This document shows, one piece after another, positions 1-64,000 of a stretch of 64,000 nt of DNA. Made by a program: the position numbers and the translations under genes. The notes under the pieces were generated by a model, which saw only the letters and a list, made by a program, of their open reading frames with translations, was not told the DNA's origin and made no database searches. How positions within the stretch are numbered: position 1 is the stretch's first letter; every line of letters begins with the position of its first letter. Source of the stretch: Hyunsoonleella pacifica (GTDB taxonomy: Bacteria; Bacteroidota; Bacteroidia; Flavobacteriales; Flavobacteriaceae); contig NZ_SIRS01000006.1 of NCBI RefSeq assembly GCF_004310335.1, positions 36,297-100,296 of the forward strand, written 5' to 3'.

Positions 1-1704
1 CAGGCGATAATTTAGTAATAGAAGCAGTAGACTCAGCACCAAGCTTTGCAGTAACAGCACCAGGAAAATATACCATCCACACGTTAGTATACGATGGCAG
101 ACCTGACAGTGCTAACTTCTTAGACTTAGGAGTAGTAGAGTTTGGCGTAACTACGGGAGTAGATGTATTAAACCTAGTAGGATCAGCAGGTATCTGTGCG
201 TCTTTAGATGCAGCAGGTGCACCAGTAATGGTAGAAGCCTGTACAGCCGATGCAGGAACGTTAACCGCCGATGCCGATACAGTAACCTTAACAGGAGATA
301 GTGTAACCATAAATGCTACCCCAGATGGTAACATAGTAGTACCAGATTATTACAGTCAAATCTTTGTACTAACCTCAGGCGATAATTTAGTAATAGAAGC
401 AGTAGACTCAGCACCAAGCTTTGCAGTAACAGCACCAGGAAAATATACCATCCACACGTTAGTATACGATGGCAGACCTGACAGTGCTAACTTCTTAAAC
501 TTAGGTATTGTTAACTTTGGTGAGACTACAGGAGGAGATGTTTTAGAGGTAGTTATGTATAATAGTTTATGTGCATCGTTAGATGTTTCAGGAGCAATGA
601 TTACAGTAATAGCACCAGAAGAATGTACTGCAAATGCAGGAACTTTGGCAGCTAATGCTACAGAAGTATGTTCAACAGGAGAGGTGGTAATATCTGCTCA
701 ACCAAATGGAGATGCTAATGTACCGCAAGACTATTCTGTATTATATGTACTGACCGAAGGAAATGAGTTGATTATTCGTCAAATAGCTGATACACCTGAA
801 TTCACTATTTCCGGTGGTGGTAATTACACAATTCACACGTTTGTATATCCAACAGATTTAGATTTAAGTGGAGTTGTGCCAAATGTAACAACAGGTTTTG
901 ATGTGAATGGACTTTTAATCCAAGGAGGAGGAGAGTTATGTGCTTCTCTAGACGTAGCAGGTGCATCAGTAAGTATAATAAATCCAGATGCAGGAACATT
1001 AACTGCAGCCTCTAACGCTGTAACTTTATCAGGAGGTTCTGCAATATTATCAGCTACACCTAATGGAGATGCTAATGTTCCAGCAGGATATAGCGTGTTG
1101 TATTTTCTTACTCAAGGTAATGAATTATTAATACGCCAAGTAGGAGGTGCTCCTGAGTTCACAGTAAATGAAGCAGGAAATTATACAATTCATACATTGG
1201 TATATCCAACAGATTTAGATTTAGGTGGAGTAGTGCCAAATGAAACGACAGGTTTTGATGTAAATGGACTTTTAATTCAAGGAGGAGGAAGCTTATGTGC
1301 ATCGCTAGATGTAACGGGTGCTCCTGTGATGGTAGAAAATGAGGAAGAAATTTGTGAAGCATCTTCGGGTAAAATGTACTCTCCAAAGCCAATTCAATGT
1401 TTAGATAGAAATGGAGCAACAATTGCCGCTAAGTTCTATCAACAACCAAATGTTCCAGAAGGATACGCACAGTTATATGTGTTAACAGAGGCCTTCTCTT
1501 TAACAATTTTACAAGTATCAGAATTACCAGAGTTTACTGTTGACCATCAAGGGTTTTATAGAATTCATAGCCTAGTGTACAATCCTAATACTTTAGATTT
1601 AAGTATTGTTCAATTAGGGAAAACAACAGGTTTTGATGTAGTAAACTTAGTAACTGAAAATAATATTTGTGCATCATTAGATGTTAGAGGAGCAATTAAT
1701 TTGG
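1..1704 (+). repeat. Coding tandem repeats, ~375 bp period
   Basis: Five consecutive modules of about 360-375 bp lie in the surface-protein gene. Bases 1-122 and 376-497 are identical over 122 bp at an offset of 375, while the later modules (from ~630, ~985 and ~1345) have diverged and share only protein motifs. The identical pair points to recent duplication or gene conversion at the left edge. Confidence 0.85.
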
Positions 1705-2111
1705 TAATTGGTTCTAAATGGTTCTGTTATTTCTTTAATAAATACAGAGCAAGCCATTGGAACAATAGAAATGGAAAAGGTCCTAATGATAATGATTTAG
1801 CTGCTTACATAGATACTTACAATAGTTATGAAGAGTTTGAGGCATCATTTGTAGATCAAAATGATGAAGTAAGATTCTATCCCAATCCAGTTGTAAATAA
1901 TTTGAATGTTGAGATTAGATTATTTGATAACGAGGAAATGAGCTATAGCATCATGGATGTAAGGGGAAGAATGATTATGAGTGGTTCTGCAGAAGCATTA
2001 AAATCTGGTAAATTTACTATAAATACAAACCGATTTGCAAAAGGAATGTATGTTGTGAATTTTGTATCAGAATTTAGAACAGTAACCAAGAAGATAATTA
2101 TTGAGAAATAA
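1..2111 (+). CDS. Repetitive T9SS-secreted surface protein, 3' part only
   Basis: The reading frame is open from base 3, so the gene begins left of the window; the ATG at 228 lies inside the repeat region and is not the start. The visible ~700 residues hold one partial and four complete copies of a ~120-125-residue module. Each module has a TADAGTL-like opening, a VP..Y..LYVLT strand pair, a YTIHTLVY motif and a closing LCASLDV motif. After ~120 unique residues comes a type A T9SS tail: FYPNPVVNNLNVE, a GRM turn, KGMYVVNF and the basic end KKIIIEK. It is probably exported through the outer membrane and anchored or released at the surface. The module resembles domains found in large flavobacterial adhesin-like proteins, but I cannot assign a ligand. 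Confidence 0.85.
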   Translation, partial: GDNLVIEAVDSAPSFAVTAPGKYTIHTLVYDGRPDSANFLDLGVVEFGVTTGVDVLNLVGSAGICASLDAAGAPVMVEACTADAGTLTADADTVTLTGDSVTINATPDGNIVVPDYYSQIFVLTSGDNLVIEAVDSAPSFAVTAPGKYTIHTLVYDGRPDSANFLNLGIVNFGETTGGDVLEVVMYNSLCASLDVSGAMITVIAPEECTANAGTLAANATEVCSTGEVVISAQPNGDANVPQDYSVLYVLTEGNELIIRQIADTPEFTISGGGNYTIHTFVYPTDLDLSGVVPNVTTGFDVNGLLIQGGGELCASLDVAGASVSIINPDAGTLTAASNAVTLSGGSAILSATPNGDANVPAGYSVLYFLTQGNELLIRQVGGAPEFTVNEAGNYTIHTLVYPTDLDLGGVVPNETTGFDVNGLLIQGGGSLCASLDVTGAPVMVENEEEICEASSGKMYSPKPIQCLDRNGATIAAKFYQQPNVPEGYAQLYVLTEAFSLTILQVSELPEFTVDHQGFYRIHSLVYNPNTLDLSIVQLGKTTGFDVVNLVTENNICASLDVRGAINLVIGSKWFCYFFNKYRASHWNNRNGKGPNDNDLAAYIDTYNSYEEFEASFVDQNDEVRFYPNPVVNNLNVEIRLFDNEEMSYSIMDVRGRMIMSGSAEALKSGKFTINTNRFAKGMYVVNFVSEFRTVTKKIIIEK

Positions 2112-2159
2112 TTGATAAACGTTAACATCACTATCTTAGTGATGGAAATAGTTAAAACA

Positions 2160-2186
2160 AAGAAGCCACTACCATAGTGGCTTCTT
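2160..2186. terminator. Bidirectional intrinsic terminator
   Basis: A perfect 12-bp stem (AAGAAGCCACTA with its complement) closes a 3-nt loop between convergent genes. A-rich and T-rich flanks suit termination in both directions. Confidence 0.85.
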
Positions 2187-2216
2187 CTTATTTTAGCTTG
2201 TACTTAATATTTGTAT

Positions 2217-3308
2217 TTACCAATTAATATGAGTTTCAATAAATGAAATTAAACCATTGGCAAGTACTTTCTGTTCGTTTACAGAAGGGTGTCTGCCAGT
2301 TTTTTTATAGGGTGCAAAATAGGTGTGGATTTTAGAGTCATTCAATTTTTTTACCGCAGATGTAATGTACTCTGGCCATAATGATGCTTCTCTTGTTACG
2401 TCCATATTTCCAAGCATACAAATGATATGGGATTCAGGGTAATGGCCTCTTATTTTGTTAACGAAAACCCTATAAGCTTCTATTATTTCTGATGCATTGG
2501 GACGTTTATCATTAAATCTTATTTTAAAATTTTCATTTTCAGGCATTTCTACTAGCCAAGAATCGTTTTGAAATAAATTGATTACTACTACATCAGGTTG
2601 ATACAAAGAAAAATCCCATTTACTGTTTGGATTAAATGGATCTAATCTATCATACATTTCAGGCATGATTATATTGTGCCAGCTTACCATAATTCCAATG
2701 CCACTTTTACAAATGGCATGATATTCAGCATTAAAATGGCGTGCGGTAATAGCAGCATAACTCAAATAATTATTTGTATAAGTGCTGTCGGGAGAATCTT
2801 TACCTGTTAAATCTTCCACAGCATAACCCACAGTAATAGAATTTCCGTAAAACTCTATTTTTCTTTTTTTAGGAGGCGACTTTGGTAAAATTTTAGCGTG
2901 TTTTCCTTTTATTTTAAAATTGAAAAACGATGTAGTGCCGTAATGCGGTTCTGTACGTTTAAAAATCTCAATGCTATGTTTACCCTCTTTTAAATTTTTA
3001 GCTAATGTGTAATAGGTTTTTATTTTGTCTGGTCGTAGAATATAAATACTATCCCTATCTAAAATAACATTATAATAACTATTACCAGTATCGTCCTTAA
3101 GTAAAGCAGCAATCGAAGAGCCTTCAAAGTTTATGGTAACAGAGCTTCCAGGCCAATATAATTTTGTTGATTCTGAAGAAAGCGAATCTATTCTGCCTTC
3201 ATAGCTTAAATTAGGGTGATTGTAGTTGGCTATAATGCTATTACCTTCTTTGTGTTTTGATTTACATCCAAGAGTTATAACAAATAAAAGCCCTATCATA
3301 TATTTCAT
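2217..3308 (-). CDS. SGNH/GDSL-type esterase lipoprotein, CE2-like
   Basis: 363 residues. A lipobox (VITLGC, Cys15) marks it as a lipoprotein. Residues ~30-140 look like the N-terminal beta-sandwich of carbohydrate esterase family 2. The SGNH hydrolase domain follows: block I with YGNSIT (nucleophile Ser157), FQND (Asn248-Asp249) in block III position, and TGRHPS carrying the catalytic His340. CE2 enzymes deacetylate plant or algal polysaccharides, so deacetylation of xylan- or mannan-like sugars is the likeliest role (inference). It lies 18 bp downstream of the TonB receptor gene on the same strand and could be cotranscribed with it, which would pair uptake with deacetylation. Confidence 0.75.
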   Translation of the reverse strand: MKYMIGLLFVITLGCKSKHKEGNSIIANYNHPNLSYEGRIDSLSSESTKLYWPGSSVTINFEGSSIAALLKDDTGNSYYNVILDRDSIYILRPDKIKTYYTLAKNLKEGKHSIEIFKRTEPHYGTTSFFNFKIKGKHAKILPKSPPKKRKIEFYGNSITVGYAVEDLTGKDSPDSTYTNNYLSYAAITARHFNAEYHAICKSGIGIMVSWHNIIMPEMYDRLDPFNPNSKWDFSLYQPDVVVINLFQNDSWLVEMPENENFKIRFNDKRPNASEIIEAYRVFVNKIRGHYPESHIICMLGNMDVTREASLWPEYITSAVKKLNDSKIHTYFAPYKKTGRHPSVNEQKVLANGLISFIETHINW

Positions 3309-3326
3309 GGAGTAATCGGTTTTATA

Positions 3327-5681
3327 TTAAAAAATCACTCTAAAACTTACATTTGGTGTTATGCCCAGAGAGATGTTTTCAATAGGAGTTATATCATTAT
3401 CAGTATTCAAAATATAGTATCTATTCAGGATGTTTTTCTTATTTAAAATATTCCAAAGTGAGGCGCCGATTACAGCTTTTGAGGCATTTGAAATATTAAA
3501 GTTATAAGTAGCAGAGATATCGGCACGCATATAATCTTCCAAATTAGAAGCATTGGGAGGTATGGAGTAATTTATACGTGTGTCTCCTTCATTTTGATTA
3601 AAAGTAGGCAGCGTTGTTGGTCTGCCAGAAAACCAGTTAAAACCTGCAGCAAGTTTAAATCCCTTATAGGTATAAGTGCTCGCAAACGTTAAAGAATGTC
3701 TCACATCTGCATTATTCGGGAATGGTTGTCCGTTATTAAGCTCTGGGAAAATATAATTATTTATACTATAAGAATAGCCTAACCAAGTACTTACTACATT
3801 TTGAAACTGTTTATTAATAAGTATATCAACACCCTTAATTTCATAACTTCCAATTTCGTATTCAAATTGATATTGGTTCTGGAACCCTTGGCTTCGTGTG
3901 GTAATGCCATCTACTTTTTTGATGAAAGCTTCGGCACTGATCAAAAAACTATTTTTATTAAAATGAATGCCTGCTGAAGCTTGTTTACTTTTTACAATAG
4001 GCACGGGATAAAGCGATTTTCCATTATTTATTTCTACTTCAGTTTTATCGTTTGAAGCTATCCATCTTCGCTTTTCAATACCAAGAAAATCATTTTGTAA
4101 ATCGATGATTTGTGTAGTGGTTTGACTCTTAAACTCTCCTAAAAGTTCAAATCTAAAATTATTTAAAAACCGCTGACTAAAATTAAGTCTAGGTTCTACC
4201 AGTATATCATCAGAAATATCTAAATGGGTTGCTCTAACACCAATATTTAATCTAGTTTTTGCATTGGTAGAAAGGAATGCACTTTCTGCATAAATTGAAT
4301 TACTTCTAACAATATCACGAATAAAACTCCTAAAATTAGGATTATTAACATCCTCTAAATTACTAATGCCTATTTCAGAAGCTTGGTATCCCAAATTAAA
4401 TTTGAAGTTGTGGTTTGGTTTATAATCTATATCCAATCTTGCCGACCCATCAATTACTTCGTTTTCTTGGATTAAGCGTTGCTCGTTAATGATATCAAAG
4501 TTAGTAGCGTCTAAATCGTAATTAGTTACATAAAATTGTGCTCTGGTAGAAAGTACATTACTCCAATTTCTTGTATAAGTTATGCCATAAGCAGAGTTTT
4601 TTTGTGATAGGCTACTATTAAGAGCTTCAGCTCTATTGTTTATGGTAGAACGCTCTTCATAGTTTAAAGAATTGTTGATGTTCATGAAATGAAGTCGAAG
4701 TTTGTCCTTTTTTGTGATATTGTATAGAAATTTAGCTGTGATGTCATAAAACGAAAAATCCTCGTTTTGGGAAATAATTGCATCACTTTGCGCATTATTT
4801 GATAAATCAGAATCTTGAAACACACGTTTAAAATATTGATCGTAGGTGGGGGTTACAATTAAATCGGTAATAGAGCGTCTAGTTGAAATTTGCAGCTCTG
4901 TATTTTGAGTTAAGGGTATTTTAGCATAACCATGAGCATTAATTAGGTTTGAACCAATTCCTGCTGTAAACTCTCCGTCAATATCATCAGATAACTGCAT
5001 ATCGATAACGCCAGAAATACCATCTCCAAATCTAGCTCTAGTACCATTTTTAGATACGTTTACCTTTTTTGTCGTATAAGGATTAAAAGCTGAAATCAAT
5101 CCAAAAAAATGTCCAGATTGGTACATTTTAATGCCATCCCAAAGCATTAAATTTTGATCATGAGTGCCTCCACGAATATTGATATTGGACACAGATTCTT
5201 CAACACTAAACACACCTGGTAATGCTTGAATAGTTTGTAATACATCAGGTTCAATAAGCCCAGGGAGAATTCCAAATTTTTCAGGTTTTACAGTAAGAGA
5301 ACCGTCATTAAGTTTAGTAATACCAGAAGTTAAATAGTTATTTACAACCACTTCTTCAAGTTGTTCTCTAATAATAGTTTTATCGTTTTTAGAGGGCTTT
5401 ACAATGGATACAAAGCGTTCACTTATAATATTAAACTTTAAATTGGTATCCAGTTCAAGTTCAAAAAGTACATCCGCTAGTTCTAAGTCTGTTTCTGGTA
5501 AAATAGCTTCAACATCAGCAATTGTTTCATCAACATAAGAAAAGCTAATATCATAGCGCTCAGAAAGTATTTTTAAAATAGCAATAAGCGGTTGCGTTTT
5601 TTGATTGGTCTGTGAGAAACCTTGTAAGCCAATCAAAAAAAATAAGATACTTAGAAGAAGAAGGCGTCCTTTTCTATTCAC
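3327..5681 (-). CDS. TonB-dependent receptor with N-terminal STN domain
   Basis: 784 residues with a signal peptide ending near LQGFSQ. An STN domain (~30-95) follows, the segment that relays ligand occupancy to a FecR-type anti-sigma factor. The plug domain (~120-230) contains LQTIQALPGVFSVEE, NIRGGTHDQN and the DGIKMY turn, followed by a 22-strand-type barrel ending in an aromatic residue (SFRVIF). It starts with GTG inside the last codons of the FecR gene (8-bp overlap), so translation is probably coupled. There is no SusD partner next door, so this is an iron/vitamin/small-ligand or single-component glycan receptor; the substrate is unknown. Confidence 0.9.
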   Translation of the reverse strand: MNRKGRLLLLSILFFLIGLQGFSQTNQKTQPLIAILKILSERYDISFSYVDETIADVEAILPETDLELADVLFELELDTNLKFNIISERFVSIVKPSKNDKTIIREQLEEVVVNNYLTSGITKLNDGSLTVKPEKFGILPGLIEPDVLQTIQALPGVFSVEESVSNINIRGGTHDQNLMLWDGIKMYQSGHFFGLISAFNPYTTKKVNVSKNGTRARFGDGISGVIDMQLSDDIDGEFTAGIGSNLINAHGYAKIPLTQNTELQISTRRSITDLIVTPTYDQYFKRVFQDSDLSNNAQSDAIISQNEDFSFYDITAKFLYNITKKDKLRLHFMNINNSLNYEERSTINNRAEALNSSLSQKNSAYGITYTRNWSNVLSTRAQFYVTNYDLDATNFDIINEQRLIQENEVIDGSARLDIDYKPNHNFKFNLGYQASEIGISNLEDVNNPNFRSFIRDIVRSNSIYAESAFLSTNAKTRLNIGVRATHLDISDDILVEPRLNFSQRFLNNFRFELLGEFKSQTTTQIIDLQNDFLGIEKRRWIASNDKTEVEINNGKSLYPVPIVKSKQASAGIHFNKNSFLISAEAFIKKVDGITTRSQGFQNQYQFEYEIGSYEIKGVDILINKQFQNVVSTWLGYSYSINNYIFPELNNGQPFPNNADVRHSLTFASTYTYKGFKLAAGFNWFSGRPTTLPTFNQNEGDTRINYSIPPNASNLEDYMRADISATYNFNISNASKAVIGASLWNILNKKNILNRYYILNTDNDITPIENISLGITPNVSFRVIF

Positions 5682-6573
5682 GCTTTAAAATAATCGTATT
5701 GTTTTGTTTACTATACGTTACTTGTAAAGGTAATGCAATAGATTTTAATGCTACATCAATATTTTTATGAGTAAATGATCCCGTAAAGAGTTGCGTAGAA
5801 TCTACACCAACTAAAGTAATGTTAACTCCATATTGTCTTTCAAATTCGGCAACAACTTGTTTAAACGGAATACTTTTAAACTCACTTTCGTTATTTAACC
5901 ACGAAGGTGTGGAGCGATACTCTTTTTCTTTAGCAATAATTTTCCCATCGATAACCAAAAAACTGTCTCCAGGTTTTAATTTTGTTTCTTGAGAATTGTG
6001 TGTTACCCCAACTAATCCTTCGTAGCAAATAACCTCAAAATAATTGTCCCGTTGTTTTACATTAAATTGAGTACCATAAACCGTAACGGTTCCTGATGTT
6101 GTGTTTACGTTAAATGTAGAGCCTTTGGCTACCTTAAAAAAAGCTTCGCCTTGCAATTCTACATCACGTTGTGTTTTCCAATCATTTTTATTATAAGCTA
6201 ACAACGACTTTGCGTTGAGGGAAACGGTAGATGCATCTGGTAAAACTTCTGTTTTAACTTCAGCAATTTCAGTTAAAATAGTAGTATCTAGTGTAGTAGT
6301 GTAGTAATACACACTAAAACAAATAGCTATAACAGCAGCAACTCGCATAAGAGGTTTTAACCAATGCGTTTTTGGTTTGCTATCGCCTTTAATGGTAGAT
6401 AAAACGGTTTCTAACTCAGCAGAAGTATCGTACGTATCTGCCTTAAAGTGTTGCAGATTGGTATGTAACTTCACTAATTCATCATAGTCTTCGAGTTTTT
6501 TAAATACCTCAAGTTCCTGATCGTTTAGATCGTTATTTAACCATTTTAATATGAGTGCTTCTCTGTTCATCAT
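5674..6573 (-). CDS. FecR-family anti-sigma factor
   Basis: The ATG at 6573 is preferred over an upstream TTG; this gives 299 residues. The N-terminal cytoplasmic part (~1-75) would bind the sigma factor. A single membrane helix (RVAAVIAICFSVYYY) lies near residue 85. Next comes the periplasmic FecR domain (AEVKTEVLPDASTVSLNAKSLL) and a C-terminal DUF4974/STN-like domain (FKQVVAEFERQYGV) that contacts the receptor. It sits between the sigma gene and the TonB receptor, the standard order sigma, anti-sigma, receptor of Bacteroidota cell-surface signalling. Confidence 0.92.
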   Translation of the reverse strand: MMNREALILKWLNNDLNDQELEVFKKLEDYDELVKLHTNLQHFKADTYDTSAELETVLSTIKGDSKPKTHWLKPLMRVAAVIAICFSVYYYTTTLDTTILTEIAEVKTEVLPDASTVSLNAKSLLAYNKNDWKTQRDVELQGEAFFKVAKGSTFNVNTTSGTVTVYGTQFNVKQRDNYFEVICYEGLVGVTHNSQETKLKPGDSFLVIDGKIIAKEKEYRSTPSWLNNESEFKSIPFKQVVAEFERQYGVNITLVGVDSTQLFTGSFTHKNIDVALKSIALPLQVTYSKQNNTIILKRE

Positions 6574-6652
6574 GTCGTTATTCAATTATATAACAAGTGA
6601 ATTTATTTTTTTCCTACCCTATCATTTATTTTTTTTTCAAAAACTTAAATTT

Positions 6653-6687
6653 CAGTGTTCAGTGTTCAGTGTTCAGTGTTCAGTGTT
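6653..6687. repeat. Five perfect copies of heptamer CAGTGTT
   Basis: A 35-bp perfect tandem array of a 7-bp unit in the 150-bp gap between the ECF sigma gene and the FecR gene. Copy number could vary by slippage and would change sigma-to-anti-sigma spacing without touching coding sequence. Confidence 0.95.
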
Positions 6688-6724
6688 CGATATCTGCTAA
6701 TTGTAATTGAATGCTGTTTACTAA

Positions 6725-7243
6725 TCAAAGTTCTTTAATCTCCTTCCGTAGTTTAGTTAATGCTCCATAAATACGTTTTTCAACCGCTTTGGTAGAAATA
6801 TCTAATAGTTCAGCGATTTCCTTAAAACGTTTTCCTTCAACACGATTCATCATAAAAGCAACACGTTGTGGTTCGGTTAAATTTGCCAAAGCACGTTGCA
6901 GTTTATCATTATATTCAGATTCCTGCATTAAAAACTCAGGACTTTCATTGGTGCTCATCTTCGGTTTTGAAGTTTGCTGATGTTTTAATACAACTTTCTG
7001 ATGCGCTACCTCATTTAGCATTAAATTATTTGCAGTAGTAAACACAAAACCCTTTGCTTTATCGGGCGATACCTTGGCGCAGTTTTGCCACAACTTTACA
7101 AAAGCCTCTTGTACTTTATCCTTTGGGTTTAGTAATTCACCAAACTTATAATATAAAAAGTCGTGTAAATTTTTAGAATGCTTGTTAAATATTGAAGAAA
7201 ATATATGTTCCTCACAAATATTTTCATGTAATTGTTTGGCCAT
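6725..7243 (-). CDS. ECF RNA polymerase sigma factor (FecI-like)
   Basis: 172 residues from the ATG at 7243 (an in-frame GTG lies 21 bp upstream). Region 2 is seen in FSSIFNKHSKNLHDFLYYKFG and VQEAFVKLWQN. Region 4 is LANLTEPQRVAFMMNRVEGKR followed by the helix-turn-helix EIAELLDISTKAVEKRIYGALTKL. It heads the sigma / FecR / TonB-receptor cluster and should direct transcription of the receptor and perhaps of the divergent lipoprotein at 7467 (inference from position). Confidence 0.92.
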   Translation of the reverse strand: MAKQLHENICEEHIFSSIFNKHSKNLHDFLYYKFGELLNPKDKVQEAFVKLWQNCAKVSPDKAKGFVFTTANNLMLNEVAHQKVVLKHQQTSKPKMSTNESPEFLMQESEYNDKLQRALANLTEPQRVAFMMNRVEGKRFKEIAELLDISTKAVEKRIYGALTKLRKEIKEL

Positions 7244-7273
7244 TGGTTTGTTGGTTAACGCCACTAAAATAAA

Positions 7274-7322
7274 GGTTTTTTGGTTTTAGGTTTTGGAATT
7301 TAGAATTTATTTTTTGAATTTT
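7274..7322. repeat. Imperfect heptad-period tract
   Basis: About seven 7-bp units (GGTTTTT, TGGTTTT, AGGTTTT, GGAATTT, AGAATTT, ATTTTTT, GAATTTT) sit directly upstream of the sigma gene in the divergent gap 7244-7466. The rest of that gap is AT-rich with no box I can assign. Confidence 0.6.
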
Positions 7323-7466
7323 TTTTAGATACAAGGGTAGGAGTTTTTAAAGATAGCATGTTTTATAATAAAATGCTTGAGCACATCTTAACGTTTAGTA
7401 CAACTATTCTTTAAGAAACAAAAAAAGAAAAAAAGATTTTACAAGTTTAACCCAAAAACATATACC

Positions 7467-9197
7467 ATGAAAACCAAGTTTAAATTTCTAGTATTATTAC
7501 CATTTTTTGCCCTTTTACTATTCACTTCTTGTCAGGAGGAGACAGTTGAGATTTCTTCTCCAGACGAGACTGAAGCACTTACTGCAACTTCAGAGCTTAC
7601 AAGCTTTATTAGTGCTACGTCTAAAAACGACGGTTCTAAAGACAATATTATTGATGGTACAAGTTGTATCTCTGTAAAACTGCCAGTTGTTGTAAAAGTT
7701 CGTGGGGTAGAGATTAGAATTGATTCTGAAGCAGACTATATAAAAATAAAGCGTTTATATGACGAAGTTGCAGATGACATAGACCGTTTAGATATTATAT
7801 TTCCAATTACCATCATCACTTCAGATCATGAAGAAATTACAATAGAAAATGCAGAAGCATTATCAGAGTTTATTGCGGAATGTAAAGATGATGACGAAGA
7901 AGAAGAAAAAGAAATACGATGTGTAGATTTTCAATTCCCAATTGCATTTTCAATATTCGATAGAGATTTTCAAACGATTGAAGTTGTAACTATTGAAAAT
8001 AACAGACAATTGCACCGTTTTATGAAACGTGTTAAAAATTCAGAAGTATTTGCTAGTCTTAACTTTCCAGTAAATATGGTGTTAAAAGACGGCACTGTGT
8101 TAACAGCTGAAAATAACGAGCAATTAAGACGTATTATCGCGGTAGCAAAAGATAGTTGCGAGGAAGAAGAAGATTTTTCAAAAGAGCGTTTAGAAAATTA
8201 TTTAAAAAGATGCCCTTGGATAGTTTACGAATTTAAAAGAGATAACCAAGATAATGATGAGTATGCACAATATGCTATTAATTTTAAAGATGATGGAGTA
8301 GTAACAATGCGTTCTAGAAATGGCGATGTGTTAACTGGAGAATGGGGATTAAGACGTACAAGACGCGGTGTACTTTTAAAGATGGCGTTTGAGAATTTAG
8401 CTGATTTTACTTTAGAATGGTTGTTATACGATTTTGAAGATGGAAAGATTAAAGTATTCGAAGCAGGAGGAAACAGAATTATTCTTAAAAGAAACTGTGA
8501 AGTAGTAGTTGATATTACAAAAGAACGTGTAGAAAACTTCTTAAAAGAATGTTTATGGAGAGTAGCAAGATTACAAGTTGTAGGTGCTGATGATGAAAAG
8601 AAATATATCGGTACACCACTTAAATTCTTTGGAGATAACATTGTGAAAATTAGAATTAATGGAGAATTAGTAGAAGGTACATACGAAGTGTTAGTAAGAA
8701 ATGCTGGAATTGGTTTAGAAATAAATTTAGAAGGAAGGCCAAACTTAAAATTACAATGGTTAATTACATTCTTAGGAGAAGATTTAATCAAGCTAAATAA
8801 TGAAAATAACCAAATGATTTTAAAGAGAGACTGTCCTGATAACGATGAAGATGTAAATTACATTACAGAGGTATTGATAAGTGGCGTTTGGGAAGTAGCA
8901 TCTTATATGGTTCTTGATGCAGATTTAACTCAAAACTTTGAAGGTTATGTAATAGGCTTCAACGAAAACGGAAGATTATTTGCAGAAGGTCAAGGTAATA
9001 ATTATGTTGGGTCTTGGAGAGGTTACAGATACGAAGGCTTAAACTTAGGTTTAAACTTCGGAACCGATGATGCACCATTTTTCGAATTAAGACACAGATG
9101 GAAAATTAAAGAAATCACACCAAATAGAATTGAGTTAAAAGATTATAATTCTAATGGAGAAATAGAGCGCATATTAGTTCTAGAAAACATACAGTAA
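7467..9197 (+). CDS. Repeat-built lipoprotein, divergent from the sigma cluster
   Basis: 576 residues; lipobox LLLFTSC puts the lipidated Cys at 22. Two related modules follow (about 66-140 and 151-231), each with a FPI/FPV strand, a T.EN...L..FI helix and acidic ends. Then come three ~105-residue modules (about 240-344, 351-456 and 462-576), each beginning ERLENYLK..W or a variant, running through G..GTW/GEW strands, and the first two ending IILKR.C. The last set looks like small lipocalin- or cystatin-like beta domains, but I do not recognise a named family. Its divergent position beside the ECF sigma operon suggests it is a regulon member displayed on the cell surface. Confidence 0.75.
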   Translation: MKTKFKFLVLLPFFALLLFTSCQEETVEISSPDETEALTATSELTSFISATSKNDGSKDNIIDGTSCISVKLPVVVKVRGVEIRIDSEADYIKIKRLYDEVADDIDRLDIIFPITIITSDHEEITIENAEALSEFIAECKDDDEEEEKEIRCVDFQFPIAFSIFDRDFQTIEVVTIENNRQLHRFMKRVKNSEVFASLNFPVNMVLKDGTVLTAENNEQLRRIIAVAKDSCEEEEDFSKERLENYLKRCPWIVYEFKRDNQDNDEYAQYAINFKDDGVVTMRSRNGDVLTGEWGLRRTRRGVLLKMAFENLADFTLEWLLYDFEDGKIKVFEAGGNRIILKRNCEVVVDITKERVENFLKECLWRVARLQVVGADDEKKYIGTPLKFFGDNIVKIRINGELVEGTYEVLVRNAGIGLEINLEGRPNLKLQWLITFLGEDLIKLNNENNQMILKRDCPDNDEDVNYITEVLISGVWEVASYMVLDADLTQNFEGYVIGFNENGRLFAEGQGNNYVGSWRGYRYEGLNLGLNFGTDDAPFFELRHRWKIKEITPNRIELKDYNSNGEIERILVLENIQ

Positions 9198-9286
9198 TTT
9201 GAAAAAGAGAATACATATTGCTTTTGGTTGATAAAGGAACTTCTTAAGTATTCAATTGTAGGTTAGTTAACTAAGATTCCTTTGTA

Positions 9287-9318
9287 AAGGCTGCTAAATT
9301 TAATTTGGCAGCCTTTTT
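9287..9318 (+). terminator. Intrinsic terminator after the lipoprotein
   Basis: Stem AAGGCTGC with GCAGCCTT, extended inward by AAATT/AATTT, followed by seven T residues. Confidence 0.9.
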
Positions 9319-9330
9319 TTAGTGAAACCC

Positions 9331-9397
9331 AAACTTGAGCGGCTTGTAGAGCGCACTCAAGTTTGTTGGTTGAACTAATCCCGCTGAGGAGCGGGAT
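9331..9397. repeat. Two adjacent hairpins in intergenic DNA
   Basis: AAACTTGAG (9331-9339) pairs with CTCAAGTTT (9356-9364), and ATCCCGCT (9378-9385) pairs with AGCGGGAT (9390-9397) around a GAGG loop. Both stems are more GC-rich than their surroundings. They belong to a 640-bp non-coding stretch (9198-9840) that otherwise holds only the elements listed separately. Confidence 0.7.
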
Positions 9398-9502
9398 CAT
9401 TTAGTGTAATTAAGTTTTTTTGTCGAACTACTACATGTTGTAGGCAAGTTACTTAAAAGGGCGGACTATCTGATATACCTAACGACAAGTCTTTTAGATT
9501 CT

Positions 9503-9551
9503 GTCATTCCTGCGACATGTGCTGAACTTGTTTCAGTAAGGCAGGAATCCA
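9503..9551. repeat. Dispersed palindromic repeat, long form
   Basis: ATTCCTGC (9506-9513) pairs with GCAGGAAT (9541-9548) and encloses the smaller palindrome CTGAAcTTGtTTCAG. A short copy without the inner hairpin lies at 42500-42524. The inner GTGCTGAACTKGTTTCAGTA core also occurs, inverted, at 11078-11096. This is a dispersed repeat family, probably REP-like. Confidence 0.7.
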
Positions 9552-9686
9552 CATAAAAATGCTAATCAACTTTAAAGCTAAGTATTATTAATAATCAAAG
9601 CTTAAGGATGTAGTTACTATACCTCATAATAGCTAATTTGCTAACTTTAGTTTTAACCTAAAGTATAATTGTGTTTTGGGAGGTTC

Positions 9687-9821
9687 GTTTAACGGTTTTG
9701 TGTATGTTTCAGTTGCGTGGTTTAAGCACTAAAATAGCAAATAATTACTGAATGGAAAATCCGCGAGGATTTTCCAAAGTAGGCAAGAAACTAGCAATTG
9801 AATATACACGTGGTTGGCAAC
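9687..9821 (+). repeat. Boundary element A (GTTTAACGG...GTTGGCAAC)
   Basis: 135 bp beginning GTTTAACGG (9687-9695) and ending GTTGGCAAC (9813-9821), 19 bp from the stop of the Shedu gene. A perfect 9-bp hairpin (GGAAAATCC, loop GCGA, GGATTTTCC) lies at 9754-9775. TGTGTAT near the left end can pair with ATACAC near the right end. I recall similar elements beside accessory genes in other flavobacteria, but cannot name the family. The GTTTAAC end fits the RYYYAAC box of integron attC sites; the other end does not fit GTTRRRY. Confidence 0.6.
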
Positions 9822-9840
9822 TGGCTTTTCCTTTCAAATG

Positions 9841-11010
9841 TTAGAATATATTAAAATCATTTAACCTATTACAAAGTCGAATATGCTTATTTAACAAATC
9901 CTCATATGTTACCAAACTCACTTCTGTAAAATTAAAATCGCTTTTTAGTTCTTCAATCAGATTTTCATTATATCTTTTTTCTTCAGAAGAACCCATCAAA
10001 AGCGTGTATTCATATTGATTGTATATTTTACCTAAATACTTCCTTATATAATATTCGTTCGCCTCATTTTTGGATTCCATATAATTTTTATAACGAATTA
10101 CTTGTTCAAATCCTTTTTTTGCTTTGGATAAAAGTTGGTCTCTGTTTTTCCATAACAGCCTTTGAGATTGTCGTTTAACCTCAAAAATTTCGGGAAATCT
10201 AATCGCATAATCAAAGGGTTTATTGATAAAATCAGGTTCGTTATATCTTCTTGTATTATTTATATAAAGATGTTTTTCGTAAAGTAGTTTGTTGAAGTTT
10301 TCTCCTTTGACAAAAGTTGGGTTATCTCGTAAAAAATCGTGAAACTCTTTTTCAAGGTATTTTGTTGGTCTTTTTAAAGTTTCTTTCATTTTCTTTTCGA
10401 AGAGTTCATTTGAATCTAAAAGGTTTTTATAATTGAAATCAGTCCAGATATAATTCAGCGAGTTCGATTTTTTATCTACAAACTGTCTTGATAAAACTTT
10501 TAATTTGTAGTATGATATAAATGATTTACGATGAATTGAATAACTTTTGTGAGTTTTTGGGTCAAGCCCAATTAGTTCTAAATCGTCAGCAAATGATGTT
10601 CTCCATTTTTTTACTGAACTCGTAATATTATGTTTTAAGTTAATGTAGTTATTAGGGAAATTTTCAATTACAGCATCGAATCCGTCTGAAATTGTAGCAG
10701 ATTGGTTTTCTCTATCTTCTATTAACAAAAATGGTATAGATTTTAATTGAAAATTTTGAGATGAATAATTTTCTAATGAATCTCTAATCCAGTTCAGAAT
10801 GGTTTTAGAGTTGCTATTTTGAAATTTCCAATCCGATATTATGAAATCAAGATGCTTATCTTTTTCAACTAAATTTTTGGTTAGAAAATCTTTCGCTTTT
10901 GTTAAAGATTTAAAATGATGAAAATCTCGTTCCTCAGTATAAGGCTGAAATATTCTTAGTGCTTCTTCTTTTGTAAAATTTTGCTGGTTAGAAATAAAAA
11001 GAATGGTCAT
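9841..11010 (-). CDS. Shedu-family (DUF4263) nuclease-like protein with receiver-like N-terminus
   Basis: 389 residues. Residues ~1-120 resemble a degenerate response-regulator receiver: strand MTILFISN, strand LDFIISDW with Asp60 at the phospho-acceptor position, and strand IPFLLIED. The acidic pair after strand 1 and the usual Lys are missing. After a helical linker, residues ~215-310 carry a PD-(D/E)XK core of the Shedu type: LEKEFHDFLRDNP (Glu222), NEPDF (Asp260), EIFEVK (Glu277, Lys279) and FEQVIRY (Gln303). Shedu SduA proteins are single-gene anti-phage defence nucleases. The gene stands alone between two hairpin-rich boundary elements, fitting an acquired defence cassette. Defence function is inferred, not shown. 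Confidence 0.75.
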   Translation of the reverse strand: MTILFISNQQNFTKEEALRIFQPYTEERDFHHFKSLTKAKDFLTKNLVEKDKHLDFIISDWKFQNSNSKTILNWIRDSLENYSSQNFQLKSIPFLLIEDRENQSATISDGFDAVIENFPNNYINLKHNITSSVKKWRTSFADDLELIGLDPKTHKSYSIHRKSFISYYKLKVLSRQFVDKKSNSLNYIWTDFNYKNLLDSNELFEKKMKETLKRPTKYLEKEFHDFLRDNPTFVKGENFNKLLYEKHLYINNTRRYNEPDFINKPFDYAIRFPEIFEVKRQSQRLLWKNRDQLLSKAKKGFEQVIRYKNYMESKNEANEYYIRKYLGKIYNQYEYTLLMGSSEEKRYNENLIEELKSDFNFTEVSLVTYEDLLNKHIRLCNRLNDFNIF

Positions 11011-11041
11011 TAATTATTTCAGATGTTTGTTGCTCTAGCTT

Positions 11042-11121
11042 GTTGCCAACAGTACCACGGATATGCGCCGTTGTGATACTGAAACCAGTTCAGCACAGGT
11101 GGCTTATATCCACCGTTAAAC
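11042..11121 (-). repeat. Boundary element B, inverted relative to A
   Basis: Read on the minus strand this 80-bp element starts GTTTAACGG and ends GTTGGCAAC, the same termini as element A, so the two point toward each other across the Shedu gene. It contains hairpins GGTGG/CCACC (11098-11114), CTGAA/TTCAG (11080-11094) and GGATAT/ATATCC. The gene's start codon lies 31 bp inside it. Confidence 0.6.
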
Positions 11122-11230
11122 GAAGTTAGTAGAAAATTTTTACAAAATCAAATAGTGTTCTCTGTAAAACATCAGTTTAAATTAGGTTGTAAAACCCCAA
11201 ATCTACCCTGTAAAAAACCAAATATTTCGC

Positions 11231-11238
11231 TATTTTTG
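11231..11238 (+). promoter_or_regulatory. -7 box for ffh
   Basis: TATTTTTG fits TAnnTTTG. The leader of ~60 nt that follows contains an imperfect 7-bp-period tract (CTGCATA, CTGCAA, CTGCCTA, CTGAATA; 11268-11294). The remaining gap 11122-11230 shows nothing else. Confidence 0.5.
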
Positions 11239-11305
11239 CAATTCAAAAAATGTAATATAAAAGGCGTGCTGCATACTGCAACTGCCTACTGAATACTAAA
11301 AAATT

Positions 11306-12634
11306 ATGTTCAATAATTTAAGCGATAAACTAGATAAAGCCCTACACGTTCTTAAAGGACACGGCAGCATTACCGAGGTAAACGTAGCCGAAACCTTAAA
11401 AGAAGTAAGACGTGCGCTTTTAGATGCCGATGTTAACTTTAAAATAGCCAAACAGTTTACTAATACCGTTAAGGAAAAAGCATTGGGACAAAACGTATTA
11501 ACTACGTTACAACCAGGGCAACTTATGGTAAAAATTGTAAAAGATGAGCTAACTGAGTTAATGGGAGGTGATGCAGAAGGGATTAATTTGTCGGGCACAC
11601 CAAGCGTCATTTTAATGTCTGGTCTACAAGGTTCTGGTAAAACCACATTTTCAGGAAAGCTTGCTAATTATCTTAAAAATAAAAAGACAAAAAAGCCTTT
11701 ATTGGTAGCCTGTGATGTATATCGTCCTGCAGCGATAGATCAGTTGCATGTAGTTGGAGAGCAAATTAATGTTGAGGTATTTAGTGATAGAGGTAATACT
11801 AATCCTGTAGCCATAGCTCAAGCTGGTATTGCACATGCAAAAGCAAATGGGTTTAATGTGGTAATTATAGATACCGCAGGGCGTTTAGCAGTAGATGAGG
11901 CGATGATGGATGAGATATCAAACATCCACAAAGCCATCAAGCCACAAGAAACACTATTTGTAGTGGATTCTATGACTGGGCAAGATGCTGTAAATACAGC
12001 TAAAGCCTTTAATGATATATTGAATTTTGATGGGGTTATCTTAACTAAATTAGATGGAGATACACGTGGTGGTGCAGCTATTTCTATTAAATCGGTTGTA
12101 AACAAACCTATAAAATTTATTGGTACAGGCGAGAAAATGGAAGCTATTGATGTATTCTATCCGTCTCGTATGGCAGATCGTATTTTGGGAATGGGAGATG
12201 TAGTGTCTCTTGTAGAACGTGCCCAAGAACAGTTTGATGAGGAAGAGGCTAGAAAACTTCAAAAGAAAATTGCTAAAAACCAATTTGGATTTGACGATTT
12301 TTTAAAGCAAATACAGCAAATTAAGAAAATGGGAAACATGAAAGACCTTGTTGGTATGATTCCCGGAGCAGGAAAAATGATGAAAGATGTAGATATTGAT
12401 GATGATGCCTTTAAAGGTATTGAAGCGATAATTCATTCTATGACACCAAAAGAACGCTCTAACCCATCAGTATTAAATGCAAGTAGAAAAAAACGTGTTG
12501 CTAAAGGTTCTGGTACTTCGGTTCAAGAAGTAAATCAACTGTTAAAGCAGTTCAACCAAATGAGCAAGATGATGAAAATGATGCAAGGTGGCGGAGGCAA
12601 AAAGATGATGCAGATGATGCAGAATATGAGATAA
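11306..12634 (+). CDS. ffh: Signal recognition particle GTPase Ffh
   Basis: 442 residues, normal length. The N domain (1-~90) is followed by the G domain with P-loop GLQGSGKTT, DVYRPAA, DTAGR and TKLDGD. The methionine-rich M domain (~300-442) ends in a Met/Gly/Lys tail. It binds 4.5S RNA and signal sequences of membrane and exported proteins and delivers ribosomes to FtsY at the inner membrane. It is followed by folD after 80 bp, with no clear terminator between. Confidence 0.97.
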   Translation: MFNNLSDKLDKALHVLKGHGSITEVNVAETLKEVRRALLDADVNFKIAKQFTNTVKEKALGQNVLTTLQPGQLMVKIVKDELTELMGGDAEGINLSGTPSVILMSGLQGSGKTTFSGKLANYLKNKKTKKPLLVACDVYRPAAIDQLHVVGEQINVEVFSDRGNTNPVAIAQAGIAHAKANGFNVVIIDTAGRLAVDEAMMDEISNIHKAIKPQETLFVVDSMTGQDAVNTAKAFNDILNFDGVILTKLDGDTRGGAAISIKSVVNKPIKFIGTGEKMEAIDVFYPSRMADRILGMGDVVSLVERAQEQFDEEEARKLQKKIAKNQFGFDDFLKQIQQIKKMGNMKDLVGMIPGAGKMMKDVDIDDDAFKGIEAIIHSMTPKERSNPSVLNASRKKRVAKGSGTSVQEVNQLLKQFNQMSKMMKMMQGGGGKKMMQMMQNMR

Positions 12635-12640
12635 CTTAGG

Positions 12641-12714
12641 TTTTTGCTCTTGGCTCTTAGCCTTTAGTAAAAACTATATCCAATACCTATTATCCAAAAA
12701 ACTAAAACCTGAAA
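12641..12714. repeat. Heptad-period intergenic tract before folD
   Basis: Units TTTTTGC, TCTTGGC, TCTTAGC and CTTTAGT are followed, after a short break, by CTATATC, CAATACC, TATTATC, CAAAAAA, CTAAAAC and CTGAAAA running up to the folD ATG. The 7-bp phase is clear in the first block and weak in the second. Confidence 0.45.
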
Positions 12715-13590
12715 ATGACACTACTAGACGGTAAAAAGATAAGTAACGATATAAAAAACGAAATAGCCGAACATGTACAATCCATGGTTGCTAAAGGCGA
12801 AAAAGTACCGCATTTAGCTGCTGTTTTAGTGGGCTCTGATGGTGCAAGTATGACGTATGTTGGTGCTAAGGTAAAAGCTTGTGAACGTATTGGTTTTAAG
12901 TCTACACTCATCGAAATGCCAGAGTATACTTCAGAAGAAGAGTTATTGGAAAAGATACATCAATTAAATACTGATAGCGACATTGATGGTTTTATTGTAC
13001 AATTACCGTTACCAGATCAGATTGATGAGCAAAAAGTGTTGATGGCCATAGACCCTGATAAAGATGTAGATGGCTTTCATCCAACCAATGTTGGGCGTAT
13101 GGCACTAGACTTACCAACATTTTTACCAGCTACACCCTATGGTATTATGGAGTTACTAGAACGTTACCAAATTGAAACCTCTGGAAAGAATGTTGTGGTA
13201 ATGGGTAGAAGTCATATAGTTGGACGACCAATGAGTATTTTAATGAGCCAAAAACGTCCAGCAGGAGATGCCACAGTTACTGTAGTACATAGTCGTTCTA
13301 AAAATTTAAAAGAAATAACTAAAGCAGCTGATATCGTAGTTGCTGCAATAGGAATATCTGAGTTTTTAACAGGCGATATGGTAAAAGAAGATGCTGTAAT
13401 AATTGATGTTGGCATTACTCGTGTACCAGACCAAACTAAGAAGAATGGGTACCGACTTGCTGGAGATGTACACTTTGAAAGTGTAAGTAAGAAAGCAAGT
13501 TACATAACACCAGTTCCAGGAGGTGTAGGGCCTATGACGATTGCTATGTTGCTTAAAAATACGTTGTTAGCCAGAGAGCGACACGGTTAA
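12715..13590 (+). CDS. folD: Methylenetetrahydrofolate dehydrogenase/cyclohydrolase FolD
   Basis: 291 residues. Catalytic motif [14 protein letters not shown] holds Tyr48 and Lys52. [18 protein letters not shown], the NADP-site [12 protein letters not shown] and the closing [15 protein letters not shown] are all intact. It interconverts 5,10-methylene- and 10-formyl-tetrahydrofolate in the cytoplasm, supplying one-carbon units for purines and formyl-Met. No terminator is evident in the 99 bp before the convergent RluF-like gene. Confidence 0.97.
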
Positions 13591-13689
13591 TATCAGCAAC
13601 TACTCTTATTAAAAAAAGTGTTTTTTGAGATCCGAATCAGTCAAAATTATATTATTGCTGAGAGGTAAATGCGCTATAAACTTTAATAG

Positions 13690-14448
13690 TTAAGTTTTTA
13701 GGTTTCTTTTAACGGGTTTGTATGTCTTTGAGGAGTCTTTTATTAGGTTGTCTAACTCTGCAAACTCTTTGTTAGTAAGTTCTCTGTATTTACCTATTGG
13801 TACATCTAAGTTAATATTCATTATCCTAACACGTTTAAGTGTTTGTACCTCATAATTTAAATGCGAACACATTCTACGTATTTGTCTGTTTAACCCTTGT
13901 GTGAGTATTATTTTAAAGGTATTAGAATTTATCTTTTTAACTTTACAAGGTTTGGTGGTTTGTTTTAACTCTTCTAAGAAAACACCTCTAGACATACGTT
14001 CAATAAACGTTTGCGAAATGGGTCTATCAACAGTAACCACATATTCTTTTTCATGGTTGTTACTTGCTCTAAGAATTTTATTTACTATATCTCCATCGTC
14101 AGTGAGAAGAATTAAACCCTCACTGGGTTTATCTAGTCTCCCAATTGGAAAAATGCGTTTGTGATAACCAATAAAATCTATAATATTGTCTTTTTCAACA
14201 CGTGTGTCTGTAGTACATACAATACCAACAGGTTTATAAAAAGCTAAGTAAACAAACGCTTCTTTTTTAGCGCCTACAATTTCGCCATCTACAGCAACTA
14301 CATCATTGGGGCCTACTTTTGTACCCATTTCGGGTATAGAACCGTTAATGGTAACACGACCATCATCAATAAGTTTATCTGCGGCCCTACGTGAGCAATA
14401 CCCAGCTTCACTCAAAAATTTATTAATACGTTTTAAAGGTATTTCCAT
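13690..14448 (-). CDS. rluF: 23S rRNA pseudouridine synthase, RluF type
   Basis: 252 residues. An S4 RNA-binding domain (1-~60, RINKFLSEAGYCSRRAAD) precedes the RsuA/RluB/E/F catalytic domain. Catalytic Asp106 sits in GRLDKPSEGL, with LTQGLNRQIRRMC downstream. The RIFPIGRLD and DGDIVNKIL segments match RluF more closely than RluB or RluE, so U2604 of 23S rRNA is the likely target. It is the last gene of a minus-strand run beginning with the ATPase at 18767. Confidence 0.85.
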   Translation of the reverse strand: MEIPLKRINKFLSEAGYCSRRAADKLIDDGRVTINGSIPEMGTKVGPNDVVAVDGEIVGAKKEAFVYLAFYKPVGIVCTTDTRVEKDNIIDFIGYHKRIFPIGRLDKPSEGLILLTDDGDIVNKILRASNNHEKEYVVTVDRPISQTFIERMSRGVFLEELKQTTKPCKVKKINSNTFKIILTQGLNRQIRRMCSHLNYEVQTLKRVRIMNINLDVPIGKYRELTNKEFAELDNLIKDSSKTYKPVKRNLKT

Positions 14449-14466
14449 AGTGCAAAAATAAGCATC

Positions 14467-15294
14467 TTATTCTTCTAAGAAGTCTAAAATATTTTTGGTT
14501 ACAGATGTACTGTTTAAAGAATGTCCCAACCCTTCAGTGGTAATTAGTTTACTGTTTTTAAAAGTCTTGTTGATGCGTTTAGCGTCAGTATAAGGAATTA
14601 TCATGTCTTTTATATCATGAATAATAAGGCCTTTAGCCTCAATGTCTTTAGAGAATTTAGAGGTTGAAAAATCACTAGGTTTTGCACCAAATTTCTTTAG
14701 GATGACACGATGAAGTTGTTTTTCAATCCGTTTATTGTAGCCTAAAAGTTTGATGTAATTTTTAAGTATACTTGAGAATTCTGAAGGCGCACCAAGTAAT
14801 ACCATTTTGTTTAGAGTAGCCAATTGGTATTTCTGTTGAAAAAATACGGATGCCATACCACCAACTGAATGCCCAATAATGATTTCTGGAGTGTGTGTCT
14901 TAGCTACCACGTTAATAAATTCTGCATATAGAAGCGCATTAAATAGTTTACTTCCAGAAGCACCATGAGCTGGGGCATCTAAAGCAATGATATTAAAGTC
15001 TTCTTTTATAAAATGATTTATTTTGTTTTTCCATCTTGCAGAATTGCTTTCCCAACCATGAACCAAAAGAATGGTGGCTTTATTACCTTTCCAATGGTAA
15101 GTGGCAATTTTAAGGTTTTCGTATGTTAAGAATTCTTGTTCAGCGGTGTCTAAAAAAGCGATATCTGTAGGTCTTAATTTGCCTTTTCTAGGTGTAGAAA
15201 ATAAATGCAGAGCCTTATTTGCCGCATAATCGCCAGTTACATAGCTCAAAATATTTAAATAAGTGCCAATGAGCTTAACAATAAATTTCTCCAT
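14467..15294 (-). CDS. Alpha/beta-fold hydrolase
   Basis: 275 residues. The oxyanion segment VHGWESNSARW, nucleophile elbow GHSVGG (Ser143), Asp230 in HDIKDMIIPY and His258 in GLGHSL form a complete triad. There is no signal peptide, so it is cytoplasmic, perhaps peripheral through the first hydrophobic stretch. The substrate is not predictable. It lies 3 bp after the cupin gene and 18 bp before the RluF-like gene in one operon. Confidence 0.85.
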   Translation of the reverse strand: MEKFIVKLIGTYLNILSYVTGDYAANKALHLFSTPRKGKLRPTDIAFLDTAEQEFLTYENLKIATYHWKGNKATILLVHGWESNSARWKNKINHFIKEDFNIIALDAPAHGASGSKLFNALLYAEFINVVAKTHTPEIIIGHSVGGMASVFFQQKYQLATLNKMVLLGAPSEFSSILKNYIKLLGYNKRIEKQLHRVILKKFGAKPSDFSTSKFSKDIEAKGLIIHDIKDMIIPYTDAKRINKTFKNSKLITTEGLGHSLNSTSVTKNILDFLEE

Positions 15295-15297
15295 TAG

Positions 15298-15660
15298 TTA
15301 GTCTTCTCTATGCACTTTCTCCATTGAAAAAGCAGGTGTACAAATAGCAATGTATTCACAAGGCTCGGTAAACGGATTAGAATATTGAACCCGAGTGTGT
15401 TTTTCAATCTTAATAGATTGCCCTGCTTCTAATGTAACAGTATCTCCATCAATAATAAACTGTTTTTTGCCTTTGATGATGAAAGTATACTCATCAAATT
15501 CTGGTGTTTGAAACGGTTCACTCCAACCTGGAGGAGCTATCATGTGGGCAATGCTAATTTTAGAATCTCCAGTGGTTGGTATGCCAAAATGTTCTTTAAT
15601 TACTTTCCCGTCGTTAGTTGGAACCACAAAAGGGTTGTTTTGAATGGTGTACTTCTTCAT
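15298..15660 (-). CDS. Small cupin-domain protein
   Basis: 120 residues forming a single cupin barrel: PGWSEPFQTPEFDEYTFIIKGKKQF (first motif), a central GDTVTLEAGQSI turn and a weak second motif. The metal-binding His residues of the first motif are replaced, so metal binding is doubtful. It is packed between a YitT-family gene (1 bp) and the hydrolase (3 bp). The role is unknown; it may bind a sugar or other small ligand. Confidence 0.8.
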   Translation of the reverse strand: MKKYTIQNNPFVVPTNDGKVIKEHFGIPTTGDSKISIAHMIAPPGWSEPFQTPEFDEYTFIIKGKKQFIIDGDTVTLEAGQSIKIEKHTRVQYSNPFTEPCEYIAICTPAFSMEKVHRED

Positions 15661-15661
15661 T

Positions 15662-16636
15662 TTAATCTTTAAAGGGTTTTCGCTTAATCATACCACCTTT
15701 TATATCTTTTACAATACCCATAATTAAAAAAGCTTTTCTGTCAATTTTATCAATTTCGGTTTTTATTCTAGGCAATTCTAAACGTGTAATCACTGTATAA
15801 ATAATATCTTTTTCATCACTCTCTCCCTCTTTTCCGTAGCCCCCTTTTCCTTTGTAAACCGTACAGGCGCGTCCTAGTTTTTTGGTTAACATTCTTTTAA
15901 TGTCTTCGTGTTTACCGGAGATAATGGTAAGCCCAACATATTCTTCTACGCCATCTACTACAAAATCTACGGTTTTAGCAGCGGCCAAATAAGTTAAAAT
16001 GGCATAAAGAGCAGTTTCAATAGACAAAATATATGCACCAAACGAAAAGATGATGATATTAATGATAAGTAAAACATCGCCAACAGTAACAGATAATTTT
16101 CTACTTAAATAAATAGCCAATACTTCTGTGCCATCAATAACGCTACGACCTCTCATGGACATTCCTATTCCTAAGCCAAGAAAAAAGCCTCCAAAAATAG
16201 CAATGAGTAGCTTGTCTTCTGTTATTTTTGGATAATTTACATAGTGCACTACAATGGCTAAAAAAGCTATAGCTCCAATACTTCGTAGTGCAAATTTTAA
16301 ACTTACCGTTTTTGAGGCTAAAATGATAAATGGAATATTAACTATAATAAGGAGTACGCCTAATTTTAGAGATGTAATATTTTCTAACAAAAGTGAAATA
16401 CCAGTGGCACCGCCATCTATAAAACTATTTGGAAGCAGAAATCCCTTAAGACCAAAGCCAGCTGAAAACACACCAATAATTATAAAGATGTACTCTCCAA
16501 TAGCATGCGATAATTCAACATACAAACGTCTGGCTAATGGCAAAACGTCCTTTTTGCTTACGGGAGTGTTAGCTTGTTTTTTTTGTAGTCTTTTACGAGC
16601 TACATCTATTAATATTTTTGATATAAATGGATTCAA
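15662..16636 (-). CDS. YitT-family membrane protein (DUF161/DUF2179)
   Basis: 324 residues from a TTG codon, the only candidate start, which is consistent with coupling to the gene 3 bp upstream. About five membrane helices (for example YIFIIIGVFSAGFGLKGFLLP) carry the characteristic FIDGGATGISLLL and GRSVIDGTEVLAIYLSRK segments. A C-terminal cytoplasmic DUF2179 domain follows (YTVITRLELPRIKTEIDKID). The family is widespread and of unproven transport function. Confidence 0.88.
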   Translation of the reverse strand: MNPFISKILIDVARKRLQKKQANTPVSKKDVLPLARRLYVELSHAIGEYIFIIIGVFSAGFGLKGFLLPNSFIDGGATGISLLLENITSLKLGVLLIIVNIPFIILASKTVSLKFALRSIGAIAFLAIVVHYVNYPKITEDKLLIAIFGGFFLGLGIGMSMRGRSVIDGTEVLAIYLSRKLSVTVGDVLLIINIIIFSFGAYILSIETALYAILTYLAAAKTVDFVVDGVEEYVGLTIISGKHEDIKRMLTKKLGRACTVYKGKGGYGKEGESDEKDIIYTVITRLELPRIKTEIDKIDRKAFLIMGIVKDIKGGMIKRKPFKD

Positions 16637-16639
16637 ATA

Positions 16640-17197
16640 TTAGTGCCAGTTTATGAAAAAGTATTTAATTTTTGCGTTATCAGGAATATGGGTAGCTTCA
16701 ATTTGAAGATCCATATCTAATCGTAAATTTGATGGTAATTCTTTTTTGTCAATTGTAAAACTAGTATTAATACTTTTTACTGTTACTACAATTGAGTTAA
16801 TTAAATTATCAATTCTTGTAATGTTATAATTGTCAGCAATGTCTTTAAATGTACTTAATATATTAATGTTTTTATCAGTTTTATAACGCTCATCAATAAT
16901 TTGAACTGTTTGGAATACTGAGGTAGAATCTAAAGCCTCAGCAGGTTCTAGAATAAGTAATTGTTTACCTGTTTTATCTATAATTTCAATATTATTTTTG
17001 TTTCCTATAAACTCATCGCCACCAATACGCTTTACAATCGAATCATTAGGAAATACAAGTTCTAAATCTTTTACTTGAGTTGAATCTGTAAGCAGACCAA
17101 CATGTTGTTTTGAAATTTCAAATGGATTTTGCGCTTTATTACAAGCCAATAAACAGACTAGAAAAACACAAAGAGAATATATAGTTGATTTATGCAT
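16640..17197 (-). CDS. Small lipoprotein of unknown function
   Basis: 185 residues with lipobox VCLLAC near residue 19. The rest is a mixed alpha/beta protein without cysteines or a recognisable domain. It is followed after 3 bp by the YitT gene and preceded by the HerA-like ATPase (28 bp), so it is probably part of that operon. No function can be offered. Confidence 0.75.
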   Translation of the reverse strand: MHKSTIYSLCVFLVCLLACNKAQNPFEISKQHVGLLTDSTQVKDLELVFPNDSIVKRIGGDEFIGNKNNIEIIDKTGKQLLILEPAEALDSTSVFQTVQIIDERYKTDKNINILSTFKDIADNYNITRIDNLINSIVVTVKSINTSFTIDKKELPSNLRLDMDLQIEATHIPDNAKIKYFFINWH

Positions 17198-17225
17198 TTT
17201 GATAAAATTAAGTTGGGGTATTGAA

Positions 17226-18767
17226 TTATTTACGCATTACTTTAGTAAGAATGCCAAAAACACTTCTTATAAAAGTAGCACTGGTAAGTACTTTTACTAC
17301 AGGATTCATGCGTGTACTTTTTCGACGGGAAGAAGTGGTCCTTTTTTTTGCCTTTGCCTTTTCAAGTGCTTCTTTTTCTTGTTTCGCTTTTTCTTTAGCT
17401 TCTTCAGCTTCGGCTTTTTTTATTTTTTCATTTAATAACTCATAAGCACTTTCTCTATCTATTGTTTCATTGTACTTTTTAGTCAGCTTTGATTTAGAAA
17501 GTAATGATGCTAATTCAGTATTTGTTAAAACATCCATTCTACTCATTGGTGCCCGCATCATTGTTGCTGCAAGAGGTGTTGGTCTCCCTTTTTCGTCTAA
17601 AGCAGATACTAAAGCTTCTCCAATTCCTAGCGAGGTTAAAACATCTGTAGTATCATAATACTCAGAATCTGGATAGTTTTGGGCAGTTAACTTAATAGCT
17701 TTCCTGTCTTTTGCAGTAAATGCTCTTAAAGCATGTTGTACTTTTAAACCTAACTGACCTAATACTTCCTCTGGGACGTCTGCCGGGTTTTGTGTAACAA
17801 AATATAAACCTACGCCTTTACTTCTAATCAATTTTACAATGCTTTCAATTTGATCTAAGAGTGCTTTTGAAGCTTCATTAAATATTAAATGTGCTTCATC
17901 TATAAATAGTATCAATTCAGGTCTTCCACTGTCGCCTTGTTCTGGAAATGTTGAATAGATCTCGGCCAATAAACTCAGCATAAATGTTGAGAATAATTTA
18001 GGTTTATCTTGAATATCTGTTAATCTAATAATATTTATGTAGCCTCTGCCCTCATCATCAACACGTAATAAATCATCAACATCAAAAGATGTTTCGCCAA
18101 AAAACAAATCAGCACCTTGTTGTTCTAATTCTATAATTTTACGAAGAATTGCACCTGTAGAAGCAGTTGAAATTCGTCCATAAGCTTCAGTAAATTCGGC
18201 TTTACCTTCTTGGGTAGCATATTGTAATATTTTTTTAAAGTCTTTTAAATCGAGTAGAGGTAATTTATTATCATCACAATATTTGAAAATTACTGAGACA
18301 ATTCCTGATTGGGTTTCAGTTAAATCTAAAATTCTAGATAATAATACAGGCCCAAATTCGCTAATAGTTGCTCTTAAACGTACACCGTCTTGTTCGGATA
18401 ATGTTAAAACTTCAACAGGAAAAGCTTTTGCTTCAAAGGGTAAACCAATTTTTTCATGACGCTCATCAATTTTTGGATGCCCAGGACTTGGTTGCGCTAA
18501 CCCACTTAAATCTCCTTTAATATCCATTAGTAATACAGGAATTCCTTTGTCGCTCAGATTTTCAGCCAAAACCTGTAGCGATTTTGTTTTACCTGTTCCT
18601 GTTGCTCCTGCTATCAACCCATGACGGTTCAAGGTTTTTAGTGGTATTTTTACATGTGCGCCAGTTACGGTTTCTCCATCTAACATGGCTGCCCCTATAG
18701 GTATGTAGTCACCTTTGGTTGTATTGCCTTCAGTAATATATTTAAAAAAAGTGTCTTTTGTACTCAT
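17226..18767 (-). CDS. HerA/FtsK-like ATPase, DUF853 (YjgR) family
   Basis: 513 residues. Walker A GATGTGKT is at 54-61, MDIKGDLSGL and DIQDKPKLFS lie in the RecA-like core, and Walker B LILFIDEAH is near 285-293. TQNPADVPEEVLGQLG and HALRAFTAKD fit DUF853. A charged, probably coiled-coil stretch (~440-475) leads to a basic Ser/Arg tail. These proteins are predicted hexameric DNA or protein-translocating ATPases; the biological role is unproven. It is the first gene of the operon running down to the RluF-like gene. Confidence 0.88.
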   Translation of the reverse strand: MSTKDTFFKYITEGNTTKGDYIPIGAAMLDGETVTGAHVKIPLKTLNRHGLIAGATGTGKTKSLQVLAENLSDKGIPVLLMDIKGDLSGLAQPSPGHPKIDERHEKIGLPFEAKAFPVEVLTLSEQDGVRLRATISEFGPVLLSRILDLTETQSGIVSVIFKYCDDNKLPLLDLKDFKKILQYATQEGKAEFTEAYGRISTASTGAILRKIIELEQQGADLFFGETSFDVDDLLRVDDEGRGYINIIRLTDIQDKPKLFSTFMLSLLAEIYSTFPEQGDSGRPELILFIDEAHLIFNEASKALLDQIESIVKLIRSKGVGLYFVTQNPADVPEEVLGQLGLKVQHALRAFTAKDRKAIKLTAQNYPDSEYYDTTDVLTSLGIGEALVSALDEKGRPTPLAATMMRAPMSRMDVLTNTELASLLSKSKLTKKYNETIDRESAYELLNEKIKKAEAEEAKEKAKQEKEALEKAKAKKRTTSSRRKSTRMNPVVKVLTSATFIRSVFGILTKVMRK

Positions 18768-18832
18768 ACCTTATATTTTGTATAAAAATACAGGAAAAAT
18801 GAAGAACAAAAAATTGCTTATGGCATTAAACT

Positions 18833-19561
18833 TTATTTTATTTTTTCTATGTAGATATTTGAGGTGCCAGCACTTCTAAAAACTGCGGGTGCAGAGTTTC
18901 CTCCTCTAATGGTTTGTACACTAATGGTTTGTCCTGCGGTAATGTTAAATACTTCAGTAATATGCAGTGAAGCTTCTACATGTCCAGCATTATGTCTCAC
19001 ATAACCTGTATTTCCTATTGTGCCAGTTGGTGTTCCATTTATGGCTATTTGGGCTTCAACTGATACTCTTTGATCAGAATTATTATTAACAGTAGGAACT
19101 CTGTAGGCTATATTTACTGTAATTTTATAACGCCCAGTGGTATTAATTGTTAAAGTATTTCCAGCTTGAGTATATAATGTGGTATCATCATTCCAGCTTA
19201 AAGTACCAAAAATAGGAATGCTGGCATAAGAACCATTATTATTAATATTTGTTGTTGTGTCTGAATTACTATATTTAACCGATGATGGGTGCGAAATCTT
19301 GCTCCAATCTGGAGTAGCTATAGATCCACAATTAAATTGAAATTCTTTAAGATCAGTATTATATACCATTAAACCATTAGCTGGATCTATAATTGCATTA
19401 ATTTGTGCCGTGGTAAGCCTAGGGATTAAAACACCTTTATCAGTAGATTCTATATCTAAAACAGAAGAATCATCAGGATTTGTTGTGCCAATGCCTACTT
19501 GGGCATAAGAGCTAGAACTGATGATTATACACAACAGAAATATGTATACTATATTATTCAT
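18833..19561 (-). CDS. Exported QVGIGT-type protein with C-terminal beta-sandwich
   Basis: The ATG at 19561 is chosen: the longer frame begins with TTG between the gene and its promoter TATATTTG (19602-19609). 242 residues. The signal peptide ends SSSYAQ and is followed directly by VGIGTTNPDDSSVLDIES and KGVLIPRLT, a Bacteroidota surface-protein head resembling the collar of tail-fibre-like proteins. The C-terminal ~140 residues look like a C1q/TNF-type jelly roll (GRYKITVNIAYRV, GQTISVQTIRGG). It is probably a cell-surface or secreted trimeric protein. It lacks a T9SS tail. Confidence 0.75.
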   Translation of the reverse strand: MNNIVYIFLLCIIISSSSYAQVGIGTTNPDDSSVLDIESTDKGVLIPRLTTAQINAIIDPANGLMVYNTDLKEFQFNCGSIATPDWSKISHPSSVKYSNSDTTTNINNNGSYASIPIFGTLSWNDDTTLYTQAGNTLTINTTGRYKITVNIAYRVPTVNNNSDQRVSVEAQIAINGTPTGTIGNTGYVRHNAGHVEASLHITEVFNITAGQTISVQTIRGGNSAPAVFRSAGTSNIYIEKIK

Positions 19562-19799
19562 TTTGAGAGACTTTGAGGTGTTTTTTAGCAATTAACAATA
19601 ACAAATATAAGAAAACACGACGAAGCGAAAAAAATACATTAAAATGAGTTTCGTATAAAATTACTTTAGATTTATGTTTTTGTTTACTCATGAATTAAGT
19701 TATGGAACCATTACTAGAAAAAAGGTGGTGTATGTAACTATGTCATAAAAGAGAGGTTTTACATAAGGAGAAAAAAGGTATTTAAGGAAGTTAGATTCT

Positions 19800-20558
19800 C
19801 TATTGGGCATAAATCGTCAACTCAGAAAAATTTATAACACCACCACCTCCAGCATTGCCGCCATTCTCGACTACTAATCTTATCTCATCTGCTAATACAC
19901 TTGGTATGTTTAGTGTATTGTCGCCAGTTACAGATGTGTTAATTGCTGTAGTTGTATGTACCAATGCACCAGCATTGTAAAGTTCTATAATAATATTCTC
20001 AATTCTATTGGTACAACAGTCATTTCTGCCGTTAAGTATAATTTGATTTATAGTGTATGCTGAAGGTAAGTTAATACCAAAACCCCAATCTACAGTAGTA
20101 CTTGGGTTTCTGGAAGAATGAAAGGTTGCCGCACCTGTATTATCAATATCATCGAATAAGGATGTATAACCACCATAGCTGTTATATGAGTTGTAAGCGG
20201 AAAAACTAACATTACTTATGCCTATAATATCTCTTATTAATCGTTGTTGTGTTGGTACTTCAGTCATAAGTCTCAACCATTGTATTCCATTAAAAATATA
20301 AATTCCCGATTGAATAGCAGTGTTGGAAGAAGGGCTATAAACCATTAAGCCTTCAGCGGGAGATGGTACTGTGGTAACGTCGAAAGTGCCTGTTAAGTTT
20401 ACTATTGGAGGTAAGAGTCCTCGATTAGATGAGGAAATATGCAAAACAGAGGATGGATCAGGAGAAGTAGTTCCTATTCCAACTTGTGCGTAACTTGAAA
20501 AGTTTTTGATATTAAACAATAATATCAAAACAATTATTTTTTTTATGTTTGAGAGCAT
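19800..20558 (-). CDS. Exported QVGIGT-type protein with discoidin-like C-terminus
   Basis: 252 residues. The signal peptide ends SSYAQ and is followed by the same VGIGTTSPDPSSVLHISS head as its neighbour. The C-terminal ~140 residues (WGFGINLPSAYTINQIILNGR, CC pair, NIIIELYNAGALV, VLADEIRLVV) resemble an F5/8 type C (discoidin) carbohydrate-binding fold. The pair shares the head but has different C-terminal domains, like interchangeable display tips. A TAAATTTG box for this gene lies at 20616-20623, divergent from the queE promoter. Confidence 0.72.
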   Translation of the reverse strand: MLSNIKKIIVLILLFNIKNFSSYAQVGIGTTSPDPSSVLHISSSNRGLLPPIVNLTGTFDVTTVPSPAEGLMVYSPSSNTAIQSGIYIFNGIQWLRLMTEVPTQQRLIRDIIGISNVSFSAYNSYNSYGGYTSLFDDIDNTGAATFHSSRNPSTTVDWGFGINLPSAYTINQIILNGRNDCCTNRIENIIIELYNAGALVHTTTAINTSVTGDNTLNIPSVLADEIRLVVENGGNAGGGGVINFSELTIYAQ

Positions 20559-20638
20559 AACAACTTACAGATTAAAAATCGATGTAAAGCTAAAAAAAAT
20601 CGACGAAATACAAAACAAATTTAAAATATTTGAATTTG

Positions 20639-20646
20639 TATCTTTG
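20639..20646 (+). promoter_or_regulatory. -7 box for queE
   Basis: TATCTTTG ends 7 nt before the ATG at 20654, so the transcript should be leaderless or nearly so. The box overlaps an in-frame upstream ATG (20630), which is therefore not the start. Confidence 0.75.
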
Positions 20647-20653
20647 CGCGCTC

Positions 20654-21283
20654 ATGAATAAGGACATAGAAATATTAGTAGAAAAAGGACTCATGTTACC
20701 ATTAATGGAAGAGTTCTATACAATACAGGGCGAGGGTTACCATAAAGGTACTGCAGCTTATTTTATACGTATTGGAGGTTGTGATGTAGGTTGCCATTGG
20801 TGTGATGTAAAAGAAAGTTGGAATGCAGCATTACATCCACCAACAGAAACTACTAAAATCGTGGAAAATGCTAAAAAATATAGTGATACCATTGTAGTTA
20901 CTGGTGGTGAACCGTTGACTTGGGATATGACAGAGTTAACCGCCCAGCTAAAAGCAAACGGACTTCAAACACATATTGAGACCTCTGGAGCGTATAAATT
21001 AACAGGTAAGTGGGATTGGATATGTTTATCTCCAAAGAAGATGAAATTACCTACTAACGAGGTGTACAAGGAAGCTGATGAATTAAAGGTTATTGTTTAT
21101 AATAAAGACGATTTGCGTTTCGCCGAAGAGCAAGCGGCCAAAGTGAATAAAGATTGCATACTATATTTGCAGCCTGAATGGAGTAAGCGTGATAAGGTAG
21201 TTCCATTAATTGTAGATTATGTAATGAAGCATCCAAAATGGAAGGTGTCTCTTCAAACACATAAATACTTGAATATACCTTAA
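20654..21283 (+). CDS. queE: 7-carboxy-7-deazaguanine synthase QueE
   Basis: 209 residues from the ATG just after the promoter. A substrate-capping segment (EEFYTIQGEGYHKGTAAYFIRIGG) precedes the radical-SAM cluster motif CDVGCHWC with Cys43, Cys47 and Cys50 (CX3CX2C, as in many QueE). VTGGEPL and the LKVIVYNKDDL region follow. It converts 6-carboxytetrahydropterin to CDG on the way to preQ0 and queuosine. No other queuosine gene is in the window. Confidence 0.95.
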   Translation: MNKDIEILVEKGLMLPLMEEFYTIQGEGYHKGTAAYFIRIGGCDVGCHWCDVKESWNAALHPPTETTKIVENAKKYSDTIVVTGGEPLTWDMTELTAQLKANGLQTHIETSGAYKLTGKWDWICLSPKKMKLPTNEVYKEADELKVIVYNKDDLRFAEEQAAKVNKDCILYLQPEWSKRDKVVPLIVDYVMKHPKWKVSLQTHKYLNIP

Positions 21284-21362
21284 TTGATAAATTGATAGTA
21301 AGGTTAGTTTACTTCTTTAACACCAAATTATTCAAAATAATTTTGTGAAAAAGTATTTGTTC

Positions 21363-21911
21363 TTATTCCCAATCCCAAGATAGAATATTCCATTCGTCTG
21401 TAGTATCTCTAAAAGTATGTATGATTTTAAATCCTGTTTTTTCATGAGCTCTAAGTGATCTAGGATTGCTAGCAGAAACTTCGGTTACGCAAAGGTTGTA
21501 TTGATCTGAATATGTTTCTTTATGCTTATTATATAGAGATTTAAATACACCTTTACCACGATAGTCTTCAGCAATACATATTTGTCCCATAACATAATAA
21601 TTCAAATCACTAAGTTTCGAGTTTTTATATAATACATGCTCAAATGTGTTAAACATAGGAACAAGAATTGGAATTAAATTTTTATAGTCTTTTAGCATAG
21701 TTAAAGCATAAGCTACTACTTTCCCATTATCAACAGCAATAACATGTTTGGACTTACAATTCATTTCTTCTAATACCTTTAACGAATGCTTTACTGTTAC
21801 AAAACCTTCTGAAGTCTTAACTTCATGAGAAATACTTTTGTAATAATTTTTGTTTTGTAGTTCAAGTATTTGATGGAGTTCGTCTTTTGATTCTGTTAGT
21901 TTTAGTATCAT
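21363..21911 (-). CDS. GNAT-family N-acetyltransferase
   Basis: 182 residues. The acetyl-CoA site is seen as VMGQICIAEDYRGKGVFKSLY (R-G-K-G loop) with SASNPRSLRAHEKTGF downstream, standard for GNAT motif A and motif B. Cytoplasmic; substrate unknown. It stands alone, convergent with queE and preceded by the terminator of the DUF2911 gene. Confidence 0.88.
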   Translation of the reverse strand: MILKLTESKDELHQILELQNKNYYKSISHEVKTSEGFVTVKHSLKVLEEMNCKSKHVIAVDNGKVVAYALTMLKDYKNLIPILVPMFNTFEHVLYKNSKLSDLNYYVMGQICIAEDYRGKGVFKSLYNKHKETYSDQYNLCVTEVSASNPRSLRAHEKTGFKIIHTFRDTTDEWNILSWDWE

Positions 21912-22045
21912 AAAGTTTTGAAAGAATTTGTATTCATCTAATCCTGTAAATTTAGAATCTTAAATTATCATGACAATAGCAATACAGTAGTTTTAGGAGC
22001 AGAAAATATATTTTGAAATTAATGAGTGTTTTCAGATATCGAAAT

Positions 22046-22077
22046 AAAAAAAGCCTTGAGTTATCAAGGCTTTTTTT
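22046..22077 (-). terminator. Intrinsic terminator after the DUF2911 gene
   Basis: AAGCCTTGA pairs with TCAAGGCTT around a short loop, with an A tract on one side and a T tract on the other. It lies downstream of the minus-strand DUF2911 gene. Confidence 0.85.
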
Positions 22078-22098
22078 ATTGAACTAAACTGATTAAAA

Positions 22099-22644
22099 TT
22101 ATTTAGTGAAGGGCACGGCTACTCTAACAGCTCCCCAACCTAAGTGCATATGTACACCGTTTTCTACTTCAGTAAATGTTATAGAGAAGGCTTCTATAGA
22201 TTCATCAGCTGAATTTACAGGAACCGATATGCGAGCTACATCATTTTCTTCGTTATAGAAGTAAGACCCCCAAACATTTAAATCTGTACTTAAAATTGCA
22301 GTCCACTCGCTCTCTCCAGGAATTACATAAAAGGTATAAGCACCAGCTTTAATTTTAGTATCTCCTAATTTCATATCTGTATATAAAGTTAATTCAGCAG
22401 CTTCATTAGCTCCTGTTCTCCAAACTTTTCCATTTGGAGCTAACTTAGATAATGCTCTTCCTTTAAGTTGAGGTCTACTATATACAATTTTTATAAGTTT
22501 GTCTGATACTTTATAATCTCTTGGGAAAGCAGCAGCATCCATAGGACTTTTATCTAATTTAGAGAATTTTTGTGCTTCAATATTCGTACTAAATAGCATG
22601 ATAAATGCAAAAGTAAGTACTGCTATAAGTTTTGACTTTTTCAT
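22099..22644 (-). CDS. Exported DUF2911-family protein
   Basis: 181 residues from the ATG at 22644. The longer reading from a TTG at 22674 would start on the -7 box TAAATTTG (22672-22679), so it is rejected. The signal peptide ends FSTNIEAQ. The DUF2911 core is clear: IVYSRPQLKGR, LAPNGKVWRTGANEA, GAYTFYVIPGESEWTAIL and HMHLGWGAVRVAVPF. The family is common in Bacteroidota, periplasmic or surface, with no established function. Confidence 0.88.
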   Translation of the reverse strand: MKKSKLIAVLTFAFIMLFSTNIEAQKFSKLDKSPMDAAAFPRDYKVSDKLIKIVYSRPQLKGRALSKLAPNGKVWRTGANEAAELTLYTDMKLGDTKIKAGAYTFYVIPGESEWTAILSTDLNVWGSYFYNEENDVARISVPVNSADESIEAFSITFTEVENGVHMHLGWGAVRVAVPFTK

Positions 22645-22845
22645 ATTAAATTTTAAGATTTTTGATTTTTTCAAATTTAAGAAGGAATACCTTTAAAGTT
22701 TTGGTAAAAGTCGTTAAGCTTTGTTAAAGTTTACATCTTTTTAGAAGATTTATCAGAATTATTAGTGCTTACAATGCATAAATTACCTGAGAACTGACAA
22801 AATTTATAGTACTTTTGATGATATAAGAACACTAAAAACAAGGTT

Positions 22846-23151
22846 TTGAAATTTAGTAGGGACTTTAAACCAGACGAAAAAGTTATTTTAAGAGATTATT
22901 TGGCTATTGAGCGCACGCGTTTGGCTAACGAAAGAACACTCTTATCTTACATTAGATCTTCCTTATACTTGTTAATAGGTAGTATTGCCTTATATCAATT
23001 AAAGGAGTTTCCAAATTTTAAATACTTAGCATTGGCATCCTTAATTTTTAGTGCTTTGTTTTTTATTATTGGTATCTACAGGTTTACTACTTTAAAAAGA
23101 AGTCTAAAACGATTGTACTATATGTCGGAGGACTTAGAAAATAAAGTTTGA
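22846..23151 (+). CDS. DUF202-family small membrane protein
   Basis: 101 residues, starting at TTG 22846; the promoter box TACTTTTG lies at 22810-22817. The family signature DYLAIERTRLANERTLLSYIRSS is followed by two membrane helices (LYLLIGSIALYQL and LALASLIFSALFFIIGIY). DUF202/YidH proteins have no settled function. It is divergent from the DUF2911 gene. Confidence 0.85.
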   Translation: MKFSRDFKPDEKVILRDYLAIERTRLANERTLLSYIRSSLYLLIGSIALYQLKEFPNFKYLALASLIFSALFFIIGIYRFTTLKRSLKRLYYMSEDLENKV

Positions 23152-23162
23152 TAAACACTTTA

Positions 23163-23669
23163 TTATTCTGATGTCAATATATGATAAAGGCTTGTGTTAA
23201 TTTCGTTTAAAAGCGCAGGAATATCTTTAACATAAGGTTTCGTCTTTTTAATTACTTTTCCTTTTTTGAAATAGACCTTCCCATCTGTTAAACTAAAATC
23301 TTTCCAACCCATATCATATTTACTATTGGTTTTTGATTGTATTCGCAAAGGTTTGAAGGAGTAAAGTCCTTCTTCAAAGCTAATTTCTATGGTGTATTTT
23401 ATGTGTAAAAAACGTTTATCTACTTTTATTAAGTTTTCTTTTACACCAGATAAGAGGATAATTTGATTATTAATTTTAATGTCAGGAGTGTTATAGGTTT
23501 TTGTTATCCAATTTAGTGTGCTATTATAAAGTTTGGTTTTAGATAAGCTATCGATTGAAGTATCCACATATTGAGGCAATAAACCATTTTCATTATATAT
23601 GAATTTGGTCTGGCTATATGCCAGGTTTTTGAAGGCTAATAATGTAATGAAGATAATTACAATTTTCAT
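23163..23669 (-). CDS. Exported protein, possibly DUF4468
   Basis: 168 residues. The signal peptide ends NLAYSQ. The pattern LYNSTLNWITKTYN, an IKYTIEISFEEGLYSF strand pair and a basic C-terminal region resemble DUF4468 (TBP-like fold) proteins of Bacteroidota, but the match is by eye only. It follows the malate/lactate dehydrogenase-like gene by 9 bp, so the two are probably cotranscribed. No function known. Confidence 0.65.
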   Translation of the reverse strand: MKIVIIFITLLAFKNLAYSQTKFIYNENGLLPQYVDTSIDSLSKTKLYNSTLNWITKTYNTPDIKINNQIILLSGVKENLIKVDKRFLHIKYTIEISFEEGLYSFKPLRIQSKTNSKYDMGWKDFSLTDGKVYFKKGKVIKKTKPYVKDIPALLNEINTSLYHILTSE

Positions 23670-23678
23670 TTCATCAAC

Positions 23679-24698
23679 TTATTGAGATAGCATTATAATT
23701 TTATCCCAGATGTTTTTATTTACAGAAATTCCATTTTTTAAATTTTCAGCTTTTCTAAGTAAACTTCTTTCTCCAGGATAATACGTTTTATCATCAGGGT
23801 GTATTGGTTCAACGTTATGGGTATAATCAATAATTTCATTTACAAGCTTCTCTTGAAGTCCATTGTCATTAAAAACCTCAGGATAGATGCATAAATATAC
23901 TTGTGAAATACCAGTTTCAATAGGTTTTAAACTTATTTTATAGGTAGAATTTCCTGCGGATAACAATGTAGCTAACATATCTAAAACTATAGAAAAAGCA
24001 GAACCTTTCCAAAAGCCTATAGGCAATCCTCTTTCTTTTAATGATATCTTTTCAGGATCTTTTGAGAGTGTATCGTTATCATCCCAGCCACCATAAAAGG
24101 GGAGTTTTTCTCCTCTTAATTTGTATTCGTTTATCTTTCCAAATGAGAACTGAGATATAGCCATATCTAAAATAACATGTCCATTTTTACGTGGTATAGC
24201 TGCAATAAATGGATTATTGCCTATTCGGCTGTCTTTACCACCCCAAGCCGGCATGTTAGGTTGCGTATTTGTAAAAAGAATTGAGATGCATCCAGCATCA
24301 GCAGCAAGGTTACCGTAAGTACCACCTCTCATCCAGTGGTTGGTGTTTCTTAGTGCTACCAAACCCATGCCGTGCGTTTTTGCAAGTTCAGTAGCTCTAT
24401 TTGTACATGTTATCGCATTAATAACACCAGATCCAAAATTACCGTCCCAACGTTCTATACTCCCAAAACTTTCTACCTTTTCTGCTTTAGCGTTAACGTT
24501 TACAACTCCTTTTTTAATATAATCTATAAAAAGCGGTATGCGATTGATACCATGAGAATTTACACCAACTAAGGAGCTCTCAGTATGTGTTTTAGCGATT
24601 AATCTGGCTTTTTCTTCTGTAAATTTATATTTAACTAGTAGTTTATAAAGCGTATTCTGTATTTCTCGTTCTGAAATACGTATGTTTTTTTCTGTCAC
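23679..24698 (-). CDS. Ldh-type (malate/L-lactate/ureidoglycolate) oxidoreductase
   Basis: 339 residues from GTG. Family motifs: LVGVNSHGINRIPLFIDYIKKG with the catalytic His, NTNHWMRGGTYG, ILFTNTQPNMPAWGG and RIGNNPFIAAIPRK for NAD(P)H binding. This is the type-2 Ldh superfamily (YlbC/DlgD/AllD), unrelated in fold to Rossmann lactate or malate dehydrogenases. The substrate is uncertain; the PAWGG segment is typical of sugar-acid and 2-oxoacid reductases. The classical mdh is at 36587. Confidence 0.85.
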   Translation of the reverse strand: MTEKNIRISEREIQNTLYKLLVKYKFTEEKARLIAKTHTESSLVGVNSHGINRIPLFIDYIKKGVVNVNAKAEKVESFGSIERWDGNFGSGVINAITCTNRATELAKTHGMGLVALRNTNHWMRGGTYGNLAADAGCISILFTNTQPNMPAWGGKDSRIGNNPFIAAIPRKNGHVILDMAISQFSFGKINEYKLRGEKLPFYGGWDDNDTLSKDPEKISLKERGLPIGFWKGSAFSIVLDMLATLLSAGNSTYKISLKPIETGISQVYLCIYPEVFNDNGLQEKLVNEIIDYTHNVEPIHPDDKTYYPGERSLLRKAENLKNGISVNKNIWDKIIMLSQ

Positions 24699-24813
24699 AT
24701 CAAATATTATTTATACTTATTAAGAATTAATTAGTCCTTCATATTTCATTAGAAAAAGGGTGTAATAGTTAATTGCTCAATGTGTCTAAGTTACAATATA
24801 TAACCTAAAAACA

Positions 24814-24839
24814 AAAGCCTCAGATATATCTGAGGCTTT
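24814..24839 (-). terminator. Intrinsic terminator of the gat-aspS operon
   Basis: A perfect palindrome with 13-nt arms (AAAGCCTCAGATA and its complement) lies 26 bp past the gatB-aspS stop codon. Confidence 0.88.
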
Positions 24840-24865
24840 ATTGAAATTGTGTATTTGAATGAAGT

Positions 24866-27800
24866 TTATTTCTGTATTACCTTCACGTTCATTTCTTCTA
24901 CTTTTTTATCAGAAAGGGGAGAAGGAGAACCAAACAACAAATCTTCACTAGTTCCTGTTTTCGGGAATGCCATTACTTCTCTAATGGATGCTTTTTTCTC
25001 TAAAATCATCATCAACCTATCAACACCCCAAGCAATACCACCATGGGGTGGAGCGCCATAATGAAAAGCATTATACATTGTACCAACACTTTTCATCATT
25101 TCATCTTTGTCATAGCCCATATTTTTATATGTGGCTTCTAAAATTTCAGGTTTGTGTGCACGCACTGAGCCCCCGCCAATTTCGTAACCATTAAGAATCA
25201 AATCGTATTGTTGCGCAATAATACTCCCAATTTCTTCTTCTTTTCCATTAATGTGTTTTTCAATGTCGTAAACAGCAGGCATTGAAAATGGATTATGAGT
25301 AAATGTCCAATTACCTTCATCAGTTTTTTCAAACATTGGGAAATCTACTACCCAAGCAGGTCGCAATTCCTTAGGATTAATAAGCTTTAGCATGCTGCCT
25401 AATTCTTGTCTAACTGCATCTAAAGCTTTATTGGCAGTATCATAATCTGCAGCAGAGAAAAATACAATATCTCCAACTTGTGCATTGGTGGTTTTTATGA
25501 TATTTTCTGCAATAGACTCTCCTAAAAATTTAATGATGGGAGATTGTAAATCGTTTTCATTTACAATAATATATGCTAGTCCTCCTAAACCATGGTTTTG
25601 AGCAATAGCTGTTAACTTTTCAATTTGACCTTTAGATAATCTTTTGTTTCCTTGTTCTTTAGCAGAAACTTTAATACACTTTACAATACCACCTTCATCA
25701 ATAGGTTTGCTAAATACTTGAAAGGACGTTTCTTTAACAATAGCTGTAATATCCTGAAGTTTTAATCCAAAGCGTAAATCAGGTCTGTCACAACCGTAAT
25801 AATCCATAGCTTCTTTATAAGTCAATACCTCAAACGGATGTAAAATCCATTTTTTACCATAGATTTTAGAAACAATAGTATTGAACATTTTAGTATTCAA
25901 ATCTATAATATCCTGCATACTGGCATAAGCCATTTCAATATCTAGTTGTGTGAATTCTGGTTGTCTGTCGCCACGAGAATCTTCATCTCTAAAACAACGC
26001 GCAATTTGGAAGTATTTTTCATAACCACTTACCATCAAAATTTGTTTGAATTGTTGGGGTGCTTGTGGAAGCGTGTAAAAAGACCCTGCTTTTTTACGGG
26101 TGGGTACAATAAACTCTCTTGCACCTTCGTCAGTTCCAGCTGTTAAAATAGGGGTTTCTACTTCTAAAAATTCTTGTTCATCAAGAATATCACGCATTAA
26201 CTTAATAACCTTATGGCGATTTACAATGGCCTTTCTAACAGCATCATTCCTATGGTCTAAATATTTATATTGAAAACGCACCGTTTCATTGGATTTGTGA
26301 GCACGTTTTATTTCAAAAGGTAATGTTTTAGATAAGTTTAAAATATCTAATTCTGAAATTTCTAGTTCAATAGTTCCAGTCCTTAAAGAAGGGTTGTAAT
26401 CATCTTCTTTACGTTGCACAACTTCTCCTGTTACAGTGATAACAGATTCTGGCTTAAGTTTTACTAATTCATCGAGATTAGGAAACGATTCTCTACTAAT
26501 ACGAACTTGGAAAATTTCATGACTGGAATCTCGCAAATCAATAAACATCAATTCTCCATGATCGCGAACACTAGATACCCAACCTGCTAAAGTTACTTTT
26601 TCCGAGATGGAAGCTTCACTTAAATCAGAAGCCTTATGTGTTCTATATTGTTCCTTGATAACGATAGGAATTTCAGGAAGTTCCTCTTCATTATTGGTTG
26701 CTGGTTGCTGGTTATTGGTTGTTGGTTTATCACTTTTTACTGAATTACTAGTGATAGATTCACTATTAGAGCCTTTCAATTGCTCTAAGATACGTTCTCG
26801 AATTACTTTTCCAGAAGCACCTTTGCCAATAATTCCAATAACTTTCCCTACTAATATTCCAGCTTTTCCTTGATTGCCAGCCTTAATATCATTTGCAACG
26901 TCTTCATTTTCAACAATAACTTTAGTAATAGCTTCTTTGATTGTTTCTTCGGAAATAGTATTAGAATCAAAATACGTTTTATAATCGAATTTTGAGTCAG
27001 CTAATAAAGACTTTATAGCATTTTGTACTAAAACAGGTGTTACTTTTTCAGCTTTAAACAAACTGAAAATTTCAATAAAATCAGAAATATGTTCAATTTT
27101 AGAATAATTTTCTGGCTTAATATTATTTGTTAATGTTTTAGCAACAAATGAAGGTTCTTTTATAATATTGTTTATCGTTACAAATGTTGAAGAGCGTAAA
27201 GCATCGCCAGTAAAAAATTTAGCGTCTTGTGGCAAAACACCTCCTTTTATTAAAATAGATTCTACAGCAAAAGGGAGCGTGCTTAAATCCACATCAATAC
27301 TATCAACTACATCTTTAATGTTTACAAAAGGAAGGTCTGGTTCAGATATAAAACGATAATCTGCTTCAAACTCCTTTTTACGCATTGTCTTAGTTTGCTT
27401 TAAATCAGCATCAAAAAGCACCGTGGTTTGGTCTGGTCTAAATTCCTTGTGTTCTAAATAATAATTAAGTTGCTTTTCAACTTCTTCTTTTAAAGCCTCA
27501 ACCATAAACTTAAACGAGTTAAGGTTTTTTATTTCGGTACGGGGATTTAAATCGTAGGTGTGCTTTTTACGAAGCGACACAGAAACATCGGATTTAAATT
27601 CTCCTTTTTCAAGATTAGCTTCAGAAATTCCTAAATTCTGAACAATACGCTGAATGTATTGTGCATAAATGGATGCGTCTTCAATATGGCGAATACAAGG
27701 CTCTGTAACAATTTCTATTAGTGGTACTCCAGCCTTATTGAAGTCTACTAAAGACACTTTCTTTTCGTGCATTAACTTTGCAGCATCCTCCTCAATATGT

Positions 27801-28207
27801 ACTTGTGTTAAACTCACTGTAAATTGAGACCCATCATTTCTGAAACAAGATACTTGTCCGTCAGGAATTACAGGGTTATGAAACTGTGTAATTTGTATAT
27901 TCTTTGGGTTGTCAGGGTATTCATAATGCTTTCTGTCCCAAGAAATCACTTCATTTTCAAAGGTAGATTTTACTGCTTTTCCAAAGTGAATTGCTTTAAC
28001 TATCGCTTCTTTATTTATAGCAGGTAAGACACCCATTTGTCCCGTACATACTGAACAAATATTATGGTTTGGAATTTCGATATCTCCAGCATTTGCACAG
28101 GAACAAAATAATTTTGTTTTGGTATTTAATCGAACATGAGTTTCCAGACCTATTACCAACTCTATCTCGTGTGCTTTTAGCAACTCATTTAATTGTTGTA
28201 GCTCCAT
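24866..28207 (-). CDS. gatB-aspS: Fused GatB amidotransferase subunit and aspartyl-tRNA synthetase
   Basis: 1113 residues in one frame. Residues 1-~478 are full-length GatB: VIGLETHVRLNTKTKLFC, zinc cysteines 35, 37, 51 and 54, VDFNKAGVPLIEIVTEP, and a C-terminal tail domain ending GKVIRERILEQL. Residues ~480-515 are a Ser/Asn/Gln/Glu-rich linker. Residues ~516-1113 are a complete bacterial-type AspRS with OB-fold anticodon domain, GAD insert, motif 2 FRDEDSRGDRQPEFTQ (739-754) and motif 3 GGIAWGVDRLM. RDHG places His550 where non-discriminating AspRS enzymes carry His. The chain could aspartylate tRNA(Asn) and hand it to its own amidotransferase. It overlaps gatA by one base (TAATG). No frameshift or internal stop suggests an artefact. 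Confidence 0.93.
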   Translation of the reverse strand: MELQQLNELLKAHEIELVIGLETHVRLNTKTKLFCSCANAGDIEIPNHNICSVCTGQMGVLPAINKEAIVKAIHFGKAVKSTFENEVISWDRKHYEYPDNPKNIQITQFHNPVIPDGQVSCFRNDGSQFTVSLTQVHIEEDAAKLMHEKKVSLVDFNKAGVPLIEIVTEPCIRHIEDASIYAQYIQRIVQNLGISEANLEKGEFKSDVSVSLRKKHTYDLNPRTEIKNLNSFKFMVEALKEEVEKQLNYYLEHKEFRPDQTTVLFDADLKQTKTMRKKEFEADYRFISEPDLPFVNIKDVVDSIDVDLSTLPFAVESILIKGGVLPQDAKFFTGDALRSSTFVTINNIIKEPSFVAKTLTNNIKPENYSKIEHISDFIEIFSLFKAEKVTPVLVQNAIKSLLADSKFDYKTYFDSNTISEETIKEAITKVIVENEDVANDIKAGNQGKAGILVGKVIGIIGKGASGKVIRERILEQLKGSNSESITSNSVKSDKPTTNNQQPATNNEEELPEIPIVIKEQYRTHKASDLSEASISEKVTLAGWVSSVRDHGELMFIDLRDSSHEIFQVRISRESFPNLDELVKLKPESVITVTGEVVQRKEDDYNPSLRTGTIELEISELDILNLSKTLPFEIKRAHKSNETVRFQYKYLDHRNDAVRKAIVNRHKVIKLMRDILDEQEFLEVETPILTAGTDEGAREFIVPTRKKAGSFYTLPQAPQQFKQILMVSGYEKYFQIARCFRDEDSRGDRQPEFTQLDIEMAYASMQDIIDLNTKMFNTIVSKIYGKKWILHPFEVLTYKEAMDYYGCDRPDLRFGLKLQDITAIVKETSFQVFSKPIDEGGIVKCIKVSAKEQGNKRLSKGQIEKLTAIAQNHGLGGLAYIIVNENDLQSPIIKFLGESIAENIIKTTNAQVGDIVFFSAADYDTANKALDAVRQELGSMLKLINPKELRPAWVVDFPMFEKTDEGNWTFTHNPFSMPAVYDIEKHINGKEEEIGSIIAQQYDLILNGYEIGGGSVRAHKPEILEATYKNMGYDKDEMMKSVGTMYNAFHYGAPPHGGIAWGVDRLMMILEKKASIREVMAFPKTGTSEDLLFGSPSPLSDKKVEEMNVKVIQK
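26694..26728. repeat. Heptad array coding the GatB-AspS linker
   Basis: Five 7-bp units (TTGGTTG, CTGGTTG, CTGGTTA, TTGGTTG, TTGGTTT) lie within the linker-coding part of gatB-aspS, read on the opposite strand as PTTNNQQPATNN. Unit length and copy number match the intergenic array at 6653-6687, suggesting the linker came from former intergenic DNA. Confidence 0.75.
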
Positions 28208-29607
28208 TATATCGTCTCTTTTAAGAAGTTAGCAAACTTCAAAACAAGTTCGTCATTCGTTTTTGCTGCGGTAATTTGTAAACCAGTATCTGTACCTTGC
28301 GGAATGGTTAATGTTGGTAACTGCCCTAAACTAAATCCTACGGTATAAGCATCAGATAAATACATAGCTAATGGGTCTTTTAAACTATCGCCAATTTTAG
28401 GAGGAGTATTAGGTGTTACAGGAGATATAATAATATCAACCTCTTTAAAATCATGTTCAAAATTTTCTGAGATTTGATCTCTAAGGTTTAAACCTTTTAG
28501 GTAAATTTCATCTGAAAACCCTTGAGATAATACTTGATTGCCACCAACTATTCTACGTTTGGTTTCTTCTGAAAAATTTTCAGAACGTGTAATTGCATAC
28601 GTTTCTTTTAAATCTTCGGCTTCAATACGATTGCCGTAATTTGTGCCATCAAGTCTAGAAAGGTTTGATGCAGTTTCAGCCATAGCTAAGGTATAATATG
28701 TTGAAACAAGTGTGTTAGATTCAAAGAAATCTAAAGCTTTTACTGTAATACCTTTAGCTTTTATTTTCTCTATAGTGGTTAAGAAATCCGACTTTATTTT
28801 TACATCAATTGCTTCACTTTCAATAAAGTTTTTAAAATAACCAACAGTTTTTATGCTTTCAGTATGTAATAAGCTGTCTTCAGCAATTATATCAGAACTA
28901 TAAGAGGTTTGGTCTTTTCCATCTTGTCCGCTTATCACATTTAAAACGATGCGAATATCTTCAATAGATTTGGCAATAGGTCCAACACAATCAGTAGACG
29001 AGGCGTAAGCCATTAATCCGTATCTAGATACGCGCCCATAGGTTGGTTTTAAACCATAAACATTATTATATCCAGCAGGTTGACGAATAGATCCTCCTGT
29101 GTCTCCTCCTATAGAAAATACAGTGTAATCTTTAGCAACGTTAACAGCAGAGCCACCACTAGAACCTCCACCAACTAAGTTGGGATTTATAGCGTTTTTA
29201 ACAGCACCAAAAATGGTGTTTTCACTTGAAGAACCATGACCAAAGCTATCACAATTTTCTTTTACCAATGGTATAGCACCTGCATCCAATAATTTCTGAA
29301 TTGCTGTTGCTGTATAAGCCGATTTATACTTTTTAAGTAAATCTGAACTAGCAGTAGTGTATGTGCCTTGTACCATATACACGTCTTTAATTCCAAAAGG
29401 AATACCTTCTAAAATACCAATAGCTTTCCCATTGGCAATTTTTGTATCTACTTTAGCAGCTAAAGTAAGTGCTAATTCATCTAATAGTGCATTAACAGTG
29501 TTGTGCGTATTAGGTTTTAGAGCTTCTAACTTTTCTTGTACAAGTTGTGTACACGTTATTTTCTTATCCACTAGCAGTTGGTGGATTTTTCTAATTTGAG
29601 AGTCCAT
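28207..29607 (-). CDS. gatA: Asp/Glu-tRNA amidotransferase subunit A
   Basis: 466 residues. The amidase-signature triad is complete and correctly spaced: Lys74 (GIKDVYM), cis-Ser149 (GGGSSGGSA) and nucleophile Ser173 (GGDTGGSIRQPAG). It hydrolyses Gln (or Asn) and passes ammonia to GatB for amidation of Asp-tRNA(Asn) or Glu-tRNA(Gln). It sits 3 bp after the gatC-like gene and overlaps gatB-aspS by one base, so all three are one transcription and translation unit. Confidence 0.95.
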   Translation of the reverse strand: MDSQIRKIHQLLVDKKITCTQLVQEKLEALKPNTHNTVNALLDELALTLAAKVDTKIANGKAIGILEGIPFGIKDVYMVQGTYTTASSDLLKKYKSAYTATAIQKLLDAGAIPLVKENCDSFGHGSSSENTIFGAVKNAINPNLVGGGSSGGSAVNVAKDYTVFSIGGDTGGSIRQPAGYNNVYGLKPTYGRVSRYGLMAYASSTDCVGPIAKSIEDIRIVLNVISGQDGKDQTSYSSDIIAEDSLLHTESIKTVGYFKNFIESEAIDVKIKSDFLTTIEKIKAKGITVKALDFFESNTLVSTYYTLAMAETASNLSRLDGTNYGNRIEAEDLKETYAITRSENFSEETKRRIVGGNQVLSQGFSDEIYLKGLNLRDQISENFEHDFKEVDIIISPVTPNTPPKIGDSLKDPLAMYLSDAYTVGFSLGQLPTLTIPQGTDTGLQITAAKTNDELVLKFANFLKETI

Positions 29608-29610
29608 AAT

Positions 29611-29877
29611 TTAACTTTCAATTACTTTAGAAACTACCAAGTAGTTATTTTTTTGTTTTGGGAAATTTTCAATGATAATTTGCTTTTCAGTTTCAGAACT
29701 ATCCACAATCACATCGTCTCTCAAATCATTTAAAGAAATGGCATTATTATGATTACTAAAAGAATTATTATTTGATGTGTTTGCTTTTTTAATAACTTCA
29801 AATAATTTATTCACAGCCTCAGAAGGCCGCGCTCCTTTAATGCTCGACAATATGTCGACTGTCATAATTTTACTCAT
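29611..29877 (-). CDS. gatC: Divergent GatC-like subunit
   Basis: 88 residues. The C-terminal half (NDLRDDVIVDSSETEKQIIIENFPKQ then YLVVSKVIES) matches the GatC pattern LREDxV...NAP...F.VPKVI. The N-terminal half does not show the usual GatC LAxLARLxL helix; instead it has KGARPSEAVNKLFEVIKKA and an Asn-rich stretch (8 Asn between residues 33 and 50). Position immediately before gatA supports the call. GatC normally clamps GatA to GatB; the altered N-terminus may reflect the fused partner. The start codon lies 17 nt after the attenuator's T tract. Confidence 0.7.
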   Translation of the reverse strand: MSKIMTVDILSSIKGARPSEAVNKLFEVIKKANTSNNNSFSNHNNAISLNDLRDDVIVDSSETEKQIIIENFPKQKNNYLVVSKVIES

Positions 29878-29894
29878 AGCTGAAATTTTATATT

Positions 29895-29927
29895 AAAAAA
29901 AGCCTTCCATAATTGGAAGGCTTTTTT
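29895..29927 (-). terminator. Attenuator terminator upstream of gatC-like gene
   Basis: Arms AAAAAAGCCTTCCA and its complement around a 4-nt loop, followed on the minus strand by a T tract. No gene lies upstream for it to end; it sits between the leader peptide and the first structural gene. Confidence 0.92.
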
Positions 29928-29955
29928 ATATGTTTGAACAATAACCTTCCGAACC

Positions 29956-30003
29956 CTAAAAATTAGGATTATTGAAATTATTATTGTTATTGTTGTTTTC
30001 CAT
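29956..30003 (-). CDS. Asn-rich leader peptide (MENNNNNNNFNNPNF)
   Basis: A 15-codon ORF (ATG at 30003, TAG at 29956-29958) with 10 Asn codons (AAC and AAT mixed). It begins about 13 nt after a -7 box and stops 28 nt before the terminator stem. Composition and placement are those of an attenuation leader peptide; it is not expected to act as a protein. Confidence 0.8.
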   Translation of the reverse strand: MENNNNNNNFNNPNF

Positions 30004-30016
30004 TGTTTTAAAAAGC

Positions 30017-30024
30017 CAAATATA
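30017..30024 (-). promoter_or_regulatory. -7 box for the gat-aspS leader
   Basis: TATATTTG on the minus strand, fitting TAnnTTTG; the predicted start of transcription (~30013) is about 10 nt before the leader ATG. No convincing -33 TTG at 19-20 nt. Confidence 0.65.
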
Positions 30025-30204
30025 TACAGAATATACATAGCATCCCTGTTTTTTTTACCCTCACATTGCATTATTGCTAAATTGATAAAAAAATTGATTT
30101 TAATTTTTAAGTTTTTACACTAATTAGGGTAATTGTTAACATTATATATAGTCTATAGTGTAATAAATTGTTATTCAATAGGCTAAATTATATGTGTTTA
30201 TTGC

Positions 30205-30330
30205 ATTTGTGTGATGGCGTTACCCCCACTTTTCTACAGTTTCAGGACAAGAAGAAACGAATCTGTCTCTCGGCAGGCTTTCCGTTACAAGTTCCCGCTG
30301 AGCTGTGGGCTTCCCACAATTTTTACTTGG
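30205..30330. repeat. Possible eroded dispersed repeat
   Basis: In the ~310-bp gap 30072-30381, phrases GGCGTTACCCCCAC, GGCAGGCTTTCCGTTAC, TTCCCGCTGAGC and GGGCTTCCCACAATT follow each other. As I recall, similar phrases occur in GC-richer dispersed repeats of other flavobacteria (GGGCGTTACC ... GGGCTTTCCG). No intact inverted ends are left. Otherwise the gap is AT-rich and empty. Confidence 0.35.
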
Positions 30331-30381
30331 GAGTATTTGCGAACTTTAGTTTTAGCTCATAGCTTGTTGTATATTAAAACC

Positions 30382-31650
30382 TTATTTCAATGAGATTTGA
30401 TATTGTAATACAGCCATGCCTTTATAGCTTTTTTGTTGTAAACTCTCAGCATCAAATATAGGTCTATGTTGATAGCCTAAACTCAATTTGTTGCCATGAG
30501 AACTATTTACAAAAAAGTTTATTGTAACATCATAAACGGTCATTTTATCTTCTAACTTATCCCAATCAGAATGTTGTATGGAAATATTAGGCTGAATAAC
30601 TATTTTTTGATTAAAAACATTTGTTTCTTCAAAGGCGTATCCAAATTGTCCGTACCAGGTTGTTCCTGTACCAATCATTGGGAATGCTACACCAGGGCCA
30701 TTAAAATCTGTACCACCACCAGATGTTGGGTTGTTTGCACCAACATTTCGTATATAATTAGCTCCAAAATCGTAATCATAAAAACCTAAATAAGCAGTAA
30801 TAGCATCTCCGTTTACAAGTGGTAAATTTAAAAATGAATCCACAGCAAAATGGGTCATATCATAAAATGTGGTAGACTCCAATCTTGCATCACCATCGCT
30901 CATCGCTTCAGGTTGATATTGAAATCCTGCACCTACATTAAAAACTTTTTTGTGTTGCATGTAAGTGCCAACTTGGTAGGCAGATTTATTAGATTCGTGT
31001 TCAAAAAATTGATATTTCAAATAAGCAGATGTTTTTACACGGGGTTTATTGTTTGCAAAATTTACTGAGCCATCTGGGATAACGGTTACAAAAAAGGGTC
31101 TGTTAAATGCCATTCTATAATCAAATTTACCAATCTGTCCTTTTACCCATACCCCAAATAAACGACCTAAATCATCATTTTTTTCAACTGAGTTTAATGT
31201 AAATAATGGAGAGTCTAGTCCCATTAAGGTTTTGTTAGAGCGTATATTCCAGCGACTTAATCCCTGCCAACCAGATTTACCAACGCCAATTTCAAAATAT
31301 TTTCCAAATGTATATTCAGCGTAAAGATCTAAAACCTCAAGCGGAGGATCCTTCTTTTTAAAATTAAAATTATTTCCACCAAAAATCGCATATAGAAATA
31401 TCTTCGGGGTTACTTGAGAAGACACAGGAATTCGTAATCTTCTAATTGATATATCAAAAAAATCAGAGGTGGGCTCTTCCTGAATTAAAGACCCGCTATT
31501 TAAATCAGAATAACGCAACCATATTTGAGAAGTGATGTTCCATTTTATTTTTGGTGTTCGTTTTTTTTCGGTTTGACTTAATAATAACAGAGGCGTAATT
31601 AGGGCTATGGATATCAACCATATTTTTAATACCCTTTTTTTAAGTATCAT
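30382..31650 (-). CDS. Outer-membrane porin, OprO/OprP-like
   Basis: 422 residues. A signal peptide (LISIALITPLLLLSQ) is followed by alternating amphipathic strands throughout: LEVLDLYAEYTFGKYFEIGVGKSGWQGLSRW, VWVKGQIGKFDYRMAFNRPF, TSAYLKYQFFEHE and a final barrel strand AVLQYQISLK. The pattern fits phosphate-selective-type porins of Bacteroidota that are often annotated only as porin. The solute is not predictable. Confidence 0.75.
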   Translation of the reverse strand: MILKKRVLKIWLISIALITPLLLLSQTEKKRTPKIKWNITSQIWLRYSDLNSGSLIQEEPTSDFFDISIRRLRIPVSSQVTPKIFLYAIFGGNNFNFKKKDPPLEVLDLYAEYTFGKYFEIGVGKSGWQGLSRWNIRSNKTLMGLDSPLFTLNSVEKNDDLGRLFGVWVKGQIGKFDYRMAFNRPFFVTVIPDGSVNFANNKPRVKTSAYLKYQFFEHESNKSAYQVGTYMQHKKVFNVGAGFQYQPEAMSDGDARLESTTFYDMTHFAVDSFLNLPLVNGDAITAYLGFYDYDFGANYIRNVGANNPTSGGGTDFNGPGVAFPMIGTGTTWYGQFGYAFEETNVFNQKIVIQPNISIQHSDWDKLEDKMTVYDVTINFFVNSSHGNKLSLGYQHRPIFDAESLQQKSYKGMAVLQYQISLK

Positions 31651-31728
31651 GTCTATTTACTTGTAAAGTTCAAAGCAAAATTACTTTGGACTTTACAAGC
31701 AAAAAGTGACATCTGTCATATTTAATTA

Positions 31729-32736
31729 TTAATTTTTAATAAAAGCTTTGGAGGTAATAGTTCCAGATTTAGATTTAAGCGCAAGAAAATAAATGCCTTT
31801 TTCTAAACCTTGTACAGATATAGAATTTAAATCGTTGGTTTTTTTAGTGATTTTTCTGCCTTCAACGTTAAAAATTGAAGCAGAATCAATGTTTTGCCAT
31901 AGGGTACTATCTAAATTAATGGTAATAACATCTTTTACTGGGTTAGGGTAGAAGCTAAACGTATTTGCGTTAATTGTACTGTTAGAAAGTGTTTCGACAG
32001 TATTACGTTCATACGTTTCATTAGTTACATTAATACCTAAAAAACCAGATACTAGAGATATATTGTTATACCTAAAATCAATATTATCTGAAGTGTTTCC
32101 GTAGTAATAATAACTCGTTTGGGATAATGTGCCAATATTATTGAATAGTGGAGGAATGCTAAAACTTAAATTTTGAGTAATACTTAAACGTGTTACAGTT
32201 TCAGAATAATCTCCGGGAATTGTTAATATACCATAAGCATCAATTGTAGCAGTAAATGTTCCTGTAAATGTGCCACTGTTACCTTGGTAACTAAATGTTC
32301 CAGATACGTTGCCAGAATTATTTGTTCCAAAACTAAGGGGGAATACGCCTATAAAAGCGTTTGTAGTATTGTAATTTAGTGTAAGATCTTCTTGTATAAT
32401 TCCGGTTATGTATGTGCCGGTTCCGTCCACTCTCAATAAAAGATCATTAGTAGTTGGTGTGCCATCCTGTGTAGTTACAGTTAAAATAGTTGTTGTTCCC
32501 GGAAAAGTGGTAGATTGAGATCCATTGGGAGCAGCGTAGCTATCTATGTTAGTTCCCGTGGCATTTAAATTGTCAAATGTCCACATAGCATCCATCCCCG
32601 AAGGTAATTGATCGATACCGGAAGACGGATTAACAATAGTAAAATCAGTCAATGGATTGCTTGTAAATTTGGTTATATTTTGAGAGTAACCAAGACTGAA
32701 TACAAAAAATAGAGGTAAAATTAATTTCTTTTCCAT
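31729..32736 (-). CDS. T9SS-exported protein with lipocalin/jelly-roll-like domain
   Basis: 335 residues from the ATG at 32736, which is followed by a clear signal peptide (KKLILPLFFVFSLGYSQ); the 17 codons upstream are not part of it. The middle is Thr/Asn/Gly-rich beta-structure without a known catalytic motif. The type A sorting domain includes FSFYPNPVKDVITIN, the GRKI turn, LEKGIYFLAL and a final AFIKN. It is secreted to the cell surface or medium; function unknown. Confidence 0.82.
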   Translation of the reverse strand: MEKKLILPLFFVFSLGYSQNITKFTSNPLTDFTIVNPSSGIDQLPSGMDAMWTFDNLNATGTNIDSYAAPNGSQSTTFPGTTTILTVTTQDGTPTTNDLLLRVDGTGTYITGIIQEDLTLNYNTTNAFIGVFPLSFGTNNSGNVSGTFSYQGNSGTFTGTFTATIDAYGILTIPGDYSETVTRLSITQNLSFSIPPLFNNIGTLSQTSYYYYGNTSDNIDFRYNNISLVSGFLGINVTNETYERNTVETLSNSTINANTFSFYPNPVKDVITINLDSTLWQNIDSASIFNVEGRKITKKTNDLNSISVQGLEKGIYFLALKSKSGTITSKAFIKN

Positions 32737-35030
<2,294 letters not shown>

Positions 35031-35055
35031 ATAGACACTATATAATACACCAATT

Positions 35056-35090
35056 ATAACCCTAATACGTAAGTGTTAGGGTTATTTTTT
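35056..35090 (+). terminator. Terminator after gyrB
   Basis: ATAACCCTAA (35056-35065) pairs with TTAGGGTTAT (35075-35084), followed by six T residues. Confidence 0.88.
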
Positions 35091-35184
35091 GTTTAAAAAT
35101 ACGATGAAATGCATTTTTTTTCGATAAAATGTTGTTTCGTATGATTTTTTTTATACATTTGTAAAACCAAATCAAAAAACTATA

Positions 35185-36201
35185 ATGAAAAAATTAACCT
35201 TACTAATAGTACTTACGCTTTCAGTATCGCTTGCAAAAGCTCAAAATGATTTAGATGCTCTTTTAGCCGCAGGTGTTGAAGACGCCGAACGCTTTGCTAA
35301 CGATTATCTAGCACCAGGAACAAATGGTTTAATGCATAGTATGAACGCTAACTGGTTTAATTCAGGTAAGGCAAAACCACTTGGTGGTTTTGAGATTTCT
35401 GTTATTGCCAGTGCAGCTCAGTATGGAGACGATCAGAAGATGTTCAATATGAATACATCTGATTATAATAACATTTCTTTTACGCAAGGTGGAAACCCTC
35501 AGATGGTAGCTAGTGTGTTAGGAGAAAATAACCCTACAGTATTTGTTGATATAGAATATGAAGATCCTATTTTTGGCAACCAAAGTCAAACCCTAGAATT
35601 ACCTGACGGTATTGGAGATGGAACAGGTAATCTATTGCCAACTGCATTTATTCAAGGAGCTTTAGGTTTAAGTAAAGGAATAGAGGTAAAAGCACGATTT
35701 GTGCCAACTATAGATACAGATGAAGTTTCATTAAGTATGTATGGTGCTGGATTGCAAATTGAATTTACAGATTGGTTACCAGCAGACAAATTATGGCCTG
35801 TTGCTGTTTCTGGTGTAGTAGCATATACACACTTAGATGGTAAGTATGATTTAACTGATTCTTCAGGAATTAACGGTAGCGATCAACGTATAGAAAATAA
35901 AACAAATACTTTGCTCTTATCATTAGTAGCATCTACAAAACTTCCAGTAATTAATTTTTATGGAGGTTTAGGTTACATTAAAGGTAAATCAGAATCTGAT
36001 TTATTAGGAACCTATATCGTAACAAACGGAATAATATCCGCAGACCCTATTGTAGACCCATTTTCAGTAGAAAGTGAAGTGTCAGCAGTAAGAGCAACAC
36101 TAGGAACAAAATTAAAATTAGGCTTTTTTAGGCTTAATGCAGAATATCATTTATCTGATTTTAATGCCTTTTCATTAGGGATCAATTTCGGATTCAGGTA
36201 A
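35185..36201 (+). CDS. Outer-membrane beta-barrel protein, DUF6588-like
   Basis: 338 residues. The signal peptide ends SLAKAQ. N-terminal DLDALLAAGVEDAERFANDYLAPGTNGLM and the ANWFNSGKAKPLGGFEISV strand are typical of DUF6588 proteins, with a C-terminal barrel strand FSLGINFGFR. Promoter elements are good: TTG at 35132-35134 and TACATTTG at 35154-35161, 19 bp apart. Function unknown; abundant outer-membrane proteins of this type occur across Flavobacteriaceae. Confidence 0.8.
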   Translation: MKKLTLLIVLTLSVSLAKAQNDLDALLAAGVEDAERFANDYLAPGTNGLMHSMNANWFNSGKAKPLGGFEISVIASAAQYGDDQKMFNMNTSDYNNISFTQGGNPQMVASVLGENNPTVFVDIEYEDPIFGNQSQTLELPDGIGDGTGNLLPTAFIQGALGLSKGIEVKARFVPTIDTDEVSLSMYGAGLQIEFTDWLPADKLWPVAVSGVVAYTHLDGKYDLTDSSGINGSDQRIENKTNTLLLSLVASTKLPVINFYGGLGYIKGKSESDLLGTYIVTNGIISADPIVDPFSVESEVSAVRATLGTKLKLGFFRLNAEYHLSDFNAFSLGINFGFR

Positions 36202-36273
36202 AATATAATAACGACATTATTTTTTCATAAATAATTATTTAGTTTTTTTAGTTAGTTTTTATTTAATTTAGTT

Positions 36274-36305
36274 AAAAAGTGCAGCTATTTTGGTTGCACT
36301 TTTTT
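36274..36305 (+). terminator. Terminator after the DUF6588-like gene
   Basis: AAAAAGTGCA (36274-36283) pairs with TGCACTTTTT (36295-36304). The rest of the gap to the mdh promoter (36306-36491) shows nothing else. Confidence 0.85.
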
Positions 36306-36491
36306 CTTGTTTAATACTTAGTTTTTATAGAATCCTCTGTAGTTTAAAACTTCAAATTGAATTAATCTTAATTTTTTTGTGAAATTTTTAAAGCTTTGCT
36401 CTAAAATAGGCTGGGTTTTTATAGATTTAGTATTCGCAGATTTAACTTAATGTTTGTGTCACTTTTCATTGTTTAAAGTGCTTTAATTAAC

Positions 36492-36539
36492 TAATTTTGC
36501 ATGACTTAAATCATAAGATTGAGTTAGTTGCAATCTTAT
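36492..36539 (+). promoter_or_regulatory. mdh promoter and 5' hairpin
   Basis: TAATTTTG (36492-36499) is the -7 box. About 14 nt further on, ATAAGATTG (36513-36521) pairs perfectly with CAATCTTAT (36531-36539) around a 9-nt loop, so the mdh transcript would begin with a hairpin. It lacks a T tract and is not a terminator; mRNA protection is one possibility. Confidence 0.55.
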
Positions 36540-36586
36540 GTTTTTGTGTTAAAAACATAAATCACAAACAATCTAAACATAAAATT

Positions 36587-37513
36587 ATGAAAGTTACCGT
36601 AGTTGGAGCAGGAGCAGTAGGTGCAAGTTGTGCCGAATATATCGCTATCAAAGATTTTGCATCTGAAGTTGTATTGTTAGACATTAAAGAAGGTTATGCC
36701 GAAGGTAAAGCTATGGATTTAATGCAAACAGCTTCTTTAAATGGTTTTGATACCAAAATTACAGGAGTAACAAATGACTATTCTAAAACAGCAGGAAGTG
36801 ATATTTGTGTAATAACATCAGGTATTCCTCGTAAACCAGGGATGACTAGAGAAGAATTAATTGGGATTAATGCTGGTATTGTAAAAACAGTATCTGCTAG
36901 TTTGATTGAGCATTCTCCAAATACTATACTTATTGTAGTAAGTAACCCAATGGATACTATGACTTACTTGGTACATAAAACTACAGACTTACCAAAGCAT
37001 AAAATTATAGGTATGGGTGGCGCTTTAGATTCTGCACGTTTTAAATATAGATTAGCAGAAGCGTTGGAAGCACCAATTAGTGATGTAGACGGTATGGTAA
37101 TTGGTGGGCATAGTGATAAAGGTATGGTGCCATTAACAAGCCATGCTACGAGAAATAGCATTAAGGTATCTGAGTTTTTAAGTGAAGAGCGTTTAGAACA
37201 AGTTGCAGCAGATACTAAAGTAGGTGGGGCAACTCTAACTAAATTATTAGGAACTTCGGCTTGGTATGCGCCAGGAGCTGCAGTAAGTGGTTTGGTACAA
37301 GCTATTGCTTGTGACCAAAAGAAAATGTTCCCATGTTCTACATATTTAGAGGGAGAATACGGGTTAAATGATATCTGTATTGGTGTACCTGTAATTTTAG
37401 GAAGAAATGGTATTGAGAAAATTGTGGATGTACCATTAAGCGATGCTGAAAAAGAGCACATGAAAGCAAGTGCAGAAGGTGTTTCTAAAACTAACGGGTT
37501 GTTAGAATTGTAA
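36587..37513 (+). CDS. mdh: Malate dehydrogenase
   Basis: 308 residues from the ATG at 36587. A longer frame opening with TTG at 36497 starts inside the -7 box and is rejected. The Rossmann motif is VVGAGAVGASCA, the malate-type substrate loop is GIPRKPGMTREE, VSNPMDTMTYLV follows, and catalytic His is in VIGGHSDKGMVPL. Lactate-dehydrogenase-like fold, NAD-dependent, TCA cycle, cytoplasmic. Confidence 0.97.
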   Translation: MKVTVVGAGAVGASCAEYIAIKDFASEVVLLDIKEGYAEGKAMDLMQTASLNGFDTKITGVTNDYSKTAGSDICVITSGIPRKPGMTREELIGINAGIVKTVSASLIEHSPNTILIVVSNPMDTMTYLVHKTTDLPKHKIIGMGGALDSARFKYRLAEALEAPISDVDGMVIGGHSDKGMVPLTSHATRNSIKVSEFLSEERLEQVAADTKVGGATLTKLLGTSAWYAPGAAVSGLVQAIACDQKKMFPCSTYLEGEYGLNDICIGVPVILGRNGIEKIVDVPLSDAEKEHMKASAEGVSKTNGLLEL

Positions 37514-37539
37514 TACCAATAAGATTTTAAATATATTTA

Positions 37540-37571
37540 GGCTATCAAAATAATTTTGATAGCCTTTTTTT
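37540..37571 (+). terminator. Terminator after mdh
   Basis: GGCTATCAAAAT pairs with ATTTTGATAGCC and is followed by seven T residues. Confidence 0.92.
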
Positions 37572-37584
37572 ATTCAAAAATATT

Positions 37585-38538
37585 ATGAAAAAAATAATAG
37601 TATTTGCTTTTGTGTTTTGTTTGTTTTCCTGTGAATTGATAAAACCTAAACAAGAGTATAGATTTGTATATGGTTTTGAAAATGATATTGGGTTGTCTGG
37701 TATAGAGATTAAAAATACCATAGCAGTAATTCAAGAAAGATTAGTGAATTTTGGTGTTGCATCAACTGTTGAGCGTTTCGGAAAAAATCAAATAGAGGTA
37801 AAGATTAAAGCAAATGAACTTAATATTAAAAGAGTAGATAGATTAATTGCAAACAGAGGAAAACTTGAGTTTTGGGAGTTATACCCTGGTAATGAGTTTC
37901 GTGTTTTTTTGAATGATTTCAAAATCGATAAGGAAAAATTAGGTAACAGTACTGCAATTGATACTATTATTGGAGATAAAGTTTCGTTAATTAATTTAGT
38001 GACTTCAAATGGATATAATTTTGGACCTGAAATATTTTACTTTAATGTTAGTGATACAACTTACATTAATAATGTTTTATTTAATAACTCTTCAAAAGTC
38101 ACTTTACCATATGCTAAAAGAAAAGTTGAATTTTTATGGGGGATTCCTGATGCTTCTGGAAATGTTGCTTTATATGCGGCTAAATCAAATAGTGAAAATA
38201 AACCACCTTTAACAGGAGAGGTTATAACCAGGGCTAGACAAGTATTTGGAGTCACGGGTAAACCTGAAATAGCAATAAAAATGAATGAAGAAGGTGCTTT
38301 AATTTGGGAACGTATTACAGGAAAAGCGTTTCAAAATCGAACAAGTATAGCTATTACTTTAAATGATATTGTATATTCTGCTCCTGGTGTAACTTCTGGT
38401 GCGATAAAAGGAGGGAATTCTTCTATTTCGGGTAATTTTACACTAGATCAAGCGCAAGACTTGGCTGCAATTTTAACAGCTAAAAAAACGATTCCGAAAC
38501 TAAAATTATTAGAACAAACAACCATAGGGAATAAATAA
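37585..38538 (+). CDS. Stand-alone SecD periplasmic-domain lipoprotein
   Basis: 317 residues with a lipobox (CLFSC, Cys16) and no membrane helix after it. Residues ~40-100 match the SecD P1 base (IQERLVNFGV, LEFWELYPG). Residues ~205-300 match the P1 head: LTGEVITRARQVFG, GKPEIAIKMNEEGALIWERITG and SAPGVTSGAIKGGNSSISGNFTL. These blocks are close to those of the full SecDF encoded ~0.8 kb downstream. All 12 transport helices are absent, so it cannot work as SecD alone. It may bind translocating chains or the SecDF head from the membrane surface (inference). Confidence 0.85.
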   Translation: MKKIIVFAFVFCLFSCELIKPKQEYRFVYGFENDIGLSGIEIKNTIAVIQERLVNFGVASTVERFGKNQIEVKIKANELNIKRVDRLIANRGKLEFWELYPGNEFRVFLNDFKIDKEKLGNSTAIDTIIGDKVSLINLVTSNGYNFGPEIFYFNVSDTTYINNVLFNNSSKVTLPYAKRKVEFLWGIPDASGNVALYAAKSNSENKPPLTGEVITRARQVFGVTGKPEIAIKMNEEGALIWERITGKAFQNRTSIAITLNDIVYSAPGVTSGAIKGGNSSISGNFTLDQAQDLAAILTAKKTIPKLKLLEQTTIGNK

Positions 38539-38550
38539 CCTTTATTTTTT

Positions 38551-38558
38551 TATATTTG
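38551..38558 (+). promoter_or_regulatory. -7 box for the 38563 gene
   Basis: TATATTTG ends 4 nt before the ATG at 38563, implying a leaderless transcript. Confidence 0.65.
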
Positions 38559-38562
38559 CCGC

Positions 38563-39180
38563 ATGACTCTAAAAAAGTACATAGGCGTAATCGTCGTTAT
38601 ACTTACTTTACTTGGTATTGTAGACCAACAACAGGTTGATGTACATAACCAAGAAATTGTATTGGAGTTTAATACTGCTAAGCATACATCTGTAGATAGC
38701 CAATCCACAATTTCATTATTAAAACAGGAACTTAAAACTCTTGGTGTTACTGATTTTAAGGTTGTTGAAAAAGGGAATGGAAAATTAAAAATCACATATT
38801 TTAGTAATGTAGATGTATCTTCTGTAAAGCGCATTTTAATTAAACGAATAAAATCAGAGTTAAATACTTCAAATGAAGAAGATTTACCGTTTAATTTACC
38901 TTTTGAAGATCATGATGAAGTAGTCTATAATTTAGATGTTCATGAAATTCAAAATGGACATGAAACAAATCCCGGGCTTAACGGTATAGTAGTTTTAGAA
39001 TTAAAGCCCAAGGCTGACAGGTTTTTTAAACCTAAAACAAGCTTATACCTAATACATGATTACTTAGATAAAGATAGTGTCAATTCAAAACAGGCATTCA
39101 ATCTTCATAAAAAAAATGTACATGCATTAAAAAAAGCATTACAGCAAATACCTGAAGTTAGGGCAGGACCTCGCTGCTAA
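38563..39180 (+). CDS. Small membrane-anchored protein upstream of secDF
   Basis: 205 residues with an N-terminal helix (KKYIGVIVVILTLLGIV) that is either an anchor or a signal. The segment ISLLKQELKTLGVTDFKVVEKGNGKLKITYF resembles, in pattern, the SecD P1 base repeat (VLRKRIDQFGVTQPNIQRLGN). It may therefore be a third, more distant relative of that domain. It ends in VRAGPRC with a single Cys. Function unknown; placement suggests a link to SecDF. Confidence 0.6.
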   Translation: MTLKKYIGVIVVILTLLGIVDQQQVDVHNQEIVLEFNTAKHTSVDSQSTISLLKQELKTLGVTDFKVVEKGNGKLKITYFSNVDVSSVKRILIKRIKSELNTSNEEDLPFNLPFEDHDEVVYNLDVHEIQNGHETNPGLNGIVVLELKPKADRFFKPKTSLYLIHDYLDKDSVNSKQAFNLHKKNVHALKKALQQIPEVRAGPRC

Positions 39181-39315
39181 AGGAAAAAGGTTTTAATTTT
39201 CCTAATATACCTCTGTTTAGGTGTTTCAGAAATACCTATAAACAAGCAACCTAAAACCTTAAAAGTTGCTCAAATCACAATAATTATAAAAGTTGTCAAA
39301 TCTAAAGGCAAAATA

Positions 39316-39323
39316 TATATTTG
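39316..39323 (+). promoter_or_regulatory. secDF promoter
   Basis: TATATTTG with a TTG at 39293-39295, 20 bp upstream; leader about 33 nt. Confidence 0.7.
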
Positions 39324-39359
39324 CGCGTTTAGAAAAATTTTGACCATAAACATTTAAAA

Positions 39360-42353
39360 ATGCAAAATAAAGGAGTAGTTAAATTATTTGCTATTTTGTT
39401 TGGTTTGGTAAGTATCTACCAACTATCATTCACATTTAAAGCAAATCAAATTGAAAGAGAAGCAGAAGAACTAGCCATAAGCAAGTTTCCTGAAACAGAA
39501 GACGACTATCGTGCTAAGCGAAGTCTAGAAGAAATAAACTATTTGGATGCGAAAGCAACGGATACTGTTTTTGATATACTAGTAGCTGATTATACCTATA
39601 ACGAGGTAAAGCAAAAAGCGATGAACTTGGGATTAGACCTAAAAGGAGGTTTAAATGTAATTCTTCAAGTATCAGTAAAAGACATTTTAAAAGGATTAGC
39701 TAACAATACTAAAGACCCTGTATTTAATACAGCTTTAGAAAATGCTTCAGAACTTCAAAAAAACAGTCAAAATACATATTTGGAGGATTTCTTTATCGCT
39801 TTTGATGCGATTAAAGGCGATACAAAGCTAGCATCTCCAGATATATTTTACACTAAAGCCTTAGATGGAGAAATTACAGGAGGGATGTCTGATGAGCAAG
39901 TGCAAGGCATCATTGAAACTAAAATTGATGAATCAATAGTTTCAGCATTTGAAGTATTACGTAAGCGTATTGACCAGTTTGGTGTAACTCAGCCTAATAT
40001 TCAACGTTTAGGAAATTCAGGTCGTATTTTAGTAGAATTACCAGGTGTAAAAGATATAGAGCGTGCAACTGGATTATTACAAAGTACAGCACAATTAGAA
40101 TTTTGGGATGTATATAAAGGGCAACAACTACAACAGTTTTTATTTCAGGCAGATCAAGTATTAAAAGATATTGTTGAAGTAAAACAAGAAACAGAAGAAG
40201 TTGAGCCACAAGATCAAGAAGATGCAACTGAAGACAAAATTGATGAGCTTTTAGGAGAAGCTGCAACAGACTCAACTGAAGTTGATGTGCTATCTGCAAA
40301 CCCATTAGGAAGCTTAATAAAAGGTTTTGGATTTCAAGGAGGACCAGTAGTAGCCTCTTTTGCAATAAAAGATAAAGCAACGGTACTTGAATATTTAAAC
40401 AAACCTCAAGTAAGAGCTTTGTTGCCAGCGGAATTACGTTATGTAAAGTTTGCGTTTAGCAAGCCAGAAAAAAATAGCGAGGTCGTAGATTTATATGCTT
40501 TAAAAGGGAATAGAGATAGTACACCAGAGCTAAGTGGCGCTGTAGTAACAGATGCGAGACATACTTTTGGACAAACAGGACAACCAGAAGTGTCTATGCA
40601 AATGAATAGTAAAGGTGCAAAGATCTGGGAAGAAATGACAGGTAGAGCCTATCAACAAGGCGGTCAAATTGCTATAGTTTTAGATAATGTAGTGTATTCG
40701 GCACCAGGTGTAACTTCAGGACCAATTTCAGGTGGGAATTCTTCAATATCAGGAAACTTTACGTTGAATGAAGCTATAGATTTAGCAAACGTTTTACGTG
40801 CAGGTAAATTACCAGCTTCAGCAGACATTATACAAAGTGAAGTTGTAGGACCATCACTAGGTCAAGAAGCTATAGATAGTGGTACGATGTCTTTCTTAAT
40901 AGCATTGGCAGTAGTATTGTTATGGATGATCTTCTACTACGGAAAAGTAGGTGGATTTGCAGATATTGCTATGTTGTTAAACATTTTATTAATCTTTGGT
41001 GTATTATCAGGATTGGGAGCAGTATTAACACTACCAGGTATTGCAGGTATTGTATTAACAATAGGTATGTCGGTAGATGCCAACGTACTAATTTTTGAGC
41101 GTGTTAGAGAAGAATTAGCAAAAGGAAAAGGACAAAAAGAAGCTATTCAAGACGGGTTTAGTAATGCATTGTCCTCTATATTAGATGCCAATATTACTAC
41201 AGGATTAACAGCATTGATTTTATTCATTTTTGGTACAGGCCCAATTAAAGGATTTGCAACAACCCTGTTAATAGGTATCGCAACATCATTATTTACAGCT
41301 ATCTTTATTACAAGACTATTAGTAGATTGGTACACCAACAGAGGTGGAGAATTAACATTCTCAACAGGAATTACTAAAAACTTGTTTAGAAACATCAATG
41401 TAGAGTTCTTAAAGAAAAGAAAGATAGCTTACATTATCTCAGGAATATTAATAGTAGTAGGTTTAAGTTCATTATTCACAAATGGTTTAGATCAAGGTGT
41501 AGATTTTGTTGGAGGTAGAACCTATCAAGTGCGTTTTGCGCAAGATATGAATGCTTCTGAAATTACGGATGTTTTATCAGGCCCAGCAGTATTTGGTAGT
41601 GCCAATGCCAAAACATTTGGAGATGCTAACCAATTAAAAATCACTACAAAATATAAGGTAAATGAAACAGGAGCTGAGGTTGATGAAGAAATAAGATCAT
41701 CATTATTTAAAGCCTTACAGCCTTATTTTGATGGAATGACTTATGAAGATTTTATAAGCGACGCAGAAGATAAAACTGTAGGATTAATGCGTAACGATAA
41801 AGTAAGTCCAACTATTGCAGATGATATCAAAAAAGCATCATTCTGGGCAATCTTAGGGTCGTTAATTGTAGTATTCTTATACATCTTGTTCCGATTCAAA
41901 AAATGGCAATACTCATTAGGAGCAGTAGCAGCGGTATTCCACGATGTACTTATCGTATTGGGGATCTTCTCGCTAACCTATAAGTTTATGCCATTTAATA
42001 TGGAAATAGATCAAGCATTTATAGCGGCAATCCTAACAGTAATAGGGTATTCATTAAACGATACCGTGGTAGTATTCGATAGAATTCGAGAATTCTTTAA
42101 CGAGCATACTAGTTGGGAATTCAATCGTGTGGTGGATTCCTCATTAAGCAGTACATTAAGTAGAACCTTAAATACATCGCTTACCACATTGGTAGTATTA
42201 CTATCCATCTTTATTTTTGGAGGAGATTCCATCCGAGGATTCATGTTCGCACTTATAGTAGGTGTTATAGTAGGTACCTATTCATCGTTATTTATTGCAA
42301 CACCAATAATGTACGATTCAGTAAAAAAATTAGAAGGAAAAAAGAAAAACTAA
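39360..42353 (+). CDS. secDF: Protein translocase subunit SecDF (fused)
   Basis: 997 residues, the SecD-SecF fusion usual in Bacteroidota. SecD half: TM1 (VVKLFAILFGLVSIYQL), GLDLKGGLNVILQV, large P1 domain (~100-490) including a Glu-rich insertion around 270-310, then five helices with GMSVDANVLIFERVREE. SecF half: starts near 690, with GVDFVGGRTYQVRF, P4 domain, and helices carrying GYSLNDTVVVFDRIREFF. It uses proton-motive force to pull preproteins into the periplasm. It stands before a terminator and after two P1-related genes. Confidence 0.97.
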   Translation: MQNKGVVKLFAILFGLVSIYQLSFTFKANQIEREAEELAISKFPETEDDYRAKRSLEEINYLDAKATDTVFDILVADYTYNEVKQKAMNLGLDLKGGLNVILQVSVKDILKGLANNTKDPVFNTALENASELQKNSQNTYLEDFFIAFDAIKGDTKLASPDIFYTKALDGEITGGMSDEQVQGIIETKIDESIVSAFEVLRKRIDQFGVTQPNIQRLGNSGRILVELPGVKDIERATGLLQSTAQLEFWDVYKGQQLQQFLFQADQVLKDIVEVKQETEEVEPQDQEDATEDKIDELLGEAATDSTEVDVLSANPLGSLIKGFGFQGGPVVASFAIKDKATVLEYLNKPQVRALLPAELRYVKFAFSKPEKNSEVVDLYALKGNRDSTPELSGAVVTDARHTFGQTGQPEVSMQMNSKGAKIWEEMTGRAYQQGGQIAIVLDNVVYSAPGVTSGPISGGNSSISGNFTLNEAIDLANVLRAGKLPASADIIQSEVVGPSLGQEAIDSGTMSFLIALAVVLLWMIFYYGKVGGFADIAMLLNILLIFGVLSGLGAVLTLPGIAGIVLTIGMSVDANVLIFERVREELAKGKGQKEAIQDGFSNALSSILDANITTGLTALILFIFGTGPIKGFATTLLIGIATSLFTAIFITRLLVDWYTNRGGELTFSTGITKNLFRNINVEFLKKRKIAYIISGILIVVGLSSLFTNGLDQGVDFVGGRTYQVRFAQDMNASEITDVLSGPAVFGSANAKTFGDANQLKITTKYKVNETGAEVDEEIRSSLFKALQPYFDGMTYEDFISDAEDKTVGLMRNDKVSPTIADDIKKASFWAILGSLIVVFLYILFRFKKWQYSLGAVAAVFHDVLIVLGIFSLTYKFMPFNMEIDQAFIAAILTVIGYSLNDTVVVFDRIREFFNEHTSWEFNRVVDSSLSSTLSRTLNTSLTTLVVLLSIFIFGGDSIRGFMFALIVGVIVGTYSSLFIATPIMYDSVKKLEGKKKN

Positions 42354-42375
42354 CTCAAAACTATTTTTCTTTAAA

Positions 42376-42406
42376 AGCCCATTAACGATAGTTAGTGGGC
42401 TCTTTT
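42376..42406 (+). terminator. Terminator after secDF
   Basis: AGCCCATTAAC pairs with GTTAGTGGGCT (one T-G pair), followed by CTTTTT. Confidence 0.85.
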
Positions 42407-42499
42407 TGTAGCGAGAATATATAATTCTCTAGTTTTATTTATAAGAGAAAGGGTTTTTTCCTCGGGGTCGAGCCTAACATTGTGCTGATCTTTTGTTTT

Positions 42500-42524
42500 G
42501 TCATTCCTGCGAAGGCAGGAATCC
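42500..42524. repeat. Dispersed palindromic repeat, short form
   Basis: ATTCCTGC (42503-42510) and GCAGGAAT (42515-42522) around a GAAG loop; it shares its arms and flanks with the copy at 9503-9551. It lies in the gap 42407-42649, which also has a hairpin GAGAAT/ATTCTC near 42413-42429 and is otherwise empty. Confidence 0.75.
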
Positions 42525-42649
42525 ATAATACAATAAAGGTGTATAAAGTAATCTTGTTTTTTTATTTGAATAAAACAAAAGGATGTTGCTGCAATCCCTA
42601 ATCCATTCGTTTATTTCAATTCCAAAACCTAAATTATGTAAGTATTTGT

Positions 42650-43434
42650 CTAAGTCTTTTCAGTGATTATATATAAATAATCGCCTAGATCATTGTTATA
42701 AGATTGCATAACGTCTTTTATAGTATCATTAGAAATATCTTCCCTTAATTGTTCCAGCCCTTGTTCTACTTCAGTTTTGTTAGACAAATGCGAAAATGAT
42801 GAAATACCATGACGTATCTGCTCATTAAAATAGAACTCAGGGTTGTTCTTACCACAGTATAAAAATTGGTCTTCCAAATCAGGTTTTATAAAATAGGTGT
42901 CAGTATTTTTCAAAACCAATCCTGCATTTAAAATAGAAGTGGTTACTGCTTCTAAAGAGGGCATTTGCTTAATGGAATCTTGTAACATTTTTGGGAAATA
43001 GTAGTTAAGCAATACCCTTGCATTTGTTTTGGGGTTGAGGTAAAAATCACGATACGTCCTTTTGGTTTTAAAACACGATGCAATTCAATAAAAGCATTTT
43101 TTAAATCAGTCCAATGATGAATAGTTAGCGATCCAATAATTCCATCAACCGATACATCATCCAATCCCGTATATTCAGCAGTACCAATACGCCAATCTAT
43201 AGAATTATTTAGCAGTTTAGCTTTTTCAAGCATCAGTGCAGATGGATCAATGCCAATAAAATGATAGCCTAATTGTTGTAGCGCATTCGTATAATTTCCC
43301 GAACCACAACCAATATCCAAATAAACACCATCAAAATTAGGCTTCAAGTGATCTAAGAGATTCTTGCTAAGAAGTGGATCAGCTTTTCGTGTTAAATTAT
43401 AATTACTACCAATTGTATCATACTTTGCTGCCAT
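42650..43434 (-). pseudogene. Class I SAM methyltransferase, frameshifted
   Basis: Two reading frames make one protein of about 260 residues. The first (43434 down to ~43010) has motif I YLDIGCGSGNYTNAL, FIGIDPSALMLEKA and the LKPKGRIVIFTSTP strand. The second (~43010 to 42650) continues in the next frame with LNYYFPKMLQDSIKQMPS to the natural end. Restoring one base at ~43010 (a TGG codon after GGGTAT) rejoins them as GYWLNYYFPKM. It is either a true single-base deletion or a sequencing error. The dispersed repeat lies ~125 bp past its 3' end. Confidence 0.8.
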
Positions 43435-43524
43435 TATTAATATTTGGTGTTTAGGATTACCTAAAATACGATTTTAATCTGCTAAGTGAAAATGTGTGCT
43501 ATTCTCAAAAGATTGTTCTGTAAT

Positions 43525-43749
43525 TCAATTAGGTAAAACATCACAAAAAATGCCCTGAGTTTTTAATTGATTTATAATGTCAGTTTCGCTCAGATTTGTA
43601 GTAGCCTCAATTTTTAAAACATTATCAATATCTTCAATATCAACAGACCATTTTATAATATCGGCATTGCCATCAAAAATAGATTTTACTTGTTTTATAC
43701 TCTGCTTAGTTTCTATGTTAGTACGAAGAATAAAAAGTTGCGTATTCAT
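43525..43749 (-). CDS. Small HMA-like (ferredoxin-fold) protein without CxxC
   Basis: 74 residues from the ATG at 43749; an in-frame ATG at 43782 would overlap the upstream gene. The pattern LFILRTNIETKQSIKQVKSIFDG, SVDIEDIDNVLKIEAT and DIINQLKTQGIFCDVL is that of a heavy-metal-associated domain. The metal-binding Cys pair is replaced by Asn-Ile-Glu-Thr, so metal binding is not expected. It is the third gene of the small sigma operon. Confidence 0.6.
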   Translation of the reverse strand: MNTQLFILRTNIETKQSIKQVKSIFDGNADIIKWSVDIEDIDNVLKIEATTNLSETDIINQLKTQGIFCDVLPN

Positions 43750-43771
43750 TTCGTAGTTAAAATAATGAAAG

Positions 43772-44170
43772 TTAGTCATCATTAGATTGTTTTTGATTTA
43801 TTCTATTTAAATAATCTTCATAGGCTTTATTGCCTTCTTCTTTCCAAAATTTATCATAGTGTTTCCATTTAGAGAAATCACGTTTACCATCTTTTCTGTG
43901 TGATGATTTGTCCTTGTCAGAAGAACACTTTCTGCTACTACTACCGCAGCCACCAATTAAGACTTTAAAAAGAATAAACAGTCCTGCAGCTTGCCAGTAT
44001 GTTACTGAGGGGAGACCAAATAGTTCTGGCATCAGCCAATTCCAAAGCCACATTAGTACAAAACCAAAGAGTATAGCTAGTCCAGTAATGGCTATAATTC
44101 CGAAAATAATCATACCAGCAATTTCGCCTGGTGATTTACCTCTCATTTTATGTTTAAAGAAATTTGACAT
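43772..44170 (-). CDS. Small membrane protein in a sigma-factor operon
   Basis: 132 residues. Two membrane helices (GMIIFGIIAITGLAILFGFVLMWLW and TYWQAAGLFILFKVLI) are followed by GGCGSSSRKC and a charged tail predicted to face the cytoplasm. It lies 13 bp after the sigma gene and just before the HMA-like gene. A role in holding the sigma factor at the membrane is possible from position only. Confidence 0.65.
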   Translation of the reverse strand: MSNFFKHKMRGKSPGEIAGMIIFGIIAITGLAILFGFVLMWLWNWLMPELFGLPSVTYWQAAGLFILFKVLIGGCGSSSRKCSSDKDKSSHRKDGKRDFSKWKHYDKFWKEEGNKAYEDYLNRINQKQSNDD

Positions 44171-44183
44171 GAGTATATTGTTT

Positions 44184-44729
44184 TTAATTAATAGTTTCTT
44201 TTTTGGGTTTAAGTGATTTGTGTAATAAGGAAATAGCTCTGTGTCGCCGAGACATTAAAGTGCCAATAGGAATTCCAGTTTCCACAGAAATCTCCTTATA
44301 GTTGTAGCCCTCAAAATCTACAGCAATAATGATGTTTTTATAATCAGGTTTTAGGTTTAAAATGGCTTGTTTTAATTCGGATTGCATTTCCTCTGAATAG
44401 GATTCTATGTCGTTTTCATATAATAATTCTGCAAGTGTGTACATTTTAGTTTCTATATTTTCAATGGGATAGGGAGGTTTTTTACTAGCAGCTCTCATAA
44501 CATCTATAATTTTATTTTTTATTGCATGGTATACAAACCCGGCAACATTATTAATGGGAGAGTATCGGTCAGCTCCAGAAAATAATTTCAAAGCTACATC
44601 TTGGATGATATCTTCGGCATCACGGTTAACACTAGCTTTCAGTTTGGAGTTCACATAAGATTTAAGTGATTGGTACTCCTCACTAAAAAACGTATTAAGC
44701 TTTTTATTGTTCTCTGATTGATGATTCAT
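44184..44729 (-). CDS. ECF-type sigma factor
   Basis: 181 residues from the ATG at 44729. Region 2: SLKSYVNSKLKASVNRDAEDIIQDVALKLF. Region 4: LNLKPDYKNIIIAVDFEGYNYKEISVETGIPIGTLMSRRHRAISLLHKSL with a complete helix-turn-helix. Unlike the sigma gene at 6725 it has no FecR gene; a small two-helix membrane protein is its neighbour instead. Confidence 0.88.
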   Translation of the reverse strand: MNHQSENNKKLNTFFSEEYQSLKSYVNSKLKASVNRDAEDIIQDVALKLFSGADRYSPINNVAGFVYHAIKNKIIDVMRAASKKPPYPIENIETKMYTLAELLYENDIESYSEEMQSELKQAILNLKPDYKNIIIAVDFEGYNYKEISVETGIPIGTLMSRRHRAISLLHKSLKPKKETIN

Positions 44730-44927
44730 GCAAAGGCTTTTTATCAGCACTTCAATTATAAAGACGCAAAAGTTCAAAACCATTGCATTTTTTATGGCAT
44801 TTTTAATAAGACGATGTGAAAGAGGAAATGTTTCGAGAGATTTTAGAGAAGTTTTAGATGACTTCTCAGTTGAATAGGAAGCTTACTTATGATTGGTAGA
44901 TAATATCGTATTTCGATTTCATAGACA

Positions 44928-45473
44928 TTATTGTAATACGATAGTATCAATCAATAACCTAAAATCTTCCGCTTTTTTATTACCAAATAAAAAGCCAAGT
45001 TCAGTTATGGTATCTCCAGCAAAGTTTGGGATATTTAAAGTGCGTCCTCTAAATTTAGGAAATAGATCTGCCAACGCTATTTCAATCGTTTGCCAATATC
45101 CAGACGTTGTAAAGTAGTTTACATAAGAATGTTGGTAATCTACTGTTTCCTTAATTCGAAATTGATACCGCTTACCATCGCCTTTTATGCGTAATATTAT
45201 TTTTGTGTATCCTTTAATGTATATAGTTTTTCCTCGATACCGCACAGATGAAAACCCACCATTGTTCTCCAAAGAAATGACACCATAGAAAAGCCCATGA
45301 CCAGTATCTTCTATTTTAAAAGTTCCATTGGATTTTCCACCCATAACTACATCATCAATGATAACCCAATTATCAATGTTTGATGCTTTACAGAAATTAA
45401 AAATAGGTTGTTGTTGCATGGTTAGGGTTGCTGTGATTAGTATAACGTTTATAATGAAATTTTGTGTTTTCAT
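44928..45473 (-). CDS. Exported CIA30-family protein
   Basis: 181 residues. After an N-terminal signal, the CIA30 (NDUFAF1-like) galactose-binding-type beta-sandwich is clear: WVIIDDVVMGGKSNGTF, GGFSSVRYRG, LRIKGDGKRYQFRIKE, YWQTIEIALADLFPKFRG and ITELGFLFGNKKAEDFRLLID. In mitochondria the family assists complex I assembly; bacterial members are of unknown role. It is a monocistronic unit. Confidence 0.85.
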   Translation of the reverse strand: MKTQNFIINVILITATLTMQQQPIFNFCKASNIDNWVIIDDVVMGGKSNGTFKIEDTGHGLFYGVISLENNGGFSSVRYRGKTIYIKGYTKIILRIKGDGKRYQFRIKETVDYQHSYVNYFTTSGYWQTIEIALADLFPKFRGRTLNIPNFAGDTITELGFLFGNKKAEDFRLLIDTIVLQ

Positions 45474-45543
45474 TTACCGCCTCATATATGGTGCTTTAGC
45501 ATCCCACAGGTGCAAACAAACTATGCAAATTTTTAGCAACTGA

Positions 45544-47991
45544 TTATTTTATTATAACTTTTTTTATTTCCGTTTTTGAAGAGTCCGTAATCTTAACTAT
45601 ATACAAACCAGCAGCTAGATTTTTAGTTTCAATATTCTTTTCATTTTGAGAGAACATTACTAATTCTCCAACACTAGAGAAAATTTCGATCTTATAATCT
45701 TTAGTGGTTCCTGATATAGTAAATCCATCAGGTTTAGAAATCGGGTTGGGGTAAATTAAAATAGTATTCTTTTCTTTTAGTGGCTTTAATATATTATTAG
45801 AAGTGTTACGTCTTGCTGATAAGTTCTGATTACATGGAGTAATATTATCAGTTCTATGATATTGTCCGAGGGTTGAAATAGCTCCTGTTCCTTGAGAAGT
45901 ATATGATTGAGAGCTTGTATTTGTGAATAGTGTGGTTTTTAGTTCATCTCCATTAATAAGATCGAATTGCCCAGAAATAAGAGCTCCAGTTCTCCATCCA
46001 AAATCTTCATATAATTTTCCATAATTACTGATCGCGTTATCTCCGTTTCCACGATAAATTTGAGTTGTAAAACTCCCGTCGTTATCAGGTGCATTATAAG
46101 CTATAACAATATCATCAGATCCGTTTCCATTGAAATCTCCAGTAGTCATTGCGGCAGTTTGCCACCAAGCATGATTAAATTTTTTATCACTTTCACCATA
46201 TCCAAGAGGATGGGCTCCTGTTCCTGTTCCTTTGAAAATCTGAGTATTGTCATTACCTGTAGTGTCTGGAGCATTGTATGCAATGTATAATTCATCATAT
46301 CCATCTCCATCAAAATCTCCAGAAGTTATAGATTTTGTTAACCACCAAGGATGATTGTAAACATGACTTCCGTTACTCGTAAGATTAGAAATTGGATTAA
46401 CTCCAGATCCTGTTCCTTTAAAAATTTGAGTATTATCATCTCCATTATCATTAGGAGCATTAAATGCTGTGAAAATTTCATTAGACCCACTATTATCATA
46501 GTCGCCAGATGTAATAGCAGCTGTTCTCCACCAAACATGGCTGTAAAGCTTTCCAAAGTTTGAAACAGAATTTACGCCATCTCCCATATATATTTGCGTG
46601 TTGTCTTTGTTAGAAGTCAAAGCATTGAATGCTGTTATTAATTCAGGAGTTTCACCATTTATAAAGTTATTCATCTCTAATGCACCTATATGCCAAAATT
46701 TACTTTTGTATAATACTTTGGATAAATAATGAGGTGTTTCTGGTCTAGTTCTTACTAATTTTGTGAAATTATCATAATTGTAAGCTACGAAAGTTTCATC
46801 TTTTCCATCCCCATTAATGTCGCCTGAAGTAGTCGCCGAAATTTCTTCACATTCAGGATGAGTTCCAATTACAAAATTATCAATATCTACAAACGTATCA
46901 TTACCCCATTTAGAATGGTGTAATGTTATCTCAGTATTACTATCTGGGTAAGGAAATGTACATACATTTTTAAATAATTGATTGTTTGTCGAAGGTAATT
47001 CTATTCTGTTTTTATTTCTCTCATCTTCAATAGGATTGCCATTCTCATCTTTAATTGGATCATAGCAACCATTACAATCAGTAATGTCGCCATCATCGCC
47101 TGAATTGCAATACCAAGCTTCAAAAAAACCTGTATTACCATTTGAATATGCATTACCTGATTGCTCGATATAATTTCTTTCAAACACATTATTATTACAT
47201 GCATTTCTTAATTTAATAGGACTTTTATCGCATAACGAAATGTAATTATCCTTTATCAAGTTATTATTCGAAAAATTGACTATGTACATAGCATGTATGG
47301 CTACTTCACTGTCTTCTTTATTTTCAATTCTATAGAATACATTAGATTCAATAGTATTATTTGTTGAATTTGATAACCCTAAAGCTGAAAAACCATTTAC
47401 ATCTTTTACAATACCATCTTCAGTTGTATATTGCTCTGTTGTATATTTACCCCCAATATTTTTAAAAATATTATTTTTTATTGTATTGTGACTATTCTGA
47501 ATAGTCTCAATATATTTACAATCAGTGCTCAATGATGTTTGACCTAACGAAATGGCATTTACATAATTTTGTATAATTAAGCCTTCCAACCAAAAATTTG
47601 TTCTACGATTTATTGGAGCTAAACTGATAAACTTTAAGTGTAAAGTTCCATCAGAATCCGTTCCGTCAAAGATTACTTTTTCGTTATTATAATTGATTAT
47701 TTTAACAATAAAATTGTTGGAGGTTGTTTTCCAAAATATAGCTTTTTGGTAATATACTCCACCTCTAATATGAATCGTTAAGTTGCTTCCTATATTAGTT
47801 CCATAAGAATTTAGTATAGAATCGTGAGCAACTTCAAGAGAGGGAAATATTTTATCAGAGTCAAATTTACTTTGAGTATTTGGAATAAGGGTGTTTGATT
47901 CCAATGTTGGATTTGTAGAAACTAAGATGTGAATATTTGCAAAGGCACAGGAATAAATCAAAAATGATAAAAAAAATAATTTGAATTTCAT
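45544..47991 (-). CDS. T9SS protein: right-handed beta-helix plus FG-GAP-like propeller
   Basis: 815 residues. Signal peptide to about SCAFAN. Residues ~60-360 form a parallel beta-helix (NNFIVKIINYNNEKVIFDG, NSHNTIKNNIFKNIGG, NNTIESNVFYRI, NNLIKDNYISL), as in polysaccharide lyases and glycan-binding proteins. Residues ~375-740 carry about six repeats of the ITSGDFDGDGYDELYIAYNAP type, FG-GAP-like propeller blades with a Ca-binding DxDGDG loop. The type A sorting tail ends KTEIKKVIIK. It is surface-displayed; lyase activity cannot be decided by eye. Confidence 0.8.
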   Translation of the reverse strand: MKFKLFFLSFLIYSCAFANIHILVSTNPTLESNTLIPNTQSKFDSDKIFPSLEVAHDSILNSYGTNIGSNLTIHIRGGVYYQKAIFWKTTSNNFIVKIINYNNEKVIFDGTDSDGTLHLKFISLAPINRRTNFWLEGLIIQNYVNAISLGQTSLSTDCKYIETIQNSHNTIKNNIFKNIGGKYTTEQYTTEDGIVKDVNGFSALGLSNSTNNTIESNVFYRIENKEDSEVAIHAMYIVNFSNNNLIKDNYISLCDKSPIKLRNACNNNVFERNYIEQSGNAYSNGNTGFFEAWYCNSGDDGDITDCNGCYDPIKDENGNPIEDERNKNRIELPSTNNQLFKNVCTFPYPDSNTEITLHHSKWGNDTFVDIDNFVIGTHPECEEISATTSGDINGDGKDETFVAYNYDNFTKLVRTRPETPHYLSKVLYKSKFWHIGALEMNNFINGETPELITAFNALTSNKDNTQIYMGDGVNSVSNFGKLYSHVWWRTAAITSGDYDNSGSNEIFTAFNAPNDNGDDNTQIFKGTGSGVNPISNLTSNGSHVYNHPWWLTKSITSGDFDGDGYDELYIAYNAPDTTGNDNTQIFKGTGTGAHPLGYGESDKKFNHAWWQTAAMTTGDFNGNGSDDIVIAYNAPDNDGSFTTQIYRGNGDNAISNYGKLYEDFGWRTGALISGQFDLINGDELKTTLFTNTSSQSYTSQGTGAISTLGQYHRTDNITPCNQNLSARRNTSNNILKPLKEKNTILIYPNPISKPDGFTISGTTKDYKIEIFSSVGELVMFSQNEKNIETKNLAAGLYIVKITDSSKTEIKKVIIK

Positions 47992-48150
47992 TAGTAAAGT
48001 TATTTAGCTACTATAAAGAATGTTGAATTTTAAACAAAAATATTAGAATTTTTCTGTAAAACCAACATTCTTAATGAGATTTAGTAAACCAGAACCACTG
48101 TTAATAACCTCCACCTAAATAGTTAAAAAACAATTCTGCAATAACTATTT

Positions 48151-49803
<1,653 letters not shown>

Positions 49804-49891
49804 GTGCCATTGTGGCATTTTATGGTATATTGGATAGCTTTTTGACAAACAAAAACCATCCTCTCTTTTATTTAGGGCACAATTTAAAATT

Positions 49892-51787
49892 ATGGAAGAA
49901 AAAAAGTTAGATATTAACTCGGTTATAGGTTTTGTTCTCATTTTTGGAATAATGATTTACATGTTCTGGCAAAATAAACCTACGCCAGAAGAACTAGAAG
50001 CACAAGAACAGGCAAAGCAAGAGAAAGTTGAAGCTGAGAAAAAAGTAAAAGCCGATGTGCAAACCCTGGTTACTACCCCTAACGATTTTACCAATATAGC
50101 AGATTTAGATTCACTCGGACTGATTGAGTTTAAGAATAAGTTTGGGATTTTGGCCTATTCTGAAAGTTTAGCCAATAACGAAGAAACAGTAGTAGAAACA
50201 GATGTTTTTGCTTTAAAGTTTAGCAACAGAGGCGGTTATTTATCTGAAGTAAAGTTAAAAAACTTTGTAGATTACGATTCCGTACCTATATATATCGTTA
50301 AGGATAATAATGCTGTTTTTAATATCGAGTTTGGCACTACAGATAGTAGGGTTGTCAACACCAAAGAGCGTTACTTTGCACCTTCAGTCTCAAAAAATGG
50401 AGACAATACCATCGTTTCAATGAAGTTTAAGATTTCCGAAAGCAAATTTTTGGAGTATCGCTATGAGTTGAAACCAGATGATTACATGATAGATTTTAGT
50501 GTAAGGTCACAAGGTTTAAGCAATGTTATTAATAGTTCTCAAACCATAAACTTAGATTGGAAATTAAAAGGATATCGTCATGCTAAAAGTATTTCTTACG
50601 AAAACAGATATACCGATATTCATTATGAGCACGATGGAGGTAATCCAGATTATACAAGTGCTCGTGATGCAGATGAAGATCTAAATGACGTTGCTTGGAT
50701 AGGGTATAAGCAACATTTCTTCTCATCAGTATTACTTACTGATACACCTTTTAAAACTGCGAAAATCACTGCTAAGAACTTAGTAGAAGAAGAAACCATA
50801 GATACAGTATATACCAAAATGTTTACATCTAAAATTCCTCTAGAATTAAAAGGAGGGGAGTTAAACGAGTCTATGGATTGGTATATAGGGCCTAACGATT
50901 TTGATATTTTAAATAGTTACAATAGAAATTTAGACGAAATAGTGCCATTTGGTTGGGGTATTTTTGGGTTTATAAATCGCTATGTTTTTATGCCTCTATT
51001 TAGTTTTCTAGGTGGTTTTATGCCTTATGGTATAGCAATTGTTGTGATGACAATTTTAGTAAAAATATGCTTGTCTTTCGTTCAGTATAAACAATTTCTA
51101 TCTCAGGCAAAAATGAAAATATTAAAGCCAGAGTTAGATGCTATTCGTGAAAAGCACAAGGATAATAAAATGAAAGCACAGCAAGAAACTATGGCGTTAC
51201 AAACCAAAGCAGGTGCAAGTCCGTTAGCAGGATGTTTACCAGCTTTAATACAGTTGCCTGTATTTTACGCATTGTTTCAATTTTTTCCGTCGGCTTTTGA
51301 TTTAAGACAAAAAAGTTTTTTATGGGCGGATGATTTATCATCTTATGATACCATAGCTAATTTGCCTTTTAATATACCATTTTATGGTAGTCACGTAAGC
51401 TTGTTCCCAATATTAGCAGCAGTGGCGATTTTCTTTTATATGAGATTAACCACTGGGCAAAATATGCAGGCGCAACCGCAACAAGAAGGAATGCCTGACA
51501 TGGGAAAAATGATGAAGTACATGATGTATTTCTCACCAATAATGATGTTGTTTTTCTTTAATAACTATGCTTCAGGATTAAGTTTATACTATTTCATATC
51601 AAACGTAATTAGTATAGGAATCATCCTTGTGATAAAGAATTATATTTTAGATGAAGATAAAATTCATGCACAAATTCAAGAGAATAAAAAGAAGCCAAAA
51701 AAGCAAAGTAAGTTTCAAACTAAAATGAAACAAATGATGGAGCAAGCAGAACAGCAAAAACAAATGCAACAAAAACGAAAGAAGTAA
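49892..51787 (+). CDS. yidC: Membrane protein insertase YidC
   Basis: 631 residues. TM1 (DINSVIGFVLIFGIMIYMFW), periplasmic beta-supersandwich domain (~80-350), then the five-helix core with FGWGIFGFINRYVFMPLFSFLGGF, the conserved inner Arg region, KAGASPLAGCLPALIQLPVFYALF and MMYFSPIMMLFFFNNYASGLSLYYFISN. The tail is Lys/Gln-rich, as in other Bacteroidota YidC. It inserts and folds inner-membrane proteins with or without SecYEG. Confidence 0.97.
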   Translation: MEEKKLDINSVIGFVLIFGIMIYMFWQNKPTPEELEAQEQAKQEKVEAEKKVKADVQTLVTTPNDFTNIADLDSLGLIEFKNKFGILAYSESLANNEETVVETDVFALKFSNRGGYLSEVKLKNFVDYDSVPIYIVKDNNAVFNIEFGTTDSRVVNTKERYFAPSVSKNGDNTIVSMKFKISESKFLEYRYELKPDDYMIDFSVRSQGLSNVINSSQTINLDWKLKGYRHAKSISYENRYTDIHYEHDGGNPDYTSARDADEDLNDVAWIGYKQHFFSSVLLTDTPFKTAKITAKNLVEEETIDTVYTKMFTSKIPLELKGGELNESMDWYIGPNDFDILNSYNRNLDEIVPFGWGIFGFINRYVFMPLFSFLGGFMPYGIAIVVMTILVKICLSFVQYKQFLSQAKMKILKPELDAIREKHKDNKMKAQQETMALQTKAGASPLAGCLPALIQLPVFYALFQFFPSAFDLRQKSFLWADDLSSYDTIANLPFNIPFYGSHVSLFPILAAVAIFFYMRLTTGQNMQAQPQQEGMPDMGKMMKYMMYFSPIMMLFFFNNYASGLSLYYFISNVISIGIILVIKNYILDEDKIHAQIQENKKKPKKQSKFQTKMKQMMEQAEQQKQMQQKRKK

Positions 51788-51790
51788 TAT

Positions 51791-51820
51791 AAAAGCTGCC
51801 ATCAGGCAGCTTTTTTGTTT
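51791..51820 (+). terminator. Terminator after yidC
   Basis: AAAAGCTGCC and its complement around ATCA, followed by T residues. Confidence 0.92.
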
Positions 51821-51879
51821 ATACCAAAAAGGTATTAATGGCGTTATGGTTTTATCTACTTCAAAATTATAGTTTACTT

Positions 51880-52575
51880 ATGAGAAAGCTGTTTTTTATC
51901 TTTTTTCTGTTTGGTATTTCTAATACAGTGTTAACACAAACCTTTAATCAATTTAATGAAAATGGTAAACGTCATGGCGTTTGGAGAAAGTATTTTGAAG
52001 GTACTAAAGTTTTAAGGTATGAAGGCGCTTTTAGCAACGGAAAAGAAATCGGGCTTTTCAAGTTTTATAAAAATATAAAAGGAGAAGGTGTTTTAAGTGC
52101 CACACGGCAATTTAGTGATAGTACAAATATAGCCGAGGTTATATTCTTTACTTCAAAAGGAAAAGTGATTAGTGAGGGGAAGATGCGGGGAAAAATTTAT
52201 GTAGGTACTTGGAAGTATTATCAAAAAGATTCTGATAAACTTTTAACGCTCGAACATTATAATGGTTTGGGAAAACTTGAAGGTAAACGATTTGTATATT
52301 ATAACAACGAGCAAGTAGCAGAAGCAACAAATTACAAGAATGGTGTTTTAGACGGAAAGGCAACTTATTATTCATTAAACAATGTTGTTTTAAAAACCAT
52401 GATTTATGTTGAAGGCGAAATACATGGAGAAGCTAAATTTTATAATCCAAAAGGAGAACTTCTTGTGGAAGGACAATATAAAAAAGGCAAAAAGTATGGT
52501 GTATGGAGTTATTATGAAAATGGAGATTTAATAGAGACCAAAGATTTTACTGTAAAAGGGAAATATAAATCATAA
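51880..52575 (+). CDS. Exported YwqK/MORN-type repeat protein
   Basis: 231 residues from the ATG at 51880, where a good signal peptide begins (KLFFIFFLFGISNTVLTQ); an ATG 42 bp upstream adds no plausible sequence. Then come repeated NGKRHGVWRKYF, YEGAFSNGKEIGLFKFY, NGVLDGKATYY and KGKKYGVWSYYENGDLI units: MORN-like beta-hairpins of the family annotated as YwqK toxin-antitoxin antitoxin. The antitoxin label is not informative in Bacteroidota. Role unknown. Confidence 0.8.
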   Translation: MRKLFFIFFLFGISNTVLTQTFNQFNENGKRHGVWRKYFEGTKVLRYEGAFSNGKEIGLFKFYKNIKGEGVLSATRQFSDSTNIAEVIFFTSKGKVISEGKMRGKIYVGTWKYYQKDSDKLLTLEHYNGLGKLEGKRFVYYNNEQVAEATNYKNGVLDGKATYYSLNNVVLKTMIYVEGEIHGEAKFYNPKGELLVEGQYKKGKKYGVWSYYENGDLIETKDFTVKGKYKS

Positions 52576-52582
52576 AGAAAAA

Positions 52583-52604
52583 GCCCTTTGATTTCTCAAA
52601 GGGC
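52583..52604 (-). terminator. Terminator of the decayed FAS1 copy
   Basis: GCCCTTTGA pairs with TCAAAGGGC; the T tract is on the minus-strand side, so it faces the fragment at 52680. It may also end the plus-strand YwqK-like gene. Confidence 0.75.
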
Positions 52605-52679
52605 CATCTTCATAGACAATTTTTATACTAACTATAAACTTTAAAACTTGCCTATACCAAACAAACCAAACTAAATATT

Positions 52680-52829
52680 TTAAGGTAAAGGTGGTAAAAC
52701 AACCTTGTTGATTACGTTTATAACACCATTTTAAGCTTGAACATCAACAGCAATTATGTTGCTTACCCTGTTGTTTGCATCAGTCAAGGTTGCACCACCC
52801 AAGATATTTGCTGTTATATCCACCTTATA
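52680..52829 (-). pseudogene. Remnant of a third FAS1 (fasciclin) gene
   Basis: Minus-strand translation gives VDITANILGGATLTDANN, then RVSNIIAVDVQA, a stop codon (52731-52733), then NGVINVINKVVLPPLP and the natural stop. This is the C-terminal end of a FAS1 domain (compare NGVVHVIDKVLLPAAP in the next gene). Upstream coding sequence is gone. The 3' flanks of the remnant and of the intact gene are similar (ACAAACCAAACTAAAT), so it came from tandem duplication. The rest of the gap 52830-52991 has only AT-rich sequence and TTGTTTAA boxes. Confidence 0.85.
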
Positions 52830-52991
52830 CTATATTTTCTCTATTAGAATAACTTCTATTTTGTTTAACAAATTTAATAAAAAAATAAACAAAATGAAAA
52901 TAATTTGGCTGTTATATTGTTTAATAATACGTTAAAATTCAATTATAGACCGTTGTTTTATTATTACTTATTGTAATAAAAAAAATATGAC

Positions 52992-53027
52992 AAAAAAAGC
53001 CTCTTAAACTTTTTAAGAGACTTTTTT
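52992..53027 (-). terminator. Terminator of the FAS1 lipoprotein gene
   Basis: GTCTCTTAAA with TTTAAGAGGC (one T-G pair) and flanking A and T tracts. Confidence 0.8.
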
Positions 53028-53090
53028 AATAGGCAATTCTTTAACTAACGATAAGATTTAAATTTGCCTATCTTAACAAACCAAACTAAA

Positions 53091-54482
53091 TTATGGTGCT
53101 GCTGGTAGCAACACTTTATCTATAACATGTACAACACCATTGGTTGCATGTACATTTAATAAAGTAGGAATTAATCCTGCCGCAGGATCACTCATTGCAG
53201 CATCTTGGACTGTTAAGGCGCTAACACTTATCCCTACGTTTTGATCATTCAACATCTCAACATCTCCATCTACTAAGTCACTTGAAAATACATAAGCACT
53301 TGCCTTTACAACATGATGTGTTAAGATTCCAGCTACAGCAGATGGCTCAGTACTGTTTATTGCCTCTTCAGTTAATCCGGCAGCAATAAATGCAGCATCA
53401 GTTGGAGCGAATACAGTAAATGGACCATCTGTGCTAAATGTATCTCCTAAACCAGCTCTTTGTAAAGCTACAGCTAATAGTGTAAATTCTCCTGGGTTGC
53501 CACCTGCAAACTCTCCTACAATATCGTTTATAGTTTGTGTAGGTGGTATTAGAGTTCTGTCAATAACATGTACTACACCATTAGAACCAGCTATATCTGT
53601 GTTAGTTACAGTAGTTGTGCCATTAATTGTTACAGCACCACCAGCATTGGTTAAATAAAAGTTTCCGCCAACTGTTGGTATTTCTGCTGCTGATCCTGCT
53701 GTAGTTGGTAAATCAGCTGCGTTTACTACACCATCAATAACATGATAAAGTAATATGGCATCAGCACCATTTACATCTGTAATACCTGCTGCTTCAAAAG
53801 CAGCATTAGTTGGTGCGAATAATGTCATGCCATTCCCACTAGGCCCATCCCCTAATAGAACACTTAATAAATCTGCATTTGCATTTTGTACAGCTGCAAT
53901 TAGAGTTGTAAAATCTTTGTTAAAGTATGCAGGCGCCACTATAGTTCCAACTATTGGTGCTATTGATGGTGGTACCATTACACTATTTATAATGTGAGCT
54001 ACTCCATTTGTTCCCAACGCATCAACTGCGATAATTTCAGCACCAGCAATAAAAAGACTGTTACCGTCTGATGTTATTGTAGCAGTTTCTCCATTAACCA
54101 TTTCTATGTCTCCGGGAGTTACTAAGTTTGAAGTTACTGTTGCAGAAGCAAATACGTGATACTCCAAAACGTTTCTTAGTACGTCCTCTGGAATGTCATC
54201 TATGCTATCCTGCCCAATTGCAGTTAGTAAGGCTGCAAAAGCGTCATTGGTAGGGGCAAAAACTGTAAATGTACCATTTCCACTTAAAGTATTAATCAAA
54301 TCAGGATACTTCAAAAGGGCAGCTTCTAAACTTGATAATTGTGATGTAGCCTGAACAATTTCAACTAAATTATTTGTTGGAACAAATTCTATAGGGTCAT
54401 TATCGTCGTCACTACACGACAATACAAATACGGATGCTAAAAAAAGCACTATTAATTTTTTTGTTGCTGTTAATGTTTTCAT
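53091..54482 (-). CDS. FAS1 (fasciclin) lipoprotein, three domains
   Basis: 463 residues. Lipobox SVFVLSC, then an acidic DDDND stretch. Three FAS1 domains lie at roughly 35-170, 185-315 and 325-460. Each has the H1 block TVFAPTNDAF or a variant and the H2 block NGVxHxIDxxLxP, with a YH motif between. FAS1 domains mediate adhesion; in marine flavobacteria such lipoproteins are often highly expressed and sometimes light-linked (general knowledge, not shown here). A -7 box (TATTTTTG on the minus strand, 54514-54521) precedes it. Confidence 0.93.
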   Translation of the reverse strand: MKTLTATKKLIVLFLASVFVLSCSDDDNDPIEFVPTNNLVEIVQATSQLSSLEAALLKYPDLINTLSGNGTFTVFAPTNDAFAALLTAIGQDSIDDIPEDVLRNVLEYHVFASATVTSNLVTPGDIEMVNGETATITSDGNSLFIAGAEIIAVDALGTNGVAHIINSVMVPPSIAPIVGTIVAPAYFNKDFTTLIAAVQNANADLLSVLLGDGPSGNGMTLFAPTNAAFEAAGITDVNGADAILLYHVIDGVVNAADLPTTAGSAAEIPTVGGNFYLTNAGGAVTINGTTTVTNTDIAGSNGVVHVIDRTLIPPTQTINDIVGEFAGGNPGEFTLLAVALQRAGLGDTFSTDGPFTVFAPTDAAFIAAGLTEEAINSTEPSAVAGILTHHVVKASAYVFSSDLVDGDVEMLNDQNVGISVSALTVQDAAMSDPAAGLIPTLLNVHATNGVVHVIDKVLLPAAP

Positions 54483-54897
54483 AGTATTTATTGATTTTAA
54501 TTTTTTTGTTTAACAAAAATATCAATAAATTAAACATAAAAACAAATTTTGTTTCATAAAAAAATGCAAAAATTAAACAAAATAGTTCTTTTTATGCATT
54601 TTATCGATGTTTTTATTCGTATAAAGTGTTACTAGATTATGTGCTAGTGTGATTTTTGATATTAAATTCTTAAAAACTAATATCTATATTAATCGGTTTT
54701 GAGAAATTAAATTCGTGAAGTCAAAGTACAGTTGTTAAAACTATATAGAATTATAGTCTTTACCCCTAGATGATAAAAAGCTAGGTTTTAAATATCGTAA
54801 TTTAATATATTTTGATTATATATAAATAGCAGGATGGTAAGCTACGTAGTATGTTTATTTAGGAAAGCTTAATGAAATTGGTATAGTAGTATATTAT
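54483..54897. other. Intergenic region with TTGTTTAA-type boxes
   Basis: 415 bp between the two FAS1 genes. Boxes TTGTTTAAC (54506-54514), ATTAAACAT (54529-54537) and ATTAAACAA (54572-54580) cluster at the promoter of the 53091-54482 gene. The remainder, 54600-54897, is AT-rich with no feature I can support and no clear terminator for the upstream FAS1 gene. Confidence 0.55.
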
Positions 54898-56307
54898 TTA
54901 ATCTAAATTAGGTATTGCTACTTTATTCAAAACATGTATTATACCGTTGCCCGCTTGAATATCTACTTTTATGATACCCAAATCTGTGTTTCCAGAACCA
55001 TCAGTTACATCAGCAATGTTGCTGTCTGTTCCTGGAAGTGTAATTATTAAATTATCACCTTCTAGAGTACTTACCGTTGAGCTTCCGTTTTGTGTTGATG
55101 TTCCTGAAGTTATATTTACCTCACTAGCAACGTGGTGTAATAATACTTCGGTTAAGACGCCTTCCTCAGGTACAGTAATAGCATCGAAAGCCATGTTAGT
55201 TGGAGCAAAAACAGTAAATGGAGGGTTAATCATATCTCCATTATTAGTTTCTGTTCTAGATAAAATATCTACAAAAGAGGTTTCAGGTGTTAATGTTGTT
55301 AAAGCAGAGACTAATGTGGAAAAATCAGGATCTGCTGTAGCAAATGTTACAACAGTTGGTATAGCCACTACTTCATCAACTATGTGTATAATACCATTGG
55401 TAGCAACAATATCAGCTTGTTGAACTTTTGATATACCATTAAAAACTAAGTCATCATTATCGTCTATTCTGTGATATAAACTTAAACTATTAGTATCTAA
55501 ATAAGTCCCCATAGATTTAGAGTAGGTAGGTCCCATTGCTACAAAATCTGTAGATGATAAATTATCATTAATAACGTGATTCGATAATAAATTAGCAAGA
55601 GTGTCTCCAGATGGTATCTCAGAAGTATTAGCAAATGCGTTATCATTTGGAGCTAAAAGTGTAAAATTACTTTCACTACTAAGTGTGTTTATTAATTCTG
55701 AAGGTAATACTCCTGCTAAAGCAGTCAAGTTAGGATTTGCATTAACTAAGGTAGCAACAGTAGGTAAGTTTATAACACCATCTACAATGTGTATTATACC
55801 ATTACTTGCTCTAACGTCAAAATTATTTATATCTATGCTTACTTCTCCATTTATAATGAAGCCTCCTGAGGAATCATCTATAAGCATACTAAGATTTAAA
55901 TCTGAATTATTTTGAGTAGCTAATGTTTTAATTGATAATGAAAAAAGATCAGTTATAACAAACTCTCCATCAATTACATGATTTAATAAGATGTTTCGTA
56001 ATAAGTCTACAGGTACTTCAGATAAATCAGTATAGCTATTTTCTCGTAAAAATTGTTCGAATACTTCATTAGGGGGAGCAAAAAGGGTAAAAGGTCCTTC
56101 AATGTCTAATGTTTGGAGTAAACCAGTTCTATCTAAAGCTTCAGTTAGTAGGCTCAATCTTGTATTAACAAAAACTAGTTCTGAGATTGTACTTGGCGTA
56201 GGACCAGTGGGTATATCAGAACTATTTCTGTCATTAGTACAGGATAAGACTAAAAATAAAGTTAAAAAACAACTAACAATTTTAGCATTTATTCTATTCA
56301 TTTTCAT
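54898..56307 (-). CDS. FAS1 (fasciclin) lipoprotein, paralogue
   Basis: 469 residues from the ATG at 56307 (a second ATG lies 6 bp on); a longer frame opening with TTG at 56337 starts upstream of the -7 box TATCTTTG (56316-56323) and is rejected. Lipobox LFLVLSC. Three FAS1 domains (about 35-170, 175-310 and 315-465) with FTLFAPPNEVFEQF, SNFTLLAPNDNAF, FTVFAPTNMAFDA and closing NGIIHIVD or NGIIHVLNKV blocks. It is more diverged than the neighbour at 53091, so the pair is an older duplication than the remnant. Confidence 0.92.
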   Translation of the reverse strand: MKMNRINAKIVSCFLTLFLVLSCTNDRNSSDIPTGPTPSTISELVFVNTRLSLLTEALDRTGLLQTLDIEGPFTLFAPPNEVFEQFLRENSYTDLSEVPVDLLRNILLNHVIDGEFVITDLFSLSIKTLATQNNSDLNLSMLIDDSSGGFIINGEVSIDINNFDVRASNGIIHIVDGVINLPTVATLVNANPNLTALAGVLPSELINTLSSESNFTLLAPNDNAFANTSEIPSGDTLANLLSNHVINDNLSSTDFVAMGPTYSKSMGTYLDTNSLSLYHRIDDNDDLVFNGISKVQQADIVATNGIIHIVDEVVAIPTVVTFATADPDFSTLVSALTTLTPETSFVDILSRTETNNGDMINPPFTVFAPTNMAFDAITVPEEGVLTEVLLHHVASEVNITSGTSTQNGSSTVSTLEGDNLIITLPGTDSNIADVTDGSGNTDLGIIKVDIQAGNGIIHVLNKVAIPNLD

Positions 56308-56315
56308 TTTTCTTA

Positions 56316-56337
56316 CAAAGATAAATAAATTAAACAA
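56316..56337 (-). promoter_or_regulatory. FAS1 paralogue promoter with TTGTTTAAT box
   Basis: On the minus strand TTGTTTAATTTATT leads into TATCTTTG, the -7 box, which ends 8 nt before the ATG at 56307. The 13-nt string TGTTTAATTTATT also precedes the -7 box of the other FAS1 gene. Confidence 0.55.
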
Positions 56338-56432
56338 ATAATGATTTTTGTATTAAATGCGGTACTTGTGCTGAACAATATAAGTCATTAGATTATGTAT
56401 CTTTGTACCCTTAAAACGAAGGAATATATTAA

Positions 56433-57620
56433 ATGAAACGTGTTGTAATTGGTCTTTCTGGAGGTGTAGATTCTAGTGTTGCAGCTTACCTATTAAAAGA
56501 GCAAGGTTATGAAGTTATTGGCTTGTTTATGAAAAATTGGCATGATGATTCTGTTACTATATCTAATGAATGCCCGTGGTTAGATGATAGTAATGACGCC
56601 ATGTTGGTTGCTAATAAATTAAATATTCCTTTTCAAACTGTAGATTTAAGCGAGCAATACAAAGAACGTATTGTAGATTACATGTTTGATGAATATGAAA
56701 AAGGTAGAACACCAAATCCAGATGTATTATGTAATCGAGAGATTAAATTCGATGTGTTTATGGATATTGCATTAGAGCTTGGAGCAGATTTCGTCGCCAC
56801 AGGGCACTATTGTAGAAAAGCTAGTATACAAAAAGGAGGCGAAGAGATTTATCAATTGCTTTCAGGAATCGATAATAATAAGGACCAGTCTTATTTTTTA
56901 TGTCAACTGTCACAAGAACAACTGTTTAAAGCTTTATTTCCTATTGGAGAACTAACAAAACCTGAAGTTAGAGAAATAGCAGCAAAACTAGATTTAGTTA
57001 CAGCTGAAAAAAAAGATTCTCAAGGCCTTTGTTTTATTGGTAAGGTAAAACTACCTGACTTTTTGCAACAACAGCTTAAACCAAAAGAAGGAGTAATTGT
57101 AGAGGTTCCAGAAAGTGATACTATATATAACAACGAGAAAAAAGAGTTTAACTCTAAAGAAAAAGAACTTCAACATTTATCGAGAAAAATTGAATATACT
57201 ATAAACAATGGTAAAGTTGTTGGAAAGCATCAAGGGGCACACTACTTTACAAAAGGACAACGTAAAGGCTTAGCAGTTGGTGGAACACCTGAACCGCTTT
57301 TTGTAATTGATACTGATATTCAAGATAACATAATATATACAGGACAAGGTAAGAATCATCCTGGGCTTTTAAAGAAAGCACTTTTTATTTCTAATGAAGA
57401 ACTACATTGGATACGTGAAGATTTAACATTAGATACAAATGAAACAATGGAGGTTCTTGCGCGTATTAGGTACAGGCAACCGTTACAAAAGGCCATACTA
57501 CATAAAGTTGTAGATGGACTATATATAGAATTTACTGCATTACAATCGGCTATTACTGAAGGGCAATTTGCAGCATGGTATATTAACGACGAGCTTATAG
57601 GTTCTGGAGTTATTTCGTAA
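56433..57620 (+). CDS. mnmA: tRNA-specific 2-thiouridylase MnmA
   Basis: 395 residues. PP-loop [12 protein letters not shown] at 7-18, catalytic Cys100 in [12 protein letters not shown] and Cys200 in [10 protein letters not shown], exactly the pair needed for persulfide transfer. [19 protein letters not shown] and the C-terminal beta-barrel are intact. It thiolates U34 of tRNA-Lys, -Glu and -Gln. The promoter TATCTTTG lies at 56398-56405. An insert with acidic and Lys-rich residues (~225-250) is longer than in E. coli. Confidence 0.97.
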
Positions 57621-57645
57621 CTTAGTGATTCCAAATCATTTTGCT

Positions 57646-59253
57646 ATGAAAAGGATACACACTTTTTTACTGTTGTTTTTTGTGCAACTGTTTCTATATG
57701 CTCAAGAAGATGCTTGGGTATTTTTCACAGATAAGGAAAATGTTGCCAGCTCCATAGCGAATCCTATAACTATCCTTTCCCAAAAAGCTATAAATAGAAA
57801 GCAAAGACACAATATTTTAATTGACGTTCGTGATGTTCCAGTAAATGAAAACTACATAGATCAAATAAAGAGTGCAAATGGAATTACTGTTTTGGCTAAA
57901 TCTAAGTGGTTTAATGCAGTACATGTTAGAGGAAGCCAAATAAATATTGAAGCACTAACAAATTTAAGTTTTGTGAGTACTATTGATTTTGCAAGTAGAG
58001 ATTTAAATACAACAAAAGTTTTAAATCAAAAGCAAGAATTAAAATTGGAAGGTGTTTTAACAAATTTCAATTATGGTAATGCTGCTAATCAAATTGAAAT
58101 GTTTAACGGAGATAAGTTACATGAACTCAATTATACTGGTTCTGGTATTACTATAGCAATATTAGATTCAGGTTTTCCAAATGTAAATACAATAACAGCG
58201 TTTCAAAGAGCTAGAGATGAAGGTCTTATTTTAGGAACGTATGATTTTGTAAATAGAGATGATAATGTCTATACAGCAACAACAAGTAACCATGGGACCT
58301 TAGTGTTAAGTGATATAGCTGGTTACATAGAAAACCAGTTTGTAGGCACAGCTCCAGATGCTTCATACTATTTGTTTATTACTGAAGATGCTACTAGTGA
58401 AACTCCTGCAGAAGAGAGTTATTGGGTTGAAGCAGCAGAAGTAGCAGATAGTTTAGGGGTAGATATTATAAATACATCTTTAGGATATTCAGATTTTGAT
58501 GGTACTAAATACGATTATGAACCATCAGATATGAATGGTAATACAGCATTTATAACCAAAGGCGCAAATATAGCGTTTGAGAAAGGGCTTTTACTAGTAA
58601 CTTCAGCAGGTAATTCAGGTAATTGGGGAGTTACAGCTCCTGCAGATTCGCCTAATGTACTATCTGTTGGAGCGGTGGATGAATCTGGTAATTACGTAAG
58701 TTTTAGTTCTGTTGGAACACAATTCCAGATTACTCAAAAACCAGATGTGGTAGCTCAAGGAGGTTTAAGCTATGTGATTACAGAGAACAATACTATTGCT
58801 AGAGCTAATGGAACATCATTTAGTGCGCCAATTTTGGCTGGAGGTATAGCGTGTTTATGGCAAGCACTTCCTGATAAAACCAATGCAGAGCTCATGGAGT
58901 TGGTAAGAGCTTCAGCTTCACAATATAATACACCAGATAATTTTTTAGGATACGGCATTCCTAATCTACAGTCAGCTTTAAATGTCTCACTTTCAGATGA
59001 ATCTGAAACAGAAGATGATTTAAATATTAGTTTATACCCAAATCCAGTTGAAGATGTTCTTTTTGTAAACCTTTCCTCTGAAGATGCTTCAGCTATAATT
59101 AGCATTTATAGTATATTAGGAAGAAGGGTAAACTCTTTTTTAGTCTCTGCTGAGAATAATAAAATTGATATATCTTCTATTTCCAGCGGACTATACATAG
59201 CAAAAATTGATATGAATAATGTGTCGAAAACCATAAAAATTATAAAACAATAA
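57646..59253 (+). CDS. T9SS-secreted subtilisin-like protease
   Basis: 535 residues from the ATG at 57646 (a GTG 21 bp upstream is less likely because the signal peptide begins at the ATG). Residues ~20-125 are a propeptide-like region, followed by the S8 catalytic domain with Asp174 (IAILDSG), His216 (SNHGTLV), oxyanion Asn323 (TSAGNSG) and Ser391 (NGTSFSAP). The type A sorting tail has ISLYPNPVEDVLFVN, the GRRV turn and ends KTIKIIKQ. Its stop overlaps the next start by one base (TAATG). Confidence 0.93.
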   Translation: MKRIHTFLLLFFVQLFLYAQEDAWVFFTDKENVASSIANPITILSQKAINRKQRHNILIDVRDVPVNENYIDQIKSANGITVLAKSKWFNAVHVRGSQINIEALTNLSFVSTIDFASRDLNTTKVLNQKQELKLEGVLTNFNYGNAANQIEMFNGDKLHELNYTGSGITIAILDSGFPNVNTITAFQRARDEGLILGTYDFVNRDDNVYTATTSNHGTLVLSDIAGYIENQFVGTAPDASYYLFITEDATSETPAEESYWVEAAEVADSLGVDIINTSLGYSDFDGTKYDYEPSDMNGNTAFITKGANIAFEKGLLLVTSAGNSGNWGVTAPADSPNVLSVGAVDESGNYVSFSSVGTQFQITQKPDVVAQGGLSYVITENNTIARANGTSFSAPILAGGIACLWQALPDKTNAELMELVRASASQYNTPDNFLGYGIPNLQSALNVSLSDESETEDDLNISLYPNPVEDVLFVNLSSEDASAIISIYSILGRRVNSFLVSAENNKIDISSISSGLYIAKIDMNNVSKTIKIIKQ

Positions 59254-60194
59254 TGCCAAATAGGATTACAGAACTCTTTAATATAAGATACCCAATTATT
59301 CAAGCAGGTATGGTTTGGAATAGTGGTTGGCGTTTGGCATCCGCAGCAAGTAATTCTGGAATTTTGGGTTTAATAGGAGCAGGCTCTATGTATCCTGAAG
59401 TACTTAAAACCCATATCCAGAAATGTAAAAAAGCAACAGGACATCCATTTGGAGTAAATGTGCCGATGTTATATCCAGATATTGAAAAAATAATGGATAT
59501 TATAATTGAAGAAGGTGTGAAAATTGTCTTTACAGCAGCAGGGAGCCCTAAAACTTGGACAAAGTGGTTACAAGACAGAGGCGTTATAGTAGTACATGTT
59601 GTAAGTAGCATTAAGTTTGCATTAAAAGCACAGGAAGCCGGTGTAGATGCTATTGTAGCAGAAGGCTTTGAGGCTGGTGGACATAATGGTAGAGATGAGA
59701 CAACTACACTAACGCTAATACCCATGGTAAAAGAAAAGATTGATACACCTTTGATAGCTGCAGGAGGTATAGCCACAGGAAGAGCTATGTTAGCATGTAT
59801 GGTTTTAGGTGCAGATGGTGTACAAATTGGTAGTAGATTTGTAGCCAGTGAAGAGAGTTCCGCACACAGTGCGTTTAAAAATGTTGTTGTTGATGCAAAA
59901 GAAGGAAGCACTCAGTTAACCTTGAAAGAATTAACTCCCGTAAGACTTATAAAAAATAAGTTTTACAATGATGTACAAGAACTTTATAAAAAAGGGGCAT
60001 CAGTAGAAGAGCTAAAAGTACTTTTAGGAAGAGCACGAGCGAAAAAAGGTATGTTTGAGGGAGATTTAGATGAGGGCGAGTTAGAAATTGGTCAGATATC
60101 TGGATTAATTCATGATATTAAACCAGTAAAAACTATAGTTTCTAATATAGTTAATGAATTTGAGCTTGCTAAAATTGAAATGTCTAAACTATAA
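59253..60194 (+). CDS. Nitronate monooxygenase / FabK-like FMN enzyme
   Basis: 313 residues. TIM-barrel with YPIIQAGMVWNSGWRLASAASN, GVNVPML, AGSPKTWTKWLQDRG, EGFEAGGHNGRDE with the catalytic-position His, and the phosphate-binding AAGGIATGRAM ... GADGVQIGSRFVASEES. The two possible roles are nitronate detoxification or enoyl-ACP reduction (FabK); the His in GGHNG occurs in both. Translation is coupled to the protease gene. It ends 4 bp from the convergent gene at 60199. Confidence 0.85.
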   Translation: MPNRITELFNIRYPIIQAGMVWNSGWRLASAASNSGILGLIGAGSMYPEVLKTHIQKCKKATGHPFGVNVPMLYPDIEKIMDIIIEEGVKIVFTAAGSPKTWTKWLQDRGVIVVHVVSSIKFALKAQEAGVDAIVAEGFEAGGHNGRDETTTLTLIPMVKEKIDTPLIAAGGIATGRAMLACMVLGADGVQIGSRFVASEESSAHSAFKNVVVDAKEGSTQLTLKELTPVRLIKNKFYNDVQELYKKGASVEELKVLLGRARAKKGMFEGDLDEGELEIGQISGLIHDIKPVKTIVSNIVNEFELAKIEMSKL

Positions 60195-60198
60195 AAGA

Positions 60199-61134
60199 CT
60201 ATAGTTTATTTTCAAAATTAACTATATACAACCTACTCAATCCATTTTCATATTTATAGAGCTCAGATAATAATTCTTTAGTAGTAAGTGCTTTATCTAG
60301 TTCAACATTTGTAGCATCTCTTTTACTAGTAAAATAAAGTGTTTTATTGTTAACATCAACAAAAGGACAATAGTCCATTTTATTAGAATTTATTTGTTTA
60401 CCTAAATTTTCAGCCTTACTCCATCCGCTTTTTGTATTGTAACTAATATACAAGTCTCCACTACCAAAGCCATCTTTACGATTGTATCCTCCAAAAATAA
60501 GATAAGACTCGTCAGGAGCAACAAACGCATTGTATTCATAACTTACAGTATTAATACTATCTGATAATGCTATCGCCTCAGTATATACTCCATCAACTTT
60601 CTTACTTACATAAATATCGTCTTTTCGTTTAAGTTCTGGGTTATCTCGTGTAAAGTAAAAATTACCATTCTCTGCAATTGAAGGATAAAATTCTCCGTGT
60701 ACTGTATTTATTGGATACCCTATATTTATTGGTACAGACCATGAATCGCTTAACGTATCTCTTGTTACATACCATATATCAAAATCTTTTTCTTCATTTT
60801 TAGAATTTGGTTTTGGTCTTGTTGACACAAAATAAAGTGTTAGTCCATCTTTCGAGAAAAAAGGTTCTAAATCAAAATATTGGCCAGAAAAAGAAGTGAT
60901 TTTTGGTAAACTCCACTCATTGTTTTTCTTTTTTACCTCTATGATTGCAGAAAGGTTTCCCATAACACTTTGGGCGGAGAACAAAACTTCACTACCATCT
61001 GGAGAAATAGCAATGTCTCTAACATTAGGAAATTGTTTTACAATTTTTGATAGAAATGGCTGTGGTTTTTGCTGTGCCAGAAAGAAGTTTATGCTACACA
61101 GAAATATTGACAGAAACATAAAATGTGCCTTCAT
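60199..61134 (-). CDS. Exported TolB/PD40-type beta-propeller protein
   Basis: 311 residues. The signal peptide ends NFFLAQ. Repeated PD40 strands: DIAISPDGSEVLFSAQ, LEPFFSKDGLTLYFVSTRP, FYPSIAENGNFYFTRD, YNAFVAPDESYLIFGGYN and CPFVDVNNKTLYFTSKRD. It lacks the OmpA and TPR parts of larger relatives. Probably periplasmic, with a binding rather than catalytic role. Confidence 0.82.
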   Translation of the reverse strand: MKAHFMFLSIFLCSINFFLAQQKPQPFLSKIVKQFPNVRDIAISPDGSEVLFSAQSVMGNLSAIIEVKKKNNEWSLPKITSFSGQYFDLEPFFSKDGLTLYFVSTRPKPNSKNEEKDFDIWYVTRDTLSDSWSVPINIGYPINTVHGEFYPSIAENGNFYFTRDNPELKRKDDIYVSKKVDGVYTEAIALSDSINTVSYEYNAFVAPDESYLIFGGYNRKDGFGSGDLYISYNTKSGWSKAENLGKQINSNKMDYCPFVDVNNKTLYFTSKRDATNVELDKALTTKELLSELYKYENGLSRLYIVNFENKL

Positions 61135-61204
61135 AAAAAATGAATTTGGTATGAAGCAATATATAAAAAGTGGAGGTCTGTTCTTCAGAAAAAAATGTTA
61201 ATTA

Positions 61205-61336
61205 AAAAGGGGAAATTTAAATTTCCCCTTTTAGTTTTAGAAACATGTTCATTAATTCTTTAATCCCTAATCTAAAAATAAAATGTTTCTCAATAACCCA
61301 TATTCCTTTACCCTAAAAAAAAGAATAGGATTATTT
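61205..61336 (-). ncRNA. Candidate small RNA, possibly 6S-like
   Basis: A perfect 28-bp palindrome (arms AAAAGGGGAAATTT and AAATTTCCCCTTTT, 61205-61232) is a strong terminator 71 bp upstream of one gene and 222 bp upstream of another, ending neither. On the minus strand a box TACATTTG (61343-61350) precedes a ~130-nt stretch without a substantial ORF. It can fold as AGAAACAT/ATGTTTCT enclosing ATTTTT/AAAGAAT, plus an ATTC-containing 5' stem. The rest of the gap 61135-61453 is AT-rich. A 5' regulatory leader of the propeller-protein gene is the alternative. Confidence 0.4.
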
Positions 61337-61441
61337 TGATTTCAAATGTATGAATATACTTCAATTTAAATAAGATTTTTTAAATAAATTTTATTAACAT
61401 TTGTTAATAAACTATAATTGGGTATTGAAATTTGGAAATTT

Positions 61442-61449
61442 TACTTTTG
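61442..61449 (+). promoter_or_regulatory. -7 box for the MATE gene
   Basis: TACTTTTG ends 4 nt before the ATG at 61454, implying a leaderless transcript and excluding an in-frame ATG at 61418. Confidence 0.7.
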
Positions 61450-61453
61450 CATA

Positions 61454-62827
61454 ATGCAATTAAAAAACTATACTAAAGAGTTTAAGTACAATTGGAAATT
61501 GGCATCTCCCGTAATGCTAGGAATGTTAGGGCATACCTTCGTGAGTTTTATCGACAATATTATGGTTGGGCAACTAGGTACTGCAGAATTAGCAGCTGTT
61601 TCATTAGGGAATAGTTTTATGTTTATTGCCATGTCTTTAGGTATAGGCTTTTCAACAGCAATAACGCCATTGATAGCTGAAGCGGATACAGGACAAAATT
61701 TTAAAATAGGAAAATCATACGTTAAACATGGTTTGTTTTTGTGTACAGTTCTAGGTGTGGTTTTATTTGGAATGGTGCTTTTTGCCAAACCACTTATGTA
61801 TTTTATGAAACAGCCAATTGAAGTTGTAGAACTAGCTATTCCATATTTAGATTTGGTTGCATTCTCATTAATCCCATTAATTATTTTTCAAGGTATTAAA
61901 CAATTTAGTGATGGACTATCCATGACAAAATACCCTATGTATGCTACCCTAATAGCAAATCTTGTTAACATAGTATTAAATTATGTATTGATTTTTGGGA
62001 AATTTGGAGTACCACAATTAGGTATTGTAGGTGCAGCTTATGGCACATTGGCTTCTAGAATTATAATGGTTGGTTATTTATGGTTTTTATTAAAGAAAGA
62101 TGAAAATTCTAGATATTACGTTTCTAGCATAAAGTTTTTTGTTTTAGAAAAGGTAATGCTTAAAAAAATATTCAATTTAGGTTTCCCAAGTGCAATGCAA
62201 ATGTTTTTTGAAGTAGCAATATTTACTGCTGCTATTTGGTTAAGCGGTTTGTTAGGCAAGAACCCGCAAGCAGCTAATCAAATTGCTTTAAACCTAGCTT
62301 CCATGACGTTTATGGTAGCTATGGGATTAAGTGTTACAGCTATGATTCGTGTGGGTAATCAAAAAGGGTTAAAACAATATAAGGAGTTACGACGTATAGC
62401 ATTTTCAATTTTTTTATTTGGATTAATTATAGCGGTTAGTTTTGCTGTTTTATTTTTAATATTTCATAATCAATTACCAAAACTATATTTAGATTATAAT
62501 GATGTTGAGAATGCTTTAGATAATATAGAAGTACTAAAAATTGCAGCAAAGTTATTGCTTGTTGCAGCAGTTTTTCAAATAAGTGATAGTATTCAAGTTA
62601 TGGTTTTAGGGGCATTAAGAGGATTACAAGATGTAAAAGTTCCAATGCTATTATTATTTGTAGCATATTGGGTAATTGGTTTTCCGGTTTCATGGTTTTT
62701 AGGAAAAGCTGATGTCTATGGTAGTATAGGTGTTTGGATTGGATTACTGGCAGGATTAACTGCAGCAGCAATTTTATTGTATATTCGATTTAATTTTTTG
62801 ACGAAAAAGCTAATTTTGCTAGAATAA
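61454..62827 (+). CDS. MATE-family multidrug exporter (NorM type)
   Basis: 457 residues with twelve membrane helices in two related halves. LASPVMLGMLGHTFVSFIDNIMVGQLGTAELAAVSLGNS and the second-half GFPSAMQMFFEVAIFTAAIWLSGLLG are typical NorM segments. It exchanges cationic drugs for Na+ or H+ at the inner membrane. It is followed by two short genes at 10-bp spacing, probably one operon. Confidence 0.92.
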   Translation: MQLKNYTKEFKYNWKLASPVMLGMLGHTFVSFIDNIMVGQLGTAELAAVSLGNSFMFIAMSLGIGFSTAITPLIAEADTGQNFKIGKSYVKHGLFLCTVLGVVLFGMVLFAKPLMYFMKQPIEVVELAIPYLDLVAFSLIPLIIFQGIKQFSDGLSMTKYPMYATLIANLVNIVLNYVLIFGKFGVPQLGIVGAAYGTLASRIIMVGYLWFLLKKDENSRYYVSSIKFFVLEKVMLKKIFNLGFPSAMQMFFEVAIFTAAIWLSGLLGKNPQAANQIALNLASMTFMVAMGLSVTAMIRVGNQKGLKQYKELRRIAFSIFLFGLIIAVSFAVLFLIFHNQLPKLYLDYNDVENALDNIEVLKIAAKLLLVAAVFQISDSIQVMVLGALRGLQDVKVPMLLLFVAYWVIGFPVSWFLGKADVYGSIGVWIGLLAGLTAAAILLYIRFNFLTKKLILLE

Positions 62828-62837
62828 ATTTAAATAA

Positions 62838-63065
62838 ATGACACTTCCAAAATTTATATTAGGAGATAATACAGAGTATCCAAATTCTATTTTTGTAATT
62901 CACACTGAGTTTCCAAGATTTATTATTAATCTTGAAAATGATGAAGTGGAATGGTTTGAGGATTTTGATGCTGAAGACCAAAACGAATTAGCAACTGAGA
63001 CAGAAAATGCTATTAAACTAGCAACTGATTTTTATGATTCAGAAATAGCAAAATATGACGAATAG
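62838..63065 (+). CDS. Small acidic conserved protein
   Basis: 75 residues, strongly acidic (WFEDFDAEDQNELATETENA), no signal peptide or membrane helix, one small alpha/beta domain. I do not recognise the family beyond its resemblance to short hypothetical proteins of flavobacteria. Tight spacing (10 bp after the MATE gene, 9 bp before the PAP2 gene) supports a real gene. Confidence 0.75.
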   Translation: MTLPKFILGDNTEYPNSIFVIHTEFPRFIINLENDEVEWFEDFDAEDQNELATETENAIKLATDFYDSEIAKYDE

Positions 63066-63074
63066 CTTTAATTT

Positions 63075-63644
63075 ATGATAGAGCAACTTTTAGAATACGA
63101 CACCGAACTTTTCTTATTTTTAAATAACCTTGGATCTGAACCTTGGGATACGCTTTGGTTGATAATAACTGATAAGCTTACATTTATCCCTTTGTATGCT
63201 ATACTTTTATTTTTACTTTATAAAAAGTTTGGAGCAAAATCATTATTAGTTTTTGTGGTTGTTGTAGCTTTAATGATAACGTTTACAGATCAAGTAACTA
63301 ATATGTTTAAAAGAGGTTTTGAAAGACCAAGACCCTGTGGTGTTTCAGACTTGGCAGATCAATTACGATTTATTGCTGTACGGTGTGGTAAATATGGTTT
63401 TTTCTCTGGGCATTCATCAAATTCTATGGCAGCAGCAGTTTTTGCAGGTTTAGCTTTACGGTCTTATTACAAGAATTTAATTTTTGTACTATTGTTTTGG
63501 AGTGCTATTGTAGCCTACAGTCGTATTTATGTTGGAGTACACTATCCCTTAGATATTGTTTGTGGCTTAACCTTTGGAGCCATTTCAGGTTTTCTGTTTT
63601 ATAAATTATCACAATACCTTTTAGAGCGATTTGTTAAGGTTTAA
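63075..63644 (+). CDS. PAP2-family membrane phosphatase
   Basis: 189 residues. All three acid-phosphatase motifs are visible: KRGFERPRP, SGHSSN and SRIYVGVHYPLDIV, the last two carrying the catalytic His residues, within about five membrane helices. Candidate substrates are undecaprenyl diphosphate or phosphatidate-type lipids. Its last 24 bases overlap the 3' end of the convergent meaB gene. Confidence 0.92.
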   Translation: MIEQLLEYDTELFLFLNNLGSEPWDTLWLIITDKLTFIPLYAILLFLLYKKFGAKSLLVFVVVVALMITFTDQVTNMFKRGFERPRPCGVSDLADQLRFIAVRCGKYGFFSGHSSNSMAAAVFAGLALRSYYKNLIFVLLFWSAIVAYSRIYVGVHYPLDIVCGLTFGAISGFLFYKLSQYLLERFVKV

Positions 63645-64000
63645 AATAAGTTCAGCGGCAGCAAAAGGTGTAACTTCATTATTTTCAATAAGCCTTAATT
63701 GATTTTTAAGAGCGGTTTTTACATCTTCCTTACCAAAAAAGTCTGATTTCAATCGATTTTCAATAGTTTGAATGAGCCAATACTTATTTTGTTCATTTCT
63801 TTTTTTATCAAAATAGGTATTGCTTTTGGTAAGTTCTATGTAATCTGAAACTAGTTGCCATATACTAGTAATACCTTCATTATGTAATGCACTGCATAAA
63901 GCAACTTTTGGCGTCCATCCTGAAACTTTTTGTGGATATAAATGTAATGCTTTACTAAACTCAACTTTAGCTAAATTTGCAGCTTTTTTATTGTCGCCAT
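63621..64000 (-). CDS. meaB: MeaB-type GTPase, C-terminal part only
   Basis: 126 codons, open to the window edge, stop at 63621-63623. The C-terminal dimerisation region of MeaB/ArgK is recognisable: GDNKKAANLAKVEFSKALHL, SGWTPKVALCSALHNEGITSIWQ and a helical tail ending NNEVTPFAAAELILNL. MeaB chaperones B12-dependent methylmalonyl-CoA mutase. The GTPase motifs are outside the window. Confidence 0.85.
   Translation of the reverse strand, partial: GDNKKAANLAKVEFSKALHLYPQKVSGWTPKVALCSALHNEGITSIWQLVSDYIELTKSNTYFDKKRNEQNKYWLIQTIENRLKSDFFGKEDVKTALKNQLRLIENNEVTPFAAAELILNLNKSL

Follow-up and report, generated by a model that had tools for sequence, protein, structure and literature searches.

Ribosome-mediated attenuation of transcription is generally known from Enterobacteria, where the operons of the trp/his/phe/thr type provide its basic scheme. 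In these systems, a leader ORF rich in codons for the sensed amino acid ends in a stop codon near RNA arm 2, two mutually exclusive hairpins (2:3 and 3:4) compete with each other, and the operon behind them serves the same amino acid; all of these features are shared by the locus described here. Leader-peptide attenuation has also been proposed before amino-acid operons of Flavobacterium psychrophilum (PMC9723704), so that the same mechanism has been put forward in the same bacterial family. As for operons of tRNA-dependent transamidation, it has been reported that the one in Clostridium acetobutylicum is controlled by a T-box (Saad 2012, 2013; PMC4206432, PMC4052509).

The region studied here lies in a window of 64,000 nucleotides, i.e., the whole stretch of Hyunsoonleella pacifica DNA that was analysed, and is in all likelihood an Asn-specific, ribosome-mediated transcription attenuator of the trp/his type in front of a gatC-gatA-gatB/aspS operon. 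The promoter box, the leader ORF, the exclusive structures sharing arms 2 and 3, and the joint presence or absence of these parts among relatives are shown by the sequences, while the transcription start, the translation of the leader and the response to tRNA charging are inferred without expression data. An earlier note, written on the window only, had suggested attenuation by low Asn-tRNA(Asn); comparison with relatives supports this suggestion, with start, translation and response still inferred.

Probable Leader–Attenuator Region in the Window

The features of the region and of the operon are collected in Table 1. First of all, the box TATATTTG is taken to be a −7 box of the Bacteroidota type, whose consensus is TAnnTTTG. 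The 5′ arm of the terminator, AGCCTTCC, is able to pair with GGAAGGTT of arm 2 instead of with its own 3′ arm. The earlier note had claimed the −7 box, the ORF of 15 codons with 10 Asn, its stop, the 5-nt spacer and the terminator with its alternative pairing, and all of these held at their place; the third hairpin that it drew across the leader stop held only in part, only CCTA/TAGG being conserved.

Table 1. Features of the putative attenuator region and the operon (rows are those of the alignment of 49 leader regions).
Feature	Position	Strand	Remarks
−7 promoter box TATATTTG	30017..30024	-	TAnnTTTG also before all 59/59 leader ORFs
Leader ORF MENNNNNNNFNNPNF, stop TAG	29956..30003	-	ATG at 30003, TAG ending at 29956; 15 codons, 10 Asn; ORF found in 59/123 upstream regions
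Arm 1, Asn codons AACAATAAT	29980..29988	-	pairs with 29937-29945 of arm 2
Arm 1b, TTTC	29974..29977	-	pairs with GGAA of arm 2; paired in 49/49 rows
Small hairpin CCTA/TAGG spanning the leader stop	29955..29967	-	four pairs, 49/49 rows
Arm 2, GGAAGGTTATTGTT	29937..29950	-	common to protector (1:2) and antiterminator (2:3); includes GGAAGGTT at 29950-29943, 5 nt past the leader stop
Arm 3, AGCCTTCC	29915..29922	-	part of both antiterminator and terminator; GCCTTCC the same in all 49 rows
Intrinsic terminator hairpin (arms 3:4) and T run	29895..29926	-	arms AGCCTTCC (29922-29915) and GGAAGGCT (29908-29901), T run reaching 29895; 59/59 leader regions, 0/64 others
gatC-like gene, 88 aa	29611..29877	-	TIGR00135, E 2.9e-4, 21.1 bits (cut-off 47.1)
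gatA, 466 aa	28207..29607	-	TIGR00132, E 8.2e-130, 433.7 bits (cut-off 481.1)
gatB-aspS fusion, 1113 aa	24866..28207	-	both halves above NCBIfam cut-offs

The fold energy of the leader region is −34.5 kcal/mol, compared with −18.1 ± 3.1 kcal/mol in 200 shuffles (z −5.3). On both strands of the window, the leader is the sole ATG-started ORF of 10–25 aa with at least 7 Asn. A porin-like ORF on the same strand ends upstream at 30382, at a distance of 378 nt from the leader start, and the claim that the terminator has no upstream gene to end has therefore failed for the window, the neighbouring gene in relatives often being divergent. The segment 30180-30370 between the porin gene and the leader looks structured, yet it folds much like its shuffles (z −0.84) and has no Rfam match.

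Survey of the Cassette and Its Upstream Regions

GatA of the cassette type (74–100% identity) is found in 45 of 299 sampled Flavobacteriaceae genomes, the genome of the window included; some GatA match exists in 178 of the 299, and those beyond the 45 are far weaker amidases. A phylum-wide GatA search (E ≤ 1e-120) returned 3 of 355 sampled genomes, again including that of the window and all Flavobacteriaceae; that is to say, the cassette was not seen outside this family in the 355 sampled genomes of the phylum. A plasmid search gave no match. From a second collection of 232 relatives, the best 80 were retained as named loci, whose titles or lineages read Flavobacteriaceae, Flavobacteriales or unplaced Bacteroidota. 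With 14 further regions added, and with one locus (L078) lost through a contig ending before gatC, 124 gatC upstream regions were read in total, of which one (L117) repeats the locus of the window, leaving 123 to be counted. Some of these loci share identical sequence, so the regions are not independent.

As for the genes of the operon, the match of the gatC-like gene to its family is weak and under the cut-off, and a gatC homologue precedes gatA in 79 of the 80 named loci, the contig ending there in the 80th. TIGR00132 is the best family for gatA, although the score is under the cut-off. The gatB-aspS of the earlier note is corrected here to one fused ORF (24866-28207), with GatB at residues 14-478 and a bacterial-type AspRS at residues 519-1112; the fusion aligns as a single stretch across both halves in 80/80 named loci, one of which is truncated at residue 1058 by a contig end. 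An Asn-rich stretch is also present in GatC itself, near residues 33-46. Since the first 50 residues of GatC contain on average 8.5 Asn in the leader class and 9.4 in the non-leader class, this stretch is not tied to the leader.

The leader ORF and the module terminator are both present in 59 of the 123 regions and both missing in 64. Relatives keeping the terminator without the Asn codons, which according to the earlier note would have refuted attenuation, were not met, because the terminator accompanies the leader in 59/59 regions and is found in 0/64 without it. The ORF is intact in all 59, GTG replacing ATG in one, and by sequence TAnnTTTG starts 18–27 nt 5′ of the leader ATG in 59/59 loci. 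Moreover, the nearest upstream ORF (≥100 aa) is divergent in 16 of 31 leader loci of relatives; the terminator is therefore independent of a same-strand upstream gene.

In 63 of the 64 non-leader regions, an element within 3 changes of AAAACTTTYGTAATTTTGC is located 43–61 nt before gatC, while the 59 leader regions all lack it; L174 and L175 also carry such an element. It contains TAATTTTG, taken by the Bacteroidota consensus to be a −7-like box. This element, exclusive with the leader, is likely to be an unattenuated promoter, its activity being inferred from sequence. The exception is L051 (Polaribacter sp. Hel1_85), which has neither module and carries a different hairpin with a T run before gatC.

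Conservation of the RNA Arms and the Leader Codons

The alignment consists of 49 leader regions, i.e., the 59 without 9 duplicates and without L064, and its aligned length is 115–124 nt. L064 is omitted from the 49 rows and from the antiterminator count because its arm 2 reads TGAAGG and fails the extraction rule; with this change in the first base of arm 2, it still scores 80.7 bits to the covariance model described below.

The antiterminator (2:3) has 8 pairs, and 392 of 392 cells are standard in the 49 rows (without L064); when it is slid by one column, pairing falls to 75% or 72%. One-sided changes occur in three of its pairs and two-sided changes in none (0/392 cells). The protector helix (1:2) is paired in 98.9% of cells, the CCTA/TAGG hairpin in 100% (49 rows) and the terminator in 89.8%, where the loss is mostly due to one outer A:U pair (missing in 37/49 rows) and for the rest to small shifts of the 3′ arm. 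Across the modelled helices, only 2 of 1421 cells are changed on both sides, and the structure is therefore supported by the conservation of shared arms, not by covariation. Thus, of what the earlier note expected from an alignment of relatives, the conserved Asn-rich short ORFs held and the covarying arms failed, covariation being almost nil.

In all 49 aligned leaders, there are 14–16 codons with 7–10 Asn, and the stop is TAG, followed by a spacer of 3–5 nt to arm 2. Counting codons back from this stop, Asn stands at codon −11 in 46/49 (AAT:AAC 26:20) and at codon −12 in 47/49 (AAT:AAC 36:11), both outside the modelled helices. The mixture of AAT and AAC at these two conserved codons is inferred to be a sign of selection on codon meaning. 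Other positions are less conserved, Asn being found at codon −13 in 29/49 and at codon −2 in 35/49, while codon −8 is Arg in 5/49 and Thr in 1/49; some leader Asn codons double as pairing bases. Phe at codon −6 and Pro at codon −3 are each kept in 48/49. At the exceptions (TTT or TCT for TTC, TCT for CCT), the modelled pairs stay standard, so it is apparently RNA pairing, and not the peptide, that keeps these codons in place.

Proposed Mechanism and Folding Model

In the proposed mechanism, when Asn-tRNA(Asn) is plentiful, the ribosome would reach the TAG and cover GGAAGG 3–5 nt downstream; with arm 2 covered, arm 3 would pair with arm 4 and transcription would end. When Asn-tRNA(Asn) is scarce, the ribosome would stall within the Asn run, leaving arm 2 free to pair with arm 3, and the polymerase would continue into the operon, where GatC, GatA and the GatB-AspRS fusion are expected to provide the route by which Asp-tRNA(Asn) is amidated to Asn-tRNA(Asn). 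Since this product is exactly what the stalled ribosome lacks, the loop would close on the direct product of the operon.

The folding model simply deletes the RNA 5′ of and beneath the ribosome and folds the rest at equilibrium up to arm 3. Ribosomes were placed on 8 different leader codons, and for each of them the predicted probability of 2:3 exceeds 0.5 in 48–49 of the 49 leaders. A ribosome at the stop covers arm 2 by the design of the model, and what is left of the RNA folds at a median of −17.4 kcal/mol. When no ribosome is present, the equilibrium medians are 0.97 for 2:3 and 0.02 (range 0–0.80) for the 1:2 protector, and a simple equilibrium protector role therefore leaves arm 1 unexplained. 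Being made first, arm 1 might serve as a pause hairpin, which is only an inference; equally, the model allows that untranslated leader RNA may read through by default.

Specificity of the Module

A covariance model made from the 49 aligned leaders was run on 346 genomes of the order, and it gave 5 matches above 100 bits, every one before gatC-gatA. Some match at E ≤ 0.01 appears in 89 of the 346 genomes; beyond the five, all reach at most 50.1 bits and were treated as noise under a rough calibration, and 5 that were checked had no gatC or gatA nearby. The genome of the window has one covariance match at E ≤ 0.01, so no regulon was found in it. A search of the same genome for the 18-base leader core with at most 2 mismatches was also set aside, as it hit 3 places (one exact) and its reversed control hit 3 as well.

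In the window, every Rfam family stays under its gathering score, and the T-box is absent even from the weak Rfam matches of 29000-31000. Among the sub-threshold matches, Thr_leader has 29.8 of 55 bits and Phe_leader has 29.6 of 55. Unrelated RNAs match as well, the best of them being STnc230, which lies on the + strand and scores higher (45.4 of 50 bits), and the Thr_leader and Phe_leader scores therefore show no kinship.

Asparagine Synthesis on tRNA as the Probable Function of the Operon

Alongside GatCAB, the genome of the window contains GlnRS, AsnRS and a stand-alone AspRS, and since GlnRS is present, GatCAB is not needed there for Gln-tRNA. Of the 44 cassette genomes counted for AsnRS (all but G170), 40 have it over its cut-off. 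The fused AspRS has the motif RDHG in 80/80 named fusions, which is also found in 4wj3 and 4rmf (named Asp/Asn ligases); the motif is RDLG in 6hhv (named Asp ligase), which is taken to be Thermus-type, and RDKG in the stand-alone AspRS of the window's genome. It is generally known that this AspRS residue marks relaxed tRNA choice. RDHG is thus compatible with a fused AspRS of the non-discriminating type, which remains a possibility, its activity being inferred from sequence alone. The one tRNA-Asn located by pattern in the genome has U1-A72, the pair recognised by bacterial GatCAB (PMC4206432). In summary, GlnRS, AsnRS, the second AspRS and the U1-A72 tRNA-Asn fit asparagine made on tRNA.

Canonical AsnB (NF006949 at E ≤ 1e-140) matches 225 of 299 family genomes (223 over the cut-off), and AsnA (TIGR00669 at E ≤ 1e-10) matches 22 of 299, each with 0/45 among cassette genomes. 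That is to say, neither enzyme is matched in 45/45 cassette genomes (2 of which are less than 80% complete) versus 17/254 others (Fisher 1e-39, kinship uncorrected). The sensed amino acid therefore fits the operon better than was first supposed, and by gene content the operon is the probable route by which these bacteria make asparagine. With AsnRS mostly present and no canonical synthetase, supplied asparagine would enter via AsnRS and switch the operon off. The 17 non-cassette genomes having neither canonical AsnB nor AsnA may be auxotrophs, incomplete genomes or users of another route.

TIGR01536 was dropped as a marker of asparagine synthetase in favour of NF006949 because it also catches other amidotransferases; at E ≤ 1e-60 it is unmatched in 51 of 299 genomes, 29 of these being among the 45 with the cassette. 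Broader AsnB-like TIGR01536 homologues occur in 16 of 44 cassette genomes; the window's genome contributes three such proteins. The NF006949 scores are 271–308 for these three and 252 for one of G061, compared with a cut-off of 499 and 951 for canonical AsnB, so that the homologues scored in these two genomes fall below canonical AsnB, their activity being unknown. Lack of TIGR01536 homologues (18/27 leader and 10/17 non-leader genomes; p 0.75) shows no link with the leader.

Evolution of the Leader State

A quick tree without bootstrap was made from 81 joined GatA and GatB-AspRS proteins (33 with leader, 47 without, 1 unassigned). On this tree, 11 changes of the leader state are needed, versus 25.7 with shuffled labels, and at least 8 changes are forced by well-supported branches. 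The leader state is thus patchy yet heritable, and the modules replace each other in place via loss, regain or recombination. That the cassette sits at two different sites was considered and rejected, since gyrB and a porin recur upstream in both classes and the sites are largely the same; the cassette loci of Flavobacterium and Lutibacter have other neighbours.

Three genomes (G237, G228 and G180), 99% complete, contain the cassette without a full AsnRS and without the leader. AsnRS is lost in 0/26 leader versus 3/17 non-leader genomes (p 0.055), which is only suggestive; this test left out G271, a leader genome 76% complete and also without AsnRS. Genomes with neither AsnRS nor leader are what would be expected if attenuation were tolerable only while AsnRS offers a second route.

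A bolder reading joins these points into one claim: the fused transamidosome enzyme would be the only Asn route, under direct product feedback via the leader ribosome, and an unattenuated promoter would have taken the place of the attenuator time and again (at least 8 changes), the attenuator being given up where AsnRS was lost and the operon became indispensable. Taken as a whole, this claim is considered slightly more apt to be wrong than right.

Alternative Explanations

The first alternative is that the leader senses slowed or blocked translation in general, or poly-Asn nascent-chain stalling, instead of Asn-tRNA charging. In its favour, the folding model has arm 2 freed by a ribosome halted at any point ahead of the stop, and the Phe and Pro codons are kept in nearly all leaders. 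On the other hand, the two Asn codons outside the helices are kept while AAC and AAT vary freely, the operon makes Asn-tRNA, and Phe and Pro apparently serve RNA pairing and not the peptide; this explanation is regarded as very unlikely.

Less credible still is an untranslated RNA sensor (T-box-like or riboswitch) of tRNA-Asn or asparagine, with the ORF incidental. The strong sequence conservation, the antiterminator favoured without a ribosome, and the T-box governing the transamidation operon in Clostridium (PMC4052509) speak for it. Against it, no Rfam family is found at gathering score in the window, the aligned region is far shorter than the 200–300 nt of a T-box element (PMC4052509), and the ORF stays intact in every leader region (once with a GTG start).

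A plain terminator insulating the operon, served by another promoter, from upstream transcription, for which only the same-strand porin-like gene of the window speaks, is very improbable too, as the upstream ORF is divergent in about half of the leader loci of relatives, the module terminator never occurs without the leader, and no leader region has the alternative promoter-like element.

Asn-specific attenuation remains the preferred reading; a point against it is that 64 of 123 cassettes manage without the module.

Comparison with Known Systems

With Deinococcus, Thermus and Bdellovibrio (PMC4206432), the present bacteria share AsnRS, GlnRS and GatCAB without asparagine synthetase, as well as the U1-A72 tRNA-Asn and, in the case of Deinococcus-Thermus, a second AspRS; they differ in that their own second AspRS, of the bacterial type, forms one protein with GatB. 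The survey in PMC4206432 counts 18 genera of this make-up, with Bacteroidetes among them, and lists a second AspRS for Deinococcus-Thermus alone; an extra AspRS is reported there for another 15 genera, most of them Actinomycetales or Clostridiaceae. The proposed control offers a reason why cells bearing AsnRS retain a second AspRS and GatCAB, and it ties the cassette to the missing asparagine synthetase.

Concerning novelty, the earlier note had called ribosome-stalling control of a transamidosome operon in Bacteroidota undescribed, which needs narrowing in view of F. psychrophilum (PMC9723704) and the Clostridium T-box. The elements in section 19 of PMC9723704 differ in standing before pheA, hisG, alaS and others, and gatA, gatB and aspS are not mentioned in its main text. 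In the open PubMed Central papers searched, no report was found of an Asn leader, of leader-peptide attenuation of a transamidation operon or of a GatB-AspRS fusion. The class of mechanism is thus already known, while, within that literature, the Asn specificity and the transamidation target appear to be new.

If the reading is true, this is an asparagine-specific attenuator and, in the literature searched, apparently the first case of a tRNA-dependent amino-acid pathway under ribosome-mediated control, the T-box being the only other RNA control found described for such an operon; the related operons with and without the switch form a natural set for testing its benefit. In the Clostridium system, as is proposed here, termination ahead of a transamidation operon depends on the state of tRNA-Asn, and both organisms have redundant Asn routes; there, however, the tRNA (tRNA-Glu too, PMC4052509) binds the RNA, whereas here a translated leader would do the sensing and no T-box is seen. 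Compared with the attenuators of the trp/his/phe/thr type, the present one has Asn codons, a promoter of the Bacteroidota type and the CCTA/TAGG hairpin across the leader stop; and while those operons make a free amino acid, the operon behind the Asn leader would yield the charged tRNA directly.
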